DNA of 64,000 nucleotides from Haloarcula sp. CBA1127. GTDB lineage: Archaea > Halobacteriota > Halobacteria > Halobacteriales > Haloarculaceae. The notes below the pieces were generated by a model that did no database searches, was not told where the DNA came from, and saw only the letters and a list, made by a program, of their open reading frames with translations. This document shows, piece by piece, positions 1-64,000 of this stretch. Within the stretch, counting starts at the first letter, position 1, and the number at the start of each line of letters is the position of its first letter. The DNA lies in the NCBI RefSeq assembly GCF_001485575.1, contig NZ_BCNB01000006.1, positions 682,001 to 746,000 on the forward strand, read 5' to 3'. The position numbers and the translations under genes are program-made.

Positions 1-413
1 AGCCCCATCGCGTCCATGACGAACGAATAGGAGAGGTAGAACTGGCCGACGAAGAAGGACTCACCGGTCAGCGGCCGATAGAGGTCCATATCGATACCCA
101 GAATCGTCGTCCCGATGAGCAGCGTCAGAAAGCCCCAGACGATGAATGCGTGCATCACGCCGGCGACGGTGTCGCGGTCCAACTGCTTCCGGTTTGACAG
201 CGCCAATTGCGCCGCCGCAACCGTCCGCTGGGGAAGGTCGTCCAAGCGCTCGAAGGGGTCCTCGCCACCCTGCGCATAGCGGGTGACGCGATTGTACACA
301 CCGTACAGAAAGACGATGATGGCGAGCGCTGCCAGATAGTAGAACAGCACTTTCCCCACGTCGCCGATACGCCAGAACGTCGGGCGCGTGGTCGTCTGGA
401 GTATAGATGACAT
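1..413 (-). CDS. Fe-S membrane oxidoreductase (heterodisulfide reductase-related), N-terminal part
   Basis: This gene runs off the left edge, so only its first 137 residues are visible. They begin at the ATG at 413 with MSSILQTTTRPTFWRIGDVG. The visible part has a membrane segment near residues 21-40, a charged cytoplasmic stretch, a second segment near 88-107, and the start of a third. This layout matches the membrane domain (related to nitrate reductase gamma subunit) that precedes the ferredoxin and CCG domains in haloarchaeal GlpC/HdrD-like oxidoreductases. Those proteins are thought to pass electrons between the quinone pool and a soluble partner. The Fe-S part lies outside the window, so the family call rests on the N-terminus only. 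Confidence 0.6.
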   Translation of the reverse strand, partial: MSSILQTTTRPTFWRIGDVGKVLFYYLAALAIIVFLYGVYNRVTRYAQGGEDPFERLDDLPQRTVAAAQLALSNRKQLDRDTVAGVMHAFIVWGFLTLLIGTTILGIDMDLYRPLTGESFFVGQFYLSYSFVMDAMG

Positions 414-556
414 ACGCTAACACGTGCTGCGTGTCCGCTTAAATCTTGCCACGCCCCGTCGCAGTCTTGCGAGAATTTGGCGACTGTTGAAAGTTTCCTC
501 ACGTCACGTTGCACATCCGACAGATATATGACTCCCGAGAAGTAGTTTCATGTTCG

Positions 557-1177
557 ATGGACGAGAAGACCGAAGAACTCCGTGACATCTTCATGGACGT
601 CTCCGACGAGGAGGCTGTGACGGAGTCTCAGGAGGCGTCAAGAGGGTCCCTGGCCGATACTGACGAGGCCGGTGTCGCGGACCGACTCGGTGATGTCATC
701 GCGCGGATGCGCGAGCGGTATGAGTTCCAAACCGACCTTGCCGACGAATCTCTAGTGACAGTGGTCCGACTGTTCTACGAGGGGAGCGACGACGGAACTA
801 TCGCAGCCGAAATCGGCGTGGACGGGTCCAACGTGGTCGAGGGCCGACTGGACCTGCATCTCCTCCGCGACGAGGACACAGAGGCACCGTTCGACCTGGC
901 CGAATTCCGCCGCCGCGTCGCCGACGCCGACCCGTCTGTCGCCGAACTCGCAGCCGAGTTCGATATCGACGAGCCCCGAGCCGCCCACTACCGCCGCGTC
1001 GTTGCCGCACAGGACGCCGCACGACGGGTCTCCCACCGATTCCAGAGCGAGTTCGAGGATGTGCTCACCGACGCCGGGCTGTCGACACAGCACGCCGCTG
1101 CCCTCCGTGAGGACGGCCTCGACGAGGCCACCGAGGACATCGATTCGCTTGATTCCGGCGCTGACGTGTCGATGTGA
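557..1177 (+). CDS. Conditioned medium-induced protein 4-like
   Basis: The protein is 206 residues long, starts at MDEKTEELRD and is very acidic. In-frame codons run further upstream to 509, but the ATG at 557 begins the conserved-looking part. The centre (about residues 45-150) contains two short helical repeats that look like helix-turn-helix units, with phrases such as DGTIAAEIGVDGSNV and PSVAELAAEFDIDEPRAAHY. From memory it resembles the haloarchaeal family named conditioned medium-induced protein 4, which was found as a gene induced by spent medium. Its biochemical role is unknown. The HTH-like repeats suggest DNA or RNA binding, which is inference. Confidence 0.55.
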   Translation: MDEKTEELRDIFMDVSDEEAVTESQEASRGSLADTDEAGVADRLGDVIARMRERYEFQTDLADESLVTVVRLFYEGSDDGTIAAEIGVDGSNVVEGRLDLHLLRDEDTEAPFDLAEFRRRVADADPSVAELAAEFDIDEPRAAHYRRVVAAQDAARRVSHRFQSEFEDVLTDAGLSTQHAAALREDGLDEATEDIDSLDSGADVSM

Positions 1178-1293
1178 CTCTCGGATACCTTTTCTAATCG
1201 TCTCCAGTCGCGGTAGGGGTAGCCAACTGTGCAGTTGTCTCAACAGCGGCGGCCGCCGAACCTTCTTGTAGTGGAACGCGACCACGCAGAGCC

Positions 1294-1956
1294 ATGCCGA
1301 CCCACACGTTCAGGGAACTGGAAACGGCCGCCTACTGCCCGCGGAAGCTCTACTACCGTCGCCGCGACGGGGCGAGCGAAATCCCCGACGAAATCGAGTC
1401 GGTCCGCCGGCTCGCCCGTGAGTACGAGCGGCTGCTGACCGATGATGCCGCCCTGCTGGCCGCCCCCATCGAAGTGGGACCGGACGAGTACCGCGACCGC
1501 CTCAGAGGGCTTCGAGAGCGCCTGGCCGACTGGGATGCGCTGGTCGCTCCGGCGGTGACCGACGCCTACCTCGAAGGGAAGGATGCCCGCGGTGTCGCAC
1601 ACAAGGTCGTCGCCGGGCAGGACGGCCCCGCGCCGTCGCTCGTGTTTGCCGGTCGGCCCCCGGAGGAGGGCGTCTGGGAGCCCCAAACCGTGCGGCTTGT
1701 CGCCGCCGCGAAGGCGCTCTCATGGGAGCGCAAGTGTGATATCGACATTGCCTACGCGGAGTATCCGGCGTACGGCGTGATCCGACGCATCGAGGTGAAC
1801 ACGCGGCGAGCCGGGATCTACCGTCGCGCGGTCAGAACTGCCGACAGCATCGACGGGCCGCCGGGGCGGGTGCGAAACGACGCCAAGTGCAAGCCCTGTG
1901 AGTTCAGCGATGACTGCGGGGTGAAAACGCGGTCGCTACGGTCAATGCTACGCTAA
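1294..1956 (+). CDS. Cas4-like PD-(D/E)XK exonuclease, stand-alone
   Basis: The protein has 220 residues. It opens with a Cas4/Dna2-type N-terminus (FRELETAAYCPRKLYYRRR) holding the first cysteine, and ends with the matching Fe-S cluster cysteines CKPCEFSDDC. Between them is the RecB-like nuclease core with IDIAYAEYPAYGV and a following basic helix. The family binds a 4Fe-4S cluster and degrades or trims DNA ends. No CRISPR array or other cas gene is in the window, so it belongs with the solo Cas4 proteins of haloarchaea. Those probably act in DNA repair or recombination, or have been recruited from mobile elements. The flanking genes give no functional clue. Confidence 0.75.
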   Translation: MPTHTFRELETAAYCPRKLYYRRRDGASEIPDEIESVRRLAREYERLLTDDAALLAAPIEVGPDEYRDRLRGLRERLADWDALVAPAVTDAYLEGKDARGVAHKVVAGQDGPAPSLVFAGRPPEEGVWEPQTVRLVAAAKALSWERKCDIDIAYAEYPAYGVIRRIEVNTRRAGIYRRAVRTADSIDGPPGRVRNDAKCKPCEFSDDCGVKTRSLRSMLR

Positions 1957-1990
1957 GGCGGACACCCACCCGGACAGTTCCGGGCGGGTA

Positions 1991-2575
1991 TCAGCTCCGG
2001 TCGTTGAGCCACGACTCGACGGCGTCGGCGCGTGCGCCGCGGCGATGAACCGTCCCGCTGTCGACGTTCACGACCGTCGAGCCGGTCCCGCCGTCGGTCT
2101 CACCGGCATCGACGACGACGGCAGCACGCTCGCGGATCGCGTCGAGGTCGTCGACGGAGCGCGCGCTCGGGTTCCCGGAGATGTTAGCGCTCGTTGCCGT
2201 GAGTGGCCCGGTTTCGGCGAGCAGTTCGAGCGCGAGGTCGTGGTCGGGGATGCGGACCCCGACGCGGTCTCGACCAGCGACCAGCACGTCCGGAACCGCG
2301 TCGCGGCGTTCGACGACGACAGTGACCGGGCCCGGGAGGAACTCTCGCATGAACGCCAGTTCACGGTCGCTCAGGCGCGTGTATTCGCGGGCAGACTCGA
2401 CATCGGGGACGGCCAGCGACACCGGCTTGTCGCGCTCGCGGCCTTTCGCCTCGAACACCCGCTCGACGGCAGCAGCGTCGAGTGCGTTTGCGCCGAGACC
2501 GTACACTGTCTCTGTTGGATAGACAACCAGCTCTCCGTCGTGGACTGCCGCCGCGGCGTCGTCGACTGTCGCCAT
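1991..2575 (-). CDS. tsaC: L-threonylcarbamoyladenylate synthase (YrdC/TsaC type)
   Basis: The protein has 194 residues, the size of a bare YrdC domain without the extra Sua5 domain. Typical sequences are VYPTETVYGLGANAL near residue 19, the KGRERDKPVS segment, and the TATSANISGNPSA motif near residue 130. It makes threonylcarbamoyl-AMP from threonine, bicarbonate and ATP, the first step of t6A formation at position 37 of ANN-decoding tRNAs. It lies just downstream of the redoxin gene with 2 bp between them, so it is probably the last gene of a three-gene minus-strand operon. The tRNA-modification role is family knowledge. Confidence 0.9.
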   Translation of the reverse strand: MATVDDAAAAVHDGELVVYPTETVYGLGANALDAAAVERVFEAKGRERDKPVSLAVPDVESAREYTRLSDRELAFMREFLPGPVTVVVERRDAVPDVLVAGRDRVGVRIPDHDLALELLAETGPLTATSANISGNPSARSVDDLDAIRERAAVVVDAGETDGGTGSTVVNVDSGTVHRRGARADAVESWLNDRS

Positions 2576-2577
2576 CG

Positions 2578-3087
2578 TCAGAGCTGGGCTTCGATGTCGT
2601 CGTAGTCCGGGAAGTCAGGCCACTCCTGGGCCACCCACGCGTACTCGATGGTCCGGTCGCTATCGAGGACGAACACCGACGGACGCGGCTCCTCGATACC
2701 GGCCATTCCGTCGAGGTCCATGTCGATGCTGTACTGCTGTGCGACGCCGTTGGCGGGGTCCGAGAACAGCCGGTAGTCTCCCTCTATTTCTCGCTCTCTG
2801 AGCAACTGCTTGTGTTCGTACGGCGTCGAGATTGAAACGCCCACGACGGTGGCCTGCTCGTGCCACGCGCGGTCGCGAATCTCGTTCCAGATGTACGTCG
2901 CCGGGAACGCGCCGTCCATCGCGTGGAACACGAGGACGACACGGTCGCTGTCGGCACAGACCGACGCGAGCGATTCGTCCTCCCAGAACTCGTCGTTGAC
3001 GAGCGGGCGGGTGAAATCCGGCGCAGTGTCGCCTTCTTCGGGGTGCTCGACCGGGTCGAGATCGACGATATCGAAGTCGAGGTCCAT
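2578..3087 (-). CDS. Redoxin-fold protein lacking the peroxidatic cysteine
   Basis: The protein has 169 residues with an AhpC/TSA-like (peroxiredoxin) fold: a lead-in GDTAPDFTRPLVN, then VVLVFHAMDGAFPATYIWNE, then VVGVSISTPYEHKQLL. In true peroxiredoxins the stretch after the second strand has a Txx(V)C active site. Here the position reads AMDGAFPA and there is no cysteine. The only cysteine seen is earlier, in SVCADSD. It overlaps the stop codon of the upstream glutaredoxin-like gene and is probably co-expressed with it. It may be a non-catalytic partner or chaperone, or use another residue. That the fold is redoxin-like is clear; activity is not. Confidence 0.7.
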   Translation of the reverse strand: MDLDFDIVDLDPVEHPEEGDTAPDFTRPLVNDEFWEDESLASVCADSDRVVLVFHAMDGAFPATYIWNEIRDRAWHEQATVVGVSISTPYEHKQLLREREIEGDYRLFSDPANGVAQQYSIDMDLDGMAGIEEPRPSVFVLDSDRTIEYAWVAQEWPDFPDYDDIEAQL

Positions 3088-3365
3088 CAGGCCACACCCC
3101 CCGCGGTCTCCTCGCCCTCGCCGTAGGTCCGTTCCAGATACGCGACGATGTTCGCGCTCTCGGACATCGTGACGCCGGTGTTCTCGTCGACGATGGCCGG
3201 GACGGTCCGCTTGCCGGACAGTCGCTTGACTACATCGCGGTCGGCGTGCATCGGCTCGACGAACCGCGACTGGTAATCGAGGTCGTAGGCGTCCAGCTTC
3301 CGGACGACGCGCTCACAGAACGGACACGCCTGCAACCGGTACAGCGTGATATCGGACTCGCTCAT
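3087..3365 (-). CDS. Glutaredoxin-like / GST N-terminal domain protein
   Basis: The protein has 92 residues starting at MSESDITLYRLQACPFCERV. I chose the ATG at 3365 because an upstream extension adds unconserved basic sequence. It is a thioredoxin fold with a CPFC active site near residues 13-16 and the cis-proline segment KRTVPAIVD. The C-terminus ESANIVAYLERTY is typical of GST N-terminal domains and glutaredoxins. It probably reduces disulfides using gamma-glutamylcysteine or thioredoxin-type donors, since haloarchaea lack glutathione; that is inference. It is the first gene of the operon with the redoxin and TsaC genes, and it diverges from the CorC gene. Confidence 0.8.
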   Translation of the reverse strand: MSESDITLYRLQACPFCERVVRKLDAYDLDYQSRFVEPMHADRDVVKRLSGKRTVPAIVDENTGVTMSESANIVAYLERTYGEGEETAGGVA

Positions 3366-3463
3366 ACTCTGTGGGACGGTACGCGTGAAAGCCGGGTAAG
3401 GGCTTCGCTGGCAACCCATTCATGACAAGCCTTAATCCCCGCCCATTACAACTTCGACCGTTG

Positions 3464-4906
3464 ATGGCCCTGGATCCACCTGCGCCGTTTGAGCTGTCTA
3501 CAGCGATGCTGCAGGGCGTCGAAATCGTCGGCGTCCCGATACCGCAGGACGCGGTGCTCGTCGCTGGTATTGTCACGCTCGTCGCACTGGTTGTCCTCTC
3601 AGCGTTCTTCTCGTCCTCAGAAATTGCGATGTTCTCGCTGCCTGCACACCGGACGGAGGCGCTCGTCGAGGACGCCGTCCCGGGTGCGAAGACGCTCAAA
3701 CAACTCAAGTCGGACCCTCACCGCCTGCTGGTGACGATTCTCGTCGGCAACAACCTCGTCAACATCGCGATGTCGTCCATCGCTACTGGACTCCTTGCGA
3801 TGTACGTTGAGAGCCAGGGGCTGGCTGTCGCTATCGCGACGTTCGGGGTCACTGCCATCGTGCTGCTGTTCGGCGAGAGCGCGCCGAAGAGCTACGCGGT
3901 GGAGAACACCGAGTCCTGGGCGCTGCGCATCTCCAAGCCGCTCAAGGCTGCTGAGAAGGTGTTGCTCCCGCTCATCCTGCTGTTCGATTATCTCACTCGC
4001 GTCGTCAACAAGATCACCGGCGGCCGCTCCGCTATCGAGACCTCCTACGTCACCCGCGAGGAAATACAGGACATCATCGAGACGGGTGAGCGCGAGGGCG
4101 TCCTTGATGAGGACGAACGGGAGATGCTTCAGCGCACGCTGCGGTTCAACGACACCATCGCCAAGGAAGTGATGACGCCGCGGCTGGACATGACCGCCGT
4201 CGCCAAGGACTCCTCCGTTGAGGAAGCGCTGGAGACGTGTATCCACAGCGGCCACGCCCGTATCCCGGTCTACGAGGGCAGTCTGGACAACGTCATCGGT
4301 GTCATCCACATCCGCGACCTCGTTCGGGACCTCAATTACGGCGAGGCGCTGGCCCGCGACATGGATCTTGAAGACCTCATCGAGCCGACGCTGCACGTCC
4401 CCGAGTCGAAGAACGTCGACGACCTGCTGACCGAGATGCGGGCCGAACGCCTGCACATGGTCATCGTCATCGACGAGTTCGGGACCACCGAGGGGCTAGT
4501 GACGATGGAGGACCTGACCGAAGAAATCGTCGGCGAGATACTCGAAGGCGAGGAGGAAGAGCCCATCGAGTACGTCGACGACGACACGGTCACGGTCAAA
4601 GGCGAGGTCAACATCGAGGAGGTCAACGAGGCGCTGGACCTGGACCTGCCTGAAGGCGAGGAGTTCGAGACCATCGCCGGCTTCATTTTTAACCGCGCCG
4701 GCCGGCTGGTCGAGGAAGGTGAGACCATCACCGGCTTCATTTTTAACCGCGCCGGCCGGCTGGTCGAGGAAGGTGAGACCATCACCTACGACGGCGTCGA
4801 GATCCGCGTCGAACAGGTCGAGAACACGCGCATCATGAAAGCTCGCGTCGTCCGCCTCGAAACCGGCGAAACGGAGTCGGTTGACGCCGAAGAGGCCACG
4901 GACTGA
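3464..4906 (+). CDS. CNNM/CorC-family transporter-like membrane protein (DUF21-CBS-CBS-CorC)
   Basis: The protein is about 480 residues from the ATG at 3464; an in-frame ATG at 3422 would add 14 residues. The domains in order are a DUF21 (CNNM) transmembrane domain with three or four segments (about 20-185), a linker with the acidic helix TREEIQDIIETGEREG, two CBS domains (about 215-335), and a C-terminal CorC_HlyC domain. The family is linked to Mg2+/Co2+ efflux and possibly Na+-coupled Mg2+ transport. The CorC domain contains a perfect 18-residue repeat (GFIFNRAGRLVEEGETIT twice) caused by a 54-bp tandem DNA duplication. A single copy is normal for the family, so the domain may be altered here. 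Confidence 0.85.
   Translation: MALDPPAPFELSTAMLQGVEIVGVPIPQDAVLVAGIVTLVALVVLSAFFSSSEIAMFSLPAHRTEALVEDAVPGAKTLKQLKSDPHRLLVTILVGNNLVNIAMSSIATGLLAMYVESQGLAVAIATFGVTAIVLLFGESAPKSYAVENTESWALRISKPLKAAEKVLLPLILLFDYLTRVVNKITGGRSAIETSYVTREEIQDIIETGEREGVLDEDEREMLQRTLRFNDTIAKEVMTPRLDMTAVAKDSSVEEALETCIHSGHARIPVYEGSLDNVIGVIHIRDLVRDLNYGEALARDMDLEDLIEPTLHVPESKNVDDLLTEMRAERLHMVIVIDEFGTTEGLVTMEDLTEEIVGEILEGEEEEPIEYVDDDTVTVKGEVNIEEVNEALDLDLPEGEEFETIAGFIFNRAGRLVEEGETITGFIFNRAGRLVEEGETITYDGVEIRVEQVENTRIMKARVVRLETGETESVDAEEATD
4667..4774 (+). repeat. 54-bp tandem duplication inside the CorC domain
   Basis: Two adjacent 54-bp units (4667-4720 and 4721-4774) differ by a single base (4676 G versus 4730 A). A 12-bp start of a third unit follows at 4775-4786. 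The length is a multiple of three, so the reading frame is kept and 18 residues are added. The near identity suggests a recent event or ongoing slippage. Confidence 0.95.
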
Positions 4907-4956
4907 TTCCGTTCGGTCGCAGTCGTTTTACTTCGGTTGCCGTCTATAGCGATGGT

Positions 4957-5328
4957 ATGGGCTATCACCACCTCGCGGTCGACGACATCGAACCGACACC
5001 GGACCGACCCAGCGTCCAGCGGTCGATAAGTGATGCAGCCGACCTCGAAAATGCGGCCGTGAACCTTTACGAGGTCGCCCCCGGCGAGGATATTCCGCTC
5101 GCGTACCACTATCACGACAATCAGGAAGAACTGTTCTACGTCCTTTCCGGAACGCTGGCTGTCGAGACGCCCAAGAAGACCTACGAGGTCGAGGAAGACG
5201 AGGCGTTCGTCGTCGAGCCGGACAGCCCCCAGCGGGCGCACAACCCCGAGTCGGCGACCGAACCAGTGCGGACGCTCGTCGTCGGTGCACCCGCGGTGGA
5301 TGATGTCCATCCATACGACCCCGAGTGA
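4957..5328 (+). CDS. Cupin-domain protein
   Basis: The protein has 123 residues and is a single conserved small beta-barrel. The first cupin motif is AYHYHDNQEELFYVLSGTL, with two histidines and a glutamate available for a metal, and the second is PDSPQRAHNPES. Such single cupins bind a metal ion and serve as small isomerases, dioxygenases or sugar-binding regulators. Nothing nearby fixes the substrate. It starts 50 bp after the CorC stop; the sequence GTTTTAC just upstream (about 4924-4930) could be its own TATA-type promoter. Confidence 0.8.
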   Translation: MGYHHLAVDDIEPTPDRPSVQRSISDAADLENAAVNLYEVAPGEDIPLAYHYHDNQEELFYVLSGTLAVETPKKTYEVEEDEAFVVEPDSPQRAHNPESATEPVRTLVVGAPAVDDVHPYDPE

Positions 5329-5382
5329 GCCGGTGGTCGCAGTCGTTCTGTCGAACCGCCACAGGAGCGTGACGCCGGATCG

Positions 5383-5595
5383 CTACTGAAGCGTGATGGC
5401 GTAGGTCAGCGCGAACAGGAGTATCGCGCCGGTCGCGACGTTGATCGCCGTGAGCTCCGCCGCGCCGATGACACTCAGCCCCCAGATGATAGTGGCCGCA
5501 AACGCCGTCGAGAGCACGACGTTCATCGCGATGAGTACCCGCGGGTCGCCCTGCGACCCGCTCGCCCCCTCCTCGAACCCGTTCGCGTCGCTCAT
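5383..5595 (-). CDS. Small two-helix membrane protein, haloarchaeal
   Basis: The protein has 70 residues starting MSDANGFEEGASGSQGDPRV at the ATG at 5595; the longer in-frame extension to 5697 is rejected because its sequence is unlike the rest. After a charged N-terminus there are two hydrophobic helices, about residues 22-42 and 47-67. I do not recognise a functional family. It is convergent with the cupin gene and divergent from the next membrane-protein gene at 5719. Confidence 0.6.
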   Translation of the reverse strand: MSDANGFEEGASGSQGDPRVLIAMNVVLSTAFAATIIWGLSVIGAAELTAINVATGAILLFALTYAITLQ

Positions 5596-5718
5596 GCCCA
5601 CGAACACGGACGGGACGCCCCTTAGCTCTTTGGCAGCGCTCGGCGAGTCCACTTCGCTCGCTTCGGCCGGGAGCTGCCGAGTCGCACAACTAAACACGTT
5701 CGGAGCCTAACACGACGC

Positions 5719-6033
5719 ATGAACGTTCGAAACCGTCACGGGGACCCGGTCGACCCGGTCCCGTTTCTCGTCTGTACCGCGATGGCGGTGATGCTGCTGT
5801 TCTCCGTCGGCCCGCTGTACGGCCTCGCCTACGGGCTTCCCATCTGGGCCGGTCTGACCGTTGCGACAGCCGGGACCGTCGCCGTGGCCGCCGTCGCGTA
5901 CCACCGCCTGGTCTGGACTGCGCCGCCGCCCTCGGTACAGATCGCCCCGGAGCTTCGCTTTCAGCGCCTCATCTACATCGGCGTCGGCTTCGCTGTGTTG
6001 CTGGTCGGCGTCTCGGCGCCGCTGGCCCTGTGA
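5719..6033 (+). CDS. Small membrane protein, three predicted helices
   Basis: The protein has 104 residues. Hydrophobic segments lie at about 15-33, 40-60 and 83-103, separated by a short loop containing VWTAPPPSVQIAPELRFQR. No catalytic motif is visible. It is followed after 30 bp by the SRPBCC-like gene on the same strand and may be transcribed with it. The sequence agrees with a conserved hypothetical membrane protein; the function is unknown. Confidence 0.6.
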   Translation: MNVRNRHGDPVDPVPFLVCTAMAVMLLFSVGPLYGLAYGLPIWAGLTVATAGTVAVAAVAYHRLVWTAPPPSVQIAPELRFQRLIYIGVGFAVLLVGVSAPLAL

Positions 6034-6063
6034 TTTACCACCCCGGTACGCATGTGGACTGGT

Positions 6064-6477
6064 ATGCGCGAGGTCGAACGCTCTCGGTTCGTGATGGCGC
6101 GGCCGCCAGCTGTCCACCGCACGCTCTCGCCGGAAGCAGTCGTCGCGGCGGAGGGAACGTTCACAGTAACGGCTGTCGAGGAAACGGAGACTGGAACGCT
6201 CGTCACCGCCGCTGGCCCGGGGATGTCAGTCCCCCTGCGCTTCGAGTCGCACGACGACGGACTCCGGTACACCGCTGAGGGCGAGGTCGGTCCGTTCGAC
6301 CATCTGGAGACCCGAATTACTGTCGTGCCGGAAGAGAACGGCTCTCGGGTCACGATGCGCTCGACTGTCTCACTGAACCTGCCGCTTCCCTTCGCTGACC
6401 GCATCGCCGCCTGGAAGCGCGGCAACGAAATAGAGCGAGCTATCGAGGAACTGGCGGCCGACGTGCCCGGAGGCTGA
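6064..6477 (+). CDS. SRPBCC (START/Bet v 1-like) ligand-binding protein
   Basis: The protein has 137 residues starting MREVERSRFVMARPPAVHR; an ATG at 6052 would add four residues. The pattern of an N-terminal strand, a helix-capping ALSPEAV-type segment, a run of beta strands and a long C-terminal amphipathic helix (RIAAWKRGNEIERAIEEL) is that of the polyketide cyclase/SRPBCC superfamily. These proteins have a deep hydrophobic pocket for lipids or other apolar ligands. The ligand cannot be read from the sequence. It may share a transcript with the membrane protein upstream. Confidence 0.65.
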   Translation: MREVERSRFVMARPPAVHRTLSPEAVVAAEGTFTVTAVEETETGTLVTAAGPGMSVPLRFESHDDGLRYTAEGEVGPFDHLETRITVVPEENGSRVTMRSTVSLNLPLPFADRIAAWKRGNEIERAIEELAADVPGG

Positions 6478-6577
6478 ATCGGCCGATACCGCACCCGTCC
6501 GGCCGGGTTGTCGATGCCCGTGAGACGACTGCGCACAACCACGATACGTTTAGTAGCTGTAATCTGAATATACGATC

Positions 6578-6784
6578 ATGAGTATCCTCGACAGCGTCAA
6601 GGAGGCGCTCACGTCCCAGCCGGACGCGAAGTCCCGGCCCGACGATGGCTCGCAGGGCGCGTACTGGTGTGACGACTGTGGCGTTCGTATCAGAGATGTC
6701 AACTTAGACGGCGAGCCGGTCTGTCCGGACTGTGGCGAGGAGATGCGCTTTGAGCGCTCGGCGGGCCGTGACTGCGCCTGTTAG
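6578..6784 (+). CDS. Small zinc-ribbon protein
   Basis: The protein has 68 residues. A zinc ribbon is formed by CDDCG (about residues 31-35) and CPDCG (about 49-53), and two more cysteines end the chain in RDCAC. Single zinc ribbons of this size are common in haloarchaea and usually mediate contacts with protein or nucleic acid. The stop codon overlaps the stop codon of the convergent CobW gene by 4 bp. An AT-rich stretch at 6545-6577 could hold its promoter. Confidence 0.7.
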   Translation: MSILDSVKEALTSQPDAKSRPDDGSQGAYWCDDCGVRIRDVNLDGEPVCPDCGEEMRFERSAGRDCAC

Positions 6785-8061
6785 GGGCTTCGAAGCACCG
6801 CCTCCTCGCCCTGTTCCGCCGGAAACGGACCAGTGAACGACTCGCTTTCCGTCCATTCTTCATCTGTCACCAGCGCGTCGTCCAGCGCTGTCCGAAGAGT
6901 GTTTTCGTCGTAGTTAGTTCCGATGAACACCAGTTCCGTTCGACGGTCGCCGTGCTCGTCGTGCCAGTCGAGTTCCGGCCGGTTCGAGCGGTACATATCC
7001 TGCTCGACTTCGGGGAGACTCGCAATCCAGGGGCCCTGTGCTTCCGCCCGTATCGAAGGTCCGGCCTGGCCGATGACCACCCGTACCTCAGTGCCTGCCA
7101 GCCAGACGGTCCCCTTCGAGCGGACGACACCTGGCGGCAGGTCCCGCAGCACGTCGGCGAGTCGGTCGGGGTGGAACGGCCGGCGGCAGCGGTAGGTGAA
7201 GGACGTGACGCCGTACACCGCCTCGGGATGGTGGTGGTCGTCGTGGCCGTGCCCGGTGTCGCCTTCGTGGGCATCGGTTTCGTGGCTGTGGCTGTCGCCG
7301 CCATGCCCGCTTTCGGCCAGCGCTCGCTTCCAGCCCGGCAAGTCGTTGATTTCGGTCTGGTCGAACAGCCCGCGGTCGAACAGCCGGTCGGGGTCGACCT
7401 GTGAGAAGGTCGTTCGAATGGTCTCGGCGTCGGGCTGGAGCGCCCCCACCAGCTCCTCGGCTTCGTCCAGTTCCCCGTCCGTACAGAGGTCCGTCTTGTT
7501 CATCACGACGAGGTTTGAGAGTTCGACCTGTTCGACCATGAGGTCCGAAAGCGGGCGGTCGGCACCGTCGGCTGCTGTGTCGTCGCTGTCTCCACCGGCG
7601 TTCGCTTCGGCGCTTCCGCGGCGTTCCGGCGTCTCATCGGCGAAGGAATCGAGAAACAGCCGCGTATCCAGCACTGTCACAAGCGTGTCGACGCGATAGA
7701 GCGCCGCCACGCGCGATTCAGTGGTGAACAGCCGCGCGACAGGCGCTGGCTCTGAGATACCAGAGGACTCGACGACGAGCGCGTCGAAGTCCCGGTCGTC
7801 CGCCAGCCGGACGACTGCCGTTTCGAGGTCGTCCTGTAGCTCACAGCAGATACAGCCGTTGGATAGCTCCGCGACCCCGTCGTCCACATCGAGTTCGGAC
7901 CCCTCGGCGATGAGTTCCGCGTCGACGTTGACGGTTCCCATGTCGTTGACGAGGACGGCGATGTCGCGGTCACCGGCCTCAGTCAGCAGATGGTTCAGCA
8001 GCGTCGTCTTCCCGGCCCCGAGGCTTCCGGAGAGAATCGTGACGGGAATGGTGTCGCGCAT
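6781..8061 (-). CDS. CobW/COG0523-family GTP-binding metallochaperone
   Basis: The protein has 426 residues starting at the ATG at 8061 (MRDTIPVTILSGSLGAGKTT). The G1/P-loop is GSLGAGKTTLLN, the CxCC metal site is GCICCELQDDL near residue 64, and the switch region VVESSGISEPAPV and NKTDL (guanine specificity) are all present. A histidine-rich insertion with HGHDDHHH lies between the GTPase and the C-terminal CobW_C domain. Family members hand Zn, Co or Ni to target enzymes when metal is scarce. The histidine tract suggests metal storage or sensing. There is also an acidic Gly/Ser linker near residues 155-175. No metal enzyme is adjacent. Confidence 0.85.
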   Translation of the reverse strand: MRDTIPVTILSGSLGAGKTTLLNHLLTEAGDRDIAVLVNDMGTVNVDAELIAEGSELDVDDGVAELSNGCICCELQDDLETAVVRLADDRDFDALVVESSGISEPAPVARLFTTESRVAALYRVDTLVTVLDTRLFLDSFADETPERRGSAEANAGGDSDDTAADGADRPLSDLMVEQVELSNLVVMNKTDLCTDGELDEAEELVGALQPDAETIRTTFSQVDPDRLFDRGLFDQTEINDLPGWKRALAESGHGGDSHSHETDAHEGDTGHGHDDHHHPEAVYGVTSFTYRCRRPFHPDRLADVLRDLPPGVVRSKGTVWLAGTEVRVVIGQAGPSIRAEAQGPWIASLPEVEQDMYRSNRPELDWHDEHGDRRTELVFIGTNYDENTLRTALDDALVTDEEWTESESFTGPFPAEQGEEAVLRSP

Positions 8062-8206
8062 ACCCTCCGTTGTGGACCGGCTCCCTTCAAATCGCGCCTC
8101 GTTTCCAGCGGTCAAACACGACCGCTGTCGCGCCACAGCGCGTGGGCACTGTCGACGGGTAACTGCGACAGCTTTTACTCCGTGCCTCTCGCACACACGA
8201 CCCACG

Positions 8207-8503
8207 ATGGAACTGGCCGACCAAATCGAGCGCTTTCGCCGGACGCTACGGGAGTGGGCCCGCGGACTGTACCACGGCATGATAACGCATCCGGCCTACG
8301 AGAAAATCGAGAAAGAGGCCGAGGACATTGAGGACGCGTTCATGCTGGCCTGTTTCCCCGACGCCTTCGGCATCCCGTCGCCGGTGTCGTACTACACCGC
8401 CGAACTGCTGCCGTACCTCGAAGACACCTTCGAGGCCTGGGAGCGGCGGCTGTGGGACCGGGGCTCGTACATCGAACGCAAAGGCCAGCAGTACCACTTC
8501 TGA
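8207..8503 (+). CDS. Conserved haloarchaeal protein coupled to the ArsA-like ATPase
   Basis: The protein has 98 residues, MELADQIERF onwards; the ATG at 8207 is chosen because upstream in-frame sequence belongs to the antisense of the CobW gene and its promoter. It is mostly helical, with a central motif ITHPAYEKIEKEAEDIEDAF and a C-terminus rich in aromatic residues. Its stop codon TGA overlaps the ATG of the ArsA-like gene by one base, so translation is probably coupled. No domain is recognised. The tight pairing hints at a partner or client-loading factor for the ATPase, which is inference. Confidence 0.65.
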   Translation: MELADQIERFRRTLREWARGLYHGMITHPAYEKIEKEAEDIEDAFMLACFPDAFGIPSPVSYYTAELLPYLEDTFEAWERRLWDRGSYIERKGQQYHF

Positions 8504-9477
8504 TGGAGCCGTTCGTCTTCTTCGGCGGGAAGGGTGGGGTCGGCAAGACCACCGTCTCTTGTGCCTACGGCGTCAAATCCGCACGCGTGGGACTCGACAC
8601 GCTCGTCGTCTCGACGGACCCAGCCCACTCCGTCACGGACGTGTTCGATCAGCAGTTCAGCGACGACCCGGAATCCGTCGAGGGCATCGACGGCCTTGAT
8701 GCGATGGAGATCGACCCCGAAACCGAGACCCAGCGCCACCTCAATGGCATCCGTAACGACCTCTCCGAGCAGGTGTCGGCGGCGATGGTCAACGAAATCA
8801 ACCAGCAGCTAGAGATGGCCCACCAGACGCCAGGGGCCTACGAGTCGGCGCTGTTCGACCGCTTCGTCGACGTGATGCGCAACGCCGACCCGTACGACCG
8901 GGTCGTCTTCGACACCTCGCCGACTGGCAGCACCCTTCGACTGCTCGGCCTGCCGGAGTTCCTTGAAGGGTGGATCGACCGACTGATGCACAAACGCGAA
9001 AAGAGCATCGACCTCTTCGAGAAGGCCGCTATCGGCAACAACGAACCCCGGCGCGTGATGGACGGCGACCCGGTGCTGGCCCGCCTACAGGATCGCAAGG
9101 AGTTCTTTGAGTTCGCCGGAGGTGCGCTCCAGGCCGACGCCGCCTTCTTCCTCGTGCTCAACCCCGACCAGCTCTCGGTCAACGAGACGCGGCGCGCTAT
9201 CGCCGAGATGCGGGAGCGCGACCTCTCGGTCCGGGGCCTCGTCGCGAACAAGCTCACGCCCGAACCGGACCCCGATGAGGACGGCCGCGGGGCCCGGTAT
9301 CTCCGGGACCGCGTCGCCACCGAGAACGAACGACTGCAGGAGGTTCGTGAGACGCTCGACCCGCCGCTGGTCGCGGAAATCACGACCCGTACGGCGGAGG
9401 TGAAAGGCGACCTGCTCGACGATGTCGCCGCCGAACTCGCTGTCGAGACGGACGCCGAGGCACCGACGTTCGTCTGA
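8503..9477 (+). CDS. ArsA/Get3 (TRC40)-type ATPase
   Basis: The protein has 324 residues. It has the deviant Walker A motif GGKGGVGKTT at residues 7-16, VSTDPAHSV (switch I) and FDTSPTGSTLRLL (switch II), followed by a helical insertion. It is one ArsA unit, the size of Get3-type proteins, not the doubled arsenite-efflux ArsA. Archaeal members are thought to target tail-anchored membrane proteins; some act in arsenite export. No arsenic genes are adjacent, so a Get3-like role is favoured. It is translationally coupled to the 98-residue gene before it. Confidence 0.85.
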   Translation: MEPFVFFGGKGGVGKTTVSCAYGVKSARVGLDTLVVSTDPAHSVTDVFDQQFSDDPESVEGIDGLDAMEIDPETETQRHLNGIRNDLSEQVSAAMVNEINQQLEMAHQTPGAYESALFDRFVDVMRNADPYDRVVFDTSPTGSTLRLLGLPEFLEGWIDRLMHKREKSIDLFEKAAIGNNEPRRVMDGDPVLARLQDRKEFFEFAGGALQADAAFFLVLNPDQLSVNETRRAIAEMRERDLSVRGLVANKLTPEPDPDEDGRGARYLRDRVATENERLQEVRETLDPPLVAEITTRTAEVKGDLLDDVAAELAVETDAEAPTFV

Positions 9478-9652
9478 GCCGGCGGCCAGCCGCTCATGTG
9501 TGGGCTGCGCATAACCGATAAGTAATCAGATATTAGATTTTTCGTTGATAGTCGAAGCCGTGTGACCGTGCGTATTCTGACGGACTTGAGATATATAAGA
9601 AATATATAATAACTATTAATAGCTTGATGTTGGTTACCATTCATGCACATAC
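9478..9652 (+). promoter_or_regulatory. AT-rich promoter region of cstA
   Basis: The 175 bp before cstA are much richer in A/T than the surroundings, with ATATATAAGAAATATATAATAA at about 9590-9611. This could supply one or more TATA boxes, and tandem ATATATAA repeats could allow more than one start. The upstream ArsA gene has no other clear downstream gene, so this is taken as the cstA promoter. Confidence 0.5.
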
Positions 9653-11518
9653 ATGACACAGGTAATCTGGATCGTCCTGGCAGTACTGGTGACGTTCAGC
9701 GTGGGGTATCTGGGGTATTCGAAGTACCTCGCGCGGTTCCTCGAACTCGACAACGACAACGAGACACCGGCACACAAGTACGAAGACGGGCAGGAATACG
9801 TCCCGTCGAAGAAACCGGTGTTGCTGGGTCACCACTACTCAAGTATCGCGGGTGGGGCACCGATTGTCGGACCGATTACTGCGGGGGCCATCTGGGGATG
9901 GGTTCCCGCACTGCTGTGGATCGCCATCGGCAACCCGCTGATGGGCAGCGTCCACGACTTCGTCTCGCTGTCGGGGTCACTCCGACACGAGGGGAAGTCC
10001 ATCGGCTACATCGTCGGTGAGTACGTCGGCGAGGGCGGGAAGAACATGCTGCTGTGGTTCGCGTTCCTGACGATTATCCTCGTCGTCGCAGTGTTTGCGC
10101 TGGTGGTCGGGATCGTGTTCAACGAATATCCCGAGGTGGTGACGGCGTCACTGGTCTACATTGCCCTCGCGCTGGCATTTGGCGTGTACCTCTACCAGCT
10201 CAACGGCCCGTTCATCCCAGGGACAGTCCTGTTCGTTGCAGGTGTTTTCGCCGGCGTCTTCGCCGGGATTCAGTTCCCAATTGCCCTGTTTGAGCCGACG
10301 GCCGAACGGACCGCGGAGATGTCCGTCATCGTGTTGCTGGGTGGGAGCGGTTCCTGGGTGCCTGGCGCGGGCGCACTGGGCGGCAACACTGCCGCGTGGA
10401 TCCCAGTCATCATGGCCTACGCCGCCGTCGCCAGCGCGCTCCCGGTGTGGGTGTTGCTCCAGCCGCGTGACTACCTCTCCTCGTTCTTGCTGTACACCGG
10501 CGTCGGCGGCGCGCTGCTCGCGATTATCGTCGGAACAATCCTCAGCTCGTCGAGCCAGCCGCTGGTCATCGATAGCTCCATCAGCGCGTTCAACGGCTTC
10601 TGGGGTGTCGAGGGTGCGGGCCTGTACCCGCTGTTCCCACTGCTGTTCATTACTATCGCCTGTGGAACCATCAGCGGTTTCCACTCGCTGGTCTCCTCCG
10701 GGACGACGGCGAAGCAACTCGATAAGGAGACCGACGCCCGCCTCATCGGCTACGGCGGGATGCTGGGCGAGGGCTTGCTCGCGGCCGTCGCGCTGTCGAC
10801 GCTTGCGGTCGCCGGCTTCCCCGACCCAGCGGGCGGTATCGGCGCGGCGCTACCGAATTTCGCGACCGGTGGCGGCATCATCCTGACGAGCCTCGGCCTC
10901 CCACAGAGCTTTGGCGCACCATTCATGGCACTTGTCCTCGTGAGCTTCCTGCTTACGTCTACTGACACGGCTGTCCGACTCGGCCGCTACATGATGGAAG
11001 AAATCGTCGGCCTGCCGGCCGGCCAGACGTCGAGCGGGCTCAATGTGGGCGGTGGCATCCGTTCGACACTAGGTGAACTCGGTCGTGGCCGGTACACGAA
11101 CCCGATTATCCAGTGTGGCTTCGCGTACGCGATGGTCATCTCTGGCCAGTGGGTCGTCCTGTGGGCGCTGTTCGGTGGCGCGAACCAGCTGCTGGCCGCG
11201 CTCGCACTGCTGACTGCGACGGTCTGGCTGGCTAACTGGGACAAGAGCAAACAGCTGTACTCCACGGGCGTGCCGATGGCCGTCATGGTGGCGATAACCA
11301 TGCTCGGCCTCGGCTGGCTCGCGTTCTACCAGAACATCTACCAGACGATTATCGTGGGCGGTGCGAGCGGTGTGCAACTGTTCGCAACGATTATCCAGAC
11401 GCTTCTGGCACTGACCCTCATCGGCCTCGCTCTGGCGCTGGTCAAGAAGGGATACGACAACATCAGCACCGTCCGCGAGAGCTACGGCGGCAGTGCCGTC
11501 GAACCGAGTGACGACTGA
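9653..11518 (+). CDS. cstA: CstA-family carbon starvation transporter
   Basis: The protein has 621 residues with about 16 hydrophobic segments. The CstA hallmark near the N-terminus is present: GHHYSSIAGGAPIVGP, followed by GWVPALLWIAIGN and VHDF. Family members take up pyruvate or peptides when carbon is scarce. The N-terminal domain (about 1-390) is the CstA core, and the C-terminal part corresponds to the CstA_5TM region. A long AT-rich promoter precedes it and a T-run follows, so it is likely transcribed alone. The substrate here is not known; pyruvate is the best guess from characterised homologues. Confidence 0.88.
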   Translation: MTQVIWIVLAVLVTFSVGYLGYSKYLARFLELDNDNETPAHKYEDGQEYVPSKKPVLLGHHYSSIAGGAPIVGPITAGAIWGWVPALLWIAIGNPLMGSVHDFVSLSGSLRHEGKSIGYIVGEYVGEGGKNMLLWFAFLTIILVVAVFALVVGIVFNEYPEVVTASLVYIALALAFGVYLYQLNGPFIPGTVLFVAGVFAGVFAGIQFPIALFEPTAERTAEMSVIVLLGGSGSWVPGAGALGGNTAAWIPVIMAYAAVASALPVWVLLQPRDYLSSFLLYTGVGGALLAIIVGTILSSSSQPLVIDSSISAFNGFWGVEGAGLYPLFPLLFITIACGTISGFHSLVSSGTTAKQLDKETDARLIGYGGMLGEGLLAAVALSTLAVAGFPDPAGGIGAALPNFATGGGIILTSLGLPQSFGAPFMALVLVSFLLTSTDTAVRLGRYMMEEIVGLPAGQTSSGLNVGGGIRSTLGELGRGRYTNPIIQCGFAYAMVISGQWVVLWALFGGANQLLAALALLTATVWLANWDKSKQLYSTGVPMAVMVAITMLGLGWLAFYQNIYQTIIVGGASGVQLFATIIQTLLALTLIGLALALVKKGYDNISTVRESYGGSAVEPSDD

Positions 11519-11538
11519 CACGACCGATCACTTCTCTG

Positions 11539-11544
11539 TTTTTT
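11539..11544 (+). terminator. Oligo-T terminator after cstA
   Basis: A run of six T follows the cstA stop codon by about 20 bp in the short gap before the convergent gene. Archaeal termination usually needs only such a T-run. No strong hairpin is seen. Confidence 0.4.
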
Positions 11545-11573
11545 CCGCGCTGACAGCGACTGCTACCCGATCG

Positions 11574-12257
11574 TCATCTCCAGAACCGCTTGGCGAGTCG
11601 CGAAAGGACCCCCTCGGACGGCGTCGTCACGTCCTCCCAGAGGACGAACGCCTCAACCACGTCGGCGGCTTCGCCGGCGACAGCCACCTGCTCGTCCGGC
11701 ACGATGACGCCCAGATTGACCTCGTAGTGGCCGTAGTAGCCGTACTTCAACAGTGTGCGCTCGCGCTGGCCGTCGACGAACGACCGGACCTCATCCGGTA
11801 ACTCGTCGGCGACGAGGACAAACGTGAAGTCAGTCCGGTAGTGCTCTTCGTTCGGCGTGACCCGTTTGTCGGCCAAGTCGTGGCCGAGTTCGACCAGCCG
11901 CTTCAGTTCGCCGACCGTCGGTCGGTCGACGCGGCGGGCGTAGAGGTACTCCTCGGACTCGTGGTCGCCGTAGGACAGCGCCGGGTGGAAGAACTGCTTC
12001 TGATTGAGGACTCGCATCTCGCCGTAGAGGTCCCAGCGCTCGCCCCGGAACCGGTGGTCCCGCTCCAGCGTGTAGTTGTACATCAGGCGGTCGCTCACCC
12101 GGTCGAAGTACGGATCGTCCGTCCAGTGTGGGACCTCCTCAATGATTTCCTCGGGAAGCTCCGACTTCGGGACTGCCCCAGTGACGGGGTCCTCCCAGTC
12201 ATCCGCGCCGTAGTCCGGCGGCTCCTCGCCCGATGTGGACTTGGATTCCTCGCTCAT
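11574..12257 (-). CDS. Conserved haloarchaeal protein, unknown function
   Basis: The protein has 227 residues, is soluble and acidic, and begins MSEESKSTSGEEPPDYG. The N-terminal 40 residues look disordered. The rest has aromatic-rich phrases such as YFDRVSDRLMYNYTLERDH and TLLKYGYYGHYEVNLGV that suggest a compact alpha/beta domain. I do not recognise the family. It is convergent with cstA and diverges from the small CxxC gene at 12434. Confidence 0.65.
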   Translation of the reverse strand: MSEESKSTSGEEPPDYGADDWEDPVTGAVPKSELPEEIIEEVPHWTDDPYFDRVSDRLMYNYTLERDHRFRGERWDLYGEMRVLNQKQFFHPALSYGDHESEEYLYARRVDRPTVGELKRLVELGHDLADKRVTPNEEHYRTDFTFVLVADELPDEVRSFVDGQRERTLLKYGYYGHYEVNLGVIVPDEQVAVAGEAADVVEAFVLWEDVTTPSEGVLSRLAKRFWR

Positions 12258-12433
12258 CGTCGTGAGTTCCGTGGGCGTTCAGTTCGCACCAGCCCCATGC
12301 CGCGGTAGCTCATACCATGCCGATGCCGTGTCGGAGTCTTAAGCGCGTCGGTCAGCCGACGGTCGTTCACGGGCCGTACACGACCGCCGCGGCAGGTTTT
12401 TGACGCTGGTCTCCGAACCTCTCACTAACAATC

Positions 12434-12649
12434 ATGCCGAAAGACACCGAAGCCTGCGGCCGCTGTTCGATGACCGTCGTCGTTGAAGCCGTCGACGAAA
12501 CTGCGGACGAACAGCCCCACGACCCCTTCGGTGACGACCGCATCGAGGTCGACCAGCGGGACATCGAGCGCGTCTCACCAGAGGCTTGGATGGGGCGGCT
12601 CTCGACCAGAGTGAACGAGGTCGTCAGTCGCTACGTCTGGGGTCGCTGA
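12434..12649 (+). CDS. Small acidic CxxC protein
   Basis: The protein has 71 residues with one CGRC motif near residues 8-11 and no second cysteine pair, so it could only bind zinc as a dimer or act through a redox pair. The C-terminal half forms a basic helix (MGRLSTRVNEVVSRY). Its stop lies 5 bp from the convergent PiT gene stop. Function unknown. Confidence 0.55.
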   Translation: MPKDTEACGRCSMTVVVEAVDETADEQPHDPFGDDRIEVDQRDIERVSPEAWMGRLSTRVNEVVSRYVWGR

Positions 12650-12653
12650 CCGC

Positions 12654-13853
12654 TCAGAGCACTGCGTCGATAACCCAGAACAGTCCGTAGCTCAGTCCGA
12701 ACGCCAGCGCGAGCGACCCGATCCAGGCCAGCACCGTTTTCCCCATCTTCTCCCGACTGACCTCGCCACCGCCGGCGGCTGCGCCAGAGCCGACGATAGC
12801 CGAGACGATAATCTCGTTGAACGACACCGGGATGCCGAAGAAAACGGCCGCCTGTGCGATGATGAAGCTCGGAATCAACGCGCCGATAGAGCGCCGCGGC
12901 CCGAGCGAGGAGTAGTCCTGTGCCAGCGCTTTGATCATCCGCGGTGCGCCCGTCCACGAGCCAACAAGGAGCCCGGCCCCGCCGAACAACAGGACCCCAG
13001 TGATAGGAATGGCAGCCGTCGGCCCCTCGCCGAGCAGGGGCACCAGCGGTCCCAACGCCAGCCCGACCTGGCTCCCGCCGGCGGAGAAGGCCACGAGCCC
13101 GCCCATCACCAGCAGGAAGTGCCGCTGCCCGGCGGCTGCGTCCGCTCTGATATCTAGATACAGCAGCCCACCCGCGAGCACCCCGATGAGGAGCGTCACG
13201 ACGACCATCGACGGGAGTATGGGGGTTCCGGCCGCCCGCGCGACAGCACGGGCGACCGACGCCTGCTCACTGCCCGGTGCCAGTAGTACGAACTCGATGT
13301 TCGCCAGAATCACACCGACCAGCCCGCCCAGCAGCGGCACGAGCCGTTCCTCGGTCGTGGCCTCGTGCCGGAGTGACCATGCTGTCACGAAGGCGACCGA
13401 CCCACCGAAGAAAGGGGTCATAACCCACAGGGAGACAATTTCGATGTACTTTGCCGTCGCCGGCTGGCCGCCCATCGCCAGCCCGACGCCGACGACCGCA
13501 CCGGTGACGGTAAACGCCGTCGCAATGGGGTAGCCGGTGAAAATACCGACGGCGACCAGCACCGCCGCAGTGAGGAGGGCGACGATAGCGGCAATAGCCG
13601 AGAGACCGCCGCCGCTCGGGAACAGAATGAGCTCGCTCCCGACGGCTTCTGTGACGTTGGCTCCCTGCAGGACCGCGCCGGCCAGTCCAAGGACGCCGAC
13701 AAAGAACCCGGCCCGCATCACCGAGATCGCGTTCGCCCCGACGGCCGGTGCGAACGGCGTGGACCCGGACGACCCGGCACCGATGGCCCAGGCCATAAAC
13801 AGACTTGCGGCTGACGCGACAACAAGCGTCGCAATCGTACTCGTCGCGACCAT
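12654..13853 (-). CDS. PiT-family inorganic phosphate transporter
   Basis: The protein has 399 residues with about ten membrane segments arranged as two inverted halves. The N-terminal half contains GAGSSGSTPFAPAVGANA, equivalent to the conserved GANDVANA region, and the C-terminal half contains FFGIPVSFNEIIVSAIVGSG, equivalent to the ISTTHA region. PiT carriers bring in phosphate with H+ or Na+. No PhoU-like gene is adjacent in the window. The haloarchaeal version is shorter than bacterial PitA because it lacks the large central loop. Confidence 0.82.
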   Translation of the reverse strand: MVATSTIATLVVASAASLFMAWAIGAGSSGSTPFAPAVGANAISVMRAGFFVGVLGLAGAVLQGANVTEAVGSELILFPSGGGLSAIAAIVALLTAAVLVAVGIFTGYPIATAFTVTGAVVGVGLAMGGQPATAKYIEIVSLWVMTPFFGGSVAFVTAWSLRHEATTEERLVPLLGGLVGVILANIEFVLLAPGSEQASVARAVARAAGTPILPSMVVVTLLIGVLAGGLLYLDIRADAAAGQRHFLLVMGGLVAFSAGGSQVGLALGPLVPLLGEGPTAAIPITGVLLFGGAGLLVGSWTGAPRMIKALAQDYSSLGPRRSIGALIPSFIIAQAAVFFGIPVSFNEIIVSAIVGSGAAAGGGEVSREKMGKTVLAWIGSLALAFGLSYGLFWVIDAVL

Positions 13854-13979
13854 CTGTCACGGCGTTTGCCCCGCCCTGCAATGAGCCTACCGTTCGCGCG
13901 CCCTTGTGAGGCCGATTATCGACTTGGGCGCGGACGTCACGGGCAAACGTTCAGGTGGTAGCGCGTGGCTCGGTCCCGT

Positions 13980-14261
13980 ATGTCCGCCACTGAAGAGACT
14001 GTCCGCGTCTGGCTGGTCGAACGAACCTACTCCGACGACGAACAGAACCTCATCATCCTCACGTACGCGACGCCCGACGGCAAACAGTACTTCCGCAAGG
14101 AGCGGGCGCTGACCTCGTTCTCTGATGTGCGGGAGACCACGGCCGCCGTCGATGCTGACCCGGACAATCTCGGGTCCGTCGACGACCCGGACCTGCAGGC
14201 GCAGTACGAGGCTGAGGCGACACGGATGGCCGAGAAACACGACCCCGACGACGCTATCTAA
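13980..14261 (+). CDS. Conserved small haloarchaeal protein
   Basis: The protein has 93 residues starting MSATEETVRVWLVERTYSDD; the ATG at 13980 fits better than the upstream extension MARSR. It reads as a small alpha/beta domain (VRVWLVERTY, NLIILTYATPDGKQYF, then helices). It is very acidic at the end. No known domain is recognised. It converges on the gene at 14456 across a repeat-bearing spacer. Confidence 0.6.
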   Translation: MSATEETVRVWLVERTYSDDEQNLIILTYATPDGKQYFRKERALTSFSDVRETTAAVDADPDNLGSVDDPDLQAQYEAEATRMAEKHDPDDAI

Positions 14262-14290
14262 CCGTCTGTGTGGCCATGCTCGTGCTTCGT

Positions 14291-14473
14291 TCGTCTTCGC
14301 CTCTCGGACGCAAAACCGATGCCGGCGGCAGAGACGCCGCCTTAGTTCGTTTTTGCGTCGACGATGCTGGAAGCCGATGCCGCTCGCCCGGCGGCGAGCT
14401 TAGTTCGTCTTCGCCTCTCGGACACAAAATCGATGCCGGCGGCAGGGACGCCGCCTTAGTTCGTTTTTGCGTC
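14291..14473. repeat. Duplicated 69-bp block carrying a terminator-like hairpin
   Basis: Two copies (14291-14359 and 14405-14473), spaced 114 bp start to start, differ at only a few bases. Each contains the 3' end of the minus-strand gene (GACGCAAAAACGAACTAA on the minus strand) followed by the palindrome GGCGGCGTCCCTGCCGCC and an outer match of GACGCAAAA with TTTTGCGTC. Copy 2 overlaps the true stop codon of the gene ending at 14456. Copy 1 is a displaced duplicate of the gene tail plus terminator. Confidence 0.9.
14424..14455 (-). terminator. Hairpin terminator of the gene ending at 14456
   Basis: Just past the stop codon on the minus strand, GGCGGC and GCCGCC can form a 6-bp stem with a 6-base loop, enclosed by a weaker outer stem. 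A second copy of the same structure lies about 114 bp further on, within the repeat pair. Confidence 0.5.
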
Positions 14474-15154
14474 CGTCTCGTCCCCCGTCTCGACCGCATC
14501 AACCCCCTCAGCGGCCTCGACAGCCTCGGTGACTTTCTCGGTGTCGACGTGCCAGCGGTCGACGGCCTGCTCGAAGTCCGCGAGCTTGTTCGAGACGCGC
14601 ATCTTCAGGTCGTCGTCGTTGACGTTGACCTCGAAGACGTACTCGGGGCGTTCCTCGTCGCCGACGCGACGGAGGTTCGCGCTGATGAGGTCGTTGTCGA
14701 AGTAATAGGGCGCGATCTGGGTCATCACGTTTCGGTAGACGGTGTCCTCGACCTTTCGCAGGGCTTTCCGGCTGGCGGAGTCAGCCGCGCGGGCCACGTA
14801 GTCGACGGACTCGCTCCAGCGCTCCATCGCCTCGTCCGGCTCGTCGAGGTTCTCGTAGGACTCGCTGAGCTTCTCGCCGGCGGTCTGGAGGTCCTCGTCC
14901 GGCCCCTTGCCGGCCTGTTCCCCCTTGCCCTCGTCGACGCTCGCCTGGTCAGCGGTTTTCTCGTTGACGTCCTCGTCCAGTCGCTCGTGGCTCTTGGGTC
15001 GCCACTCGTCGAACTCACTGAGGGCGTCCTCGTCGACGGCTTCGCCCGAAGCGATGTCTTTCAGCGCTTGTGTGATGCGCTCGCCGTGCTCGACGATGTC
15101 GACCCAGCCGCCTTTCGTCTTGAATCCTGAAACGCTCTCTTCGATGTCTGCCAT
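14456..15154 (-). CDS. DUF5828-like haloarchaeal protein
   Basis: The protein has 232 residues from the ATG at 15154 (MADIEESVSGFKTKGGWVDI). It is soluble and highly acidic, with a helical N-terminal half and an alpha/beta C-terminal half containing NVMTQIAPYYFDNDLISANL. I associate it from memory with the haloarchaeal family DUF5828, whose role is unknown. The middle (about 65-110) is rich in Glu, Gly and Lys and probably a flexible linker. The last residues are encoded inside a duplicated DNA block. Confidence 0.55.
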   Translation of the reverse strand: MADIEESVSGFKTKGGWVDIVEHGERITQALKDIASGEAVDEDALSEFDEWRPKSHERLDEDVNEKTADQASVDEGKGEQAGKGPDEDLQTAGEKLSESYENLDEPDEAMERWSESVDYVARAADSASRKALRKVEDTVYRNVMTQIAPYYFDNDLISANLRRVGDEERPEYVFEVNVNDDDLKMRVSNKLADFEQAVDRWHVDTEKVTEAVEAAEGVDAVETGDETDAKTN

Positions 15155-15412
15155 GGTATAATAGATCGGTCTATGACAGCCGCGGGATCTGCTGCAGTGG
15201 GCTGTCCATCTGTACACAGCGGATTGCTGCTCAGTGGGGTTAAACGTTTCCGCCATGACGACAGACGTGATACTCTCCCGCCGTATTCCTCCCCAGCCCT
15301 CAATATCGATACGCAGACGACGTATTTCTACTGCAGAGCCGCCTGCCTGTTGACCCTACTTCGCTCAACACCGAACGGCCGCTTATAAGGATTGCACGCG
15401 AATAGTAGTTTG

Positions 15413-16105
15413 ATGTCATCCGCACTATTCGTCGTAAGCGAACACGGCTATTGGGGCGAGGAATGTATCGAGCCGCTGACGACCCTCACAGACGCCGGTC
15501 TAGATATCACGGTAGCGACACCAACCGGCGAGCCGCCGGTCCTTGACGAACGCTCCGTCGACCCAGAAGAAGTCGGCGAAGACCTCTCAGAACACGTTCG
15601 AGAGGTCCACGAGACCGACGAGCGCCTGAACAACCCGATCCCGCTGGCACAGGCCGACGCCGAGGACTACGATACCGTCGTATTCCCCGGCGGCCACGGC
15701 GCGGAGTGGGACGTCACGCAGGATGTTCACGCCCGTGAACTGCTGCGCGAGAGCGTCGCCGGCGACGACGGGAAGGCCCTCGTCGTCTGTCACACGGTCG
15801 GGATTCTGGCCTTCACCCGCAATAGGGACGGCGAGTTCCTCGCCGACGGTCGCTCGATCACCGGCTTCCCGAACGCTTGGGAAGAAGGCATCGTCGACGA
15901 GAACGACCTGCTCCCAGACGGCCGCAAGCTCCCGTACTGGGTCGAAGACGAAGTGAAGGCCGTCGGTGCGGATTGGGACGCCGAACTCGATGCTGACACC
16001 AGCGTCACGGTCGACGGTGACCTCATCACGGCTCGCGGCCCGCCGTCGTCGGCTGCGGCCGCCCGGACGCTTCTCGACGAGCTCGGTATCGAGACGTCCG
16101 CGTAA
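15413..16105 (+). CDS. DJ-1/PfpI-family protein (class I glutamine amidotransferase-like)
   Basis: The protein has 230 residues. The nucleophile elbow is ALVVCHTVGILAF with the cysteine near residue 128, and the preceding FPGGHGAEWD loop matches the Hsp31-like DJ-1 branch. Such proteins act as glyoxalase III, deglycase or chaperone enzymes protecting against carbonyl stress. The length, longer than PfpI proteases, fits the Hsp31/YDR533C-like group. An isolated transcription unit is likely, since neighbours on both sides are far away or opposite. Confidence 0.82.
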   Translation: MSSALFVVSEHGYWGEECIEPLTTLTDAGLDITVATPTGEPPVLDERSVDPEEVGEDLSEHVREVHETDERLNNPIPLAQADAEDYDTVVFPGGHGAEWDVTQDVHARELLRESVAGDDGKALVVCHTVGILAFTRNRDGEFLADGRSITGFPNAWEEGIVDENDLLPDGRKLPYWVEDEVKAVGADWDAELDADTSVTVDGDLITARGPPSSAAAARTLLDELGIETSA

Positions 16106-16229
16106 CGAGCCCTGGTGTGGCAGTTGTCTGCTGAAACATAATTAGAACTGAAATTCTTGGAAAATAGAACATTCCGCCTGTCCGTCTTTTACCATCCGTA
16201 TCCCGTCCCGCGGAATACCCTGTCACACG

Positions 16230-16243
16230 CTATCGCACGATAG
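16230..16243. promoter_or_regulatory. Perfect 14-bp palindrome upstream of the TAXI-TRAP operon
   Basis: CTATCGCACGATAG lies about 64-77 bp before the start codon of the binding-protein gene. The AT-rich stretch TATAATAG follows at about 16260. The position suits a regulator site next to the promoter of the transporter operon, but no regulator is encoded nearby. Confidence 0.35.
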
Positions 16244-16306
16244 AGTCAAATAGCGACTGTATAATAGCTAACATTCTTGAATACCCCGTGTGACGTAGAC
16301 ATACGT

Positions 16307-17350
16307 ATGACTAACAACTCTACGCGTAGACGGTTCCTCAAGACAGCAGGCGTTGCAGGTGTCGCAGCTCTCGCAGGTTGTGGCGGCGGCGACGGTGGCG
16401 ATGGCGGCGACGGCGAGACGACTGAAGGCGACGGCGGTGACGGCGAAATGACCGAAGGGGAAATGACCGAAGGAGAAATGACTGAAGGCGAGACGGAGAC
16501 CCGCCTCTCCTGGCACGCCGGCGGCACCGGTGGCACCTACTTCCCGCTCTCGAACGAGTTCAAGACGGTCGTAGAGGACAACACGGACTTCACGCTGAAC
16601 GTCCAGTCGACCGGTGCGAGCGTCGAAAACGTCGGCAACCTCGCCAGCGGCGACGCCGACTTCGCGCTCATCCAGAACGACATCGCCTCGTTCGCGAAGA
16701 ACGGCGAGGGGATCGATGCGTTCCAGGACAACGCCATCGAGAACCTCCGCGGCGTTGCGACCCTGTACCCTGAAACGATCACGGTCGTCACCCTCGCGGA
16801 CACGGGCATCACGCAGCTCTCTGACCTCGAAGGGGCGACGATCAACACCGGCGACCTCGGGAGCGGGACCCAAGTCAACGCGCTCCAGATTCTGGAGTCA
16901 GTCGGCGTCTCCGATTACAACGAGCAGAACGCCTCGTTCTCCCAGGCTGCCGACCAGCTCCGGAACGGCGACATCGACGCCGCGTTCGTCGTCGGTGGCT
17001 GGCCCGTCGGCGCTATCGAGGACCTCGCGAACACCAACGACCTCGTCATCGTCCCGATCTCCGGTGACAACCGCGAAGCGGCCAAGGAAGACGCCTCCTG
17101 GTTCGCTAACGACACTATCCCTGCCGACACCTACACCGGCGTTGACGAGGCCGTCGAAACAATCGCTGTGCAGGCGATGATTGCGACGAACGCCGAACAG
17201 CCCGAGGGGACGGTCGAATCGGTTACTGCCGCTATCTTCGACAACGTCGACGACCTCTCTATCAAGACGGACTTCATCAGCAAGGACTCCGCACAGGACG
17301 GGATGTCCATCGAACTCCATCCCGGCGCAGCGGCATACTTCGACGCGTAA
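16307..17350 (+). CDS. TAXI-family TRAP transporter solute-binding lipoprotein
   Basis: The protein has 347 residues. A twin-arginine signal (RRRFLKTAG) leads to a lipobox LAGC near residue 25, so the mature protein is probably a Tat-exported lipoprotein held on the outer face of the membrane. A low-complexity linker of Gly, Asp, Glu and GEMTE repeats follows. The binding domain begins at about residue 68 (LSWHAGGTGGTYFPL) and has the TAXI pattern of GGTY and DFALIQNDIA. It delivers an anionic substrate to the fused permease encoded two genes downstream. The ligand is not evident; dicarboxylates or amino acids are usual. Confidence 0.88.
   Translation: MTNNSTRRRFLKTAGVAGVAALAGCGGGDGGDGGDGETTEGDGGDGEMTEGEMTEGEMTEGETETRLSWHAGGTGGTYFPLSNEFKTVVEDNTDFTLNVQSTGASVENVGNLASGDADFALIQNDIASFAKNGEGIDAFQDNAIENLRGVATLYPETITVVTLADTGITQLSDLEGATINTGDLGSGTQVNALQILESVGVSDYNEQNASFSQAADQLRNGDIDAAFVVGGWPVGAIEDLANTNDLVIVPISGDNREAAKEDASWFANDTIPADTYTGVDEAVETIAVQAMIATNAEQPEGTVESVTAAIFDNVDDLSIKTDFISKDSAQDGMSIELHPGAAAYFDA
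16445..16489 (+). repeat. Three 15-bp tandem repeats in the lipoprotein linker
   Basis: Units at 16445-16459, 16460-16474 and 16475-16489 encode repeated EMTEG steps. The linker ties the binding domain to the lipid anchor, and its length can change in frame by slippage. Confidence 0.8.
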
Positions 17351-17412
17351 CGTCGTCGGCTGACGCTATCCGTATCGTTAAACTAACCACCTTCTATTAC
17401 TCACCAACCGGA

Positions 17413-17901
17413 ATGAGACGACGATACGTCGCCATCGCGGTGCTCGTTGCCCTCCTCCTCATCGGGACAGTAGCAGCGCTCCCCGGCGGACGTGCACTGG
17501 TCGTCGAAGACGTCGAGACCGGTGAGCAGTATCTAACGGCTCCGGTCGAAGACGGCACGATCGTCGCGCTGGAATATATGCACAGTGTCGAAAAAACACG
17601 AGTCTACGACGAGTACACAGTCCGTGGCGACCATCTCGAGATGACCCGCATGGAGTTCGAGTCGTTCGGCTGGGGGCTCCCGAGCCGGGCCAACGTCACT
17701 CGCGAGGACGGGATGTATGTCTTCGACCCGCCGGGCAACTACACGCGTGTGACAGTCTCTCCCGGTGATGTTGCAGGACATAAACTTCACGTCGGAGCCG
17801 AAACCTACGACTTGGTAGCCCGCACCAACGGCCGCTCGGTCCACCTCTACGTGACCCAGCGCTCGGCGTTCGGTGCTGCGACAGACCAGCTCAACACATG
17901 A
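17413..17901 (+). CDS. DUF1850 protein of the TAXI-TRAP operon
   Basis: The protein has 162 residues with an N-terminal hydrophobic signal or anchor (residues 5-25) and an exposed beta-rich domain. EYMHSVEKTRVYDEYTV is the characteristic DUF1850 segment. The family is nearly always encoded beside TAXI-type TRAP permeases. Here it sits between the binding protein and the permease and overlaps the permease start by 4 bp (ATGA). It is likely an accessory subunit of the transporter; its exact role is unknown. Confidence 0.85.
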   Translation: MRRRYVAIAVLVALLLIGTVAALPGGRALVVEDVETGEQYLTAPVEDGTIVALEYMHSVEKTRVYDEYTVRGDHLEMTRMEFESFGWGLPSRANVTREDGMYVFDPPGNYTRVTVSPGDVAGHKLHVGAETYDLVARTNGRSVHLYVTQRSAFGAATDQLNT

Positions 17902-20699
17902 CTGAAAACACACGATCTGACGACGGCGGGGAGGCCGTATCGGACGAGGAAGTTGACGAAGTACTGCAAGAGATTGAGCGGAAACGCTCGCTCACAGGCT
18001 GGGCGGTTGTCCTCGTCGCGCTCATCGGCATCTCGTTTTCAGTGTTTCAGATGTGGCTCGCGGCGAAAGGGTTCGTCCTCTCGATCTCGCTTCCCGGCGT
18101 CGGTGACGTCGTGTTCGCGTCACTGCAACTGCTCCAGATCAACGCCGTCCACGTCTCCTTCGGCCTCATCCTGACGTTCTTGCTGTATCCCGGCAGCACC
18201 GGCGATGGCCCGCTTTCCCGGCGCTGTATCGCACTCGGATCGCTGGTCGACGAGAAACTCGGCGCGGAGCATCCGGTGTCTCGTGTCGTTCACGCTATCG
18301 GCAGCGTTCTCGCTTGGGCGTTTCTCGACGCCGAAATGGACCGCGTGACGCCCTCGGATTTCGTTTTCATTGTCCTATCGGTGCTGTCGGCCGCGTACTT
18401 CATTACTGACTTTCAGGAGATCCAGACCATGCGTGCACTGGGTCTTGAGAGTGGCCGCCCCATCCAAGAAGTGTTCACGTTTCTGGAGCCGATAGCGGGC
18501 CAGCTTGGACCGCTCGCTGACACCTCCTACGCGTTCGTGCTGGGCGTGGTCGGTGTCCTGCTCGTCCTCGAAGCGACCCGCCGGGCGATCAGCCTCTGGC
18601 TGATGGTCATTGTCGCAGTGTTCATCGTCTACGCCCGTTTCGGTGTCCTCATCCCACAGGACGCAGCCTACATCGATGTCCTCTCTATCACAGAACTGTC
18701 CTGGCCCTCTATCATCCAGAACCTCTGGTACAACACGGAAAACGGGGTGTTCGGGATTCCGGTCACCGTCTCCGTACAGTTCATCTACATCTTCATCCTC
18801 TTTGGCGCGTTCCTCGAAATGTCCGGCGCGGGGCAGTGGTTCATCGACCTCGCGTACGGTGCGACGGGGACGCGGAAGGGCGGCCCGGCGAAAGCATCCA
18901 TCCTCGCCAGCGGATTTATGGGCACCATCTCAGGCTCGTCCATCGCCAACACGGTGACGACCGGTGCGTTCACGATTCCGCTGATGAAGCGGTCGGGCTA
19001 CTCGCCGGAGTTCTCCGGCGGTGTCGAGGCCTCTGCCTCATCGGGTGGTCAGATTCTCCCGCCGGTGATGGGGGCCGCCGCGTTCCTCATCGTCCAGTAC
19101 ACGGCGACGCCGTTCGCCGACGTCATCGTCGTCGCCACGATTCCCGCTATCGTCTTCTTCTTCGGCGTCTGGGTAATGGTCCACTTCGAGGCAGTCAAGG
19201 AGAACATCGGCGGCCTCGACTCTTCAGAACTGGTCAACCTCCGGAGCCACTTCAAAAGCGGGTGGTTCTATCTCGTCCCGCTGGGCCTCCTGCTGTACTA
19301 TCTCATCATCGAGCGACTGTCTGTCTCCCGCTCGGCGTGGTTTACGCTCATCGCAATCGGGGCGCTCATCGCACTTGTGGCGGCCTACAGCGACGAGACG
19401 CGTGCCCGACTCGGAGTTACATTTGCGACCCTCTTCGGGCTCACGACGCTCACGCAGTACTTCACTGGAGAAGGTTTCTTCGGATACCTGTTCAATCGGT
19501 TCGTACAGGCTACCACAGCGTTCCCGGCGCTGTTCGACCGTATTGATGGCCTTGTCGCGGCAGACCTGACAGCAGAGGGTGCGCTTGCACTGCCCGGCCC
19601 ACAACCGCTTGGCTCCGCGTTCTCGGCCGCAGTTGGCAACGTCGGCACGCTGATCATCCTCGCCGGCGTCCTCACCCTGATTACCCGTCCCCGGCTTGAC
19701 TCGCCGTTGCTGTCGTTCGACAGTGCCGTCGACGACACCGCCAAAACGACCGCTGACGCCGTCAGTCGTCCGGACCTGGCCTCGAACGGGCTGTACAAGC
19801 TCGGCGTCTTCCTTGGAAAATCTATGGAGAGCGGGGCCAGAACCGCGGTCCCGGTCGTCATCGCAGTCGCCGCTGCCGGCATCATCCCAGGTGTCATCAG
19901 CGTCTCCGGCCTCGGCCCGAACCTCGTCTCGCTTATCACGACCGTCGCCGGCGGCTCGCTGGTCTTGCTGTTGCTCGTCACTGCGTTCTCCTCGATTATC
20001 CTCGGGATGGGGATGCCGACGACGGTGACCTACATCATCCTCGTCTCCCTGCTCGCGCCGGCGCTGACCGAGTTCGGCGTCCCGCTGCTCGCGGCGCACC
20101 TGTTTATCCTCTACTTCGGTGTCATCGCCGACATCACGCCGCCGGTCGCCGTGGCTGCCTACGCCGCTTCCGGCGTCGCGAAGTCCGACGCTTTCGAGAC
20201 CGGTATCGAGGCGTTCTCGCTGTCGCTCAACAAGGCTATCGTCCCGTTCGCGTTCATCGTCACGCCGGGAATTATTCTGCTTCGGCGCAACCCCGACGCT
20301 GCTAGCCTCGATATCGGGGACAAGTACCATGTTGTCGGAGTTGCTGACCTGCTTGACGTCGGTTACGCTATCCCCGAGATCCTGATCCCCGTCATCGGCG
20401 TCTTCCTTGGCGTCGTCGCGCTGGCTGCGACGGTTATTGGGTTCGCGTACGCGCCGGTCTCCCGAGGCGAGCGGGCGGCGTTCGCGTTCAGTTCGCTACT
20501 CCTGATGGCTCCCGGCCTTGCGGTGTCGGGTACGTACGACCTCCTCGGACTCGTCGGCATCGCCGGCGGCGAGATGACGGTACTGCTCGACGTTGTGCTC
20601 CGTGGCGTCGGCCTCGCGCTGTTCCTCTTCCTCATGGCAAAGAACCGCCAGCGCGGCGGTGACCCTGCGGTACGGTCAGGCACGGCTGAGCCGGCCTGA
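17898..20699 (+). CDS. TRAP transporter fused permease (4TM-12TM, DctQM type)
   Basis: The protein has 933 residues. After a short acidic cytoplasmic start come about four helices (DctQ-like part), followed by the large DctM-like part. The latter has the paired signature regions MGTISGSSIANTVTTG, GGQILPPVMGAAAFL and GMGMPTTVTYIILV. Extra hydrophobic segments and a soluble piece (about 600-650) bring it well above the length of separate subunits. TRAP permeases are secondary carriers powered by Na+ or H+ gradients and need the binding protein encoded upstream. Na+ coupling is likely in a halophile but is inference. Confidence 0.9.
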   Translation: MTENTRSDDGGEAVSDEEVDEVLQEIERKRSLTGWAVVLVALIGISFSVFQMWLAAKGFVLSISLPGVGDVVFASLQLLQINAVHVSFGLILTFLLYPGSTGDGPLSRRCIALGSLVDEKLGAEHPVSRVVHAIGSVLAWAFLDAEMDRVTPSDFVFIVLSVLSAAYFITDFQEIQTMRALGLESGRPIQEVFTFLEPIAGQLGPLADTSYAFVLGVVGVLLVLEATRRAISLWLMVIVAVFIVYARFGVLIPQDAAYIDVLSITELSWPSIIQNLWYNTENGVFGIPVTVSVQFIYIFILFGAFLEMSGAGQWFIDLAYGATGTRKGGPAKASILASGFMGTISGSSIANTVTTGAFTIPLMKRSGYSPEFSGGVEASASSGGQILPPVMGAAAFLIVQYTATPFADVIVVATIPAIVFFFGVWVMVHFEAVKENIGGLDSSELVNLRSHFKSGWFYLVPLGLLLYYLIIERLSVSRSAWFTLIAIGALIALVAAYSDETRARLGVTFATLFGLTTLTQYFTGEGFFGYLFNRFVQATTAFPALFDRIDGLVAADLTAEGALALPGPQPLGSAFSAAVGNVGTLIILAGVLTLITRPRLDSPLLSFDSAVDDTAKTTADAVSRPDLASNGLYKLGVFLGKSMESGARTAVPVVIAVAAAGIIPGVISVSGLGPNLVSLITTVAGGSLVLLLLVTAFSSIILGMGMPTTVTYIILVSLLAPALTEFGVPLLAAHLFILYFGVIADITPPVAVAAYAASGVAKSDAFETGIEAFSLSLNKAIVPFAFIVTPGIILLRRNPDAASLDIGDKYHVVGVADLLDVGYAIPEILIPVIGVFLGVVALAATVIGFAYAPVSRGERAAFAFSSLLLMAPGLAVSGTYDLLGLVGIAGGEMTVLLDVVLRGVGLALFLFLMAKNRQRGGDPAVRSGTAEPA

Positions 20700-20739
20700 G
20701 TGAGAACCGTTTAAGCCATCGGGTGTCAACGGGCACGAT

Positions 20740-21417
20740 ATGCCAATCGAACAGCGCGGCGACGCCTCTGTCGTCACGCACGCGCTGGCGCGAGATGAAC
20801 TGACTCGGATACGAAACGTCGAGACCGAACAGGTCGCTTTCCGGAAGGGACTGGTCCGTCTCGGCCGTATCTGTGGCTACGAGATTATCGATGGCCGGAT
20901 GGAGACCGAGTACACGGAAATCCAGACGCCACTGACCACGACGATGGGCGAGCGCGTCAAAGGACTCGAAGACGTGGTCATCGTCAACGTCCTTCGCGCT
21001 GCGACGCCGTTTGTCGAGGGACTGCTCAAAGCGTTCCCCCGCGCCAGACAGGGCGTTATCTCCGCCAGTCGCGACGAGGAAGCTGGGATGAACGACGACG
21101 GCGAGTTCCCAATCTCGGTCGAGTACGTCAAACTGCCCGAAATCACCGAAGACGACACCGTCATCATCGCAGACCCGATGCTCGCCACCGGGTCGACGAT
21201 GGCCACGGTACTCGATTACATCACCTCGGAGAAGACAGAGCCGGAGAACCTGCTCGTCTTGGCCGCAGTCTCCGCGCCGGAGGGCATCGTCCGCGTCTCG
21301 GAGGCCCAGTCGGACGCAGACATCATCAGCGTCGCTATCGACGACGAACTGGACGAGGACGGGTTCATCGTTCCGGGACTCGGCGACGCCGGTGACCGGG
21401 CCTTCCGGACGACGTAA
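20740..21417 (+). CDS. upp: Uracil phosphoribosyltransferase
   Basis: The protein has 225 residues. The PRPP-binding loop is [16 protein letters not shown] near residue 145, and the uracil-binding C-terminus [15 protein letters not shown] is present. It converts uracil and PRPP to UMP in pyrimidine salvage. Length and motifs are normal. TTTAAG about 30 bp ahead of the ATG could be the TATA element of a leaderless transcript. It lies 40 bp after the TRAP permease but probably has its own promoter. Confidence 0.93.
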
Positions 21418-21791
21418 GCGGTCGCGGCCCGCTTGACCTGTCGGATGAGGGACGAAACGTTTTTATTTGTGGCCCGAATCAGCCGATGATGTCGCGATTT
21501 TCCGTCTGCTCCCAGCCGCTGTACCCCCTTCCTTCGCATGGAAACCGACAGACGGCAGCATAATTTTGGTCCAGTTGAAACGAGAATGACGACCGTGAAC
21601 CGCCTTGCGGCGACCGGGCGTGGCTCCTGTCAGATAGTGGTGGATCGGGAGGCTTTCGTACTGACGGCACGGCAACCCCGTATGGTTCGACGCCGATACC
21701 GGGTCGCGGACACTGCCCAGCAGCTCGTCGGGGGTTCCTGCTCGCAGGGCCGTTCGTCGTGACCGAGGAGGTGTGGGTGCTGGCCGAGAAT
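21418..21791. other. 374-bp gap without a convincing gene
   Basis: Between upp and the small membrane-protein gene I see no convincing coding sequence. Short open frames exist on both strands, but their translations are basic and Arg-rich, unlike the acidic haloarchaeal proteins nearby. TTTTTATTTG at about 21460-21469 could serve as the upp terminator. An AT-rich patch, CATAATTTTGG, lies near 21560. No tRNA-like fold was recognised. Confidence 0.5.
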
Positions 21792-22118
21792 ATGTCCTGG
21801 TATCACGCAGTGCTTGTCGTCGGTATCGTGTTCGCTATCGGCTACGGGGCGCTGTACAAGGCTGACGCCGGCCGGGACATCGACACAGAGGCGGAGGTTG
21901 CCGGTATTCCGGTCCGGTTCGTCTCGCTAATGGTTGTGGCGTTCGGTTCGGTCGCCATCCTCGCAACGGCGCTGACTGCACCGGATACGTTTCTCGTTGA
22001 CGGTGGGATTCTGGCGGACCCGACGCCGATGGCCGTCGCCCTGACGACCCTGAAAGCGATCATCGTCGGTGCGATTTTCAGCGTGGTCGGTGCTGCGACG
22101 GCGGACAGCGTGTTCTGA
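21792..22118 (+). CDS. Small membrane protein, three helices
   Basis: The protein has 108 residues starting MSWYHAVLVVGIVFAIGY; a GTG at 21759 would add 11 residues. Hydrophobic helices lie at about 5-22, 44-64 and 82-105. No functional motif is visible. It reads like a conserved hypothetical membrane protein of haloarchaea. The next gene starts 46 bp further on the same strand. Confidence 0.55.
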   Translation: MSWYHAVLVVGIVFAIGYGALYKADAGRDIDTEAEVAGIPVRFVSLMVVAFGSVAILATALTAPDTFLVDGGILADPTPMAVALTTLKAIIVGAIFSVVGAATADSVF

Positions 22119-22164
22119 CCGGGACCCGCACACTTAATTGGGTGCCACTCTCCTTGATGTGCAT

Positions 22165-22749
22165 ATGGAATATACGCTGGCTATCGACAACGCACCGGAG
22201 ACCGTTCCGGGTGGCACAGGGGTACTGCTCCTGCATCCGAGTACCGGCGAGACGGACCGACTCGACACGGATTTCCTTGCGACCGACACGGATTCGATGC
22301 TCGTCATCTCGACCCGGACCACCGCCCGGGAGGTCAAGCAGAAACTGGAGTACTACGAGGTCGACGAGTCGAAGGCGACCATCCTCGACACGCTGTCGGT
22401 CGAACGTGGCTACACCCGTCGCCAGTCCGAAGGCGTCCGATACGTCTCCGCACCGGACGATCTCTCCGGCATTGTCTCGGAGGCCGAGACCTTCCTGCAA
22501 GAACACGACGGGAAACTCCGCGTGACCTTCGACTCGCTGACGGAACTCATCTACTACGCTGACGAGGACGGCGCGCTCTCGGCCGTCGAAGACATCCTCG
22601 ACCTGCTAGACGAGTACGACGCTGTCGGGATGTTCCACCTCGCCGACGAGGTCCACGACGAGGAGACGGTCGCGGCGTTCCGGGAACTCTTTGACGGTGT
22701 CATCGAACTGTCCGAGGACGGAACTATCACCAGTACCTTCGAGGCGTAG
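22165..22749 (+). CDS. KaiC/RecA-fold-like protein without Walker motifs
   Basis: The protein has 194 residues, MEYTLAIDNAPETVPGGTGV onwards. The order of strands and helices, with MLVISTRTTAREVKQKLEYY and LRVTFDSLTELIYYAD, resembles the ATPase fold of KaiC-like proteins. There is no P-loop: the expected glycine/lysine turn is replaced by PGGTGVLLLHPS. From memory, haloarchaea encode several such HTR-like proteins of unknown role. The ATG at 22165 gives the conserved start; a longer in-frame start exists at 22138. Confidence 0.6.
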   Translation: MEYTLAIDNAPETVPGGTGVLLLHPSTGETDRLDTDFLATDTDSMLVISTRTTAREVKQKLEYYEVDESKATILDTLSVERGYTRRQSEGVRYVSAPDDLSGIVSEAETFLQEHDGKLRVTFDSLTELIYYADEDGALSAVEDILDLLDEYDAVGMFHLADEVHDEETVAAFRELFDGVIELSEDGTITSTFEA

Positions 22750-22955
22750 CCGGACACACTCTGTCCAGAATCCACGGCTCCTTTGATGAATTTGTGGCAA
22801 CCGGACAACACTATTTCGGCCACCGAGTACCCTGCTGTTGTTCCCTTCTCTCGAACGAAATGGCGTTTTCCCCCGGCAGCGACGCCAACGCTCCGTATGA
22901 CAACTCTTACCAGACCAACAACAATTAAGAGGGTATAACCCACATACAGGGTTGT

Positions 22956-23114
22956 ATGCCGGAATGCCAGAACTGCGGTAATTTTGTAACGGCTGACTAC
23001 GCGCGTGTGTTCACGCCAAACGGGGTCGAAAAGCCCAGGGTCTGTCCGCAGTGTGAGGACAAGATCCGCGACGGGGCAGACGTCCGTGAGGCCCGGTCCA
23101 CACGTCGCGGATAG
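22956..23114 (+). CDS. Small zinc-finger protein (DUF7563-like)
   Basis: The protein has 52 residues, MPECQNCGNFVT onwards, with CQNC near residue 4 and CPQC near residue 34 forming one zinc site. The phrase YARVFTPNGVEKPRVCPQCE is shared in pattern with a second small gene at 27032 in this window, so they are paralogues. From memory these belong to a haloarchaeal family annotated DUF7563. Its function is unknown; a nucleic acid or protein-binding adaptor is plausible. Confidence 0.7.
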   Translation: MPECQNCGNFVTADYARVFTPNGVEKPRVCPQCEDKIRDGADVREARSTRRG

Positions 23115-23226
23115 AACCGGTCAGGAACGGTCGCCCTGTGACCTGATGGTTGCGGGGACGTTTTCCTCGCCGGTCGAACTCGCTATCAACCGCTGTTTTC
23201 CCGGTATTCTCGTTTCAGGCTCTATA

Positions 23227-23312
23227 CTATAGTAACAGTTGAAACGATTTACACACCGATCGCACTGCCGTCGTGCGATCGGGTGTGTATTGATTTTCAA
23301 TGGCTACTATAG
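23227..23312. mobile_element. 86-bp palindromic MITE-like element
   Basis: The whole stretch is one imperfect inverted repeat from CTATAG at 23227 to CTATAG at 23312. Its core is ACACACCGATCGCAC (23251-23265), a 7-base loop, and GTGCGATCGGGTGTGT, a nearly perfect 15-bp stem. The outer arms also match (CTATAGTAACAGTTGAAA against TTTTCAATGGCTACTATAG). This is the shape of a miniature inverted-repeat element or the paired ends of a deleted insertion sequence. Its right end provides the TAG stop codon of the convergent phosphohexomutase gene and the hairpin may act as that gene's terminator. Confidence 0.7.
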
Positions 23313-24620
23313 CGCGTCTGTCAGGCGTGTCTGTGCCTCCTCGAACACCGCGTCAGCACGGTCTGGGTCACGGGCTTCGGCGGTAATCCGAACGAGCGGC
23401 TGGGTTCCGCTGGCCCGCAAGAGGAACCACGCGTCGCCGAGGTCGACACGGACGCCGTCGAGCGTCGTCACGTCGTCGTAGGTGTCGGTCACTGTCTCTC
23501 GAACACGGTCCATCACGGTCCTCTTCTCGTCGGTTTCGACGCTATCCCGGCGGATGGGGTACTCCGGCACGTCGGCGGCGCGGTCGCCCAGCGAGCGCTC
23601 GCTGTCCAGTGCCGCGGCGGTACAGGCCGCCAGCGGACCGTCCGGGCACAGCGTTCGCTCGGGCCAGATCCACGCACCGCTTGGTTCGCCGCCGAAGGCG
23701 ACACCCTCGACGCTTGCGGCCTCGGCGACGTACACGTCTCCGACCGGGGTGTACTCGACAGAGACATCGCTGTCGTTGAGGTGGTCCTCGACGGCAAGGC
23801 TCGTATCGACCGGGACGGCGACCCGCTCGCCCGGCGACGCTGCAGTACGGGCGAACACGGCCAGCAACACGTCGCCGGAGAGGAAGGTCCCGTCGGCCGC
23901 AACCGCCCGCATCCGGTCGGCGTCGCCGTCGTGGGCGATGCCGAGGTCGGCCTCAGACTCGGCCACCAGCGTCGACAGCGACTCGCAGTGCTCGGCTTTC
24001 GGCTCCGAGGGGCGACCGGGAAACGCGCCGTCGGGCTGGCCGTTGAGTGTCTCGACGGAACAGCCCAGCGCCGAGAGCGCGTCGACGCTGACCCGGCCCG
24101 CGCCGTTGCCCAGATCGACGACGACGTGGCTGTCGAGATCCCGTTCGCCGACTTCCGAGACGAGCGCGTCGACGTGGCGCTGGCTGGCATCCCGGGACGC
24201 CAGGCCCCCGCTCTCGTCCCACGCTGCCGGCTGGAACGCATCCTTGGCTAGTCGCTGTTCGATCGTCGCCCGGAGGTCCGCGTCGAAGGCCTGCCCGCTG
24301 GGCTGCCAGAGCTTGATCCCGTTGTCCTGGGGCGGGTTGTGGCTCGCCGTCACTGTGACACCAGCGTCGGCGTCCTGCCACGCTACCGCCCGTCCGATAG
24401 TCGGCGTCGCCGCGCGGCCGAGGTCTATCACGTCGACGCCGCTCTCCCGAAGCCCGGCCACCAGTGCCGCCTGGAGGTACTCGCCGCTCGCTCGCGGGTC
24501 CCGGCCCACGACCACCCGCTCGCAGTCGATGCCAAGCGCTCGCCCCACCGAGAGCGCCAACTCGGCCGTGACCGTCTCGCCGACGGGACCCCGAATCCCG
24601 CTCGTTCCGAACTGTGTCAT
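23307..24620 (-). CDS. Phosphohexomutase (phosphoglucosamine/phosphomannomutase type)
   Basis: The protein has 437 residues from the ATG at 24620 (MTQFGTSGIRGPVGETV). The phosphoserine loop is VTASHNPPQDNG near residue 92, the metal loop is IAHDGDADRM near residue 228, the sugar loop is GEPSGAWIW, and the phosphate-binding end is RASGTQPLVRI. It interconverts hexose 1- and 6-phosphates; the short length and FGTSGIRG start favour GlmM-like enzymes feeding UDP-sugar synthesis. The stop codon lies in a palindromic element. A different member of the superfamily is encoded at 27586. Confidence 0.87.
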   Translation of the reverse strand: MTQFGTSGIRGPVGETVTAELALSVGRALGIDCERVVVGRDPRASGEYLQAALVAGLRESGVDVIDLGRAATPTIGRAVAWQDADAGVTVTASHNPPQDNGIKLWQPSGQAFDADLRATIEQRLAKDAFQPAAWDESGGLASRDASQRHVDALVSEVGERDLDSHVVVDLGNGAGRVSVDALSALGCSVETLNGQPDGAFPGRPSEPKAEHCESLSTLVAESEADLGIAHDGDADRMRAVAADGTFLSGDVLLAVFARTAASPGERVAVPVDTSLAVEDHLNDSDVSVEYTPVGDVYVAEAASVEGVAFGGEPSGAWIWPERTLCPDGPLAACTAAALDSERSLGDRAADVPEYPIRRDSVETDEKRTVMDRVRETVTDTYDDVTTLDGVRVDLGDAWFLLRASGTQPLVRITAEARDPDRADAVFEEAQTRLTDAL

Positions 24621-24737
24621 TACTGCCCTCTGGGTCGGGCCGCCCCTAAAATCCATCCGGCATCGAACAGGTACTGTGGGCCGATGTGCTGACACTCGCT
24701 GTGTCGCTGCGTCGGTGACCACCCACAGACCGCGCCG

Positions 24738-24914
24738 CTACTGCGACGGAGACCACTCACAGGCCGTTCCGGTCGTCAGGTCTGCCTCGTCGATGTGAGC
24801 CGACAGGCAGCCGTAGTTGCAAAACTGTGTTTTCGGCTTCCCGTCGGGCGTCTCGCTGACGTAGACAGGGTCGTGGTTCTCGACGGGACAGCCACAGTAC
24901 GTGCAGTCAACCAT
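24738..24914 (-). CDS. Small zinc-binding protein
   Basis: The protein has 58 residues starting MVDCTYCGCPVENHDPVYV at the ATG at 24914. Cysteines in CTYCGC and FCNYGCLSAHI make a TRASH- or FCS-like treble-clef zinc site. It diverges from rpiA with 58 bp between starts. Such small proteins are common in haloarchaea and may sense metals or bind nucleic acids; the function is unknown. Confidence 0.65.
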   Translation of the reverse strand: MVDCTYCGCPVENHDPVYVSETPDGKPKTQFCNYGCLSAHIDEADLTTGTACEWSPSQ

Positions 24915-24972
24915 TCGAACGCTTGTGGCCGGGAGAACAAACGTTTTGTCCGCGTCTGTCGACCCACCGCAT

Positions 24973-25659
24973 ATGAAACAGGGCGGCTCCGACGCGGCGA
25001 AACAGGCAGCGGGCGAATCGGCGGCTGAGGCAGTCGAGGACGGCATGGTCGTCGGCCTCGGCACGGGGTCGACGGCGGCTCACGCTATCCGTGCTATCGG
25101 CCGGGCAGTCGACGCCGGCCTCGATGTCGTCGGCGTCCCCACGTCGTTTCAGTCTCGCCAGCTGGCCCGTGACTGTGGTATCCCGCTGGCGGACCTCGAC
25201 GACGTGTCGGTCGACCTCGTCATCGACGGGGCCGACGAGGTGGCCGGCGGCACTCTCATCAAAGGCGGTGGTGCGGCGCACGCCCGGGAGAAAATAGTCG
25301 ACGCGAGCGCCGACCGCTTCCTCGTCGTTGCCGACCCGACGAAAGAGGCGGACGTACTCTCACACCCTGTCCCCGTCGAAGTACTCCCGATGGCCCGCTC
25401 GACAGTCGCCACGGCGGTCGAAGAATTGGGTGGTGACCCAACACTCCGCCGTGCAGAACGCAAGGACGGCCCCGTCGTCACCGACAACGGAAATCTCGTG
25501 CTCGACTGTGCCTTCGATTCCATCAGTGACCCCGCCGCACTTGCCAGCGACCTCGCCGCGCTGCCCGGTGTCGTCGAGCACGGGCTGTTCGTCGATATGG
25601 CTGACGAGATTCACATTGGCACTGCTGACGGCGTCACCGTCCAAGTGTTCTCGGAGTAG
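24973..25659 (+). CDS. rpiA: Ribose-5-phosphate isomerase A
   Basis: The protein has 228 residues with the family motifs GLGTGSTAAHAI near residue 32, VDLVIDGADEV near 78 and IKGGGAAHAREK near 94, which place the catalytic Asp, Glu and Lys. It interconverts ribose 5-phosphate and ribulose 5-phosphate. In haloarchaea this supplies ribose phosphate for nucleotides, and the product can feed the PRPP used by Upp. The ATG at 24973 begins the conserved start MKQGGSDAAK. Confidence 0.93.
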   Translation: MKQGGSDAAKQAAGESAAEAVEDGMVVGLGTGSTAAHAIRAIGRAVDAGLDVVGVPTSFQSRQLARDCGIPLADLDDVSVDLVIDGADEVAGGTLIKGGGAAHAREKIVDASADRFLVVADPTKEADVLSHPVPVEVLPMARSTVATAVEELGGDPTLRRAERKDGPVVTDNGNLVLDCAFDSISDPAALASDLAALPGVVEHGLFVDMADEIHIGTADGVTVQVFSE

Positions 25660-25681
25660 CTATCGCTGGGCGGCTTGCGTC

Positions 25682-25688
25682 AAAAAAA
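25682..25688 (-). terminator. T7 terminator of the histone-like gene
   Basis: On the minus strand a run of seven T follows about 20 nt after the stop codon of the small gene at 25708-25875. This matches the simple T-rich termination signal of archaea. Confidence 0.45.
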
Positions 25689-25707
25689 TACGCTGCTTGA
25701 AACGACC

Positions 25708-25875
25708 TTACAGGTCGCGCGGCTGGACCGTCTTCCGGTCGTTCTCGTCGGCTCGTCGGGCTGCGTCCTGAAGCAGCTCCTCGACTTCCTCGTCGAGTGC
25801 GTCGTAGAAGTCGGACGCTACGTTCATGTCGTTGAGCTCTTCCTTAACGGCGGCTTTGACGATTAGGTCTGCCAT
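25708..25875 (-). CDS. Small histone-fold-like protein (DUF1931-like)
   Basis: The protein has 55 residues, MADLIVKAAVKEELND at the start and RKTVQPRDL at the end. The pattern is a short helix, then a long helix DALDEEVEELLQDAARRADEN and a final strand, like one histone-fold half. The closing TVQPRDL resembles the end of archaeal histones (TVKPEDI-type). From memory it fits the DUF1931 family. It may bind DNA or act as a protein dimer. It was found by reading the minus strand; a T7 run ends the transcript. Confidence 0.7.
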   Translation of the reverse strand: MADLIVKAAVKEELNDMNVASDFYDALDEEVEELLQDAARRADENDRKTVQPRDL

Positions 25876-26155
25876 ACAGACGGGGTATCGACGGGGGTTA
25901 CTTATATACTTTCTCCAATTAGCTCGCTCTCGACCCTATTACCGGCAGTTTGAGGCATTATACGACACATAACCCGTTATAAACCCGGGATTGTGTCCGC
26001 GAGAATCCATCAGAATACGTCCTTTTGCCCGCCCCAGACGGCTATTGTCGCGTTACTCCGGCCGAGCGTCGCTCACGCGCGCTCCGACAGGGCCGACCCT
26101 GATTTGGGCACTACGCCTATCCCGGACCGACGGATAGGAGTGGTCGTATCCCTGA

Positions 26156-26929
26156 ATGAGTCCTATGCGCGACATACTCGATTCGGTTGCGGCGGGTGAC
26201 CTCTCCCCGGTAGAGGCCGAGGCGGCGCTTGCGGGCTACGCGACTAGCGGGGCCGGTCGGTTCGACGCTGCTCGGGAGGACCGTGCCGGCGTTCCTGAAG
26301 CCGTCCTCGCGGACGGGAAGACCCCGGCGGAAGTGGCGGATCTGGCGGCGACAGCTATCGAAACGACAGATCGGGCTATCGTGACGCGGCTCGACACGTC
26401 CACTGCAACGGCCGTTCGGGAACAACTGGACGAAACCGCCCCGGATGCGACAGTTCGCTGGGACGACCGCTCGAACTGGCTGGTGGCGACGACACCCGCG
26501 TTCGAACGTCCGTCGATGGACGCGTCAGTCGGCATCGTCACGGCTGGGACCTCCGACGCCGTTCCGGCCGGTGAGGCCGCGCTCATCGTCGAGGAGATGG
26601 GCGCGACCGTGACCCGTATCGACGACGTTGGCGTCGCGAGCCTCGCCCGGACGATAGACGCGGTCGATGGCTTCCGGGACCAGGACGTGCTCATCGTTGC
26701 GGCGGGCCGCGAAGGTGCGCTCCCGACGGTTGTCGCTGGTCTCGTCGATGTACCGGTTATCGGTCTGCCCGTCTCGACCGGCTACGGTCACGGCGGCGAG
26801 GGTGAGGCAGCCCTTTCGGGACTGCTCCAGTCCTGCACTGCACTCTCTGTCGTGAACATTGACGCCGGCTTTACCGCCGGGACGCAGGCCGGCCTAATCG
26901 CCAGACAGCTCGACAATGCGCGGGAATAA
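26156..26929 (+). CDS. larB: Nickel pincer cofactor biosynthesis protein LarB
   Basis: The protein has 257 residues from the ATG at 26156; an ATG at 26165 is the other option. The N-terminal helical part is followed by an AIR carboxylase (PurE-like) domain starting at about residue 120 (VGIVTAGTSDAVPAGEAAL) and ending with VIGLPVSTGYGHGGEGEA. LarB carboxylates and opens nicotinic acid adenine dinucleotide to begin the nickel-pincer cofactor used by lactate racemase-like enzymes. LarC, LarE and LarA are not in the window, so the pathway must be completed elsewhere or the gene is alone. Confidence 0.88.
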   Translation: MSPMRDILDSVAAGDLSPVEAEAALAGYATSGAGRFDAAREDRAGVPEAVLADGKTPAEVADLAATAIETTDRAIVTRLDTSTATAVREQLDETAPDATVRWDDRSNWLVATTPAFERPSMDASVGIVTAGTSDAVPAGEAALIVEEMGATVTRIDDVGVASLARTIDAVDGFRDQDVLIVAAGREGALPTVVAGLVDVPVIGLPVSTGYGHGGEGEAALSGLLQSCTALSVVNIDAGFTAGTQAGLIARQLDNARE

Positions 26930-26951
26930 CCCACCTCGCCTGCCGCGGGTA

Positions 26952-26969
26952 TACCCAAGTATTTGGGTA
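26952..26969. promoter_or_regulatory. Inverted repeat TACCCAA-4-TTGGGTA before a small zinc-finger gene
   Basis: Perfect 7-bp arms flank a 4-base spacer, 62 bp before the start codon at 27032. The spacing is consistent with an operator just upstream of the core promoter. It could alternatively help terminate larB. Confidence 0.35.
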
Positions 26970-27031
26970 AAGAGCTATGAGAACAACGCGCGTACGCGTA
27001 TACGTCGGCGGTGGTGTCGCCGACGAACACG

Positions 27032-27181
27032 ATGCCTGAATGTGATCATTGCGGCGCGCACGTCTCAGACCAGTTCGCCCGAGTGTTCGCGGATGAACGT
27101 GGACACATCCGGGCGTGTCCCAACTGCTCGGCAAACGCTGGCATTGCCGAGGTATCGAGAGAGCGCGCCCAACAAGTGTGA
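27032..27181 (+). CDS. Small zinc-finger protein, paralogue of the gene at 22956
   Basis: The protein has 49 residues, MPECDHCGAHVSDQFARVF onwards, with cysteine pairs CDHC and CPNC. It shares the pattern MPEC..CG..V...(F/Y)ARVF with the 52-residue protein at 22956. The C-terminus differs. Function unknown. It precedes the GIY-YIG gene by 27 bp on the same strand and may be co-transcribed with it. Confidence 0.65.
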   Translation: MPECDHCGAHVSDQFARVFADERGHIRACPNCSANAGIAEVSRERAQQV

Positions 27182-27208
27182 GGCCCACTGGGCCACCAGC
27201 ATCGTGCG

Positions 27209-27493
27209 ATGACTACCGCGCGGAGCCCTTACCACGTGTATGTCCTCCGTTGTAGCGACAACACGTTTTATACCGGCTACACGACCGATGTGGAACGCCG
27301 CGTCCGAGAGCACGACGCCGGCGATGGCGCGAAGTACACGCGCGGCCGAACTCCGGTCGAACTGATTCACGTCGAATCATTTGACTCACAGTCCGACGCG
27401 ATGAGCCGTGAGTACGAGATTAAGCAGTACTCCAGACCGGAGAAGGAACGGCTCGTCGAATCCAGCGACGCCGAAGTAGCGTTCGATATCTGA
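27209..27493 (+). CDS. GIY-YIG nuclease-family protein (UPF0213/YhbQ type)
   Basis: The protein has 94 residues. The GIY-YIG core is present: HVYVLRCSDNTFYTGYT (VYVL...TGYT), then the arginine in ERRVREHD, and the KYTRGRTPVEL segment. Single-domain members of this size act on DNA or are linked to repair of damaged DNA, but few have been tested. It follows a small zinc-finger gene closely. No homing-endonuclease features are seen. Confidence 0.85.
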   Translation: MTTARSPYHVYVLRCSDNTFYTGYTTDVERRVREHDAGDGAKYTRGRTPVELIHVESFDSQSDAMSREYEIKQYSRPEKERLVESSDAEVAFDI

Positions 27494-27585
27494 GCCGCCG
27501 CTCACCTCTCGCTGTCAATAACAGGAAAAGTGACAGCTCATCGATGAGGCGTGACTTTTTGTCTGGGGGCTGAGAACCGCGGGAT

Positions 27586-28983
27586 ATGGACAACGACGCG
27601 GATGTCGACGCAGGCGCAATCGCTTTCGGGACGGACGGCTGGCGGGCGACGCTGGACGTGTTCACGAAACCGCGAGTCCGGATGGTTGGTCAGGCTGTCG
27701 CCACGACGCTCGCCGAGCGCGGGGCGACCGGGACCGTCGCCATCGGGTACGACGCCCGCGAGACCTCGCCCGGGTTTGCCGACGAGCTCGCGCATGTCCT
27801 GCGCGCGAACGGCTTCGACGTGCTCTTGCCGGACCGGGACACGCCGACGCCGATCCTCGCCTGGACGGTGAAAAACCGCGGTTTGGCCGGGGCGCTTCAG
27901 ATCACGGCCAGCCACAACCCGCCGGAGTACAACGGCGTGAAATTCATCCCCGGCGACGGGTCGCCGGCGCTGCCCGACTGGACGGCCGCCTTCGAGGAGA
28001 ACCTCGCCGTCCTCGACCCGCTGCCCGAAGACGAGTGGGGCGAGCGAACGGAAGAAGACCTCATCGGCCCGTTCCACGACCACGCACTGGACTTCGTCGA
28101 CACCGACCTCGATGGCCTGTCAGTCGCCTACGACGCGCTGTACGGCAGCGGCCGCGGCGTTACCGACGCCCTGCTCGAAGCGGCCGGAGCCGACGTGACC
28201 CGTCTCAACTGCGAACAGGACCCGGAATTCGGCGGTGGATCGCCCGAACCGTCGGCGGAGAACGCTGAGGGACTCGTCAGCGAAGTCAGCGAGGGTGACG
28301 CCGCGCTGGGGATTATCAACGACGGCGACGCCGACCGCATCGGCATCGTCACACCTGACCGCGGCTATCTGGACCCAAACCTGTTTTTCGCCGCGATGTA
28401 CGACTTCCTGCTTGAGGACGGGACGGGCGATGTCGTTCGGACAGTCTCGACCTCCAGCATCGTCGACCGCGTCGCCGAGGCCCACGGCCAAGACGTCCAC
28501 GAGGTCGCTGTCGGCTTCAAGTGGGTTGCTGAGGCGATGGCCGACCACGACGCGTTGTTCGGCGGCGAAGAATCTGGTGGCTTCGGCCTGCCGGACCACC
28601 TGCGGAACAAGGACGGCGTGCTGGTGGCGCTGGTCGCCGCTGCCGCCGAGCGCGAGGAATCGCTTGACGCTCGTGTCGACCGACTACTGGACGAACACGG
28701 CGAAATCCACCAGGACCGGATCAGCATCGACTGTCCGGACGACCGCAAGGAGCCAGTTCTCGAAGACCTCGAAACCGCACTGCCCGACACGCTGGCTGGG
28801 GTCGCCGTCGACGGCATCAACACGGTCGACGGGTTCAAGATCCGACTCGAAGACGGGACGTGGGTGCTGGTGCGGCCCTCCGGGACAGAGCCGAAACTCC
28901 GCGTCTACGCCGAAGCATCGAGCGCGGAACGCGTCGAGGAACTACTGGAAGCGGGTCGGGATCTGGTCGAACCGCTGGTCTGA
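27586..28983 (+). CDS. Phosphoglucomutase/phosphomannomutase family protein
   Basis: The protein has 465 residues. The motifs are FGTDGWRATLD near the start, ITASHNPPEYNGVKFIPGDG (phosphoserine loop) near residue 105, INDGDADRIG (metal loop) near 246, FGGEESGGFG (sugar specificity) near 325, and RPSGTEPKLRVY at the end. It is clearly separate from the shorter, GlmM-like enzyme at 23307 and closer to the PGM/PMM group used for glycogen-like or nucleotide-sugar routes. The exact sugar is not determined by the sequence. Confidence 0.87.
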   Translation: MDNDADVDAGAIAFGTDGWRATLDVFTKPRVRMVGQAVATTLAERGATGTVAIGYDARETSPGFADELAHVLRANGFDVLLPDRDTPTPILAWTVKNRGLAGALQITASHNPPEYNGVKFIPGDGSPALPDWTAAFEENLAVLDPLPEDEWGERTEEDLIGPFHDHALDFVDTDLDGLSVAYDALYGSGRGVTDALLEAAGADVTRLNCEQDPEFGGGSPEPSAENAEGLVSEVSEGDAALGIINDGDADRIGIVTPDRGYLDPNLFFAAMYDFLLEDGTGDVVRTVSTSSIVDRVAEAHGQDVHEVAVGFKWVAEAMADHDALFGGEESGGFGLPDHLRNKDGVLVALVAAAAEREESLDARVDRLLDEHGEIHQDRISIDCPDDRKEPVLEDLETALPDTLAGVAVDGINTVDGFKIRLEDGTWVLVRPSGTEPKLRVYAEASSAERVEELLEAGRDLVEPLV

Positions 28984-29026
28984 CAGAAGCCAAATCTTTT
29001 CGTCGGCGTTATTCAACTGCTACCAT

Positions 29027-29791
29027 ATGTGCGAGCCCTCCTCCGCAGTCGTCGCTAAGTCCCTGACAAAGCGCTACGGAACCACAACGGCTGTCAACGA
29101 ACTCGACCTCAGCATCGAACACGGCGACATATACGGTTTCCTCGGCCCGAACGGCGCCGGGAAGACAACCACCATGCGCATCTTCACCGGCCTCATCGAA
29201 CCCAGCGGCGGCGAGGCACGCGTCGCAGGTATCCCCTGTGTCGACCGGCGTGCCTTAGTCGAGCACATCGGCCTCATGCCGGAGACACCACCACTGTACG
29301 ACCAACTGACCGGGCGCGAGCAGTTGCAGTTTGCGGCCGACCTGCGGAACGTCCCCTGGGATTCCGTCGTTGACACTGCGCTGTCACTGTGTGCGTCGCT
29401 CGATCTCCGTGCAGACTTGGACCGCCGCATCGACGGCTACTCCAAGGGGATGAGACAGAAACTCTCGTTCATTCAATCCATCCAGCACGACCCAGCCGTT
29501 GTCTTTCTCGACGAGCCCACTTCCGGATTAGATCCCCGGGCAGCGAAGACACTCCGGGAACTGATCACTGACCTCGCGGACGGGGACACGACAGTTCTTC
29601 TTTCAACGCATATTCTGCCAGTCGTCGAAGACATCGCCGACATGGTCGGGGTCCTCCACGACGGCCAGTTGGCGGCCGAGGGGTCGCCGGCAGAGCTGCG
29701 TTCGGCCGCGGAACGCACCGAGGGTGACGGTGCCGACTTGGAAGACGCGTTCCTGGCACTGACTACCGACGGCGACACCGCCTGGGCCTGA
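29027..29791 (+). CDS. ABC transporter ATP-binding protein
   Basis: The protein has 254 residues. Walker A is GPNGAGKTT near residue 42, the signature is YSKGMRQKLSF, Walker B is VVFLDEPTSGLD, and a switch histidine follows in STHILP. The C-terminal end is short and Asp-rich. It belongs to the CcmA/NatA class that powers efflux of drugs, Na+ or lipids. Its stop codon is 2 bp before the start of the permease, so both form one transporter operon. Confidence 0.9.
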   Translation: MCEPSSAVVAKSLTKRYGTTTAVNELDLSIEHGDIYGFLGPNGAGKTTTMRIFTGLIEPSGGEARVAGIPCVDRRALVEHIGLMPETPPLYDQLTGREQLQFAADLRNVPWDSVVDTALSLCASLDLRADLDRRIDGYSKGMRQKLSFIQSIQHDPAVVFLDEPTSGLDPRAAKTLRELITDLADGDTTVLLSTHILPVVEDIADMVGVLHDGQLAAEGSPAELRSAAERTEGDGADLEDAFLALTTDGDTAWA

Positions 29792-29793
29792 CG

Positions 29794-31440
29794 ATGTCTG
29801 GCCGCGCTCAGCCACCGAGCGAACGCGGTGATCGGTATGTCCGGAGTGACGCACGCGATGCCTGGGTCGTCGTCCGGACCGAACTTCGCGCTCGCATCCG
29901 CCAGACACTTGAGACCCCCCGACAGCTCATCAGCGTCGCGATGCTGCTCCTGCTGGTCGGCATCCTTCTCCCGCTGCTATGTGCTGATGTGGCGCTATCC
30001 TATGGTGCATCGCTGACAAGCGGACCGCCGCCGGTCGGACGGACCGGGCTGCTCGTCGCCGCAGCCATGGGTGCCGGGCTGTATCTCGGCTTCTCGACCG
30101 CGACCCAGCAGCTCCAACTCGGAACGCTAAGCCCGCTCGTCAGAACCGCAGTTCCGCCGCGAGCTGTCGTCTTCGGGCGGCTCACGAGTGAATTTACCCA
30201 GACGATAGTGTTCGTCATCCTGCCCGCGGTGTTGTTGCTGCCGGCCGTCGCCATTGGTGCCTGGAACCCCATCCCGGCGGTTCTGTTGCCACTGGCGCTC
30301 GTGCCTCCGTTGCTTTCGTCGGCGTTTGCTGGCCGTCTGCTGGGCGAGGGGCTCGCGTTCGCAAACCGGTGGCTCGGCGTCAGTACTTGGACCAAGGGAG
30401 TGGCGCTTCTCACCGCCACTGCAGCGGCGTATCTCGGGATGCAGCTGTGGCTAGAGTCCGTGTTTCCCGACTCCTCTATGACGGCGACAGAGGGGGGCTT
30501 GCAGACGATTGTCCCCGGGGCACCTCTGCAGGCGTACGCGAGTGTCGTCCTCGCGCCCTTTGGCGCACAGGCACGGCCGCTGGGACTCGTCGTCGGGGCC
30601 GTGCTGGTCGCCGCCGTCCCGCTCAGTCTCGCCGCGACTGTGCGGTTCGAATCGTGGCTTCTCCAGCGCGAACCCGAAGCGGACCGCGACGAAACCGCAC
30701 ACGCCGACGAAAGCCGAGCCGTAGCCGCACCGTTTCGCGCCACGTCATCGACCCGGGTCGCCTGGCGGTACCTGCTCCGGACTCGTCGCGACCCCGCGAT
30801 GCTGGCCCACCTGTTCCCGATTTTTATCGGCAGCCTGGGTATCCTGTCGACGGCTGTTACAGACCCCGATATGGTCCTGTGGTTGGCACCGGGGACAGCC
30901 GTTATCGTCGGGGCTGCCCTTGCTGGCGGTGCGTACTGTCTGAATCCGCTGGGTGACGACCGCGACCAGTTACCACTCGTGCTGACCAGCACCGGGTCGA
31001 CCGCGATGTTGCTCCGCGGTCGCGCACTTGCCGGCCTCGCGCTTGGGATGCTGTTTGCTTGGGGTCTCGCCGTGCCACTCGAACTGGCCGATGGCTCTGG
31101 CACCCACACCGTTGCCGTGGTGCTCTTTGCACCCGTCCTGCTTCTGGCCGGCGCCGGGACGGCACTCGGGATGGGCGCGCTGTCACCGAAATTTAAACGG
31201 AATGAGTACCTCAACGTCGAGCGAGCCCACCCCTCGCTGATAGTCTCGATTGGTTATATGTTTGGGGCGATACCTGTCGGCATCACCGGACTGGTGTTGT
31301 TTCCCGCCGCGGTTGGCGACCCGTCAGCTGTCAATCTTACGGCAGTCAGCACCTATGTCCTCGTCATCGGAGCTATCAGTTGGGGCGGCTACGCCGCCGC
31401 TGTCCGCCGATTCGACCGGCTGACGCTCGATGACATCTAA
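29794..31440 (+). CDS. ABC-type exporter permease subunit
   Basis: The protein has 548 residues with about 12 hydrophobic helices in two blocks (about 45-290 and 325-545) separated by a charged loop REPEADRDETAHADESRA. It is directly coupled to the ATPase gene in front. The double-length permease with an internal soluble loop resembles haloarchaeal ABC-2-like exporters. The substrate cannot be told from the sequence. Confidence 0.78.
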   Translation: MSGRAQPPSERGDRYVRSDARDAWVVVRTELRARIRQTLETPRQLISVAMLLLLVGILLPLLCADVALSYGASLTSGPPPVGRTGLLVAAAMGAGLYLGFSTATQQLQLGTLSPLVRTAVPPRAVVFGRLTSEFTQTIVFVILPAVLLLPAVAIGAWNPIPAVLLPLALVPPLLSSAFAGRLLGEGLAFANRWLGVSTWTKGVALLTATAAAYLGMQLWLESVFPDSSMTATEGGLQTIVPGAPLQAYASVVLAPFGAQARPLGLVVGAVLVAAVPLSLAATVRFESWLLQREPEADRDETAHADESRAVAAPFRATSSTRVAWRYLLRTRRDPAMLAHLFPIFIGSLGILSTAVTDPDMVLWLAPGTAVIVGAALAGGAYCLNPLGDDRDQLPLVLTSTGSTAMLLRGRALAGLALGMLFAWGLAVPLELADGSGTHTVAVVLFAPVLLLAGAGTALGMGALSPKFKRNEYLNVERAHPSLIVSIGYMFGAIPVGITGLVLFPAAVGDPSAVNLTAVSTYVLVIGAISWGGYAAAVRRFDRLTLDDI

Positions 31441-31481
31441 GAAGTGGTGTGGCTGGGTGTCTGAAACCACAAGTCCGGCTG

Positions 31482-32057
31482 TTACTCGCTGGCGCTGACG
31501 ACGTACGTGCCAGCAACGCGGTCGCCGAGGCGCTGTGCGTCGTCGCTCACGAACATGACGGCCGCTTCGACGAGGAGCCAACCGGCCATGAGAACGAGCG
31601 CGAAGACGAACCCGAATCCGCCGAGAACACCACCGAGCAGGAGCATGATCGGGAACGGGGCGAGCAGTACAGCCGTTCGGACCAGGCGGTCACGCTGGCT
31701 CGGCGGTGACCCGGTCTCGTCGACGACCGCGACGTTCTGGGACCGCTTCCCGACTGTCTCGTTGGTCTCGGCGTAGTAGCCGAAGTAGTAGACGAGTACT
31801 GCGCCGATTGCGAGCCAGAGGGCGAAGTTGATGACGATACCCAGAAGCCCCGCAGCCATCATTGACCCACTGCCCATCGCGCCCGGACTCTCGGGTGAGG
31901 CTGCGGCCATCGCGCCGACCGAGAGAACCGTGTTGAGAACGAACGTTACGAGCCACAGGCCGAACGCGACGGCGCTCAGGATGGCGAAATCGATGAGGTA
32001 CGCGACGACTCGGTCGCCCCGTGCCTCGACCGCGTTTTCAGCGACAGTTGCTGCCAT
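31482..32057 (-). CDS. RDD-family membrane protein
   Basis: The protein has 191 residues. The start VEARGDRVVAYLIDFAIL has the Arg and two Asp residues that name the family. Hydrophobic helices lie at about 24-45, 62-90 and 125-160. RDD proteins may transport small ions, and some act as Na+/H+ antiporters. It converges with the ABC permease. The name is based on the RDD signature; the ion is unknown. Confidence 0.78.
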   Translation of the reverse strand: MAATVAENAVEARGDRVVAYLIDFAILSAVAFGLWLVTFVLNTVLSVGAMAAASPESPGAMGSGSMMAAGLLGIVINFALWLAIGAVLVYYFGYYAETNETVGKRSQNVAVVDETGSPPSQRDRLVRTAVLLAPFPIMLLLGGVLGGFGFVFALVLMAGWLLVEAAVMFVSDDAQRLGDRVAGTYVVSASE

Positions 32058-32142
32058 TGTTTTAAATCCCTTCTCGAAACTATTTAAAAAATGTTACGAT
32101 GCCGTGACAACAGTTTACACCCTCTTTGCGCACTTGCGGCCA

Positions 32143-32523
32143 CTACTCACGCTCGCCACGATAGCGGCCTGGGTCGTCCAGCGGCTCGATGGCGAACCCC
32201 AGCGCTTCGTAGAACGGCCGAACGTTCGCGTCGAACTCGGCGGTGACACAATCTCGCCGGCCGAGCGCGGCCTCGACGAGCGCCGTCCCGATGCCCTGGC
32301 CGCGGCGACGCCGACGGACAGCGACGGCCTCGATGTGGGTCCCGGCGAGTACGAGTGCACCAAGAACGCGCCCATCCGTCTCATTTTCACCGGACATTGC
32401 GACGAGCGTGCTACCGTCTTCAGCACCCGCTCGCACGGTTTCTACGGCTATCGAGAGGACCGCCCCGTCGAGGACGTTCATCACTGCGGGCACCTCGTCG
32501 GCCTTCGCTGTACGGACGTGCAT
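32143..32523 (-). CDS. GNAT-family N-acetyltransferase
   Basis: The protein has 126 residues. The acetyl-CoA loop is RRRRRGQGIGTALVEAAL near residue 72 (Q/RxxGxG/A), and the VTAEFDANVRPFYEALGF C-terminus is typical. The preceding strand GALVLAGTHIEAVAVRRR fits motif A. It acetylates a small molecule or a protein N-terminus; the substrate is not clear. It lies 30 bp downstream of the samp2 gene on the same strand and is probably co-transcribed with it. Confidence 0.82.
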   Translation of the reverse strand: MHVRTAKADEVPAVMNVLDGAVLSIAVETVRAGAEDGSTLVAMSGENETDGRVLGALVLAGTHIEAVAVRRRRRGQGIGTALVEAALGRRDCVTAEFDANVRPFYEALGFAIEPLDDPGRYRGERE

Positions 32524-32553
32524 AGCTGTGTTAGCGGATCGCTGTTCAGCGAC

Positions 32554-32754
32554 TCACCCGCCTTTGATGAGCCTGACGACCCGAACGTGGTCGTGCTCGA
32601 CGGGCTGGTCTGTCGGCACGTGCTCGCCGTCGACGAGGACTGACACCTCGTGGGGACTCAGATCGACCGGTGCGAGCAGGTCGCCGTAGGTCGCGTCCGC
32701 GTCCACCTCCAGTTCGTGGGTGTCTTCGCCGGCGATTTCGACGGTGACGTGCAT
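32554..32754 (-). CDS. samp2: Ubiquitin-like small archaeal modifier protein (SAMP2 type)
   Basis: The protein has 66 residues from the ATG at 32754. It is a beta-grasp fold ([16 protein letters not shown]) ending in [10 protein letters not shown], the C-terminal diglycine used for isopeptide linkage and thiolation. The middle phrase [18 protein letters not shown] matches the Haloferax SAMP2 pattern. SAMP2 is activated by UbaA, joined to lysines of proteins, and also donates sulfur for tRNA thiolation. It diverges from rfcS with 79 bp between start codons. Confidence 0.85.
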
Positions 32755-32833
32755 ACCCGGCTGTACTCCGCCGACGCACCTGAGACTGTCGACTCTCGCG
32801 GGGTTTAAGACCGGCCCACGCTTCCAATCGTCC

Positions 32834-33811
32834 ATGAGTGAGGCCGAGTCCGAGTCGCGGGCGGGACGCGAGGAGGTCTGGATCGAGAAGTACCGCCCGC
32901 AGACGCTCGACGACGTGATGGGTCACGAGAATATCGTCGGGCGACTCAAGAGCTACGTCTCGCGCAACGACCTGAGCCATATGCTGTTTTCCGGGCCGGC
33001 AGGGACGGGGAAGACGACGTGTGCGACGGCCATCGCCCGTGAACTGTACGGCGACGACTGGCGCGAGCACTTCCTCGAACTGAACGCCTCCGACGAGCGT
33101 GGTATCGACGTGGTCCGGGACCGTATCAAGAACTTCGCCCGGACGAGCTTCGGCGGCGTCGAGTACCGTATCATCTTCCTCGACGAGGCCGACGCGCTGA
33201 CCAGCGACGCCCAGTCGGCGCTGCGCCGGACGATGGAGCAGTTCTCGAACAACGTCCGCTTTATCCTCTCGTGTAACTACTCCAGCCAGATCATCGACCC
33301 GATCCAATCGCGCTGTGCGGTCTTCCGGTTCTCGCCGCTGGCAGACGACGCCGTTGCCGAGGAAATCCGAACCATCGCTGCCGAAGAAGACATTGAACTG
33401 ACCGAAGACGGACTCGATGCGCTCGTCTACGCCGCCGACGGGGATATGCGGAAAGCCATCAACGGCCTGCAAGCCGCGTCTGTCAGCGGCGACACGGTCG
33501 ACGAGTCGGCAGTGTACGCTATCACTTCGACGGCCCGCCCGGAAGAGATTCGGACGATGGTCCAGTCGGCGCTAGACGGCGACTTCACCGCCTCGCGGGC
33601 GACCCTCGATAGACTCCTGACCGAAGAGGGAATCGCGGGCGGCGACATCATCGACCAACTGCATCGCTCTATCTGGGAGTTCGATATTGACGATGAGGCA
33701 GCCGTCCGAGTGCTCGAACGCATCGGCGAAACCGATTATCGGATTACCCGTGGTGCGAACGAGCGCGTCCAACTGGAAGCGATGCTGGCCTCGCTCACAC
33801 AGGACGAGTAA
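32834..33811 (+). CDS. rfcS: Replication factor C small subunit
   Basis: The protein has 325 residues with no intein. RFC boxes are in order: [13 protein letters not shown] near residue 16, Walker [10 protein letters not shown] near 54, [11 protein letters not shown] Walker B, the sensor 1 SCNYSSQII and the SRC arginine finger, followed by the collar domain. It forms the clamp loader with RfcL and loads PCNA on DNA at replication forks and repair sites. The gene is alone as a unit, facing away from samp2. TTTAAG just upstream (about 32804) is a possible TATA element. Confidence 0.95.
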
Positions 33812-33903
33812 GGGTCTCATACCGCGCCACTCCAATTTCTCACACCTGATAACTGGCAGGTGAGCTTTATGATGAAAGGAGTCTAATAGTATCAACAACT
33901 GAA

Positions 33904-34533
33904 ATGCAACGTTTACGACCATCTACGCAGGGGACGAGCGAGGACCGCGGACAGGTCGGGATCGGGACGCTCATCGTGTTTATCGCGATGGTGCTGGTCG
34001 CGGCAATCGCAGCGGGCGTGCTTATCAACACTGCGGGGTTCCTGCAGAGTTCCGCGCAGGCGACGGGCCAGCAGTCTAGCGATTCGACGACGAACCGAAT
34101 TCAGGTCGTGGGCATGACCGGCGATCACTTCACCGGTAACAGCGAAGTCGGCGTGGTTGATATCGTTGTCAGGCGGGCACCAGGAGCAAGTAACGTCGAT
34201 CTAGACAAGACGACGATCCAGTGGATTGGCCCAAGCGGGTCGTACTATCAACTCGCGGCTGGCGGCGCAGACGGTAACCCCGATGGTCGTTTCGCTGTTT
34301 CGACCGTGCAGGATAACGACGGCTCCCAACCAGTGCTCAACGACGTTGAAGACCGGTTCAGAATAACGCTTGACCTCGGTGCTGATAACTCGGTTGGCGC
34401 TGTGCCATTCGGTGAGGAACTGCCCGAAGGTGAGACTGCGACGTTGCGTATTACCTCGCCAGCGGGCGGGATGACGACCGAGGAAGTCGTCGTGCCGAAG
34501 ACCCTCTCCGGGGAATCTTCAGTCACGCTCTGA
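33904..34533 (+). CDS. Archaellin (flagellin)
   Basis: The protein has 209 residues. The class III signal ends at EDRG, with the mature N-terminus [20 protein letters not shown] forming the hydrophobic helix that packs in the filament core. The rest is the beta-rich surface domain with acidic residues. Archaellins are processed by PibD and assembled by the FlaI/FlaJ machine. No fla/arl operon genes are in the window, so this is an isolated archaellin gene between rfcS and alaS. It may be one of several filament subunits, as in Haloarcula species; that is recollection. Confidence 0.9.
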
Positions 34534-34597
34534 CGGCCAGCGATATCGCCGGCCCCTTCGGAACAGTTTTAGGCGAACGTGGGCCAACTGAACACCA

Positions 34598-37381
34598 ATG
34601 AGCGACCTCGATGAGGCCTACCAACTCGACTACTTCGAAGAGGAAGGCTTCCACAGACAGGAGTGTGCCTCCTGTGGCGATATGTTCTGGTCCCGTGTCA
34701 AGCGCGAGACCTGCGGCGAACCGCCGTGTGCGGAGTACGACTTCATCGACAACCCCGGCTTCGACGAGTCCCACTCGCTGACGGAGATGCGCGAGGCGTT
34801 CCTCTCCTTCTTCGAGGACCGTGATCACGACCGCATCGATCCGTATCCGGTCGCAGCGAACCGCTGGCGCGACGATGTGTTGTTGACCCAGGCATCTATC
34901 TACGACTTCCAGCCGCTGGTCACCTCGGGGACGACGCCGCCGCCGGCGAACCCGCTGTGTATCAGCCAGCCCTGCATCCGGATGCAGGACATCGACAACG
35001 TTGGGAAGACCGGCCGGCACACGATGGCCTTCGAGATGATGGCCCACCACGCGTTTAACGCGCGTGAGGACATCGAAGACCCCGAGCAGTACGCCTACGA
35101 GGGTGAGGTGTACTGGAAGGACGAAACCGTCCAGTACTGTGACGAACTGTTCGAGGAAATGGGGGCGAATCTGGACGAAATCGTCTATATCGAGGACCCG
35201 TGGGTCGGCGGCGGCAACGCCGGCCCAGCCATCGAGGTCATCTACCGCGGGGCCGAACTCGCAACGCTCGTCTTCATGTCCATGGAGCAGGACCCTGAGG
35301 GCGAATACGAGATGAAAGACGGCAACCGGTACTCGCCGATGGACACCTACATCGTCGACACCGGCTACGGGCTCGAACGCTGGACCTGGATGAGCCAGGG
35401 GACGCCGACGGTGTACGAGGCCGTCTACCCCGACATGATCGCCTTCCTCAAGGACAACGCCGGCATCGAACTCACCGACGAGGAAGAGCGAATCGTCCAC
35501 GAGGCCGCGAAGCTCGCGGGCCGGATGGACATCGACGAGGCCGAAGACATTGAAGCCGAACGGGACACCATCGCTGCCGAGGTCGGCGTCGAGGTTGAGG
35601 AGATGCGGGACCTGATGGCACCACTTGAGGACATCTACGCCATCGCCGACCACTGCCGGACGCTCGCGTATATGCTCGGCGACGGCATCGTCCCGTCGAA
35701 CGTCGGGACGGGCTATCTGGCCCGGATGGTGCTGCGCCGGACGAAGCGGCTGGTCGACGGCGTCGGCGTCGACGCGCCGCTGGACGAACTCGTCGATATG
35801 CAGGCCGAGCGCCTCGACTACGAGAACCGCGACACCATCCGCGATATCGTCCGCACCGAGGTCGAGAAGTACCGCGAGACGCTGGACCGCGGTGGCCGGC
35901 GCGTCCGCCAGCTGGCCGACGAGTACGCGGAAAAGGGCGAGCCCATTCCGACGTCGGAACTGGTCGAACTGTACGACTCCCACGGCATTCAGCCGGACAT
36001 GGTCGAGGAAATCGCCGCCGAGAAAGGCGTCGCGGTCGACGTGCCCGACGACTTCTATGCGGTTGTCGCCCAGCGCCACGGCGGCGACGACACTGCCAGC
36101 GAGGAGTCACAGACGCCCTACGAGGACCGCCTCGAAGAACTGCCCGAGACTGACCGGCTCTACTACGAGGACCAGCAGCGGACCGAGTTCGAGGCCGTCG
36201 TGCTCGAGGTGTTCGACCGCGACGACGACAACTACGACGTGGTGCTCGACCAGACCATGTTCTACCCCGAAGGCGGTGGCCAGCCGCCGGACGAGGGGAC
36301 GCTGTCGACCGATGACGTCTCCGCCGAGGTGACCGACGTCCAGCAGTACGGCGACGTCATCGTCCACACCTGCGACGACGACCCCGGCAAGGGTGAGTTC
36401 GTCCGCGGGCAGGTCGACGCGACCCGTCGCCAGCGCCTGATGCAGCACCACACGGCGACCCACATCGTCATCCACAGCGCCCGGCAGGTACTCGGCGAGC
36501 ACGTCAGGCAGGCTGGTGCCCAGAAGGGTACCGACTCCGCCCGAATCGACATCCGCCACTACGAGTCGGTGAGCCGCGAGGAAGTCAAAGAGATTGAACG
36601 CCTCGCAAACGACATCATTCAGGACAACATCACCGTCTCACAGGAGTGGCCCGACCGCAACGATGCCGAGGAACGGTACGGCTTCGACCTCTACCAAGGC
36701 GGGATTCCGGCCGGCGAGAAGATCCGTCTCATCACCGTCGGCGACGACGTGCAGGCCTGTGGTGGCACCCACGTCGCTCGAACCGGCGACATCGGGGCTG
36801 TCAAGCTCCTGAACACCGAGCGGATTCAGGACGGCGTCATCCGCCTGACGTTTGCGGCGGGCAACGCAGCCATCGAGGCCACCCAGCGCACTGAGGACGC
36901 GCTCACCGAAGCCGCGGATATCCTTGACGTTGCGCCCGATTCCGTCCCAGAGACTGCCGAGCGGTTCTTCGACGAGTGGAAGGCCCGCGGTAAGGAAATC
37001 GAACAGCTCAAAGAACAACTCGCAGAGGCCCGTGCGAGCGGCGGTGGCGACAATGAAGAAGTCGAGGTCGGCGAGGCGACCGCCGTCGTCGGGCGTATCG
37101 ACGCCGACATGGACGAACTCCGCGCACAGGCGAACGCTATCGTCGAGCAAGGCAACATCGCGGTGCTTGGCTCGGGGCTCGACGGCGCGCAGTTCGTCGT
37201 CTCAGTGCCCGATGGCGTCGATGTCGACGCCGGTGAAGTCGTTGGCGAACTCGCCGGTCGTGTCGGCGGGGGCGGTGGCGGCCCGCCGGACTTCGCACAG
37301 GGCGGCGGTCCCGATGCGGACGCGCTGGACGACGCGTTGGACGACGCACCGGAGATTCTGCGGACTGTTGCGAACGCCTGA
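34598..37381 (+). CDS. alaS: Alanyl-tRNA synthetase (archaeal type)
   Basis: The protein has 927 residues. The N-terminus carries the archaeal-type CASCG and CGEPPC cysteines (residues 24-50), then the class II catalytic core to about residue 450, with motif 2 around [11 protein letters not shown]. The editing domain has HHTATH and the CGGTHV metal site. The C-Ala domain at the end includes a glycine-rich loop ([15 protein letters not shown]). It charges tRNA-Ala and removes mischarged serine and glycine. All expected motifs are intact. GTTTTAG upstream is a possible promoter. Confidence 0.96.
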
Positions 37382-37571
37382 ACCGTCTCCGGTTTTCTCG
37401 CCGCTAGTGCTGCTTTCCGCTCCGTTGCTTCGGACAGTTGTCCGATTGTGGAGCGATATTCTGCTCGAACGATTCGAATACATCCAAGGGATACAATTAC
37501 ATTTACTTGTATTAGGTATATCTGGATGGGTTTCCAAAAGTATTTTTAGTAACTGCCCATCTATAGCAGAT

Positions 37572-37727
37572 ATGAGCGGAGAACGTGACATCACACACAT
37601 TCGGTCTCACACCGAGTACGTTCGGTCACAACGGACGTGTCGGCGCTGTGGGACCAGTGTGCCCGCTGCCAGCGGCCGTGCTCCCGACGAACTGTGTACA
37701 AACTGCAGTGCTACCCACGCTACCTGA
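37572..37727 (+). CDS. Small CxxC zinc protein
   Basis: The protein has 51 residues, MSGERDITHIRSHTEY onwards, with CRRCG and CTNC pairs (about residues 27 and 43) that can bind one zinc. The preceding AT-rich DNA (GTATTTTTAGTAACTG at about 37541-37556) could be a promoter. The next gene starts 3 bp after the stop codon, so they form an operon. I do not recognise the family. Confidence 0.6.
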   Translation: MSGERDITHIRSHTEYVRSQRTCRRCGTSVPAASGRAPDELCTNCSATHAT

Positions 37728-37730
37728 ATA

Positions 37731-37922
37731 ATGAGTGCTACCACGACGCCCCCGTCGGACACCGATCTGAACGAAGCGCCGGAGTTCGAACTGGATTACC
37801 TGTACGACGACCCCGAGAACCCTTCGGAGCTGACTATCTTCCCCTCGGATCGCCAGCAGTCCGTGACAGAGTGGGTTACCGCGGACCGTTCGGCGACCGT
37901 CTCGCTCGACGAACTGCGCTGA
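37731..37922 (+). CDS. Small acidic haloarchaeal protein
   Basis: The protein has 63 residues, very acidic, MSATTTPPSDTDLNEAPEFE at the start and ATVSLDELR at the end. The phrase LTIFPSDRQQSVTEWVTAD is typical of a short haloarchaeal protein family that I know only as a conserved hypothetical. It follows the CxxC gene at 37572 by 3 bp and is probably translated from the same message. Confidence 0.65.
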   Translation: MSATTTPPSDTDLNEAPEFELDYLYDDPENPSELTIFPSDRQQSVTEWVTADRSATVSLDELR

Positions 37923-37940
37923 GCGGTACGTGCTGTCCGG

Positions 37941-39803
37941 CTAGCCGCCCTGACACAGTCTTCTGGCGTCCCGCATCGCCTCGTTAGTCTCGCAGACGAG
38001 TGTCAGGTTATCACCGCTGGCGAGGCGGAAATCGCTGTCGGGGACTCTGTCTGTGCCGTTGCGGCTCACCATTGCGACCAGACAGCCGTCCGGGAGCCTG
38101 TCAGCGGTTTCCTCTATCGTCCGGTCGACCAGCGAGTCGTTGCTGAGTTCGACTTCCAGTACGTCCCCCGTTCGACCGGAATCCGACAGCCAGTGAGCCA
38201 GAGACGGTCGCTCGACTGCGTCATCAATTGCGTCGGCGACGGCGAAGCCGGCGGAGATAGTCTCGACGTCAAGGTCCTCGAAGGCCTCGACGTTGTCCGG
38301 CTGGTTCGCTCTGGCGACCACGGTATCGACGTCGAACCGGGTCGTCGCTAGCTGTGCCACGAGCAAGTTCACGTCGTCGTCCGCGGTCGCGGCGACCACG
38401 ACGGACGCCCGGTTCGCTCCTGCTTCTTCGAGGACGGTCGCGTTCGTCGCGTCCCCGTGAACGACACGGTGGCCCTCAGCCCGGGCCCGTTCGACCGTGT
38501 CCTCGTGGCTGTCGATGAGGACGACCTCCTCGCCGCGTGACTCGTACCGTACTGCCAGTTCCCGGCCGACACGACCGCCACCGACAATGAGTGTTTGCAT
38601 GGGAAGGATGTCAAGCGCTTGCGCGAGGTGACGGGCCAGCCCGCCTTGAAACATGACGGTCGCGAAGATGACAAGAAAAACGGTCCCGACGAGGACCGTC
38701 GCAGCTTCGGGGTTCTCGGGACGCAGTTCGATGGCAAACAGCGTGGCGACGCTGGCCGGGACGATACCGCGCGGCCCCATCGCGCCGACGAACATCCGCT
38801 CTCGAACTGTCAGTCGGCCACCTAGCGTCGAGAGGAACACGCCAAGCGGGCGGACGAGCGCAGCGACGACGATGACGACGACGAGCCCGCCGACCCCGAG
38901 CGCACGCAGGTCGCCGAGTGAGAGCTGTGCCGCCAGCACGATGAACACGAACGAGAGCACAAACAGCGTAATACCGCCCTTGAACCCGGCAACCTCCTCT
39001 TTGTGGGGGATCTCGGCGTTCCCCAGTACGATACCGGCAACGGCGGCGGCTGCGATACCGGCTTCAGAGAGCCACATACTTCCGAGCGCGTACGCCAGCA
39101 GTGCCGCGGTCAGGACCACGACCCGGGCGTTCTGGAGGGCATTGTCCGCCGACAGGTGCCACCGCTTGAGCAGTAGTGCGGTGCCGCCGCCGACGGCGAT
39201 GCCGACGACGTGGCCGACGGCCAGTCGGGCGACGAACGCCTCGATGACAACCACCGGCGAGGACTGGCTCGCGATGACAAACTCGAACGTCGCCACCGCG
39301 AGGATGGCGGCGGTCACGTCATTGATGATACCTTCAGTCTCCAGCGCCGCGGCGACACGGTCCCGAACTGGGACTACCTGCATGATCGGCGTGATGACCG
39401 TCGGTCCGGTGGCGATAAGCAGGCTCCCGACGAGGACGGCGACCGGCCACGTCGTCCCGAACACGACCTTGACGGCGACGGCGGTTCCGACAAGCGAGAC
39501 GAACGCGCCGATTGTCACCAATCCCAGCGCCTCTCTGGACGCTTCACGGACGCGCTCAACAGTGAGGTGGAACGCCCCCTCGAAGACGATGATGCCGACG
39601 CTGAGGCCGACGATAGCCTGCAGTCCGGCCTGCCCGAATATCGCGGGGTCGACCAGCCCGAGCGCCTGCGGGCCGACGAGAACGCCGGCGACGAGCAGGA
39701 ACGCGACGCTCGGGATCTGGAGCCAGTCGGCGACCAGTTGCGCGGCGACACCCAGGCTCACGACCAACACGACGGCGCCGATAAGTGATTCTGCACCGGA
39801 CAC
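37941..39803 (-). CDS. Cation:proton antiporter with C-terminal TrkA-N/TrkA-C domains
   Basis: The protein has 620 residues. The N-terminal part (about 1-395) is a 12-helix CPA-type antiporter with ATGPTVITPIMQV and GFKGGITLFVLSF. A Rossmann TrkA-N domain (about 400-520, TLIVGGGRVGRELA) and a TrkA-C domain (about 535-610) follow. The Rossmann domain binds NAD(H) or related ligands and gates transport. It probably exchanges Na+ or K+ for H+ under salt or pH stress. It is a single gene facing the alpha/beta hydrolase. Confidence 0.9.
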   Translation of the reverse strand: MSGAESLIGAVVLVVSLGVAAQLVADWLQIPSVAFLLVAGVLVGPQALGLVDPAIFGQAGLQAIVGLSVGIIVFEGAFHLTVERVREASREALGLVTIGAFVSLVGTAVAVKVVFGTTWPVAVLVGSLLIATGPTVITPIMQVVPVRDRVAAALETEGIINDVTAAILAVATFEFVIASQSSPVVVIEAFVARLAVGHVVGIAVGGGTALLLKRWHLSADNALQNARVVVLTAALLAYALGSMWLSEAGIAAAAVAGIVLGNAEIPHKEEVAGFKGGITLFVLSFVFIVLAAQLSLGDLRALGVGGLVVVIVVAALVRPLGVFLSTLGGRLTVRERMFVGAMGPRGIVPASVATLFAIELRPENPEAATVLVGTVFLVIFATVMFQGGLARHLAQALDILPMQTLIVGGGRVGRELAVRYESRGEEVVLIDSHEDTVERARAEGHRVVHGDATNATVLEEAGANRASVVVAATADDDVNLLVAQLATTRFDVDTVVARANQPDNVEAFEDLDVETISAGFAVADAIDDAVERPSLAHWLSDSGRTGDVLEVELSNDSLVDRTIEETADRLPDGCLVAMVSRNGTDRVPDSDFRLASGDNLTLVCETNEAMRDARRLCQGG

Positions 39804-39885
39804 GGGATTGGCAGCTCTTCGACAGCCAGCGCTAAAGACCTACTCACCGAAAGAGACACACCATCGGCGAAGGAACCGACAGCCA

Positions 39886-40647
39886 ATGCCGACCGCACGC
39901 AACCGCGACGTGTCTCTCTACTACGAAGCCGACGGCGACGGCCCGACTGTCGTGTTCATCAACGACGTGGGGTACGGTGCGTGGCTCTGGGGCTGGCACT
40001 ACGACGCCGTTGCCGGCCCCTACGAAACGGTGGTGTGGGATCTCCGCGGGACCGGCCGGTCGGACGCGCCCGCAGGACCGTACGATGTGGAAACACTGGC
40101 GGCCGACCTCGAAGCCGTGCTGGCCGACCACGGCGTTGGGAGCGCCCACCTCGTCGGGGCCGGCCTCGGTGGGATGATCGCGCTCGAATACGCACACCAG
40201 TACAGCCGCGCCCGCTCGCTGACGCTGTACTGCACGGCAGGCTCCGGCGATGCGATTGACCGGGACGCACTCGACGCGCTTGCGCTTGATGTCCCGTCGT
40301 CGCTCGACGGCGTGTTCTCGCCGGCGTTCCGCGAACACGACCCGGACCGCATGGAGCAAATCGCGGACTGGCGCGCCGAGGAGGACGCGACCGGCGCGGC
40401 TCGTGACGCGCAGGCCAACGCAATGACGGCCTTCGACGCGCCACCGCTGTACGAGATCACCCAGCCTGCCGAGGTGTACTACGGGCTGGACGACCCCGTT
40501 GTGTCGCCGGAGGCCGCAGAGTCGCTTTCGGCCGACCTCCCTCGTGGCACTGGGGAAGCTGTCGAGGGTCGACACTGCTGTTTCATCGAACACGCACCGG
40601 CGGTGACCGACCGATTGCTGGCGATGCTTGACGAGCAGACCGAATAA
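39886..40647 (+). CDS. Alpha/beta hydrolase-fold protein with altered nucleophile elbow
   Basis: The protein has 253 residues with the hydrolase fold: the oxyanion region FINDVGYGAWLWG, DLRGTGRSDAP, and C-terminal Asp and His positions (DDPV, GRHCCFIEHAP). The nucleophile elbow reads LVGAGLGGMIAL, so the usual Ser in GxSxG is Gly. The family's catalytic serine is therefore absent in the genome sequence as given. The protein may be a non-hydrolytic relative, or use water activated in another way. It stands alone between two opposite-strand genes. Confidence 0.8.
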   Translation: MPTARNRDVSLYYEADGDGPTVVFINDVGYGAWLWGWHYDAVAGPYETVVWDLRGTGRSDAPAGPYDVETLAADLEAVLADHGVGSAHLVGAGLGGMIALEYAHQYSRARSLTLYCTAGSGDAIDRDALDALALDVPSSLDGVFSPAFREHDPDRMEQIADWRAEEDATGAARDAQANAMTAFDAPPLYEITQPAEVYYGLDDPVVSPEAAESLSADLPRGTGEAVEGRHCCFIEHAPAVTDRLLAMLDEQTE

Positions 40648-40656
40648 GTATATACG

Positions 40657-41256
40657 CTACGGCAGCAGGTCCTCGTCCACAAACCCCGAGCAGTCGACCG
40701 GAATCGCACGCCACATCTCGTGGACCGCACCCTTTGTCGTCCAGTTTTCTCCCTCCATCATCGCTGCACAGCCACGGCAGAACTCACCTTTCGTCAGTTC
40801 GCCGGTGTCGAACAAAACGTACAACAGGTACGTCGGCGGGACGACGCGGTAGCTCACGCCGGTCTGTTGCTGCCGTTTCTGGAGTCTGTTGCGGGCCGCC
40901 GCGTCGTTTATGCAGACGACCTGATAGGCAGATCCATACTGCTCGATTTCCGCCTCTATAGATCTCTCGCCAGCATCCTCACCGCTCGGTGCCGGGACCA
41001 CGGTGACAGTCGAGAACGCCGCGTCGCTGTCGTCAAACGCTTCAAGAACGCGTTTACTGCCGTGATGGAGCCGGTGTTCCCTCGTCCCGTCGTGTGCGTA
41101 TTCGTGATTCTCTCGAACGTGTCGCTGGAGTTCGGTTCTGCAGATATTGGTCGTCGTCAGTTTGAGCGTGGCCTTTGCTGTCGTCCAGTAGTCAGACACC
41201 GCGACGGCAATCAACGCACTCGTATCCGCGAGTATCGGGTGACGCGTCTTAGACAT
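40657..41256 (-). CDS. PIN-domain toxin-like protein
   Basis: The protein has 199 residues starting MSKTRHPILADTSALIAVAV, where the Asp of ADTSA is the first PIN metal ligand. Conserved acidic positions follow (CRTELQRH, YQVVCINDAAARNRL). The PIN core has a long C-terminal extension with CRGCAAMMEGENW. It is 11 bp behind the small antitoxin-like gene, the arrangement of VapBC pairs. PIN toxins cleave RNA. The length exceeds most VapC proteins (about 130-150 residues), so it could be a specialised branch. Confidence 0.7.
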   Translation of the reverse strand: MSKTRHPILADTSALIAVAVSDYWTTAKATLKLTTTNICRTELQRHVRENHEYAHDGTREHRLHHGSKRVLEAFDDSDAAFSTVTVVPAPSGEDAGERSIEAEIEQYGSAYQVVCINDAAARNRLQKRQQQTGVSYRVVPPTYLLYVLFDTGELTKGEFCRGCAAMMEGENWTTKGAVHEMWRAIPVDCSGFVDEDLLP

Positions 41257-41267
41257 ACGCAGAATCG

Positions 41268-41570
41268 TTACTGGACGAGGTCGCTCGTGTCGTCATCCAC
41301 GGCGGACTCTATCTGTTCTGCCTCGGCCAGCATCGTCTCGAATTCGTCACCGAGCAGGACCCGAGCGCCATCTTCGCTGATTTCGCCCGCACGAAACTGG
41401 TTCCAAATCGCTAGCTTTTCTTCTGATTTTGTGACCTCGGGGAGCAGCGTCCGGAGCCCCTCGCGGGCCAATTTGCTCGTGTTCAACCCCTCGATACGCA
41501 GTGATTCCAGTGTCTCCAGAGCCTCGCCGACCTCCTTCGGTCGGAATCGGACGGCATCTGAACTTCCCAT
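41268..41570 (-). CDS. Antitoxin-like protein upstream of the PIN gene
   Basis: The protein has 100 residues starting MGSSDAVRFRPKEVGEALET. The N-terminus looks like a ribbon-helix-helix or swapped-hairpin DNA-binding segment (VRFRPKEVGEALETLESLRIEGLNTSKLAREGLRTL has the strand-helix-helix order), and the C-terminus is acidic (ESAVDDDTSDLVQ). It precedes the PIN gene by 11 bp. Direct repeats and an inverted repeat sit just ahead of it, as expected for self-regulation. The antitoxin role is inferred from context. Confidence 0.65.
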   Translation of the reverse strand: MGSSDAVRFRPKEVGEALETLESLRIEGLNTSKLAREGLRTLLPEVTKSEEKLAIWNQFRAGEISEDGARVLLGDEFETMLAEAEQIESAVDDDTSDLVQ

Positions 41571-41602
41571 ACGCCACAGTACGCGTCAGAACGGTAAAAG
41601 TT

Positions 41603-41639
41603 TACCACACCTACCACAGCTACCACGACTGAGCGTGGT
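41603..41639. promoter_or_regulatory. Iterated TACCAC repeats and inverted repeat ahead of the PIN/antitoxin operon
   Basis: Three 9-bp tandem units (TACCACACC, TACCACAGC, TACCACGAC) occupy 41603-41629. The last one forms an inverted repeat with CGTGGT at 41634-41639. They lie 33-69 bp in front of the antitoxin start codon, overlapping the expected promoter. Such clusters are typical binding sites of antitoxins that repress their own operon. Confidence 0.6.
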
Positions 41640-41728
41640 GGACCATCTACCCTGGCTGTCGCCCGCGGAGGGGATTCCACACCAGTGTGGACGCAATCCA
41701 CAAATACACGGCCTGATACGTGTCAAGT

Positions 41729-42316
41729 ATGACTGACCGGACGGCAGCCGTCACGCGGACCACGGCCGAGACGGACATCGAGGTCACGCTCGACGTCGAC
41801 GGCGACGGCGACAGCACCATCGACACCGGCATCGGCTTCTTCGACCACATGCTCGACTCGTTCTCGACCCACGGGCTGTTCGACCTGACCGTGCAGTGTG
41901 ACGGCGATCTGGACATCGACGACCACCACACGGTTGAGGATGTCGCCATCACGCTCGGCGAGGCGTTTACCGAGGCGCTGGACGACAAGCGCGGCATCCG
42001 CCGGTTCGCCGACCGCAAGGTCCCGCTTGACGAGGCTGTTGCGAGCGTCGTCGTCGATATCTCCGGCCGGCCGTACTTCGCGTTCGACGGCGAGTTCTCA
42101 CAGGCCTCTGTCGGCGGGATGACCAGCCACATGGCCCAGCACTTTTGTCGATCGCTGTCGATGAACGCCGGGCTGACGCTGCACTGTGGCGTCGACGGCG
42201 AGAACGCCCACCACGAAATAGAGGCGCTGTTCAAGGGTCTCGCCCGGGCGCTCGACGATGCAACCCGGATCGACGAACGCCGCTCTGACGTGGCGAGCAC
42301 GAAGGGCGAGCTGTAG
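41729..42316 (+). CDS. hisB: Imidazoleglycerol-phosphate dehydratase
   Basis: The protein has 195 residues with the two His-rich metal motifs: [13 protein letters not shown] near residue 66 and the [15 protein letters not shown] segment near 157, plus [16 protein letters not shown] near 36. It is the single-function HisB, catalysing step 7 of histidine synthesis. Other his genes are not adjacent, so the pathway is scattered, which is common in haloarchaea. The ATG at 41729 is used; two upstream codons (MSS) are also possible. Confidence 0.95.
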
Positions 42317-42391
42317 TCGACTGCAACGCGGGCCCGCCCCTGTTTCGACTGTTGCCGGCACCGATTAGTGGCCTCACGTCCACCACTCCGT

Positions 42392-42895
42392 ATGTTCGAT
42401 GAGATTATGCAGAAATTCGAGGACTCTCCCGGCCAGCAGGATGTCATCCGCTTACTGCTGGAACGGGGGTTCTCGGTCAACGAGGACGGCCGCGTCGTCT
42501 CCGGCGGCATCGAGATCCCGAACACGGGTATCGCCCGCGAGGCCGACGTCGACCGGCGCGTGGTCAACGCCACGACGGACGCGATTCTCGACGACGACGA
42601 CCTGCGGCGCATCTTCCGCAACATCTCTTCCGTTCCGAGCCTGCTTGACCTCGCGCCGGTGCTCGACCTGCACGCGGTGACTGTCACCGTCCGGGCCGCC
42701 GACGAGTCCGGCATCGTCTCGACGGTCACCTCGGCCATCGCCGACCGCGGCATCTCTATTCGGCAGGTCTTGAGCGAGGACCCAGAGTTCACCGACGAGC
42801 CGAAACTGTACGTCATCACCGACGAGGAACTCCCCGGCGACCTCATCAACGAAATCCGCCGGCTGGCGTTCGTTCGGACTATCGAACTGGCATAA
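42392..42895 (+). CDS. ACT-domain regulator of amino acid metabolism
   Basis: The protein has 167 residues from the ATG at 42392. The N-terminal half has a helical, HTH-like start (GQQDVIRLLLERGFSVNEDG) and the C-terminal half from about residue 92 is an ACT domain (HAVTVTVRAADESGIVSTVT, then DRGISIRQVLSED). ACT domains bind amino acids and alter activity or DNA binding. The position downstream of hisB and the coupling to the ferredoxin gene suggest links to amino acid synthesis. The ligand is not known. Confidence 0.8.
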   Translation: MFDEIMQKFEDSPGQQDVIRLLLERGFSVNEDGRVVSGGIEIPNTGIAREADVDRRVVNATTDAILDDDDLRRIFRNISSVPSLLDLAPVLDLHAVTVTVRAADESGIVSTVTSAIADRGISIRQVLSEDPEFTDEPKLYVITDEELPGDLINEIRRLAFVRTIELA

Positions 42896-43230
42896 TGGTG
42901 GCAACGCTCATCGTCGAGACGCCCACCGGCGAGACCCACGAACTTACCGCCGAACGTGGGGCTGTCCTCCGGGACGTGCTGCTCGAGGCCGACCTCTCGC
43001 TACACGGCCGCTACGCCACGCGAGTCAACTGCGGCGGCCGCGGCATCTGTGCCACCTGCGGCGTCCGTCTCGCCGAACCGCCCGACCCCGACCACTGGCA
43101 CGACGACCTTGCCGACCGATTCGGCTACCCCCGGCTTTCTTGTCAGTTGCAGGTTCGGGACGGAATGCAGGTCAAGCTGCTGGACAAGCGGGTCTGGGGG
43201 TCCCGACAGGCCGACGACGAGACGGACTGA
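42895..43230 (+). CDS. 2Fe-2S ferredoxin (adrenodoxin-like cysteine spacing)
   Basis: The protein has 111 residues and overlaps the ACT gene stop codon by one base. The cysteines are spaced C-x5-C-x2-C (in VNCGGRGICATCGVRL) with a fourth in LSCQLQV, the pattern of vertebrate/adrenodoxin-type ferredoxins rather than the plant C-x4-C type. It carries electrons between a reductase and an acceptor. The short C-terminus ends in a basic stretch and acidic tail. The partner cannot be told from the window. Confidence 0.88.
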   Translation: MVATLIVETPTGETHELTAERGAVLRDVLLEADLSLHGRYATRVNCGGRGICATCGVRLAEPPDPDHWHDDLADRFGYPRLSCQLQVRDGMQVKLLDKRVWGSRQADDETD

Positions 43231-43293
43231 CTTGATGCCGCACACAGGGAGCGAACGACAAACGCTATTCCGCCGCCGGGCGTACCCCGGCCC

Positions 43294-43896
43294 GTGACGG
43301 ACAGCTATCGGACCGTTCCGGGCCGCGGCGAGGCGCGCTTCGAGGTGCGGGGTTCGGAGTTCATCGGCCACGTCGCCCCAGCGACAACCATCGAAGACGC
43401 CGAGGCGTTCGTCGATGCCGTCGGCGATGAGTACGCCGACGCGACCCACAACGTCCCGGCCTACCGCGTCCGATCCGATCCCTTTCGGGAGTATTCTAGC
43501 GACGATGGCGAACCGAGTGGTAGCGCCGGTGACCCCGCGCTGAACGTCCTCCAGCAACGCGACATTGAGAACGTCGTCGCCGTCGTCACGCGGTACTACG
43601 GCGGGACGAACCTCGGCGTCGGCGGCCTCGCCAGTGCGTACTCCCGAGCGGTGAAGGACGGCGTTGACGACGCCGGCGTCGTCGAGGAAGTACCCCACGA
43701 GCAGTTCACCGTGACCGTCGCCTACGACGACTCGGGCAGTGTTCGGAGCTTACTCGAATCGGCGGGCGTCGAGTTTGAGGCCGACTACGAAGCCGAAGTC
43801 GTCTTCGACGTACGAGTCGCTACTGTGCAGGGTAGCGAACTGCGGGACCGGATCAGGAGTGCGACCAGCGGGCGGGCCGTTATTGAACTGGAGTAA
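43294..43896 (+). CDS. IMPACT/YigZ-family protein
   Basis: The protein has 200 residues with a GTG start at 43294. The IMPACT N-terminal domain has the motif ATHNVPAYRV followed by the EYSSDDGEPSGSAGDPALNVL block and RYYGGTNLGVGGL near residue 108. The C-terminal part is the DUF1949-type domain (about 125-200). In eukaryotes IMPACT alters translation control through Gcn1. The prokaryotic function is not known. Confidence 0.87.
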   Translation: MTDSYRTVPGRGEARFEVRGSEFIGHVAPATTIEDAEAFVDAVGDEYADATHNVPAYRVRSDPFREYSSDDGEPSGSAGDPALNVLQQRDIENVVAVVTRYYGGTNLGVGGLASAYSRAVKDGVDDAGVVEEVPHEQFTVTVAYDDSGSVRSLLESAGVEFEADYEAEVVFDVRVATVQGSELRDRIRSATSGRAVIELE

Positions 43897-43902
43897 TCCT
43901 CG

Positions 43903-44988
43903 CTACTCGTAGGTCGGCAGCCGCGCCGACTGCGCCGAGCCGTCGATAAAGGGCAGGTCGACCTGCTGGGCGCTGACCGGCTCGCCGTCGATGCGGATTT
44001 TCAACGCTGCTTCGGGCCGTTCCCAGCTGAGATTCGCCAGTGCAATCGGGGCTTCCCGCATCGGACTCTGTGTGGCGCGGGTCACGTCGCCGACGTGCTC
44101 GTCGCCGGCGAACACCGCAGCACCGGGGTCCGGGCACGCCTCGACGGCAAGACCGACCAATCGCTGCGTGGGGTGGCCCCGGTTCTCGATACGCGAGACG
44201 ACCTCCTGCCCGACGTAACAGCCCTTCTCGAAGTCCAGGGCGTTCCGCAGGCCAAGGTCGTTCGGGAGCGCGCCCTCGATTTCAGTGTCGAACAGCGGCG
44301 TCCCGGCCTCAAGCGTCAGCGTCTCCCAGGTCTGGTAGCCGAAGGGGACGGCGTTGAGCCCGCGGTTGACCAGCGTGTCGAAGACAGCCTCGGCGTCGTC
44401 GGCGCTACAGACCACGTCGTAGCTCTCCTCGCCAGTGAGGTCGTCCGTCCGGATGACGGAGACGCCTGCGTCGCCGAGTTCGCCCCGCTCGAAGGTCAGC
44501 GGTGCCGGCGGGGTACCGGTCTGGTGGAGGACGCTGGCGATTTTCTCTGTCGCTTTCGGCCCGTGGACGCCGAAGACGGCGAAGTCGTCTGTCGCCTCCT
44601 CGAACTCGACGTCCTGGATGAAGGTCTTATCCGCCCACTCTGCGGCCAGTTCCTCGGCCTTCTGGGGCGGCGTGAACACAAGCAGGCGCTCGCCGGCGTT
44701 GTACACGTACATATCCGTGTCGACGCGGCCGTCGGGGTCAAGCAAGAGCGCGTAACAGCCCGCGCCGTCCTCGTCTGGCACGCGGTTCGAGACGGCGTTG
44801 TCAACGTAGTCGACGCAGTCCTCGCCGGTGACGACGATGACGCCGTAGCCGTACTCCATCGCGCCGACAACGTTCCGAACCGCGCGGTGGGTCCGCTCCG
44901 GTCGCCCGTAGTTGTCGACGACCTGCCGACCACCGACTTCCCTGAACGTCGCTTCGTGGGCCTCGTGAACGGACTCGAGAACAGTCAT
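43903..44988 (-). CDS. GcvT/YgfZ-family folate-binding protein
   Basis: The protein has 361 residues. The YgfZ signature KGCYVGQEVVSRI is near residue 262 and the GcvT-like N-terminal domain spans about 1-250. A catalytic-type Asp loop is seen as IGDDYVDNA-like residues (GEDCVDYVDNAVSNRVPD). YgfZ proteins bind folate and help in Fe-S cluster maintenance and tRNA modification; GcvT itself is the T-protein of the glycine cleavage system. No other gcv genes are nearby, which favours the YgfZ branch. It converges with the IMPACT gene. Confidence 0.82.
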   Translation of the reverse strand: MTVLESVHEAHEATFREVGGRQVVDNYGRPERTHRAVRNVVGAMEYGYGVIVVTGEDCVDYVDNAVSNRVPDEDGAGCYALLLDPDGRVDTDMYVYNAGERLLVFTPPQKAEELAAEWADKTFIQDVEFEEATDDFAVFGVHGPKATEKIASVLHQTGTPPAPLTFERGELGDAGVSVIRTDDLTGEESYDVVCSADDAEAVFDTLVNRGLNAVPFGYQTWETLTLEAGTPLFDTEIEGALPNDLGLRNALDFEKGCYVGQEVVSRIENRGHPTQRLVGLAVEACPDPGAAVFAGDEHVGDVTRATQSPMREAPIALANLSWERPEAALKIRIDGEPVSAQQVDLPFIDGSAQSARLPTYE

Positions 44989-45026
44989 TGTACGGGTATG
45001 CGGCCCTCGTGGGGAAAAACGTCCCG

Positions 45027-46253
45027 TTAGTGCCGTCGGTGTGCGAGGACAGCTACTGCGAGCAGTGCGGCCATCGTCAGAGCGACGGTGAAGCCCGGAC
45101 CGCTGCCGTCAGTCGTTTCGGTCGCCGTCGATTCCGGCGTCTGGGCCGCCCCTCCTGTCGTCGTCTCCTCGCCCGGTCTGAACGCGGTGACGTTTGTCGT
45201 CGTGGTGAGGTCTCCGGCTGTTGCGGTGAACGTGACGTTGCCGGCTGTAGGGACCGGTGCCGTTATCTCGCCGTCCGCGTCAGTCTGTCCGACCTCGGTC
45301 CCGTTTCGAGTCACTGTCGCGTTCGCCACCGGTTCGTCGTACTCATCGGTAACCGTGAGCCGGACGTTCGCGTCGACGACGACCTGTCTGTTATCGGGAG
45401 AGAGCGTAATCTCCGGAGTACGCCGGATGTCCACGTCGATAGACGTTTCGTCTTCAGCCACTCTGACGCGTCTCTCGACCGTCTCGTAGCCGTCCTTCGT
45501 TACTGTGACATCGTAGCGGTCGTTGACTGGGACGCTGACCGATGCCGTCCCGTCTGAGAGCGTTGGTACAGTTCCGTCGAACCCGCTGTCCGATTCGACC
45601 CGAACCGTCGCGTCACGGATCGGCCTGGAATCGTTGAAATGCTCGTCAACGACCGAGGCCCGCAGCAGGACCGACCCCTCGCTAATCCGGACCGTGGTCG
45701 TTGTTTCACCCGAGACGGGTACGGTGGTCAGGTTGCGGTAGAACCCCGGCTTGGTGACGATGACGCTGTACTCGCCCTCCTCGACAGGCTGTGTCGTAAC
45801 GGTCCCGTCGCTGCCTGCGTTCCTGTCGACCACGTAGTTCCCGTCCCGATACAACCGGATGCGAGCGTTCTCTGCCGGCTGGCCGTTCACCGTCACCGCG
45901 TTGACTGTGGCCGTCGCTGACTCCGAGACCGCCACTTCGATGGACTCCGCCTCGGCGTCCGAAACGACGTACGGAACGTTTCGGACGTACTCGTCATCAT
46001 GTATCTGGAGCGCGACGGTCGCCCCCTCGGGAACATCGATGAGCGCCTGCCCGTTTGCCCGCGTCGTCTCGTTGGACGGCCCGTCTGCGCCGTCGTCCCA
46101 CGTCGCCGAGATATCGATACCACTGAGCGGGTCGCCGTCCTGATCGACCACGGTGACGGTGAGTGTCACCTGCGACTGTGCAACAGCCGTTCCCGACACC
46201 CCTCCCAGCAGTGTCAGCAACACAATTGTTAACACAGCACGATGACTGATCAT
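45027..46253 (-). CDS. Secreted PGF-CTERM protein with carboxypeptidase-regulatory/Ig-like repeats
   Basis: The protein has 408 residues. A Sec signal peptide (MISHRAVLTIVLLTLLGG) ends near AVAQS. The body has four to five beta-sandwich repeats of the CarboxypepD_reg/PEGA type (VDQDGDPLSGIDISATW, VNGQPAENARIRLYRDG). A Thr/Glu-rich spacer leads to a C-terminal GPGFTVALTMAALLAVAVLA and basic tail, the PGF-CTERM sorting signal processed by archaeosortase A and lipid-anchored. It is an exported cell surface protein, possibly S-layer associated. Confidence 0.82.
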   Translation of the reverse strand: MISHRAVLTIVLLTLLGGVSGTAVAQSQVTLTVTVVDQDGDPLSGIDISATWDDGADGPSNETTRANGQALIDVPEGATVALQIHDDEYVRNVPYVVSDAEAESIEVAVSESATATVNAVTVNGQPAENARIRLYRDGNYVVDRNAGSDGTVTTQPVEEGEYSVIVTKPGFYRNLTTVPVSGETTTTVRISEGSVLLRASVVDEHFNDSRPIRDATVRVESDSGFDGTVPTLSDGTASVSVPVNDRYDVTVTKDGYETVERRVRVAEDETSIDVDIRRTPEITLSPDNRQVVVDANVRLTVTDEYDEPVANATVTRNGTEVGQTDADGEITAPVPTAGNVTFTATAGDLTTTTNVTAFRPGEETTTGGAAQTPESTATETTDGSGPGFTVALTMAALLAVAVLAHRRH

Positions 46254-46304
46254 ACCTGATTGATAAATGAGTGGACATAAATCAGTACTGCCGGTAGGGA
46301 CTCC

Positions 46305-47249
46305 CTACGGCCGTCTGGACTGCTGTGAATCGACGAGCCGCTCAACCTCGGACGGTTCGAGCGGCGTCAACGGCCCGGACAGTGTTCGAGACAGCGCTGC
46401 TGCCGCAACACCATGGAGCAGCGCTTCGTCCGTGTCAGCACCGGCGGCCAGTTGCTGGAGCACCGCGCCGATGAACGCCTCGTGTTGTCCCGATTCGTCC
46501 ACTGCAGATGTCTCGATGGCATCCTGCTCGTGAATGACGCCGTCGTGATAGGCCACCGCGCCGTACTCGCTCCGAGTGAGAATCACGCGGGTGAGATCGT
46601 ACTCCGTTGCGAGCGTGTGCACGACCTCGCGTGGACTCCCTGTCGTGTCAAACACCGCGGAAACCTGCTCTTCGGCGGCAAAGAGGGTGTCGACGGCTGG
46701 TAGCAGGTCTGCAAGTGCTTCGCGGGCATCTTCGGCGTCCCACAGTCCGGGGTGGAAACCGAGGTCGAACGCCCGCATCCCTGCGGCCGCTCTGAGCAAC
46801 GCCCCCGTCGTGTCGGCGGCGGTCTCAGAGAGCGAGAGGGTTGCGCCTGACGTGAACACCACGTCCGCGTTCTGTATCTCGCCCATCGGCAGCTCGCCGG
46901 GCGTCACCGTTGCCATCGCGGTGTCGCCGCGGTCCTGTAGCAGCCGTTCGGTACGGGGTGGGTCGGCGTCCTCGTGGAACGTGAGTCCCTGCCGCCCAGC
47001 GTCCGGGTCTGCCCAAACAATGTCTGTTTCCAGACCAAACTCGTGGAGTTCCGCGACGACGCGCCGCCCGAGCGGCGTGTCCGGGACCTTCGATAGCCAT
47101 CGTGCCTCAGCCCCGAGTCGGCCGGCCGTCGCCGCAACCCCGCTTGCGGTCCCGTCGACCCGAATCGACGCCTCGCGGGCTGTTTCGAACCGCTGTCCGC
47201 TTGGAGGAGCAAATCTGAGAGCAGTCTCACCGAACGTTACGAGTGACAT
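46305..47249 (-). CDS. PfkB-family carbohydrate kinase-like protein
   Basis: The protein has 314 residues starting MSLVTFGETALRFAPPSGQR. The N-terminal PfkB box is TASGVAATAGRLGAEARWLS. The C-terminal PfkB motif that normally reads DTxGAGD or TGQHD here reads AVDESGQHEAF, so the catalytic base Asp is Glu. It most resembles haloarchaeal 2-keto-3-deoxygluconate (KDG) kinase-like proteins. The Glu substitution may lower or alter activity. It lies just downstream, on the minus strand, of the displaced mutL fragment. Confidence 0.75.
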   Translation of the reverse strand: MSLVTFGETALRFAPPSGQRFETAREASIRVDGTASGVAATAGRLGAEARWLSKVPDTPLGRRVVAELHEFGLETDIVWADPDAGRQGLTFHEDADPPRTERLLQDRGDTAMATVTPGELPMGEIQNADVVFTSGATLSLSETAADTTGALLRAAAGMRAFDLGFHPGLWDAEDAREALADLLPAVDTLFAAEEQVSAVFDTTGSPREVVHTLATEYDLTRVILTRSEYGAVAYHDGVIHEQDAIETSAVDESGQHEAFIGAVLQQLAAGADTDEALLHGVAAAALSRTLSGPLTPLEPSEVERLVDSQQSRRP

Positions 47250-47328
47250 ACCGCGTGCATCGGGAGACGGAGGTTTAGTTTAATCGGCTGTATCGACTGC
47301 TGTGCCGGGGACGGGCCGTCCTCCCTCG

Positions 47329-48520
47329 CTATCGTCGCCGACCGCCGTGCCCGGGGTAATCACGCTCGAACCTGTCTTCGAGTTCTTGCCGGTCAATGTG
47401 AATGACCGTCGGTCGCCCGTGGGGACACGCGTAGGGGTTCTCACACTCATCCAGCGCGGCAAGTAGCTCCCTGACTGAGCCCTCAGTGAGCGACGTGTTC
47501 CCGGTCACGGAGGGGTAACACGCCAAGTCGCCGAGCAGTTCGTCGGCTGCTGCCTCCACCGTCGCCGCCGCTTCGTCGTCGCCGGCGACGAACGCACCGA
47601 GTACGTCCCTGACGATGTCCGGCCCGGCCGCATCGGCGATGACGCCCGGAAGGGTCCGGACCTCGACGCTTCGCTCACCTGTGCGTGCCGTGTGGAACCC
47701 CAGACTCGCCAGCGCGTCGCTGCGCCGGTCGAACACCTCAGCTTCGCGGGCGGTCAGTTCAAGTTCGACAGGGTTAGCAAGTGCCTGTGTCGTCGTTTCG
47801 CCTTCGAACTTAGCCTTGAGCCGTTCGTAGTTGACCCGCTCGTCGGCTGCGTGCTGGTCGACCAGCACGAGGCCGTCGTCCGTCTCCGCGACGACGTAGG
47901 TGTCGGCTAATTGACCAAGAATCCGCATCGAGGGCAGCGATTCGTGGGTCGCCTCCGGGTCGTCGCCGAGACGTGCCTGCTCCTGTCCGCCAGTGAACTT
48001 CCGTTCCCCGCGCTCTGTCTCTGTCCGGCCCGCCGCGGACGCGTCGGGGCGTTCACCGTCGCTATCTCCACCCGAAACGCTACCCCTTGTCTGTCGCGCC
48101 TCGGATTCGCCCGGCGCGTCGTCTTTCGCCTCGGCCGGGGAGGCCCGTTTCGTGTCGACTGATTGCTCTGATGGGGTCGTGTCAGTGGACCGGTGACCCG
48201 TTGTCTCGGTCTGGGAACCACTAGGTCGTTCTGTGGGATCAGTATCTGATTCCTGTACTGTCGTATCAGCACTGCTCTCCGCTGTTGTGCCGTTCGTCCG
48301 CGCTGACGCTTCTGTTTCGTCCGTGGTGTCTCGGCCGTCCGGATGCGACGGCTGCCGCTCGCTGTCGCTCGCTCCGTCCGCTTCCGGCGTTATTTCGGTT
48401 TGCTCGGGTGCTGACCGGCCACGCGGTGCTGTCGAGCGTAGTAGCCCCTCATGCAACAGCGCGTCCTCGACTGCAGTCCGGACCTGCTCGCGGACGCCCT
48501 CGTCGTCGGCAAAGCGGACC
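47329..48520 (-). pseudogene. Displaced 3' half of the original mutL (C-terminal endonuclease part)
   Basis: About 397 codons that align with the linker and C-terminal domain of MutL, beginning at LEVR and ending after DYPGHGGRRR. It starts abruptly at the left edge of the integrated element. The endonuclease motif DQHA-AD-E-RVNY-E and the CPHGRP metal site are both intact. The open frame runs about 43 codons further upstream through element DNA to 48651, so it could be translated only if a new start is used. The N-terminal ATPase part is missing. I interpret it as the host's native mutL 3' end left behind by the insertion. Confidence 0.85.
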
Positions 48521-48522
48521 TC
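48518..48522. other. Left edge of the element (attL-like site in mutL)
   Basis: ACCTC here sits where element DNA meets the displaced mutL 3' half. The minus-strand sequence GAAGCTAGAGGTCCGC aligns loosely with GAAAATGGAGGTGAGA at the other edge. The shared core is short and partly degenerate, so the exact crossover point within it is uncertain. Confidence 0.5.
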
Positions 48523-48720
48523 TAGCTTCGTCTTAAAGACGAGATTCGTCACCAATTCAGAATTAGCGGGAAACCGGGTAAGAAGAGACGAAGATAGGAT
48601 TAATTCGAACAGATATTGATGGCAGAGTACTCGAAGAAGAGAAGAGATCAAGCGTCCAGTTTGGCCAAGAAAACAGACCGGTGGATTCTAACGTTCTGCC
48701 GTTGGAACAGTCCTGAAATA

Positions 48721-48742
48721 CCTTTACAAGTACCTGTAAAGG
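48721..48742. promoter_or_regulatory. Inverted repeat CCTTTACA-6-TGTAAAGG ahead of the integrase locus
   Basis: Perfect 8-bp arms with a 6-base spacer, starting 53 bp before the ATG of the winged-helix gene. The position and symmetry suit the operator of the first gene of the integrase operon. It could also be an arm-type site for integrase or an excision factor. Confidence 0.55.
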
Positions 48743-48773
48743 TTATGTACGAGGTCCATGAAAACCTAATGTA

Positions 48774-49031
48774 ATGGACATAGAACACCGCCCCATGCCA
48801 GGTGCCAACCGGGACGACAACTCCGGGAAATATACAGAGACGTACCCGTCTGACGCTTTTATCTCTGCACTGGAAGCAGAAGGTGGGTCAGCGGGGACAC
48901 AGCCTATAGCGGACCGCGTTGGGTGTTCCTACGAAACGGCCTACAAGAAGCTGCGCTCACTGGCTGACGACGGCAGGATCGGCCAGCAGAAGGTCGGGAA
49001 CGCGAACCTGTGGGAGATTGATAATGAGTAG
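48774..49031 (+). CDS. Winged-helix DNA-binding protein of the integrative element
   Basis: The protein has 85 residues. After a flexible start there is an ArsR/MarR-type HTH: DAFISALEAEGGSAGTQPIA, then CSYETAYKKLRSLADDGRI and the wing QQKVGNANLWEID. It probably represses or switches the integrase operon, or acts as the excision factor. It overlaps the next gene by 8 bp. An inverted repeat 30-53 bp upstream may be its binding site. Confidence 0.75.
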   Translation: MDIEHRPMPGANRDDNSGKYTETYPSDAFISALEAEGGSAGTQPIADRVGCSYETAYKKLRSLADDGRIGQQKVGNANLWEIDNE

Positions 49032-49479
49032 CGAAAGCCATCTAACTCCGACGTATCCCACAGAGGAACAGTACGAGCGGTGGGAGCAAGAAGCAGATGA
49101 ACTGGGGATGTCGATGTCAGAGTTCGTCGAGTGCATGGTGGAAGCAGGGATGAAGAAATTCGAAACCAGTGTCACGCCAGATGAAACGAACCAAGAACTC
49201 CGGAAACAGCGCAATGACCTAAAGGAGGAATTAGAACACGCCCGGAATCGAATAGACCGACTTGAAAACGAACTTCATCACGGCGAGCGAGGAGCAATCC
49301 ACGACTTCGTTAGAAGGAATCCGGGGGCTACATACAATGAAATCGTTCAGCACGTTATCGACACTGCTGCCGGACGCGTTACTTCCTGTCTGGAGGGTCT
49401 AGAAGGTGAAGGCTTACAAGTGAAAACGGACGAAGACGGTACTGACCTGTACTACCCGGCCAACGGGGGGAGCGAATAG
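49024..49479 (+). CDS. Ribbon-helix-helix/coiled-coil/winged-helix protein of the integrase locus
   Basis: The protein has 151 residues. The N-terminus (YPTEEQYERWEQEADELGMSMSEFVEC) resembles a ribbon-helix-helix segment. A coiled coil follows at about 58-92 (LRKQRNDLKEELEHARNRID), and the C-terminus looks like a winged helix (NPGATYNEIVQHVIDTAAG). The ATG at 49024 overlaps the end of the previous gene, and its stop codon overlaps the next GTG. Small proteins like this accompany SNJ2-type pleolipovirus integrases, as I recall, and assist recombination. Confidence 0.7.
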   Translation: MSSESHLTPTYPTEEQYERWEQEADELGMSMSEFVECMVEAGMKKFETSVTPDETNQELRKQRNDLKEELEHARNRIDRLENELHHGERGAIHDFVRRNPGATYNEIVQHVIDTAAGRVTSCLEGLEGEGLQVKTDEDGTDLYYPANGGSE

Positions 49480-50066
49480 TGGCTCGGGGAGAGCACGACA
49501 CGCCCGGACGACCGTCAGGGGTCGAAATGCGGGCGAACCAGAACCCAAAGGCTCGGATGGGCGTTTTCAAGTCAATCGACGACGTTCCTGACCGCTATCG
49601 CTTGTCGAATTACGCCGAAGAGTTCCGGGGTAACGATACGTGGTCGTGGTATCTCATGCTCCGCTTCGACGGGACCGTTAATCAGGCACAGGGAAAGCTG
49701 GGGAAGTGCCGTGCGGGTGAACTCGAAAGATGTGGTCGATACTTCAAGACGTTCATGCACCGGAAGCGGGACAAGCATCACGCCTTGGCCACACCCGACG
49801 ATATCGAATCTTTCCTCTCCGAAATCAAGGACGGATACAAGAATCCGACCAAGCAACCACGGGCGACTTCGACTGTCTACGACACGTACTTTGCGCCAGT
49901 TAATCGGTTCTACGACTGGCTCCAATCGTGGGTTGACTTTCCCCATCGTCATCAGCCGGTGCTAATGGCGTGTGCCAAGGGTGGTGTCGCCCGCGAGTGC
50001 TGGGACTATCGGATGGGCTTAGCCGACAAGCAATTCGACAAAAAGCACGGTGATACAGATGAGTAG
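49479..50066 (+). CDS. Recombinase-like protein without catalytic domain
   Basis: The protein has 195 residues (GTG at 49479; the internal ATG at 49527 is another option). The part from about residue 45 matches the N-terminal core-binding (SAM-like) domain of tyrosine recombinases: YFKTFMHRKRDKHHALATPDDIESFL, then STVYDTYFAPVNRFYDWL. No catalytic Arg-His-Arg-Tyr domain follows; the chain ends where it should begin. It overlaps the integrase gene by 8 bp. It may assist or modulate the integrase by occupying the same DNA sites, which is inference. Confidence 0.65.
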   Translation: MARGEHDTPGRPSGVEMRANQNPKARMGVFKSIDDVPDRYRLSNYAEEFRGNDTWSWYLMLRFDGTVNQAQGKLGKCRAGELERCGRYFKTFMHRKRDKHHALATPDDIESFLSEIKDGYKNPTKQPRATSTVYDTYFAPVNRFYDWLQSWVDFPHRHQPVLMACAKGGVARECWDYRMGLADKQFDKKHGDTDE

Positions 50067-51177
50067 CGATAACCACGACAAACACAAACAGATTGCTGAC
50101 CGCTTCGGTCGTACAACTGACCCGTTAGCCGAGTACAACGAGGGTTTCTGGGCCATGGAGACGGAAGATGGCGTTGACCCATTCCAGCTATTCCTCGATG
50201 AATACGTGAGAAACCGCGACCACTCCGACGATTATATCAAAAACCGGGAGCGGCACGTCCGGCAATTCCGGGACTTCATGACGGAACATTACGACCGGCA
50301 TCCCGCGTGCGCGTCGTCTCGACACGCGATGGAGTGGGCGAAGGCGTTTCTCAACGACGGCCTTAGCAAAAGGACCGTTGCGAAGAAGCTGTCCACGCTA
50401 CAGCTTGCCTACACCTACTTCGGGAACGAACCGAACTTCCCGCACAAGACGGACTTCAACCCCTTCGGGTCAGCTAAAGGTAAAATCGACCTCAGCAAAG
50501 AGTCACCAAAAGACCCGTATCCTATCCCACTCCCGGAACTTCGAGACGTGATTCGGGATGACATTCGTCACATCCGAGACCGCGCACTCATCGTTACCGG
50601 GTTCAAGACACTCCTCCGTGCGTCAGAAGTCTGTAACATCAGGCTCAGCGAGGTTCACATTGCCAACTCTGAGCTACAGAACCACTATCCAGAATTGGGT
50701 ACACACCCGGCGCTTGATGGTCGTCCAAACGCGGTCTACGTCCCTCACGACCGGGACCGGAACAAACGGGAACGGCCGACAATCATCCCATTAGATGACG
50801 AATTACGGCGCATCCTTCTTCAATACTTACTGGTGCGGCCTGACAACGACGAGTCGTGGCTGTTCCTGAGTAAGACAAAGGGACGGAAGATGGACCACAC
50901 GAACGTTAACGACCGTTGGAAAGAGTATTTCCGCCCGCGATACGGCCCGACTGACCGATTCCGGGGAGTGTCCTCTCACTACGGCCGTCATTTCGGAACG
51001 ACCTGGTTCAAAGTCGAACAGAACTGGCCCCGCGACCTCGTCAAGTACCTGCGCGGCGATAAGCAAAGTGGTGGGAAAATCCGTTCGACCCGTGACGCTA
51101 TCGACTCCTATATTCACACCTACTACGAGGACATCGAAGACCGCTATCGAGGCGAAGTCTTCAAATTCCGAATCTAA
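50059..51177 (+). CDS. Tyrosine recombinase (integrase) of the mutL element
   Basis: The protein has 372 residues from the ATG at 50059; a GTG at 50050 is also possible. The N-terminal core-binding domain (about 30-140) has DYIKNRERHVRQFRDFM. The catalytic domain has the first Arg in LLRASEVCNIRLSEV, the His-x-x-Arg in SSHYGRHFGTTWF, and the nucleophile Tyr in IDSYIHTYYED near the end. It most likely carries out integration at the mutL site and excision. It overlaps the upstream gene, so all four genes are probably one operon. Confidence 0.9.
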   Translation: MSSDNHDKHKQIADRFGRTTDPLAEYNEGFWAMETEDGVDPFQLFLDEYVRNRDHSDDYIKNRERHVRQFRDFMTEHYDRHPACASSRHAMEWAKAFLNDGLSKRTVAKKLSTLQLAYTYFGNEPNFPHKTDFNPFGSAKGKIDLSKESPKDPYPIPLPELRDVIRDDIRHIRDRALIVTGFKTLLRASEVCNIRLSEVHIANSELQNHYPELGTHPALDGRPNAVYVPHDRDRNKRERPTIIPLDDELRRILLQYLLVRPDNDESWLFLSKTKGRKMDHTNVNDRWKEYFRPRYGPTDRFRGVSSHYGRHFGTTWFKVEQNWPRDLVKYLRGDKQSGGKIRSTRDAIDSYIHTYYEDIEDRYRGEVFKFRI

Positions 51178-51204
51178 CCCGGCTATCGTTCCTATCAGTG
51201 CCCA

Positions 51205-51672
51205 TTATCCGTCGGTCCCATATTCTACCCTGTTGGGGATATTCTGACGCACAGTATCGACTTCGGCCCACATTTCATCTTCAATTTCTTTCAGTTCTGA
51301 CCCACTGCTGCGATTGTCCCGTTCCAATAATAAGGCCGCATACCGGTAACTTGCTGATATCTGCTGAAGTGCCGATACAACGTCTTCGTCAACGTCTAAG
51401 AAGTTCCCCTTTGCAGCGTGTTCCTCAAGCTTCGAAGCCCGATTTCGAAGTACCTGCTCGGAAGGACCTTCAGTAGACCCTTCACTTAGGATTTCGTTCG
51501 ACCAATCCCTTTCAGCCAGTTCAGCTTGGACTCCAGCTTCGACATACCACTTTTCCACATCCCTTTGACGGTCTTCCTCAACCCGCTTATCAACGGTATG
51601 CCGCGCAACAAATAGTGACACTAGGCCGCTTATTCCGATTGTTCCCACGTCAATTGCCCATCCAGGAATCAT
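51205..51672 (-). CDS. Membrane-anchored coiled-coil protein, element cargo
   Basis: The protein has 155 residues. One N-terminal membrane segment (MIPGWAIDVGTIGISGLVSL) is followed by a long charged helical region to the end. I do not recognise a family. The C-terminus has scattered Glu and Arg residues. It sits behind the integrase gene, convergent with it. Because the second cargo gene next to it has the same layout, the two may work together, for example at the membrane. Confidence 0.55.
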   Translation of the reverse strand: MIPGWAIDVGTIGISGLVSLFVARHTVDKRVEEDRQRDVEKWYVEAGVQAELAERDWSNEILSEGSTEGPSEQVLRNRASKLEEHAAKGNFLDVDEDVVSALQQISASYRYAALLLERDNRSSGSELKEIEDEMWAEVDTVRQNIPNRVEYGTDG

Positions 51673-51765
51673 GTTATATCGACAATTCGAAAGCTGTTGT
51701 TTATTATGTTACTACTTCGGAGCATCAAAGACATAGAATCTGGACAAAAATGCACCAGTCTGAAT

Positions 51766-52476
51766 CTAATCTTGTTCAGTGTCCGCTCGATTCGCTTTGT
51801 AGCTATCTTCGATTTCAATGTATTCGTCAGCACTCAGTTCTTTAAGAACCGTCTTCTTGCGCTCGGCTAATTCCTCCGTCAGGTTTTGCAAACGGCTAAT
51901 GTAGTAATCATAGGAAAAGTCTGAATCGTCACTATCTTGTTCAACTTCCTGCTCGGCAGCTTCAACCGCCTTTTCCATCACTCTCTTTACTTGTTCAAGA
52001 ATGCGGTAGAATTGAATCACAGCGTCGATTTGTTCCGGTTCAAGTTCCCCCAGTTTGTCAGCGTTTGAATCATAAACCGGTGTCCCGTAATTGATTTCAT
52101 TAGCCTGCCTACCTGCCTCGGTAAGCGATTTCTTTTTTGTTTGGTCTATTTCGAACGCTTCGCGTATTTGTTCATCAGATACCCGTTCTTCAAGTTCGTC
52201 AGGTATCATCACGTTCTTTACCGTCGATATTACCACTCCCAGGTCATCTTCTCCCGTTTCAAGAAGCTGAGATATGATGTGTATTTGCTTGACTTGAAGA
52301 GAATCAATTTCACTGATTAACGCCCGCCGTATCCGTCTTTGACGTTCACGCGAGTTTCGTTTATCAGACCGATATATTGCAAAGTACGATATGAATCCTC
52401 CAAGCAAGGCCGAAAGAAAGGTCGATATTGGAAGGTTTGATAGCGTAGACCAAACTCCTGAAATGTTGCCGAACAT
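51766..52476 (-). CDS. Membrane-anchored coiled-coil protein downstream of chimeric mutL
   Basis: The protein has 236 residues from the ATG at 52476 (GTG at 52482 is possible). A membrane segment lies near residues 15-35 (LPISTFLSALLGGFISYFAI). The rest is charged and helical with a coiled coil (AVEAAEQEVEQDSDDSDFS; LTEELAERKKTVLKELS). The base composition is more AT-rich than in host genes. It lies 26 bp after the end of the chimeric mutL on the same strand, so it may be expressed from the mutL promoter. No family is recognised. Confidence 0.6.
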   Translation of the reverse strand: MFGNISGVWSTLSNLPISTFLSALLGGFISYFAIYRSDKRNSRERQRRIRRALISEIDSLQVKQIHIISQLLETGEDDLGVVISTVKNVMIPDELEERVSDEQIREAFEIDQTKKKSLTEAGRQANEINYGTPVYDSNADKLGELEPEQIDAVIQFYRILEQVKRVMEKAVEAAEQEVEQDSDDSDFSYDYYISRLQNLTEELAERKKTVLKELSADEYIEIEDSYKANRADTEQD

Positions 52477-52502
52477 TGGCACCCAGTTTTAACCGTCGGA
52501 TG

Positions 52503-54581
52503 TTAATGCCCAGGATAATCCCGTTCGAACCGGTCGCCGATCTCGTCCGAGTCGATATGGATGAGTACCGGTCGACCATGCGGGCACGCCCACGGATTTT
52601 CACACTCGTCAAGGGCCGACAGGAGGTCCACCACGGACCCATCTGTAAGGGATGTGTTACCCGTAATCGAGGGGTAGCAGGCCATATCTGATAATAATTC
52701 GTCGGCAACCGCTTCGACAGTCTGTTTCGCTGCGTCTTCCCCAGTAACGAACTCCAACAACACGTCCCGAATGATCTCGGGGCCAGCGGCATCGGCGATG
52801 ATACCCGGAAGCGTCCGAACTTCCACAATTTCGTCACCCGTCCGCGCGGTGTGGAAACCGAGGCTTGCCAGTGCATCACTCCGGGCCTCAAAAACGGACA
52901 TTTCGCGGGCAGTGAGTTCGATTTCGACCGGGTCCGCTAACGCCTGCGTTGTCGTTTCGCCTTCGAAGCGTTGCTTTAGCCGTTCGTAGTTGATTCTTTC
53001 GTCAGCGGCGTGTTGGTCGATGAGAATTAACCCGTCGTCAAATTCGGCGACAATGTACGTGTCGTGTAGTTGCCCCAAGACTCGAAGGTCTGGGAACGTA
53101 TCGAACCCCGTTGTTTCGTGAGCATCTTCACCGCTCAGCGTCTTCTGGGTGTTCGGTTCGGTTGTAGTGGGAGACCGTTCCCGTTGTTCGTGTGGCGTCG
53201 ATGACGTTGTGGAGTCTGTGGTAGATGACTCCAAGCGGGAGGGTGGCGACGACTCGACAGTCGAATCCGACGACGGCTGAGACGGTGTAGCTGGCGTGTC
53301 TGAGGTATCCGTAGTTGATGTCGGTGAAGACTCAATTCGAGAGGACTCTGTAGAGTCTGACTGTCCCGTATCTCCTCTCTGTGCCGCCTCATCTGTTCTA
53401 TTCACCGTTCCCGTTGTATCGTCAGGCACCTCTGTATCGGCTGTCTCAGCGGCGGAATCAGCAGCGTTTTCAGAGACAGGCGACGGGTCAATCTCCGTCT
53501 GTTCAGGGGCGCTCCGACCGCGTGGAGCGGACGAGCGAAGAAGGCCCTCTTCTTGAAGTGCGTCTTCGACGGCGGTACGAACTTGTCGCTCGACGGCATC
53601 TGATTTAACCCATCTCACCTCCATTTTCCGGGGGTGGACGTTCACGTCCACGTCGCCTGCGGGGACATCCAGAAAGAGGACGGCGAAGGGGTAGCGGTCC
53701 GGCGCGATTTGGGTACCGTAGGCGTCGATAACGGCGTCCCGGACGGTACCGGCCCTGACGTAGCGACCGTTAACGTACGTCGAGAGGTACTCACGGCCGG
53801 CGCGATTCGTCTCGGGGTGGGACACGAGGCCGTGGACGCCGTTAAGCGGTCCATCGGGGAAACTGTCCGTCCCGTCGCCGCTCCCTGTTGCCTCCGAGCC
53901 TGCACTGACCGAAATCATCGACTCGGCGACTTCCCGGCCGTAGACGGACATTACTGTCTCGCGCAAGTCACCCTGGCCGGTCGTCGAGAACGTCTCACGG
54001 TCGCCGTGGGTCAGCGAGACCGCCACGTCCGGGTTAGCCAGCGCGTAGCTGGCGACGACGGTGTTGACATGCGCGAATTCCGTCGACTCCTGCTTGAGGT
54101 ATTTCCGGCGGGCTGGGACGTTATAGAAGAGGTCTTCGACCGCCATCGTCGTCCCCTCCGGACAGCCGGCGGGGCCGACTGCCGTGACGTCACCGCCTTC
54201 GAGTACCAGTTCGGTTCCCACGTCGCCGCCGCGGGGTCTGGTCCGTATCGTCAGCCGTGAGACCGCCCCGATCGCGTGCAGCGCCTCGCCGCGGAACCCG
54301 AGCGTTCCCACGCCACCCTCTAGATCTGCAATGTCGCGGATTTTCGACGTGGTGTGTTCCTCGACGGCCGTCTCGACAGCCTCGCGGTCCATCCCGACGC
54401 CGTCGTCCGTGACGCGAATCCCGTCGGTTCCGCCGGCTTCGACGACGACATCGACCCGGCTTGCGTCGGCGTCGATCGCGTTCTCGACCAGTTCCTTGAC
54501 GACGGAGGCCGGTCGCTCGACCACCTCGCCGGCTGCGATGCGTTCGACGGTCTGGTCGTCGAGTCGCTGGATATCGGTCAT
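52503..54581 (-). CDS. mutL: DNA mismatch repair protein MutL (host N-terminal part fused to element-borne C-terminal part)
   Basis: The protein has 692 residues. The N-terminal GHKL ATPase has ENAIDA near residue 33, DDGVGM near 58, TSKI near 78 and GFRGEAL near 93. The acidic linker spans about 340-490. The C-terminal dimerization and endonuclease domain has DQHAADERINYE near residue 522 and ACPHGRP near 664. The 5' part (to about residue 320) uses GC-rich host codons. The remainder uses more A/T-rich codons and differs clearly from the displaced host version at 47329. MutL couples mismatch recognition by MutS to strand incision. The enzyme looks complete and functional. Confidence 0.9.
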   Translation of the reverse strand: MTDIQRLDDQTVERIAAGEVVERPASVVKELVENAIDADASRVDVVVEAGGTDGIRVTDDGVGMDREAVETAVEEHTTSKIRDIADLEGGVGTLGFRGEALHAIGAVSRLTIRTRPRGGDVGTELVLEGGDVTAVGPAGCPEGTTMAVEDLFYNVPARRKYLKQESTEFAHVNTVVASYALANPDVAVSLTHGDRETFSTTGQGDLRETVMSVYGREVAESMISVSAGSEATGSGDGTDSFPDGPLNGVHGLVSHPETNRAGREYLSTYVNGRYVRAGTVRDAVIDAYGTQIAPDRYPFAVLFLDVPAGDVDVNVHPRKMEVRWVKSDAVERQVRTAVEDALQEEGLLRSSAPRGRSAPEQTEIDPSPVSENAADSAAETADTEVPDDTTGTVNRTDEAAQRGDTGQSDSTESSRIESSPTSTTDTSDTPATPSQPSSDSTVESSPPSRLESSTTDSTTSSTPHEQRERSPTTTEPNTQKTLSGEDAHETTGFDTFPDLRVLGQLHDTYIVAEFDDGLILIDQHAADERINYERLKQRFEGETTTQALADPVEIELTAREMSVFEARSDALASLGFHTARTGDEIVEVRTLPGIIADAAGPEIIRDVLLEFVTGEDAAKQTVEAVADELLSDMACYPSITGNTSLTDGSVVDLLSALDECENPWACPHGRPVLIHIDSDEIGDRFERDYPGH
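53617..53621. other. Right edge of the element (attR-like site in mutL)
   Basis: ACCTC here marks the point in mutL where GC-rich host coding sequence changes to the more divergent element copy. On the minus strand it reads GAAAATGGAGGTGAGA. It is the partner of the left edge at 48518. Confidence 0.5.
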
Positions 54582-54715
54582 ACGTGCCTCCGCATGTGAT
54601 TGCGACCAGCTAACGGGCGGAGCGACTTGATACTGTCTGCCCTCGTCGCGCCTATCAGTCTGATCATGAAAATAGTTAACATAACACAGTCATGAGCCTC
54701 GCATGGTGACGACCC

Positions 54716-54859
54716 ATGTGCCACCACAGAGAACGCTCTTGGACCGAAGCGACGGCGGACGACGAGGCGACTGACGAGGACGAGGAGGAGCTGCCATCCT
54801 TCCTTAACGAGGAAGCGTCCGAAACCGAGGTGCTGACCGACGGCGGCGACGAGGCGTAG
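54716..54859 (+). CDS. Small acidic protein beginning MCHHRERSW
   Basis: The protein has 47 residues. It starts with a Cys-His-His cluster (MCHHRERSWTE) and continues as an acidic, disordered chain (DEATDEDEEELPSFLNEEAS). From memory, short proteins with this start are common in haloarchaea, but their role is unknown. The ATG is 134 bp from the mutL start in the opposite direction. It is too short to be certain without homologues. Confidence 0.5.
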   Translation: MCHHRERSWTEATADDEATDEDEEELPSFLNEEASETEVLTDGGDEA

Positions 54860-54979
54860 CAGGGTTTCCCCTCGGCAGCGGTGTTGGCAAACCAGCCGTT
54901 TTTTGACGTGTGTGAGGACCACAAACCCGATAGCTAAAGTACGCTCGCCGTCAGTCGCCACTATCCTGTGGACCTCGAC

Positions 54980-56236
54980 ATGGAACAATACGACCAACTT
55001 TACCGGCTCTACAAGAGCGTAGACACGACGACGCTGCGCGGCTATCAGGAGTTCGTCGACCTGTTTCCCCCGCTCAGCTCGACCGTCGCGCTGGAACAGT
55101 GGGAAACCGCCAGTGACCGCCTCGACGCTCTCAAATCGGATATCACTGCCGAGTTTCCCGGGACCGGCGAGACCTACGCAGAAATCGCGGCCCGGCTGAC
55201 CCGTGACGAGGCCTTTACCGCGCTCGATCTCTACTCGAAGTACGACCGGTCGGTGAACGTTCTGGTACTGGACGTCGACGAGACGCTCCGGTCGGCCGGC
55301 GACACCGACAACGAAATCCCCCGCGATACGCTATATCTCCTGACGCAGTTCCACGAAGCGGGCGTCCCAATCGTCGTCTGTACCGGCCAGACCCTGGAGA
55401 ACGTCAAGGGGTTCATGATACAGGGGCTGGGCAACGACCTCGTTTCCTCCGGACAGATGAGCATCGTCTATGAGTCCGGTAACGGCGTATTCACGCCCAA
55501 ACACGGCCAGGACACGAAGCGGCTCCTCTATGAACGCCTTGACGGCGCGGTCGTGGACGTGTTCGAAACTGTCCGCCGGCGGGTCCTCTCAGAGGCCCCC
55601 GACGCCGTTGGCAAGCGCTGTCATCTCCAGGGCAACGAGTTCAATGTCACGCTGAAACCCAACGCCGAGGTCGGCAGCGACAACGCCGTCGAAGTCATCG
55701 ACGAATCGCTGTGCTACCTCTGTGGGCTGGTCGGCGACGCCATCGCCGCGCAGGTTGACGCCGAGGTTGACGACCCTGCAGGCTACGCACGGGCCTACTT
55801 CAGCCGCGACCCGGAGATTCTGGACGTGCTGGAGGCCGGCGGTCTGTCGACTAACGCCGACATTGCGGACGCACCCGAAGCGTTCCGCGACGTTCTCGAA
55901 CGTGTCGACCTGGGCTACTACGAGGGCGACGCGGCCGAACTCGTGAGTCTCGAACTGGACAAGTCTGCCGGCGTCGAGGAGGCTTTCGACGTGCTGGGCA
56001 TCGACGACCCGTTCGCACTCGTGATGGGCGACAGCAAGAGCGACCTGCGGGTGATGCGCTGGGTCGACGACAACGACGCCGGTATCGCCGCCGCTCCCGC
56101 CCATTCCTCGCCCGACGTACTCGATCACGTCAGTTCGCGAGACGATCTGGTGTACGAGGCTGGCGATGCCAGCACGGTGCTGCGGACGATCTACGGTATC
56201 GGCCTTGTTGAGCAACTGGACGAGCAGGGGGAGTGA
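54980..56236 (+). CDS. HAD-superfamily hydrolase-like protein
   Basis: The protein has 418 residues from the ATG at 54980; a GTG at 54968 is also in frame. A helical N-terminal region (about 1-90) precedes the HAD core: VLVLDVDETLRSAGD near residue 95 (motif I), VVCTGQTLENVKGF (motif II), and VMGDSKSDLRVMRWVDD (motif IV) near residue 350. The large cap lies between. HAD enzymes transfer phosphate with an Asp nucleophile. The substrate is unknown. It does not match common sucrose- or trehalose-phosphatase patterns closely. Confidence 0.72.
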   Translation: MEQYDQLYRLYKSVDTTTLRGYQEFVDLFPPLSSTVALEQWETASDRLDALKSDITAEFPGTGETYAEIAARLTRDEAFTALDLYSKYDRSVNVLVLDVDETLRSAGDTDNEIPRDTLYLLTQFHEAGVPIVVCTGQTLENVKGFMIQGLGNDLVSSGQMSIVYESGNGVFTPKHGQDTKRLLYERLDGAVVDVFETVRRRVLSEAPDAVGKRCHLQGNEFNVTLKPNAEVGSDNAVEVIDESLCYLCGLVGDAIAAQVDAEVDDPAGYARAYFSRDPEILDVLEAGGLSTNADIADAPEAFRDVLERVDLGYYEGDAAELVSLELDKSAGVEEAFDVLGIDDPFALVMGDSKSDLRVMRWVDDNDAGIAAAPAHSSPDVLDHVSSRDDLVYEAGDASTVLRTIYGIGLVEQLDEQGE

Positions 56237-56248
56237 GCTGACGCCGTT

Positions 56249-57106
56249 CTACGTGTTGACCTCGGCTTTGCCGCTGCGGTGATGTTCGGGCCACTCGCCA
56301 GCCGACGGTGATTGCGGGTCGATATCCGCGACGAACCGCATCGTCGTGATATTGAGTACGAGTCCTAGAAGTCCGCCGCCCACGATTCCGATGGTGAGGC
56401 CGACCGCGGGAACGTTGACGACGACAGCGGTCGCCACCGCTGAGACGGGCAAAACGAATCCCACGTAGCAGACTGTGTAGGCGAGGTACGCTCCGCCGTC
56501 GACGGCCAGTTTGTACGAGCCCCGAGCTGCCGCCAGCAGGCCGGTTTCGCGCAACACGATCAGATACGGCGTCGCCCAGAAGAGATACCCGACGGCCAGC
56601 ACCAGTGGCACGAAGATGAAGATGGCTCCGAGAACCACTCCACTGTGGCCGATCCCATCGACACCGGCTCTGCTTAGCACGAACGGCACGATGAACAGAT
56701 ACGGCAGCACGGTTACCGCAAGAAACGGGAGGAAATGGGTCCTAGCGTTCGCGGCGAAGTCGTCCTCACGGTCGACAAGGCCAGCGGCGATAGCGCCGAA
56801 GTAGCCCGCGCTCAGGCCGGCACGCAAGAGAATCGCCACGGGGGCGGCCACAACGGCGAACGGGAGTGACAGCGGGAGGCTAGTGCTTACCGGCGCCCCG
56901 GTGCTGGGCGGGTCAACGAACTGCCAGATAGTCACGACGGACGCGGGGACACTGATACTGATACCGATGTGGACTCCGTCGTAAGCGAGTACTTGCCGGA
57001 TACTATCGGTCTGCATGACCGCCAGCAGTATCGGGACCAGTGCCAGCGGCAGCTGTTCGCGCGCTCGCTGCCACCCATCAGCCAGCCGAACGGTGAACGG
57101 CGGCAT
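56249..57106 (-). CDS. Multi-pass membrane protein, haloarchaeal
   Basis: The protein has 285 residues starting MPPFTVRLADGWQRAREQL (ATG at 57106). Six to seven hydrophobic segments are spread from about 20 to 255. From memory it resembles a haloarchaeal family of multi-pass proteins with no assigned function. The loop after the second segment contains VDREDDFAANARTHFLPFL. It converges with the HAD gene with 12 bp between stops. No transport motif was recognised. Confidence 0.55.
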   Translation of the reverse strand: MPPFTVRLADGWQRAREQLPLALVPILLAVMQTDSIRQVLAYDGVHIGISISVPASVVTIWQFVDPPSTGAPVSTSLPLSLPFAVVAAPVAILLRAGLSAGYFGAIAAGLVDREDDFAANARTHFLPFLAVTVLPYLFIVPFVLSRAGVDGIGHSGVVLGAIFIFVPLVLAVGYLFWATPYLIVLRETGLLAAARGSYKLAVDGGAYLAYTVCYVGFVLPVSAVATAVVVNVPAVGLTIGIVGGGLLGLVLNITTMRFVADIDPQSPSAGEWPEHHRSGKAEVNT

Positions 57107-57308
57107 CAATCGCGGTCCCTTGCAGACCCCGTCTGATTGGTTGCCACGCCGTGTGGCGTCTGCAGGGCCGTCGGTTTGAGGCGTCGCTGTGCGGCGCTCG
57201 TGCAGGTAGTGGAGGGCATCAGCTCAGATATCCGTACACGCAATAATATGCGTTCTGATGATTCTCACTCCACCCAACAGTTAGGCCGCCGCCGACCGAA
57301 CTGCCCCC

Positions 57309-57815
57309 ATGAGTCTCGATAACGTGTTCGGGCAGGTGCCGGACCCGCAGTCGTACTCCTTCCCGGACTACTCGCTCCCGCAGGGCGACCCCGTCAAACC
57401 CATCGCGCTGACCGACGACGAACTGACGGCGCTGCTCGACCTGTACGACGCCTTCAGTGCCGTGGACCCGACGGGTATGGATTCGAACCCCTTCCTGCGG
57501 GCGACGAGCGAGTTCCTCCAGCAGACGCTCGGTGCGCCGCTCACACGACCCGATGAGCAACTGAACGACGATATCGCCGGTCTGCTCAACGACTTTTCGG
57601 ACGACATCGGTGGGCAGTCGATGGGCGTCGTCGACGCGACACCGGCCCACCACCGGACGCTGTACTTCTTCCTGACAAGCTGTAAAGCGTATCACATGGC
57701 CCCGCATCTGCGGTTCGACCCCGACCCGGCCGCCGTCGAGACGCTGTACGCGGTGTACAAACGAGTGACCAATCAGGCGTTCTACCTCAAGCGGCCGAAG
57801 AGCGTGCTTGAGTGA
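57309..57815 (+). CDS. Conserved haloarchaeal protein
   Basis: The protein has 168 residues, MSLDNVFGQVPDPQSYSFPD onwards, helical and acidic. A conserved-looking centre contains DATPAHHRTLYFFLTSCKAYHM, and the C-terminus ends KRVTNQAFYLKRPKSVLE. No known domain is recognised. It probably shares a transcript with the small gene that follows. The 199-bp gap ahead includes AATAATATGCGTTC, a possible promoter. Confidence 0.6.
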   Translation: MSLDNVFGQVPDPQSYSFPDYSLPQGDPVKPIALTDDELTALLDLYDAFSAVDPTGMDSNPFLRATSEFLQQTLGAPLTRPDEQLNDDIAGLLNDFSDDIGGQSMGVVDATPAHHRTLYFFLTSCKAYHMAPHLRFDPDPAAVETLYAVYKRVTNQAFYLKRPKSVLE

Positions 57816-57879
57816 CTGCCGGCGCATGCCCGGCGGACGCTCCGGTCCGTTTATCGGGGAGCGAGGTAAACTGCCGCCA

Positions 57880-58080
57880 ATGACAACCGACCAGCCCGAA
57901 ATTCCGGTCGTGTGCGAGGAGTGCGGGACGCGGACATCGGTCGCCTTCGAGGATGTCGAGGACGCCGTCGCGCGCCACAACGAGCAGCTTCACGACGGCG
58001 AACCGGTCGCTGAGGTCGACCCCGACGTACTGGAAGAACTCGCCGACCGTCTGGCAAAGGACATCGGCTTGCTGGAATAG
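57880..58080 (+). CDS. Small CxxC-type protein
   Basis: The protein has 66 residues from the ATG at 57880; upstream in-frame sequence looks unlike coding. It has one CEECG near residue 12 and a helical C-terminus (VLEELADRLAKDIGLLE). The single pair of cysteines would need a partner or be redox-active. It follows the gene at 57309 by 64 bp. Function unknown. Confidence 0.6.
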   Translation: MTTDQPEIPVVCEECGTRTSVAFEDVEDAVARHNEQLHDGEPVAEVDPDVLEELADRLAKDIGLLE

Positions 58081-58094
58081 TCCGCTGTCCAGCG

Positions 58095-58544
58095 TCAGTC
58101 GTCCAGTGGGAGCCGCTCGTAGGCCTCTCGATCAGCGCCGGCGGCAAGCGTTCGCGGCCGCAGTCGGCAGACGTTCTTCACGGTTCGCGGGCCGAGCACG
58201 CGGGGTGAGACGAACCGCGGTCGCCCCGTCTCAGTTCCGGGGCCATCGCCTAGCGCGAGCACCGCGCCGTTGAGATCGGCGAGCGGGATACACGCCAGGT
58301 CGCCGTTCGCCGATTCGAACTGGACGTGGGTCGTATCGCCGGGCATCGACGCCGCCTCTAACAGTTCGAACACGGCGATACCGGTGTACTCCCGTTCGAT
58401 ACGGTCGCCGGAGGCACACTCGAATGCGACCGGTCCGGAGATGACATCGAACGGGAGTCGCTCGGGTGCCACGTCCCAAGGGAGCAATATCGGGTCAGCC
58501 CCGTCGATGCGGACCGTTGGCCGTCCCACCGGCGTCTGTGCCAT
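58095..58544 (-). CDS. Sulfite oxidase-like molybdopterin-binding domain protein
   Basis: The protein has 149 residues from the ATG at 58544 (MAQTPVGRPTVRIDGADPI). VAPERLPFDVISGPVAFECASGDR and EYTGIAVFELLEAASMPGDT match the oxidoreductase molybdopterin-binding fold seen in YedY/SUOX proteins, but only part of the domain is present. The usual catalytic Cys is not obvious (FECASGDR holds one). It may be a non-catalytic relative. It is monocistronic by position. Confidence 0.6.
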   Translation of the reverse strand: MAQTPVGRPTVRIDGADPILLPWDVAPERLPFDVISGPVAFECASGDRIEREYTGIAVFELLEAASMPGDTTHVQFESANGDLACIPLADLNGAVLALGDGPGTETGRPRFVSPRVLGPRTVKNVCRLRPRTLAAGADREAYERLPLDD

Positions 58545-58613
58545 ACGTATCTTTTCCACCTGAGGACCTTCAGCGGTTCGGGACGGCCGTCATTCGCCAC
58601 CCACATCCGACTC

Positions 58614-58925
58614 TCACTCCCGAGAGTGGAGCGAGTACGCGATAAAGAGGACGCCGACGAACTGGAAGGCACGCGTGACGAGTGTCAGCGGTTGCTGGAA
58701 CTGGCTGTCGAGCAGGCCCTGTCGAAGAAGGACTGAGCCGGCGAACGCGACGACGAAGGCCACCGCTGTGAGGCAGAACAGCCCGACAGAGAGGTACTGC
58801 ATCGCACGGCTATTGTGTCGCCGATACCCCCGATAGGCTTGGTAGCCGACGTACCCACCCAATACTGTCGAGCCAAACGCCAGGGCTGTGATGAGCCAGT
58901 TCATGAGCGTCTCGATGGCGACCAT
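58614..58925 (-). CDS. Small three-helix membrane protein paired with an HTH regulator
   Basis: The protein has 103 residues with three predicted membrane helices (about 9-27, 44-66 and 82-100). It starts immediately after the stop codon of the HTH gene at 58927, so the two form an operon. From memory such HTH plus membrane pairs (DUF7521-like) are frequent in haloarchaea and may form signal-sensing modules. The precise function is unknown. Confidence 0.65.
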   Translation of the reverse strand: MVAIETLMNWLITALAFGSTVLGGYVGYQAYRGYRRHNSRAMQYLSVGLFCLTAVAFVVAFAGSVLLRQGLLDSQFQQPLTLVTRAFQFVGVLFIAYSLHSRE

Positions 58926-58926
58926 G

Positions 58927-59298
58927 TCAGAGATTCTCCCACATTTTTGTGAATCGGTCCGCGGTGTCCTGTTCGTCCTGTCCTGGGAATGCCGGCGGTT
59001 CGGCCCGCTCGATTTCGGTTTCGAAGTCACCCTCAGCAAGCGCCAGCGAGAACTCCGAGAGCGTGGCAGCGAACACGCTGTAGTCGTTGCCGCCCGTCTC
59101 TATCTGGGTCTGTTCCTCGATGAGGCCGTACTCCTGAAGCCACTCGACCCGTCTGTACACGGTCGGTTGTGACATCTCACACTGGTCGGCGAGCTGTTTC
59201 GCGGACATGGGTTTGACACTCGTTGCTGCGAGGATGTCCCGGGCGTACTCGTCACTGAGCAGGTCGAGGATGTCGCCCACGGCCGGGTCCTCACTCAC
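58927..59298 (-). CDS. Winged-helix HTH transcriptional regulator
   Basis: The protein has 123 residues from the GTG at 59298; a TTG at 59310 is also in frame. The winged helix runs from EDPAVGDILDLLSDEYARD through PMSAKQLADQCEMSQPTVYRRVEWLQ to LIEEQTQIETGG, an ArsR/PadR-like pattern with the recognition helix PTVYRRVEW. The C-terminus is acidic and flexible. It is paired with a membrane protein (58614). The short AT-rich stretch ahead on the minus strand (CCTTTTATTC) is a likely promoter. Confidence 0.8.
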   Translation of the reverse strand: MSEDPAVGDILDLLSDEYARDILAATSVKPMSAKQLADQCEMSQPTVYRRVEWLQEYGLIEEQTQIETGGNDYSVFAATLSEFSLALAEGDFETEIERAEPPAFPGQDEQDTADRFTKMWENL

Positions 59299-59310
59299 GT
59301 ACTGGACCAA

Positions 59311-59660
59311 CGCCCCGTCCCCGAATAAAAGGTCCCGTCAGTTTCCGAGTCAGAAGTCAGCCGCGTCATAGAAGGGCGCAGTGTCAGCGGAGACCGGCGG
59401 GGTCAGGGCACCGCCTTTGGGCGAAGGTGGGGCGAGGTAGGGGACCAGTTCGCGGGCGGCCTGGCCCACATTCCTCCCAGGGTGGCAGCCCTGGGAACCA
59501 TAGGGCACTGTGGTGGACAGACAGCGGCCATCGCCGGAGGGCGCTGGTGGCACGGTGTTGTCAGGGCCGCTGCACTCGAATTGAGGAGCGGTTCCATAAT
59601 ATAACGTGCAGTCGAACTTCTGACCCAGAAAACGGCGGCTTGATATGCCAGCGTGGGTGT
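59311..59660 (-). other. Noncoding or weakly coding stretch with strong inverted repeats (possible structured RNA)
   Basis: The 350-bp gap holds two perfect inverted repeats: TCCCAGGG-6-CCCTGGGA (59475-59496) and CAGCGGCC-35-GGCCGCTG (59522-59572). On the minus strand TTATATTATGG (about 59595-59603) could be a TATA box for a transcript starting near 59572, whose first hairpin would then be the larger repeat. A 104-codon open frame also exists on the minus strand (59350-59664), but its translation (rich in Cys, Pro and Gly with low acidity) does not look haloarchaeal. Either a folded RNA or a decayed sequence is possible. Confidence 0.4.
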
Positions 59661-60842
59661 TCACTCGCCGCCGGGACAGCCGATTGACCGGCCGACCGTG
59701 ACGAGTCGGTCCGCGGACACACCCTCACCGCGAACGGTGTATCGGTAGCGCTCACAGCTCCACGACACTGATGTTGTCAGCCCGTAGCTGACCTGTGCCG
59801 GTTGCCCGTCGATTGTCACCGCTCCGCTGGCGTTATCCCCGACACCCGGCCGGTCGTACTTGGCAACGGTGATCAGACTGGTCCGGTTCATGTAGCGGAG
59901 GCCGACGCTGTGTATCCGTCCCCGCGTCTGCGTCGCGTAGGTCAGTTCGTACCCCGGCGGGATGTCGGGCTCCGGAACCTGGATCTCGGTGTCGGCTTCG
60001 AGTGCACCGACCGACTCGTAGGTCTGGCTCTCCGGCGTTTCTGGGACAGTGACAGTCGTGTTCTCCGGGAAGTTGGGCGTAAACACGTCCTCGGACACAC
60101 CGGTGTCATAGGTGACGTCCGTGTGCGTCGTCGTCACGACTGTTCGCTCACCGTCGGCTGTCCACGCAGTGCGCTTTTTCACCGGGAAGAACTGCTCTGT
60201 GTCCACCCAGACCGTCTGCTCGTAGGCCGCTGTATCGTCTTTCGGTGCCACGTGGATGACGTAGGCTTCACGCCCGTCGATTGATTCAGTACCGCGGTAG
60301 CTGACAGTCATCGAGCTGGCAGCCACGGTTGGCCGCTGTTCGCCGCGAGGAACGACGGGCAGCGGCTCAACTGACCGTGAATCCGCCGTGTCGGCTGCCG
60401 TGGACATATTGAGATTCGCAAACAGGCGATGTAGCCGCTCGCCCTGCTCTGACCCGGTCCTGCTGAGAGAGATGCGTGTCGCCTTCGCGCGGCGCTGGTC
60501 GTACAGCCACAGTGTCGACCCGTTCGACACCCGGCGGTCGTATCGCTCGACGGTGCTGTTGACGACCGCCAGCCGTTTCTTCTGGGTCCCCGGCTGGAGC
60601 GCGGCGTCGTAGGTCGTCCGGCTCGCAACTGTCCCGTTCCGGGTAATCGTCGTCGTCTGTGTCGCGTTGACGCCGTCTATCGACTGGTAGCGTTGTTGCA
60701 CGTCAGCGTCGATCTGGGGCTGATCGGCGGTTCCGGTACTCGCGAACGCAAGCGACCAAATCGAAACAGCCAGTACACCAACGACGACTACCGTCGCGAT
60801 GGTAAGCACCAGTCGTTCCGATGTGAGGTGGCGAGTGGCCAT
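59661..60842 (-). CDS. Secreted LolA/RseB-like protein
   Basis: The protein has 393 residues starting MATRHLTSERLVLTIATVVV with one N-terminal membrane segment (about 10-32). The body has the antiparallel beta features of LolA/MucB-like proteins: QTTTITRNGTVASRTTY, SRRRAKATRI-like basic turns, and GREAYVIHVAPKD. The C-terminal part includes two more beta blocks and ends with two Cys (SWSCERYRYTV, GRSIGCPGGE). It may bind a lipid or be a surface sensor. It has a truncated tandem paralogue immediately upstream. Confidence 0.65.
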   Translation of the reverse strand: MATRHLTSERLVLTIATVVVVGVLAVSIWSLAFASTGTADQPQIDADVQQRYQSIDGVNATQTTTITRNGTVASRTTYDAALQPGTQKKRLAVVNSTVERYDRRVSNGSTLWLYDQRRAKATRISLSRTGSEQGERLHRLFANLNMSTAADTADSRSVEPLPVVPRGEQRPTVAASSMTVSYRGTESIDGREAYVIHVAPKDDTAAYEQTVWVDTEQFFPVKKRTAWTADGERTVVTTTHTDVTYDTGVSEDVFTPNFPENTTVTVPETPESQTYESVGALEADTEIQVPEPDIPPGYELTYATQTRGRIHSVGLRYMNRTSLITVAKYDRPGVGDNASGAVTIDGQPAQVSYGLTTSVSWSCERYRYTVRGEGVSADRLVTVGRSIGCPGGE

Positions 60843-60903
60843 ATATCAGGTTACCGGAAGTGGGGAGCTGCCCGACTGTGTTCGGTCTGTCTGAGCGACA
60901 ATA

Positions 60904-61743
60904 TTATGTAGCACATAATTGGCAGCGCAGGTAAAACCTCCTATCTGCTGGTTCCGGAGCACTGACAGTTGTATCATCCGGGAAGTCGGGGGAAAACGCG
61001 TCACTGGACACATCGGTGTCGTACGAGATGTTCGCGTACCTCGTCGTCACAACTGTGTGCTTTCCATCTGCTGTCCAGGCAGTCCGCTTTTTGCTCGGGA
61101 AGAACCGCTGTGTTTCGACCCAGACTGTTTGCTCGTATGCTTTTGTCTCATTTCTTGGCGTCACGTGGACGACGTACGCTTCGCGTCCGTCAACTGGTTC
61201 CGTGCCCCGGTAGCTGACGGTCATCTCCTCGGTCGAGTTGACTGGCCGCCGTTCGCTCTGGGGGACAACAGGCAGTGGTTCAACCGACTGCGGGTCCGTT
61301 TTCGACTCGTCGAGTTTCGTGAACAGGCGCTGTAGCCGTTCACCCCTGTCAGACTCAGTCTCGGGGAGGGGAACTCGTGTCGCACTTTCACGACGGTCGT
61401 TGTACAGCCATAGCGTTGACCCGTCCGAGATCCGCACGTTACTCGCCCGTGCCGTACTATTGATGGGTACGAGCCGCTTTCTCTCCGTCCCCGGCTGGAG
61501 CGTCGCGTGGTAGGTCGTTCGGCTTGCAACCGTCCCGTTCCGTGAGACGGTCGTCGTCTGGATCGCGTTGACACCGTCTATCGACTCGTAGCGTTGCTGC
61601 ACGTCCGCATCGATCTGCGGGTTGTCGGCGGTGCCGCCGCTCGTGGCCACGAGCGACCACGCCGAGATAGTTAGAACACCAATAACAAGGACTGTCGCGA
61701 CGGCGGGGACAAGTTGCTCCGTTGAGAAGTGTCGAGTAACCAT
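60904..61743 (-). CDS. Truncated paralogue of the LolA/RseB-like protein
   Basis: The protein has 279 residues. Its N-terminal 265 residues align along their whole length with the gene at 59661 (for example PQIDADVQQRYESIDGVNA in place of PQIDADVQQRYQSIDGVNA). After DDTTVSAPEP it loses the last ~115 residues and ends in the unrelated RRFYLRCQLCAT. It is therefore a tandem duplicate with a shortened C-terminus. It may be inactive or act with the longer copy. The spacing is 60 bp. Confidence 0.7.
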   Translation of the reverse strand: MVTRHFSTEQLVPAVATVLVIGVLTISAWSLVATSGGTADNPQIDADVQQRYESIDGVNAIQTTTVSRNGTVASRTTYHATLQPGTERKRLVPINSTARASNVRISDGSTLWLYNDRRESATRVPLPETESDRGERLQRLFTKLDESKTDPQSVEPLPVVPQSERRPVNSTEEMTVSYRGTEPVDGREAYVVHVTPRNETKAYEQTVWVETQRFFPSKKRTAWTADGKHTVVTTRYANISYDTDVSSDAFSPDFPDDTTVSAPEPADRRFYLRCQLCAT

Positions 61744-61850
61744 AGCTGGAGTACGGGGCAGAGACCGCCCGGCGCTGTGTGTGCAGCCCGAGCGACAGTG
61801 TTATCTATCAAATTATCGGCATCATAAGTAAAAGCACCTGTCTACGCCAG

Positions 61851-62696
61851 TCAGTAGTCACCGAGTACGCCGAGCCGTCTGGCCCGTCGGGTCGTGTATT
61901 GAAACACGACGTAGCCCAACAACACGTAGCCGGCCGGGACACCGACGAGGAGGCCCAGATCGGTAGCGGAGAACTGCCAGAGCCGGGTCCCGTCGACCAT
62001 CGCCCGCTGGAGAAGCGCGCTTCCGTGGGCCAGTGGCAGGACCCGCGTCCAGCCGAGTTCGAACACGGGCGCGGAGATAAGAATAATGAACCCAAACTGG
62101 AGCAGATTGAGCCAGTTCCCGATGCGCTTGTACAGCACCGCGACGCCGCCGGCAGCGAACCCCAGACCCAGTACCGACGCGATAGTCAGCGACGCGACAA
62201 CGACGACAGTCAGGACATTCAACTGGAGCGTCGTCCCGGTAATCGCAAGCATCACCGCAAGCACTACTGTCGAGGTGAGGAACGTCCGGACGACTTTCGC
62301 GACGCCCTTGCAGAACGCGACCGGCGCGAAGCCAAACGGCGTCATGACGTGCCGTTCGAGCGTTCCCCACTGGGCCTCGCTCCCGATATCGTTCGAGATT
62401 GCTTGGTACGCGCCGACGGAAAGCGACCACAGGAAGTAGCCGACGATGATACCCTCGATAGAATCCGTTATCGCCTGCCCGGCAAGCATCCGGCCGCCGT
62501 AGAACAGTAGGCCAAAGAAGAACACCGAGATGACAATGCCGCCGATGGCGTTGGCCGGATACCGGACGAAGATGAGATACTCGCGGTACAGCACCGCTCG
62601 CGCAAGGTCGAGATAGCCCGCCTGCATGGCGGCACTGACAGTCTGGCCACTGGCACCGTCATTGTCGTCCGCGTGCGTGCCGGCGCTTGCGGTCAT
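61851..62696 (-). CDS. ABC-2 type transporter permease
   Basis: The protein has 281 residues from the ATG at 62696. A cytoplasmic start is followed by six hydrophobic helices from about residue 35, with the ABC-2 motif REYLIFVRYPANAIGG and GYFLWSLSVGAYQAISNDIG. It lies just downstream (19 bp) of the ATPase gene and forms the membrane half of that exporter. The substrate is unknown; haloarchaeal members may export drugs or surface components. Confidence 0.85.
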   Translation of the reverse strand: MTASAGTHADDNDGASGQTVSAAMQAGYLDLARAVLYREYLIFVRYPANAIGGIVISVFFFGLLFYGGRMLAGQAITDSIEGIIVGYFLWSLSVGAYQAISNDIGSEAQWGTLERHVMTPFGFAPVAFCKGVAKVVRTFLTSTVVLAVMLAITGTTLQLNVLTVVVVASLTIASVLGLGFAAGGVAVLYKRIGNWLNLLQFGFIILISAPVFELGWTRVLPLAHGSALLQRAMVDGTRLWQFSATDLGLLVGVPAGYVLLGYVVFQYTTRRARRLGVLGDY

Positions 62697-62715
62697 CTGC
62701 CTGATTCCGCCTCCC

Positions 62716-63732
62716 TCATCGTCCTTGTCCCGTGATCTCGACGAACACGTCTTCCAGGTCCGGTTCGACCGTGCCGACACCGGTCAGCGTCACGTCGTGG
62801 TCTCGACACAGGGCCAGCAAGCGGTAGAACCCGTCGCTGTCGGTCGCCACCTCGACGCGCCGACCCCGCTCGACGGTCGTCACGTCGGCCACCTCGAACC
62901 GCTCCCGGATCGTCGCAAGCAGGCCCTCGGTGATGTCTGGACTGGTGACGGCGAACGCGTTCGCGGTGAACTGGTCAAGCACGGCCGCCACGCTGTCGTC
63001 TGCGATGATCTCCCCGTCGTTCATGATGATGACCCGGTCACAGACATCTTCGATGACATCCATATCGTGGCTACTGACAATGGCCGTGATGTCGCGCTCG
63101 TCGACGATCCGGCGCAGTTCTCGCCGTAGCGTCAGCGAGCTTTCTACGTCCAGCCCCAGCGTCGGTTCATCGAGAAACACCAGATCGGACTCGCTGGCCA
63201 GCACACTCGCCAGCGACACCTTCTGTTTCATCCCGCGGGAGAGGTCTCGAACCGGCACGTCGGCCTTCTCCAGAAGGTCGAGTTTCGCCAGCAGGCGCTC
63301 GTGCCGGTCGGCGACGGCATCCGGCTTGACACCCTTGATGGTCGAGAAATAGCGCAGGTTCTCCCGGACGGTCAATCGCCAGTAGTCGTTTCGCGCCCCT
63401 TCGAGCATCCCGTCGACGTGGCGGTAGGCCGCTCGCGGGTGTTCGCTCATGTCGATACCCTGTATCCGAACACGCCCGGAATCAGGCAACACCAGCCCGA
63501 GAATCGACTTTATTGTCGTCGTCTTGCCCGCGCCGTTGGGTCCCAGCAGGCCGACGACCGTTCCCTGCTCGATGCGAAACGACACGTCATCGACGGCCGT
63601 CACCGCGTCCGCACCGCTACCGAACTGCTTTGACAACCCCTCGACGGCGAGTGCGGGCGTTGCTCCGTCCTTCGCTGTGGACGGTTGCTCGGCGGTCCGC
63701 GAGCCCTGCCGCGGAGGGCGCTGGGATGACAT
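62716..63732 (-). CDS. ABC transporter ATP-binding protein (ABC-2/CcmA-like)
   Basis: The protein has 338 residues from the ATG at 63732. Walker A is GPNGAGKTTTIKS near residue 72, the signature is DLSRGMKQKVSL, Walker B is LVFLDEPTLGLD, and a switch histidine follows in VSSHDMDVIEDV. A 70-residue C-terminal extension has DITEGLLATIRERF and ends GTVEPDLEDVFVEITG, as in DrrA/NatA proteins. It pairs with the permease at 61851. Confidence 0.9.
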   Translation of the reverse strand: MSSQRPPRQGSRTAEQPSTAKDGATPALAVEGLSKQFGSGADAVTAVDDVSFRIEQGTVVGLLGPNGAGKTTTIKSILGLVLPDSGRVRIQGIDMSEHPRAAYRHVDGMLEGARNDYWRLTVRENLRYFSTIKGVKPDAVADRHERLLAKLDLLEKADVPVRDLSRGMKQKVSLASVLASESDLVFLDEPTLGLDVESSLTLRRELRRIVDERDITAIVSSHDMDVIEDVCDRVIIMNDGEIIADDSVAAVLDQFTANAFAVTSPDITEGLLATIRERFEVADVTTVERGRRVEVATDSDGFYRLLALCRDHDVTLTGVGTVEPDLEDVFVEITGQGR

Positions 63733-63827
63733 TACCCACACTGAGGGCTTCAGAACCAAAAGGCCAGCCACGTCCCGCGATGGTCTGCTGGTGTTGCTGG
63801 CCCGCACTTGGCGACTGGCCTGTCTAC

Positions 63828-64000
63828 TCAGGCCGGTTCGAGGCCCGTCACCTCGAACCGCGCGCCGCCGGCCTCGCTCTCGGTGGCTGTGACTGTCCAA
63901 CCGTGGACCTCAGCAATCCGCTGAACGATTTTGAGTCCGAACCCGGTCCCGCTCTCGCCGGTCGAGTAGCCCCCTTCAAACACCTGTTCACGGTCGGCCG
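63828..64000 (-). CDS. Sensor histidine kinase, C-terminal end
   Basis: Only the last 56 residues are in the window; the gene starts beyond the right edge. The visible frame has the ATP-binding G2 box [18 protein letters not shown] and the terminal strands [20 protein letters not shown], typical of HATPase_c domains. It encodes the C-terminus of a histidine kinase. The sensing part and partner regulator are outside the window. Confidence 0.85.

What the first reader, a model, noticed from the sequence alone, without database searches (positions are those of the whole stretch)
51205..52476. Two membrane-anchored coiled-coil cargo genes placed directly behind chimeric mutL
Both minus-strand genes have one N-terminal membrane segment and charged coiled-coil tails, with no recognised family. 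The larger starts 26 bp after the mutL stop. On integration, the cargo therefore becomes the tail of the host mutL transcription unit and may be driven from its promoter. Such proteins could exclude other elements or serve as a defence or toxin pair. The function is speculation.
Basis: partly seen in the sequence, partly recalled or inferred. Interest (0 to 1): 0.55.

Follow-up and report, generated by a model that had tools for sequence, protein, structure and literature searches.

The report
Membrane-anchored cargo behind captured mutL
A small mobile DNA element in a salt-loving archaeon has replaced the end of the host's DNA-repair gene mutL with its own copy and parked two uncharacterised membrane-protein genes right behind it, where related elements often carry virus-defence genes.

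Summary
c238 (52476-51766, minus) starts exactly 26 bp after the chimeric mutL stop; c155 is 51672-51205. They lie in a ~5.09 kb integrative element (about 48530-53617) that recombined inside mutL at a 12-bp core and supplies MutL residues ~319-692. Both encode a membrane segment followed by Arg/Lys and a predicted cytoplasmic helical bundle rather than an extended coiled coil. Named libraries give no family, but both belong to unnamed, mobile haloarchaeal families; close members show dN/dS 0.07-0.16. An 87%-identical integrase from a metagenome sits 12 bp tail-to-tail with a 92%-identical mutL 3' end and no cargo, so the two genes occupy a cassette slot. In relatives of the integrase the slot held a c238-family gene in 3 of 38 loci (about 0.014 expected) and recognisable defence-type genes (restriction-modification, type IV restriction, Lamassu-like, CRISPR/Cas2) in about 8. 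Best reading: membrane-tethered defence or exclusion cargo, c238 probably transcribed from mutL's promoter and c155 probably from its own. A toxin pair is not supported. Function is inferred by association only; fold searches were uninformative. A conserved three-gene module headed by c238-family proteins is the most promising lead.

The parts
47329..48529 (-). Displaced host 3' part of mutL (remnant; host-like sequence)
   Evidence: Nucleotide identity to same-genus mutL up to 93%; MutL_C E 9.4e-37; GC 0.652
48518..48529 (-). att core, left copy (GAAGCTAGAGGT)
   Evidence: Alignment with same-genus uninterrupted mutL; 3 mismatches to the right copy
48721..48742 (+). Perfect dyad upstream of o85, likely operator
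   Evidence: Only match in the window, 0 expected in 100 shuffles
48774..49031 (+). o85, small HTH regulator
   Evidence: PHROG 18890 transcriptional regulator E 5.5e-15
49024..49479 (+). o151, NikA/RHH-like plus HTH protein, conserved partner of the integrase
   Evidence: NikA-like 1.7e-4, below cutoff; homologues next to int in many relatives
49479..50066 (+). o195, conserved unknown partner of the integrase
   Evidence: Homologues next to int in most relatives; no family
50059..51177 (+). Tyrosine integrase
   Evidence: Phage_integrase E 2e-10; PHROG 1 E 2.2e-23
51205..51672 (-). c155: membrane-anchored four-helix protein with WY and L..HAa.G..L.VD motifs
   Evidence: Family alignment A2; 26 of 293 genomes; model pLDDT 75
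51673..51765 (-). c238-c155 intergenic gap with T5 run and TATA-like stretch
   Evidence: Sequence, GC 0.355; function inferred
51766..52476 (-). c238: membrane-anchored helical protein with LR.AL..E and VY..N...LG.L...E...vI.FY motifs
   Evidence: Family alignments; 79 of 293 genomes; model pLDDT 79
52503..53628 (-). Element-borne 3' part of mutL (about residues 319-692, including the whole MutL_C domain), fused in frame to the host 5' part
   Evidence: Identity drop to same-genus mutL at the core; MutL_C at residues 502-645, E 3.3e-36
53617..53628 (-). att core, right copy (GAAAATGGAGGT)
53629..54581 (-). Host 5' part of mutL (ATPase half)
   Evidence: Up to 92% nucleotide identity to same-genus mutL

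Best explanation
c238 and c155 are accessory cargo of a small tyrosine-integrase element that targets protein-coding genes and restores the target with its own 3' end. They sit in a cassette slot between the integrase and the element-borne target-gene end. Both are membrane-anchored proteins with a cytoplasmic helical bundle, and most likely act in defence against, or exclusion of, viruses and other mobile elements (inferred from association). c238 is most likely read from the host mutL promoter as the tail of the chimeric mutL transcript (inferred from spacing and lack of a terminator); c155 most likely has its own promoter. Shown here: element boundaries, chimeric mutL, exchangeable slot, family membership, purifying selection on relatives. 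Not shown: transcription, protein location, any phenotype.
For: Slot: L021 has the integrase at 87% identity and the mutL 3' end at 92% with about 12 bp between the two stop codons and no cargo. Cargo block GC 0.455 against 0.52-0.56 for o151, o195, int and the element mutL end. Slot use: c238-family genes downstream of int in 3 of 38 loci (L084, L165, L171), all convergent with int as in the window, 0 elsewhere in the 474.5 kb; about 0.014 expected from the genome-wide density. Defence-type genes in the same slot in about 8 of 38 loci: type I RM (L095), C5 methylase (L096), LmuB-like (L085), type IV restriction HNH (L169), PDC-S26/PDDEXK_4 (L180), CRISPR array plus Cas2 (L093), DinG-like (L167), GIY-YIG (L088). 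c155 relatives lie beside PDDEXK_4 (L118), DUF4365 and Hypoth_Ymh (L124), Hypoth_Ymh (L125) and beside the same integration module (L122). L220 has an Mrr-type restriction enzyme, a weak c155-like and a c238-family gene together. dN/dS 0.07-0.16.
Against: No PADLOC, Pfam, NCBIfam or PHROG match for either protein, and no informative fold match. Association is not function: the slots also hold flanking housekeeping genes (nop5, purD, mutY), and I chose which proteins to name. A c238 subfamily of about 150 aa is common in haloarchaeal genomes and could have an ordinary membrane role. In L171 the c238-family gene is not behind the target gene, so the mutL linkage is not general. A weak promoter inside the mutL 3' end cannot be excluded.
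Confidence: 0.5

Rival explanations
1. c238 and c155 serve the element itself: membrane-tethered maintenance, copy control or self-exclusion of sister elements rather than defence of the host.
For: They lie inside the element; a c155 relative lies next to the same integration module (L122) and c238 relatives next to related integrases.
Against: The close relative L021 has no cargo between int and mutL; most relatives of both proteins lie away from this integrase (none of the 20 loci L214-L233 gave a hit of this integrase).
Confidence: 0.2
2. The two genes are passengers whose role is unrelated to mobile elements (for example envelope or stress functions).
For: The wider c238 family occurs in 79 of 293 genomes, some as a short form; no catalytic motif was seen.
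Against: 3 of 38 integrase slots hold the family where about 0.014 are expected; the c155 family is on plasmids and beside restriction-type genes.
Confidence: 0.2
3. Toxin-antitoxin or toxin-immunity pair.
For: Two small adjacent genes on a mobile element, both membrane-anchored.
Against: The families usually occur apart; likely separate transcripts; neither matches a toxin or antitoxin family.
Confidence: 0.05

Closest known systems
Archaeal integrated elements in protein-coding genes (Thaumarchaeota survey, PMC6563490; passages read)
   Same: Integration inside a protein-coding gene with an element-supplied end that restores the reading frame; phosphoribosylamine-glycine ligase, the likely target in L101/L102 here, is a target there too.
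   Different: There the integrations are in 3'-distal regions and the worked example replaces eight nucleotides; here 1126 nt (about 374 codons) of mutL are supplied by the element and cargo follows the target-gene end.
SpyCI islands in mutL of Streptococcus pyogenes (PMC3430984, passages read; PMC4689407, start of abstract in listing)
   Same: A mobile element inserted at mutL that links element and mismatch-repair transcription.
   Different: SpyCI enters the 5' end and blocks mutL transcription; here the reading frame is rebuilt, and it is the cargo that may borrow the mutL promoter.
Integrase-linked defence cargo islands (Pseudomonas defence hotspots, PMC12629846; title and start of abstract only)
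   Same: Exchangeable defence genes on genomic islands.
   Different: Archaeal, about 5 kb, cargo of no named family, slot between integrase and restored target gene.

Membership tests
Tyrosine-integrase integrative element restoring a protein-coding target | Tyrosine integrase | tested here: met
   Phage_integrase E 2e-10, PHROG 1 E 2.2e-23
Tyrosine-integrase integrative element restoring a protein-coding target | Direct-repeat att core at both ends | tested here: met
   12-bp cores with 3 mismatches, placed by alignment with same-genus mutL
Tyrosine-integrase integrative element restoring a protein-coding target | Empty sites in relatives | tested here: met
   Among 32 same-genus genomes G000 alone has a complete mutL plus a second partial copy; one (G384) has no match and one (G397) is split over contigs
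Tyrosine-integrase integrative element restoring a protein-coding target | Excision and integration activity | not testable with these tools
   Needs PCR for attP and the empty site
Anti-phage defence system (any in PADLOC-DB 2.0.0) | Match of c238 or c155 to a model | tested here: not met
   0 families for both
Anti-phage defence system (any in PADLOC-DB 2.0.0) | Location in slots or neighbourhoods with defence genes | tested here: met
   by association only
Anti-phage defence system (any in PADLOC-DB 2.0.0) | Protection against a virus or plasmid | not testable with these tools
   Needs an infection or transformation assay
Toxin-antitoxin pair | Conserved two-gene pairing | tested here: not met
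   No co-occurrence by tblastn in the loci; one weak case, L220
Fold class of c238 | Match to a known helical-bundle sensor domain | tested here: inconclusive
   Chemoreceptor ligand domains at Z 9-11 tie with designed bundles; no Foldseek hit at E<=0.001

The most novel reading that the evidence does not exclude
The c238 family is the membrane component of an undescribed haloarchaeal defence system: in seven loci it heads a conserved operon with two unnamed proteins of about 364 and 375 aa, and in this element a lone version, with c155 as partner, has been wired to the host mismatch-repair promoter so that the defence is expressed only when the element is integrated in mutL.
Probability: 0.15. 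Interest if true: 0.7.

Novelty: new variant of a known kind. Interest (0 to 1): 0.42.

Why it matters
Archaeal defence genes are under-catalogued. The slot between this integrase and its restored target gene gives a simple rule for finding uncharacterised cargo across haloarchaea, and it already points to two unnamed membrane-protein families and a conserved three-gene module. If c238 is read from the mutL promoter, the element links a DNA-repair gene to its own accessory functions in a way opposite to SpyCI, and that can be tested with one RT-PCR.

Tried and rejected
Fold searches gave nothing usable: Foldseek against PDB had no hit at E<=0.001 for either model nor against viral models for c155; VIA-align put c238 among generic four-helix bundles. 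Profile searches of PDB sequences found only designed coiled coils and unrelated chains. c238 and c155 have no relative in viral contigs and c238 none in plasmids. The c155 hits in L115 and L116 are phosphoglycerate-kinase-like proteins (recognised by eye) and were dropped. Alignment A1 had one row, L003, in the wrong frame; it was replaced by A3. The bacterial promoter and terminator scan does not cover archaea and was not used. Self-comparison of 20 fetched loci (18 of them integrase loci) for split target genes showed a duplicated gene next to int in L101; L094 showed paralogous long ORFs and L093 a repeat array; no partial copy of a target gene was recognised in the others within the stretches held. 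The PADLOC comparison of 68 slot genes with 50 window genes (254 families against 3) counts redundant families, not genes, so I do not use it as a statistic. One search used 97 family matches and an assumed 3.6 Mb per genome; the table lists, by my hand count, 96 rows, some of them split pieces. Clustering of mobile genes, which would raise the expected number, was not modelled; the rest of the same loci (about 322 kb beyond the 4-kb slots), with 0 hits, is the only internal control.

Full report
What is there. The two ORFs are at the stated coordinates on the minus strand. c238 (52476-51766) starts 26 bp after the mutL stop, c155 (51672-51205) follows after 93 bp, and c155 ends 27 bp from the end of a convergent integrase gene. 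The named libraries give no family for either.

The element. Same-genus mutL genes (32 genomes searched) show that the window mutL is a fusion: its first 953 nt are up to 92% identical to relatives, identity then drops, and a host-like 3' end (up to 93% identical) lies about 5 kb away at 47329-48529. Alignment places the crossover at GAAAATGGAGGT / GAAGCTAGAGGT. The element, about 48530-53617, therefore supplies residues ~319-692 of MutL, including the whole MutL_C domain. Its other genes are a small HTH regulator with a perfect dyad upstream, two conserved integrase partners (o151, o195) and a tyrosine integrase. Homologues of one or both partners lie beside the integrase in most of the 38 integrase loci examined.

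The slot. In L021 (MAG A07HB70) the integrase is 87% identical and the mutL 3' end 92% identical, with about 12 bp between their stop codons and no cargo. That piece lies between two runs of N in a scaffold, so the join to its neighbours is unreliable, but the int-mutL junction is within one contiguous stretch. The cargo is thus most simply an insertion at the int/mutL junction; its GC (0.455) is lower than that of the other element genes measured.

What relatives carry there. I examined 38 loci with related integrases (39-63% identity by tblastn), 474.5 kb in all. Genes just downstream of int include likely targets (nop5 and purD, by Nop and GARS domains; mutY by eye) and cargo. A profile of the c238 family hits three loci, all downstream of and convergent with int: L171 (22-636 bp from the int end), L084 (2438-2998) and L165 (3226-3831). 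L165 contributed to the profile; L084 and L171 did not. Genome-wide the family gives 96 listed matches in 293 genomes, so about 0.014 are expected in 38 x 4 kb (with an assumed mean genome size). Recognised defence-type genes lie in the slot in about 8 of 38 loci: L085, L088, L093, L095, L096, L167, L169, L180. I picked these from the listing, and some may be chromosomal flank rather than cargo (L093's CRISPR array in particular).

The families. c155: 26 of 293 genomes at E<=0.001, 13 of them with 100 bits or more, on plasmids of Halobacterium hubeiense and Halopenitus persicus and beside PDDEXK_4, DUF4365 and Hypoth_Ymh genes. In L122 it lies next to the same integration module. c238: 79 of 293 genomes. 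In seven of 79 loci examined (L084, L165, L214, L215, L225, L230, L232; four families, six genera by handle) a c238-family protein heads an operon-like row with a ~364-aa and a ~370-380-aa protein, both without a Pfam match at its cutoff or a PADLOC match in the two loci tested. Twenty of those 79 loci had been fetched because they hold the c238 family, so 7 of 79 is not a frequency. In L220 a c238-family gene, a weak c155-profile hit (E 0.002) and an Mrr-type restriction enzyme are neighbours. Close members show dN/dS 0.07-0.11 (c155), 0.16 (c238), 0.05-0.06 (module partners).

Structure. AlphaFold2 models (12 and 15 sequences) give a long N-terminal helix spanning the membrane segment and continuing into an all-helical bundle. 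Fold searches do not single out a relative.

Expression. Haloarchaeal promoters have TTWT and CGAAA-like elements (PMC4983044, passages). The 26 bp between mutL and c238 hold no poly-T and are too short for a complete promoter of their own; a promoter within the mutL 3' end (for example around ATTATCC, about 42 bp before the ATG) cannot be excluded, although the corresponding L021 sequence reads ATTACCC. After c238 there is a T5 run and, about 35 to 28 bp before c155, an ATAATAAA stretch, so c155 may start its own transcript. All this is sequence reading, not measurement.

Verdict. Ordinary in being mobile cargo; interesting for the slot, the two unnamed families and the three-gene module. Literature: searches for mutL/integrase/haloarchaea, integrase/mutY/archaea and haloarchaeal integrative cargo listed no paper that, from its title and abstract start, describes this element; that covers only the held library.

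Noticed in passing
L084:7838-10723, L165:6565-9401, L214:3460-6289, L215:3290-6121, L225:2901-5776, L230:3301-6122, L232:3263-6179: Conserved three-gene module: c238-family membrane protein, ~364-aa protein (34-64% identity between loci), ~375-aa protein (22-54%), no Pfam or PADLOC family in the two loci tested; candidate undescribed defence system.
   Followed up: partly
L093:3467-6627 and 3079-3351: CRISPR array (37-nt repeat) and a cas2 gene directly downstream of a related integrase.
   Followed up: partly
window 48721-48742: Perfect 22-bp dyad upstream of the element's HTH gene o85, probably its operator.
   Followed up: partly
window 47329-48651: The displaced host MutL C-terminal part stays open and in frame into element sequence; it could be expressed as a MutL fragment.
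   Followed up: no
L083, L085, L086, L089, L091, L101, L102, L169, L171: Related integrases sit at other protein-coding genes (mutY, nop5, purD), suggesting a family that specialises in such targets; L101 has a duplicated 5' part of the purD-like gene.
   Followed up: partly
L119, L120, L121: In three c155-family loci the preceding gene looks like an IS200/IS605-type transposase gene (annotated so in L135, the same plasmid region as L121).
   Followed up: no
L021 8592-8612 and 10357-10377: Public MAG scaffold A07HB70 carries the element piece between two N runs inside another gene, so its scaffolding there looks wrong.
   Followed up: partly
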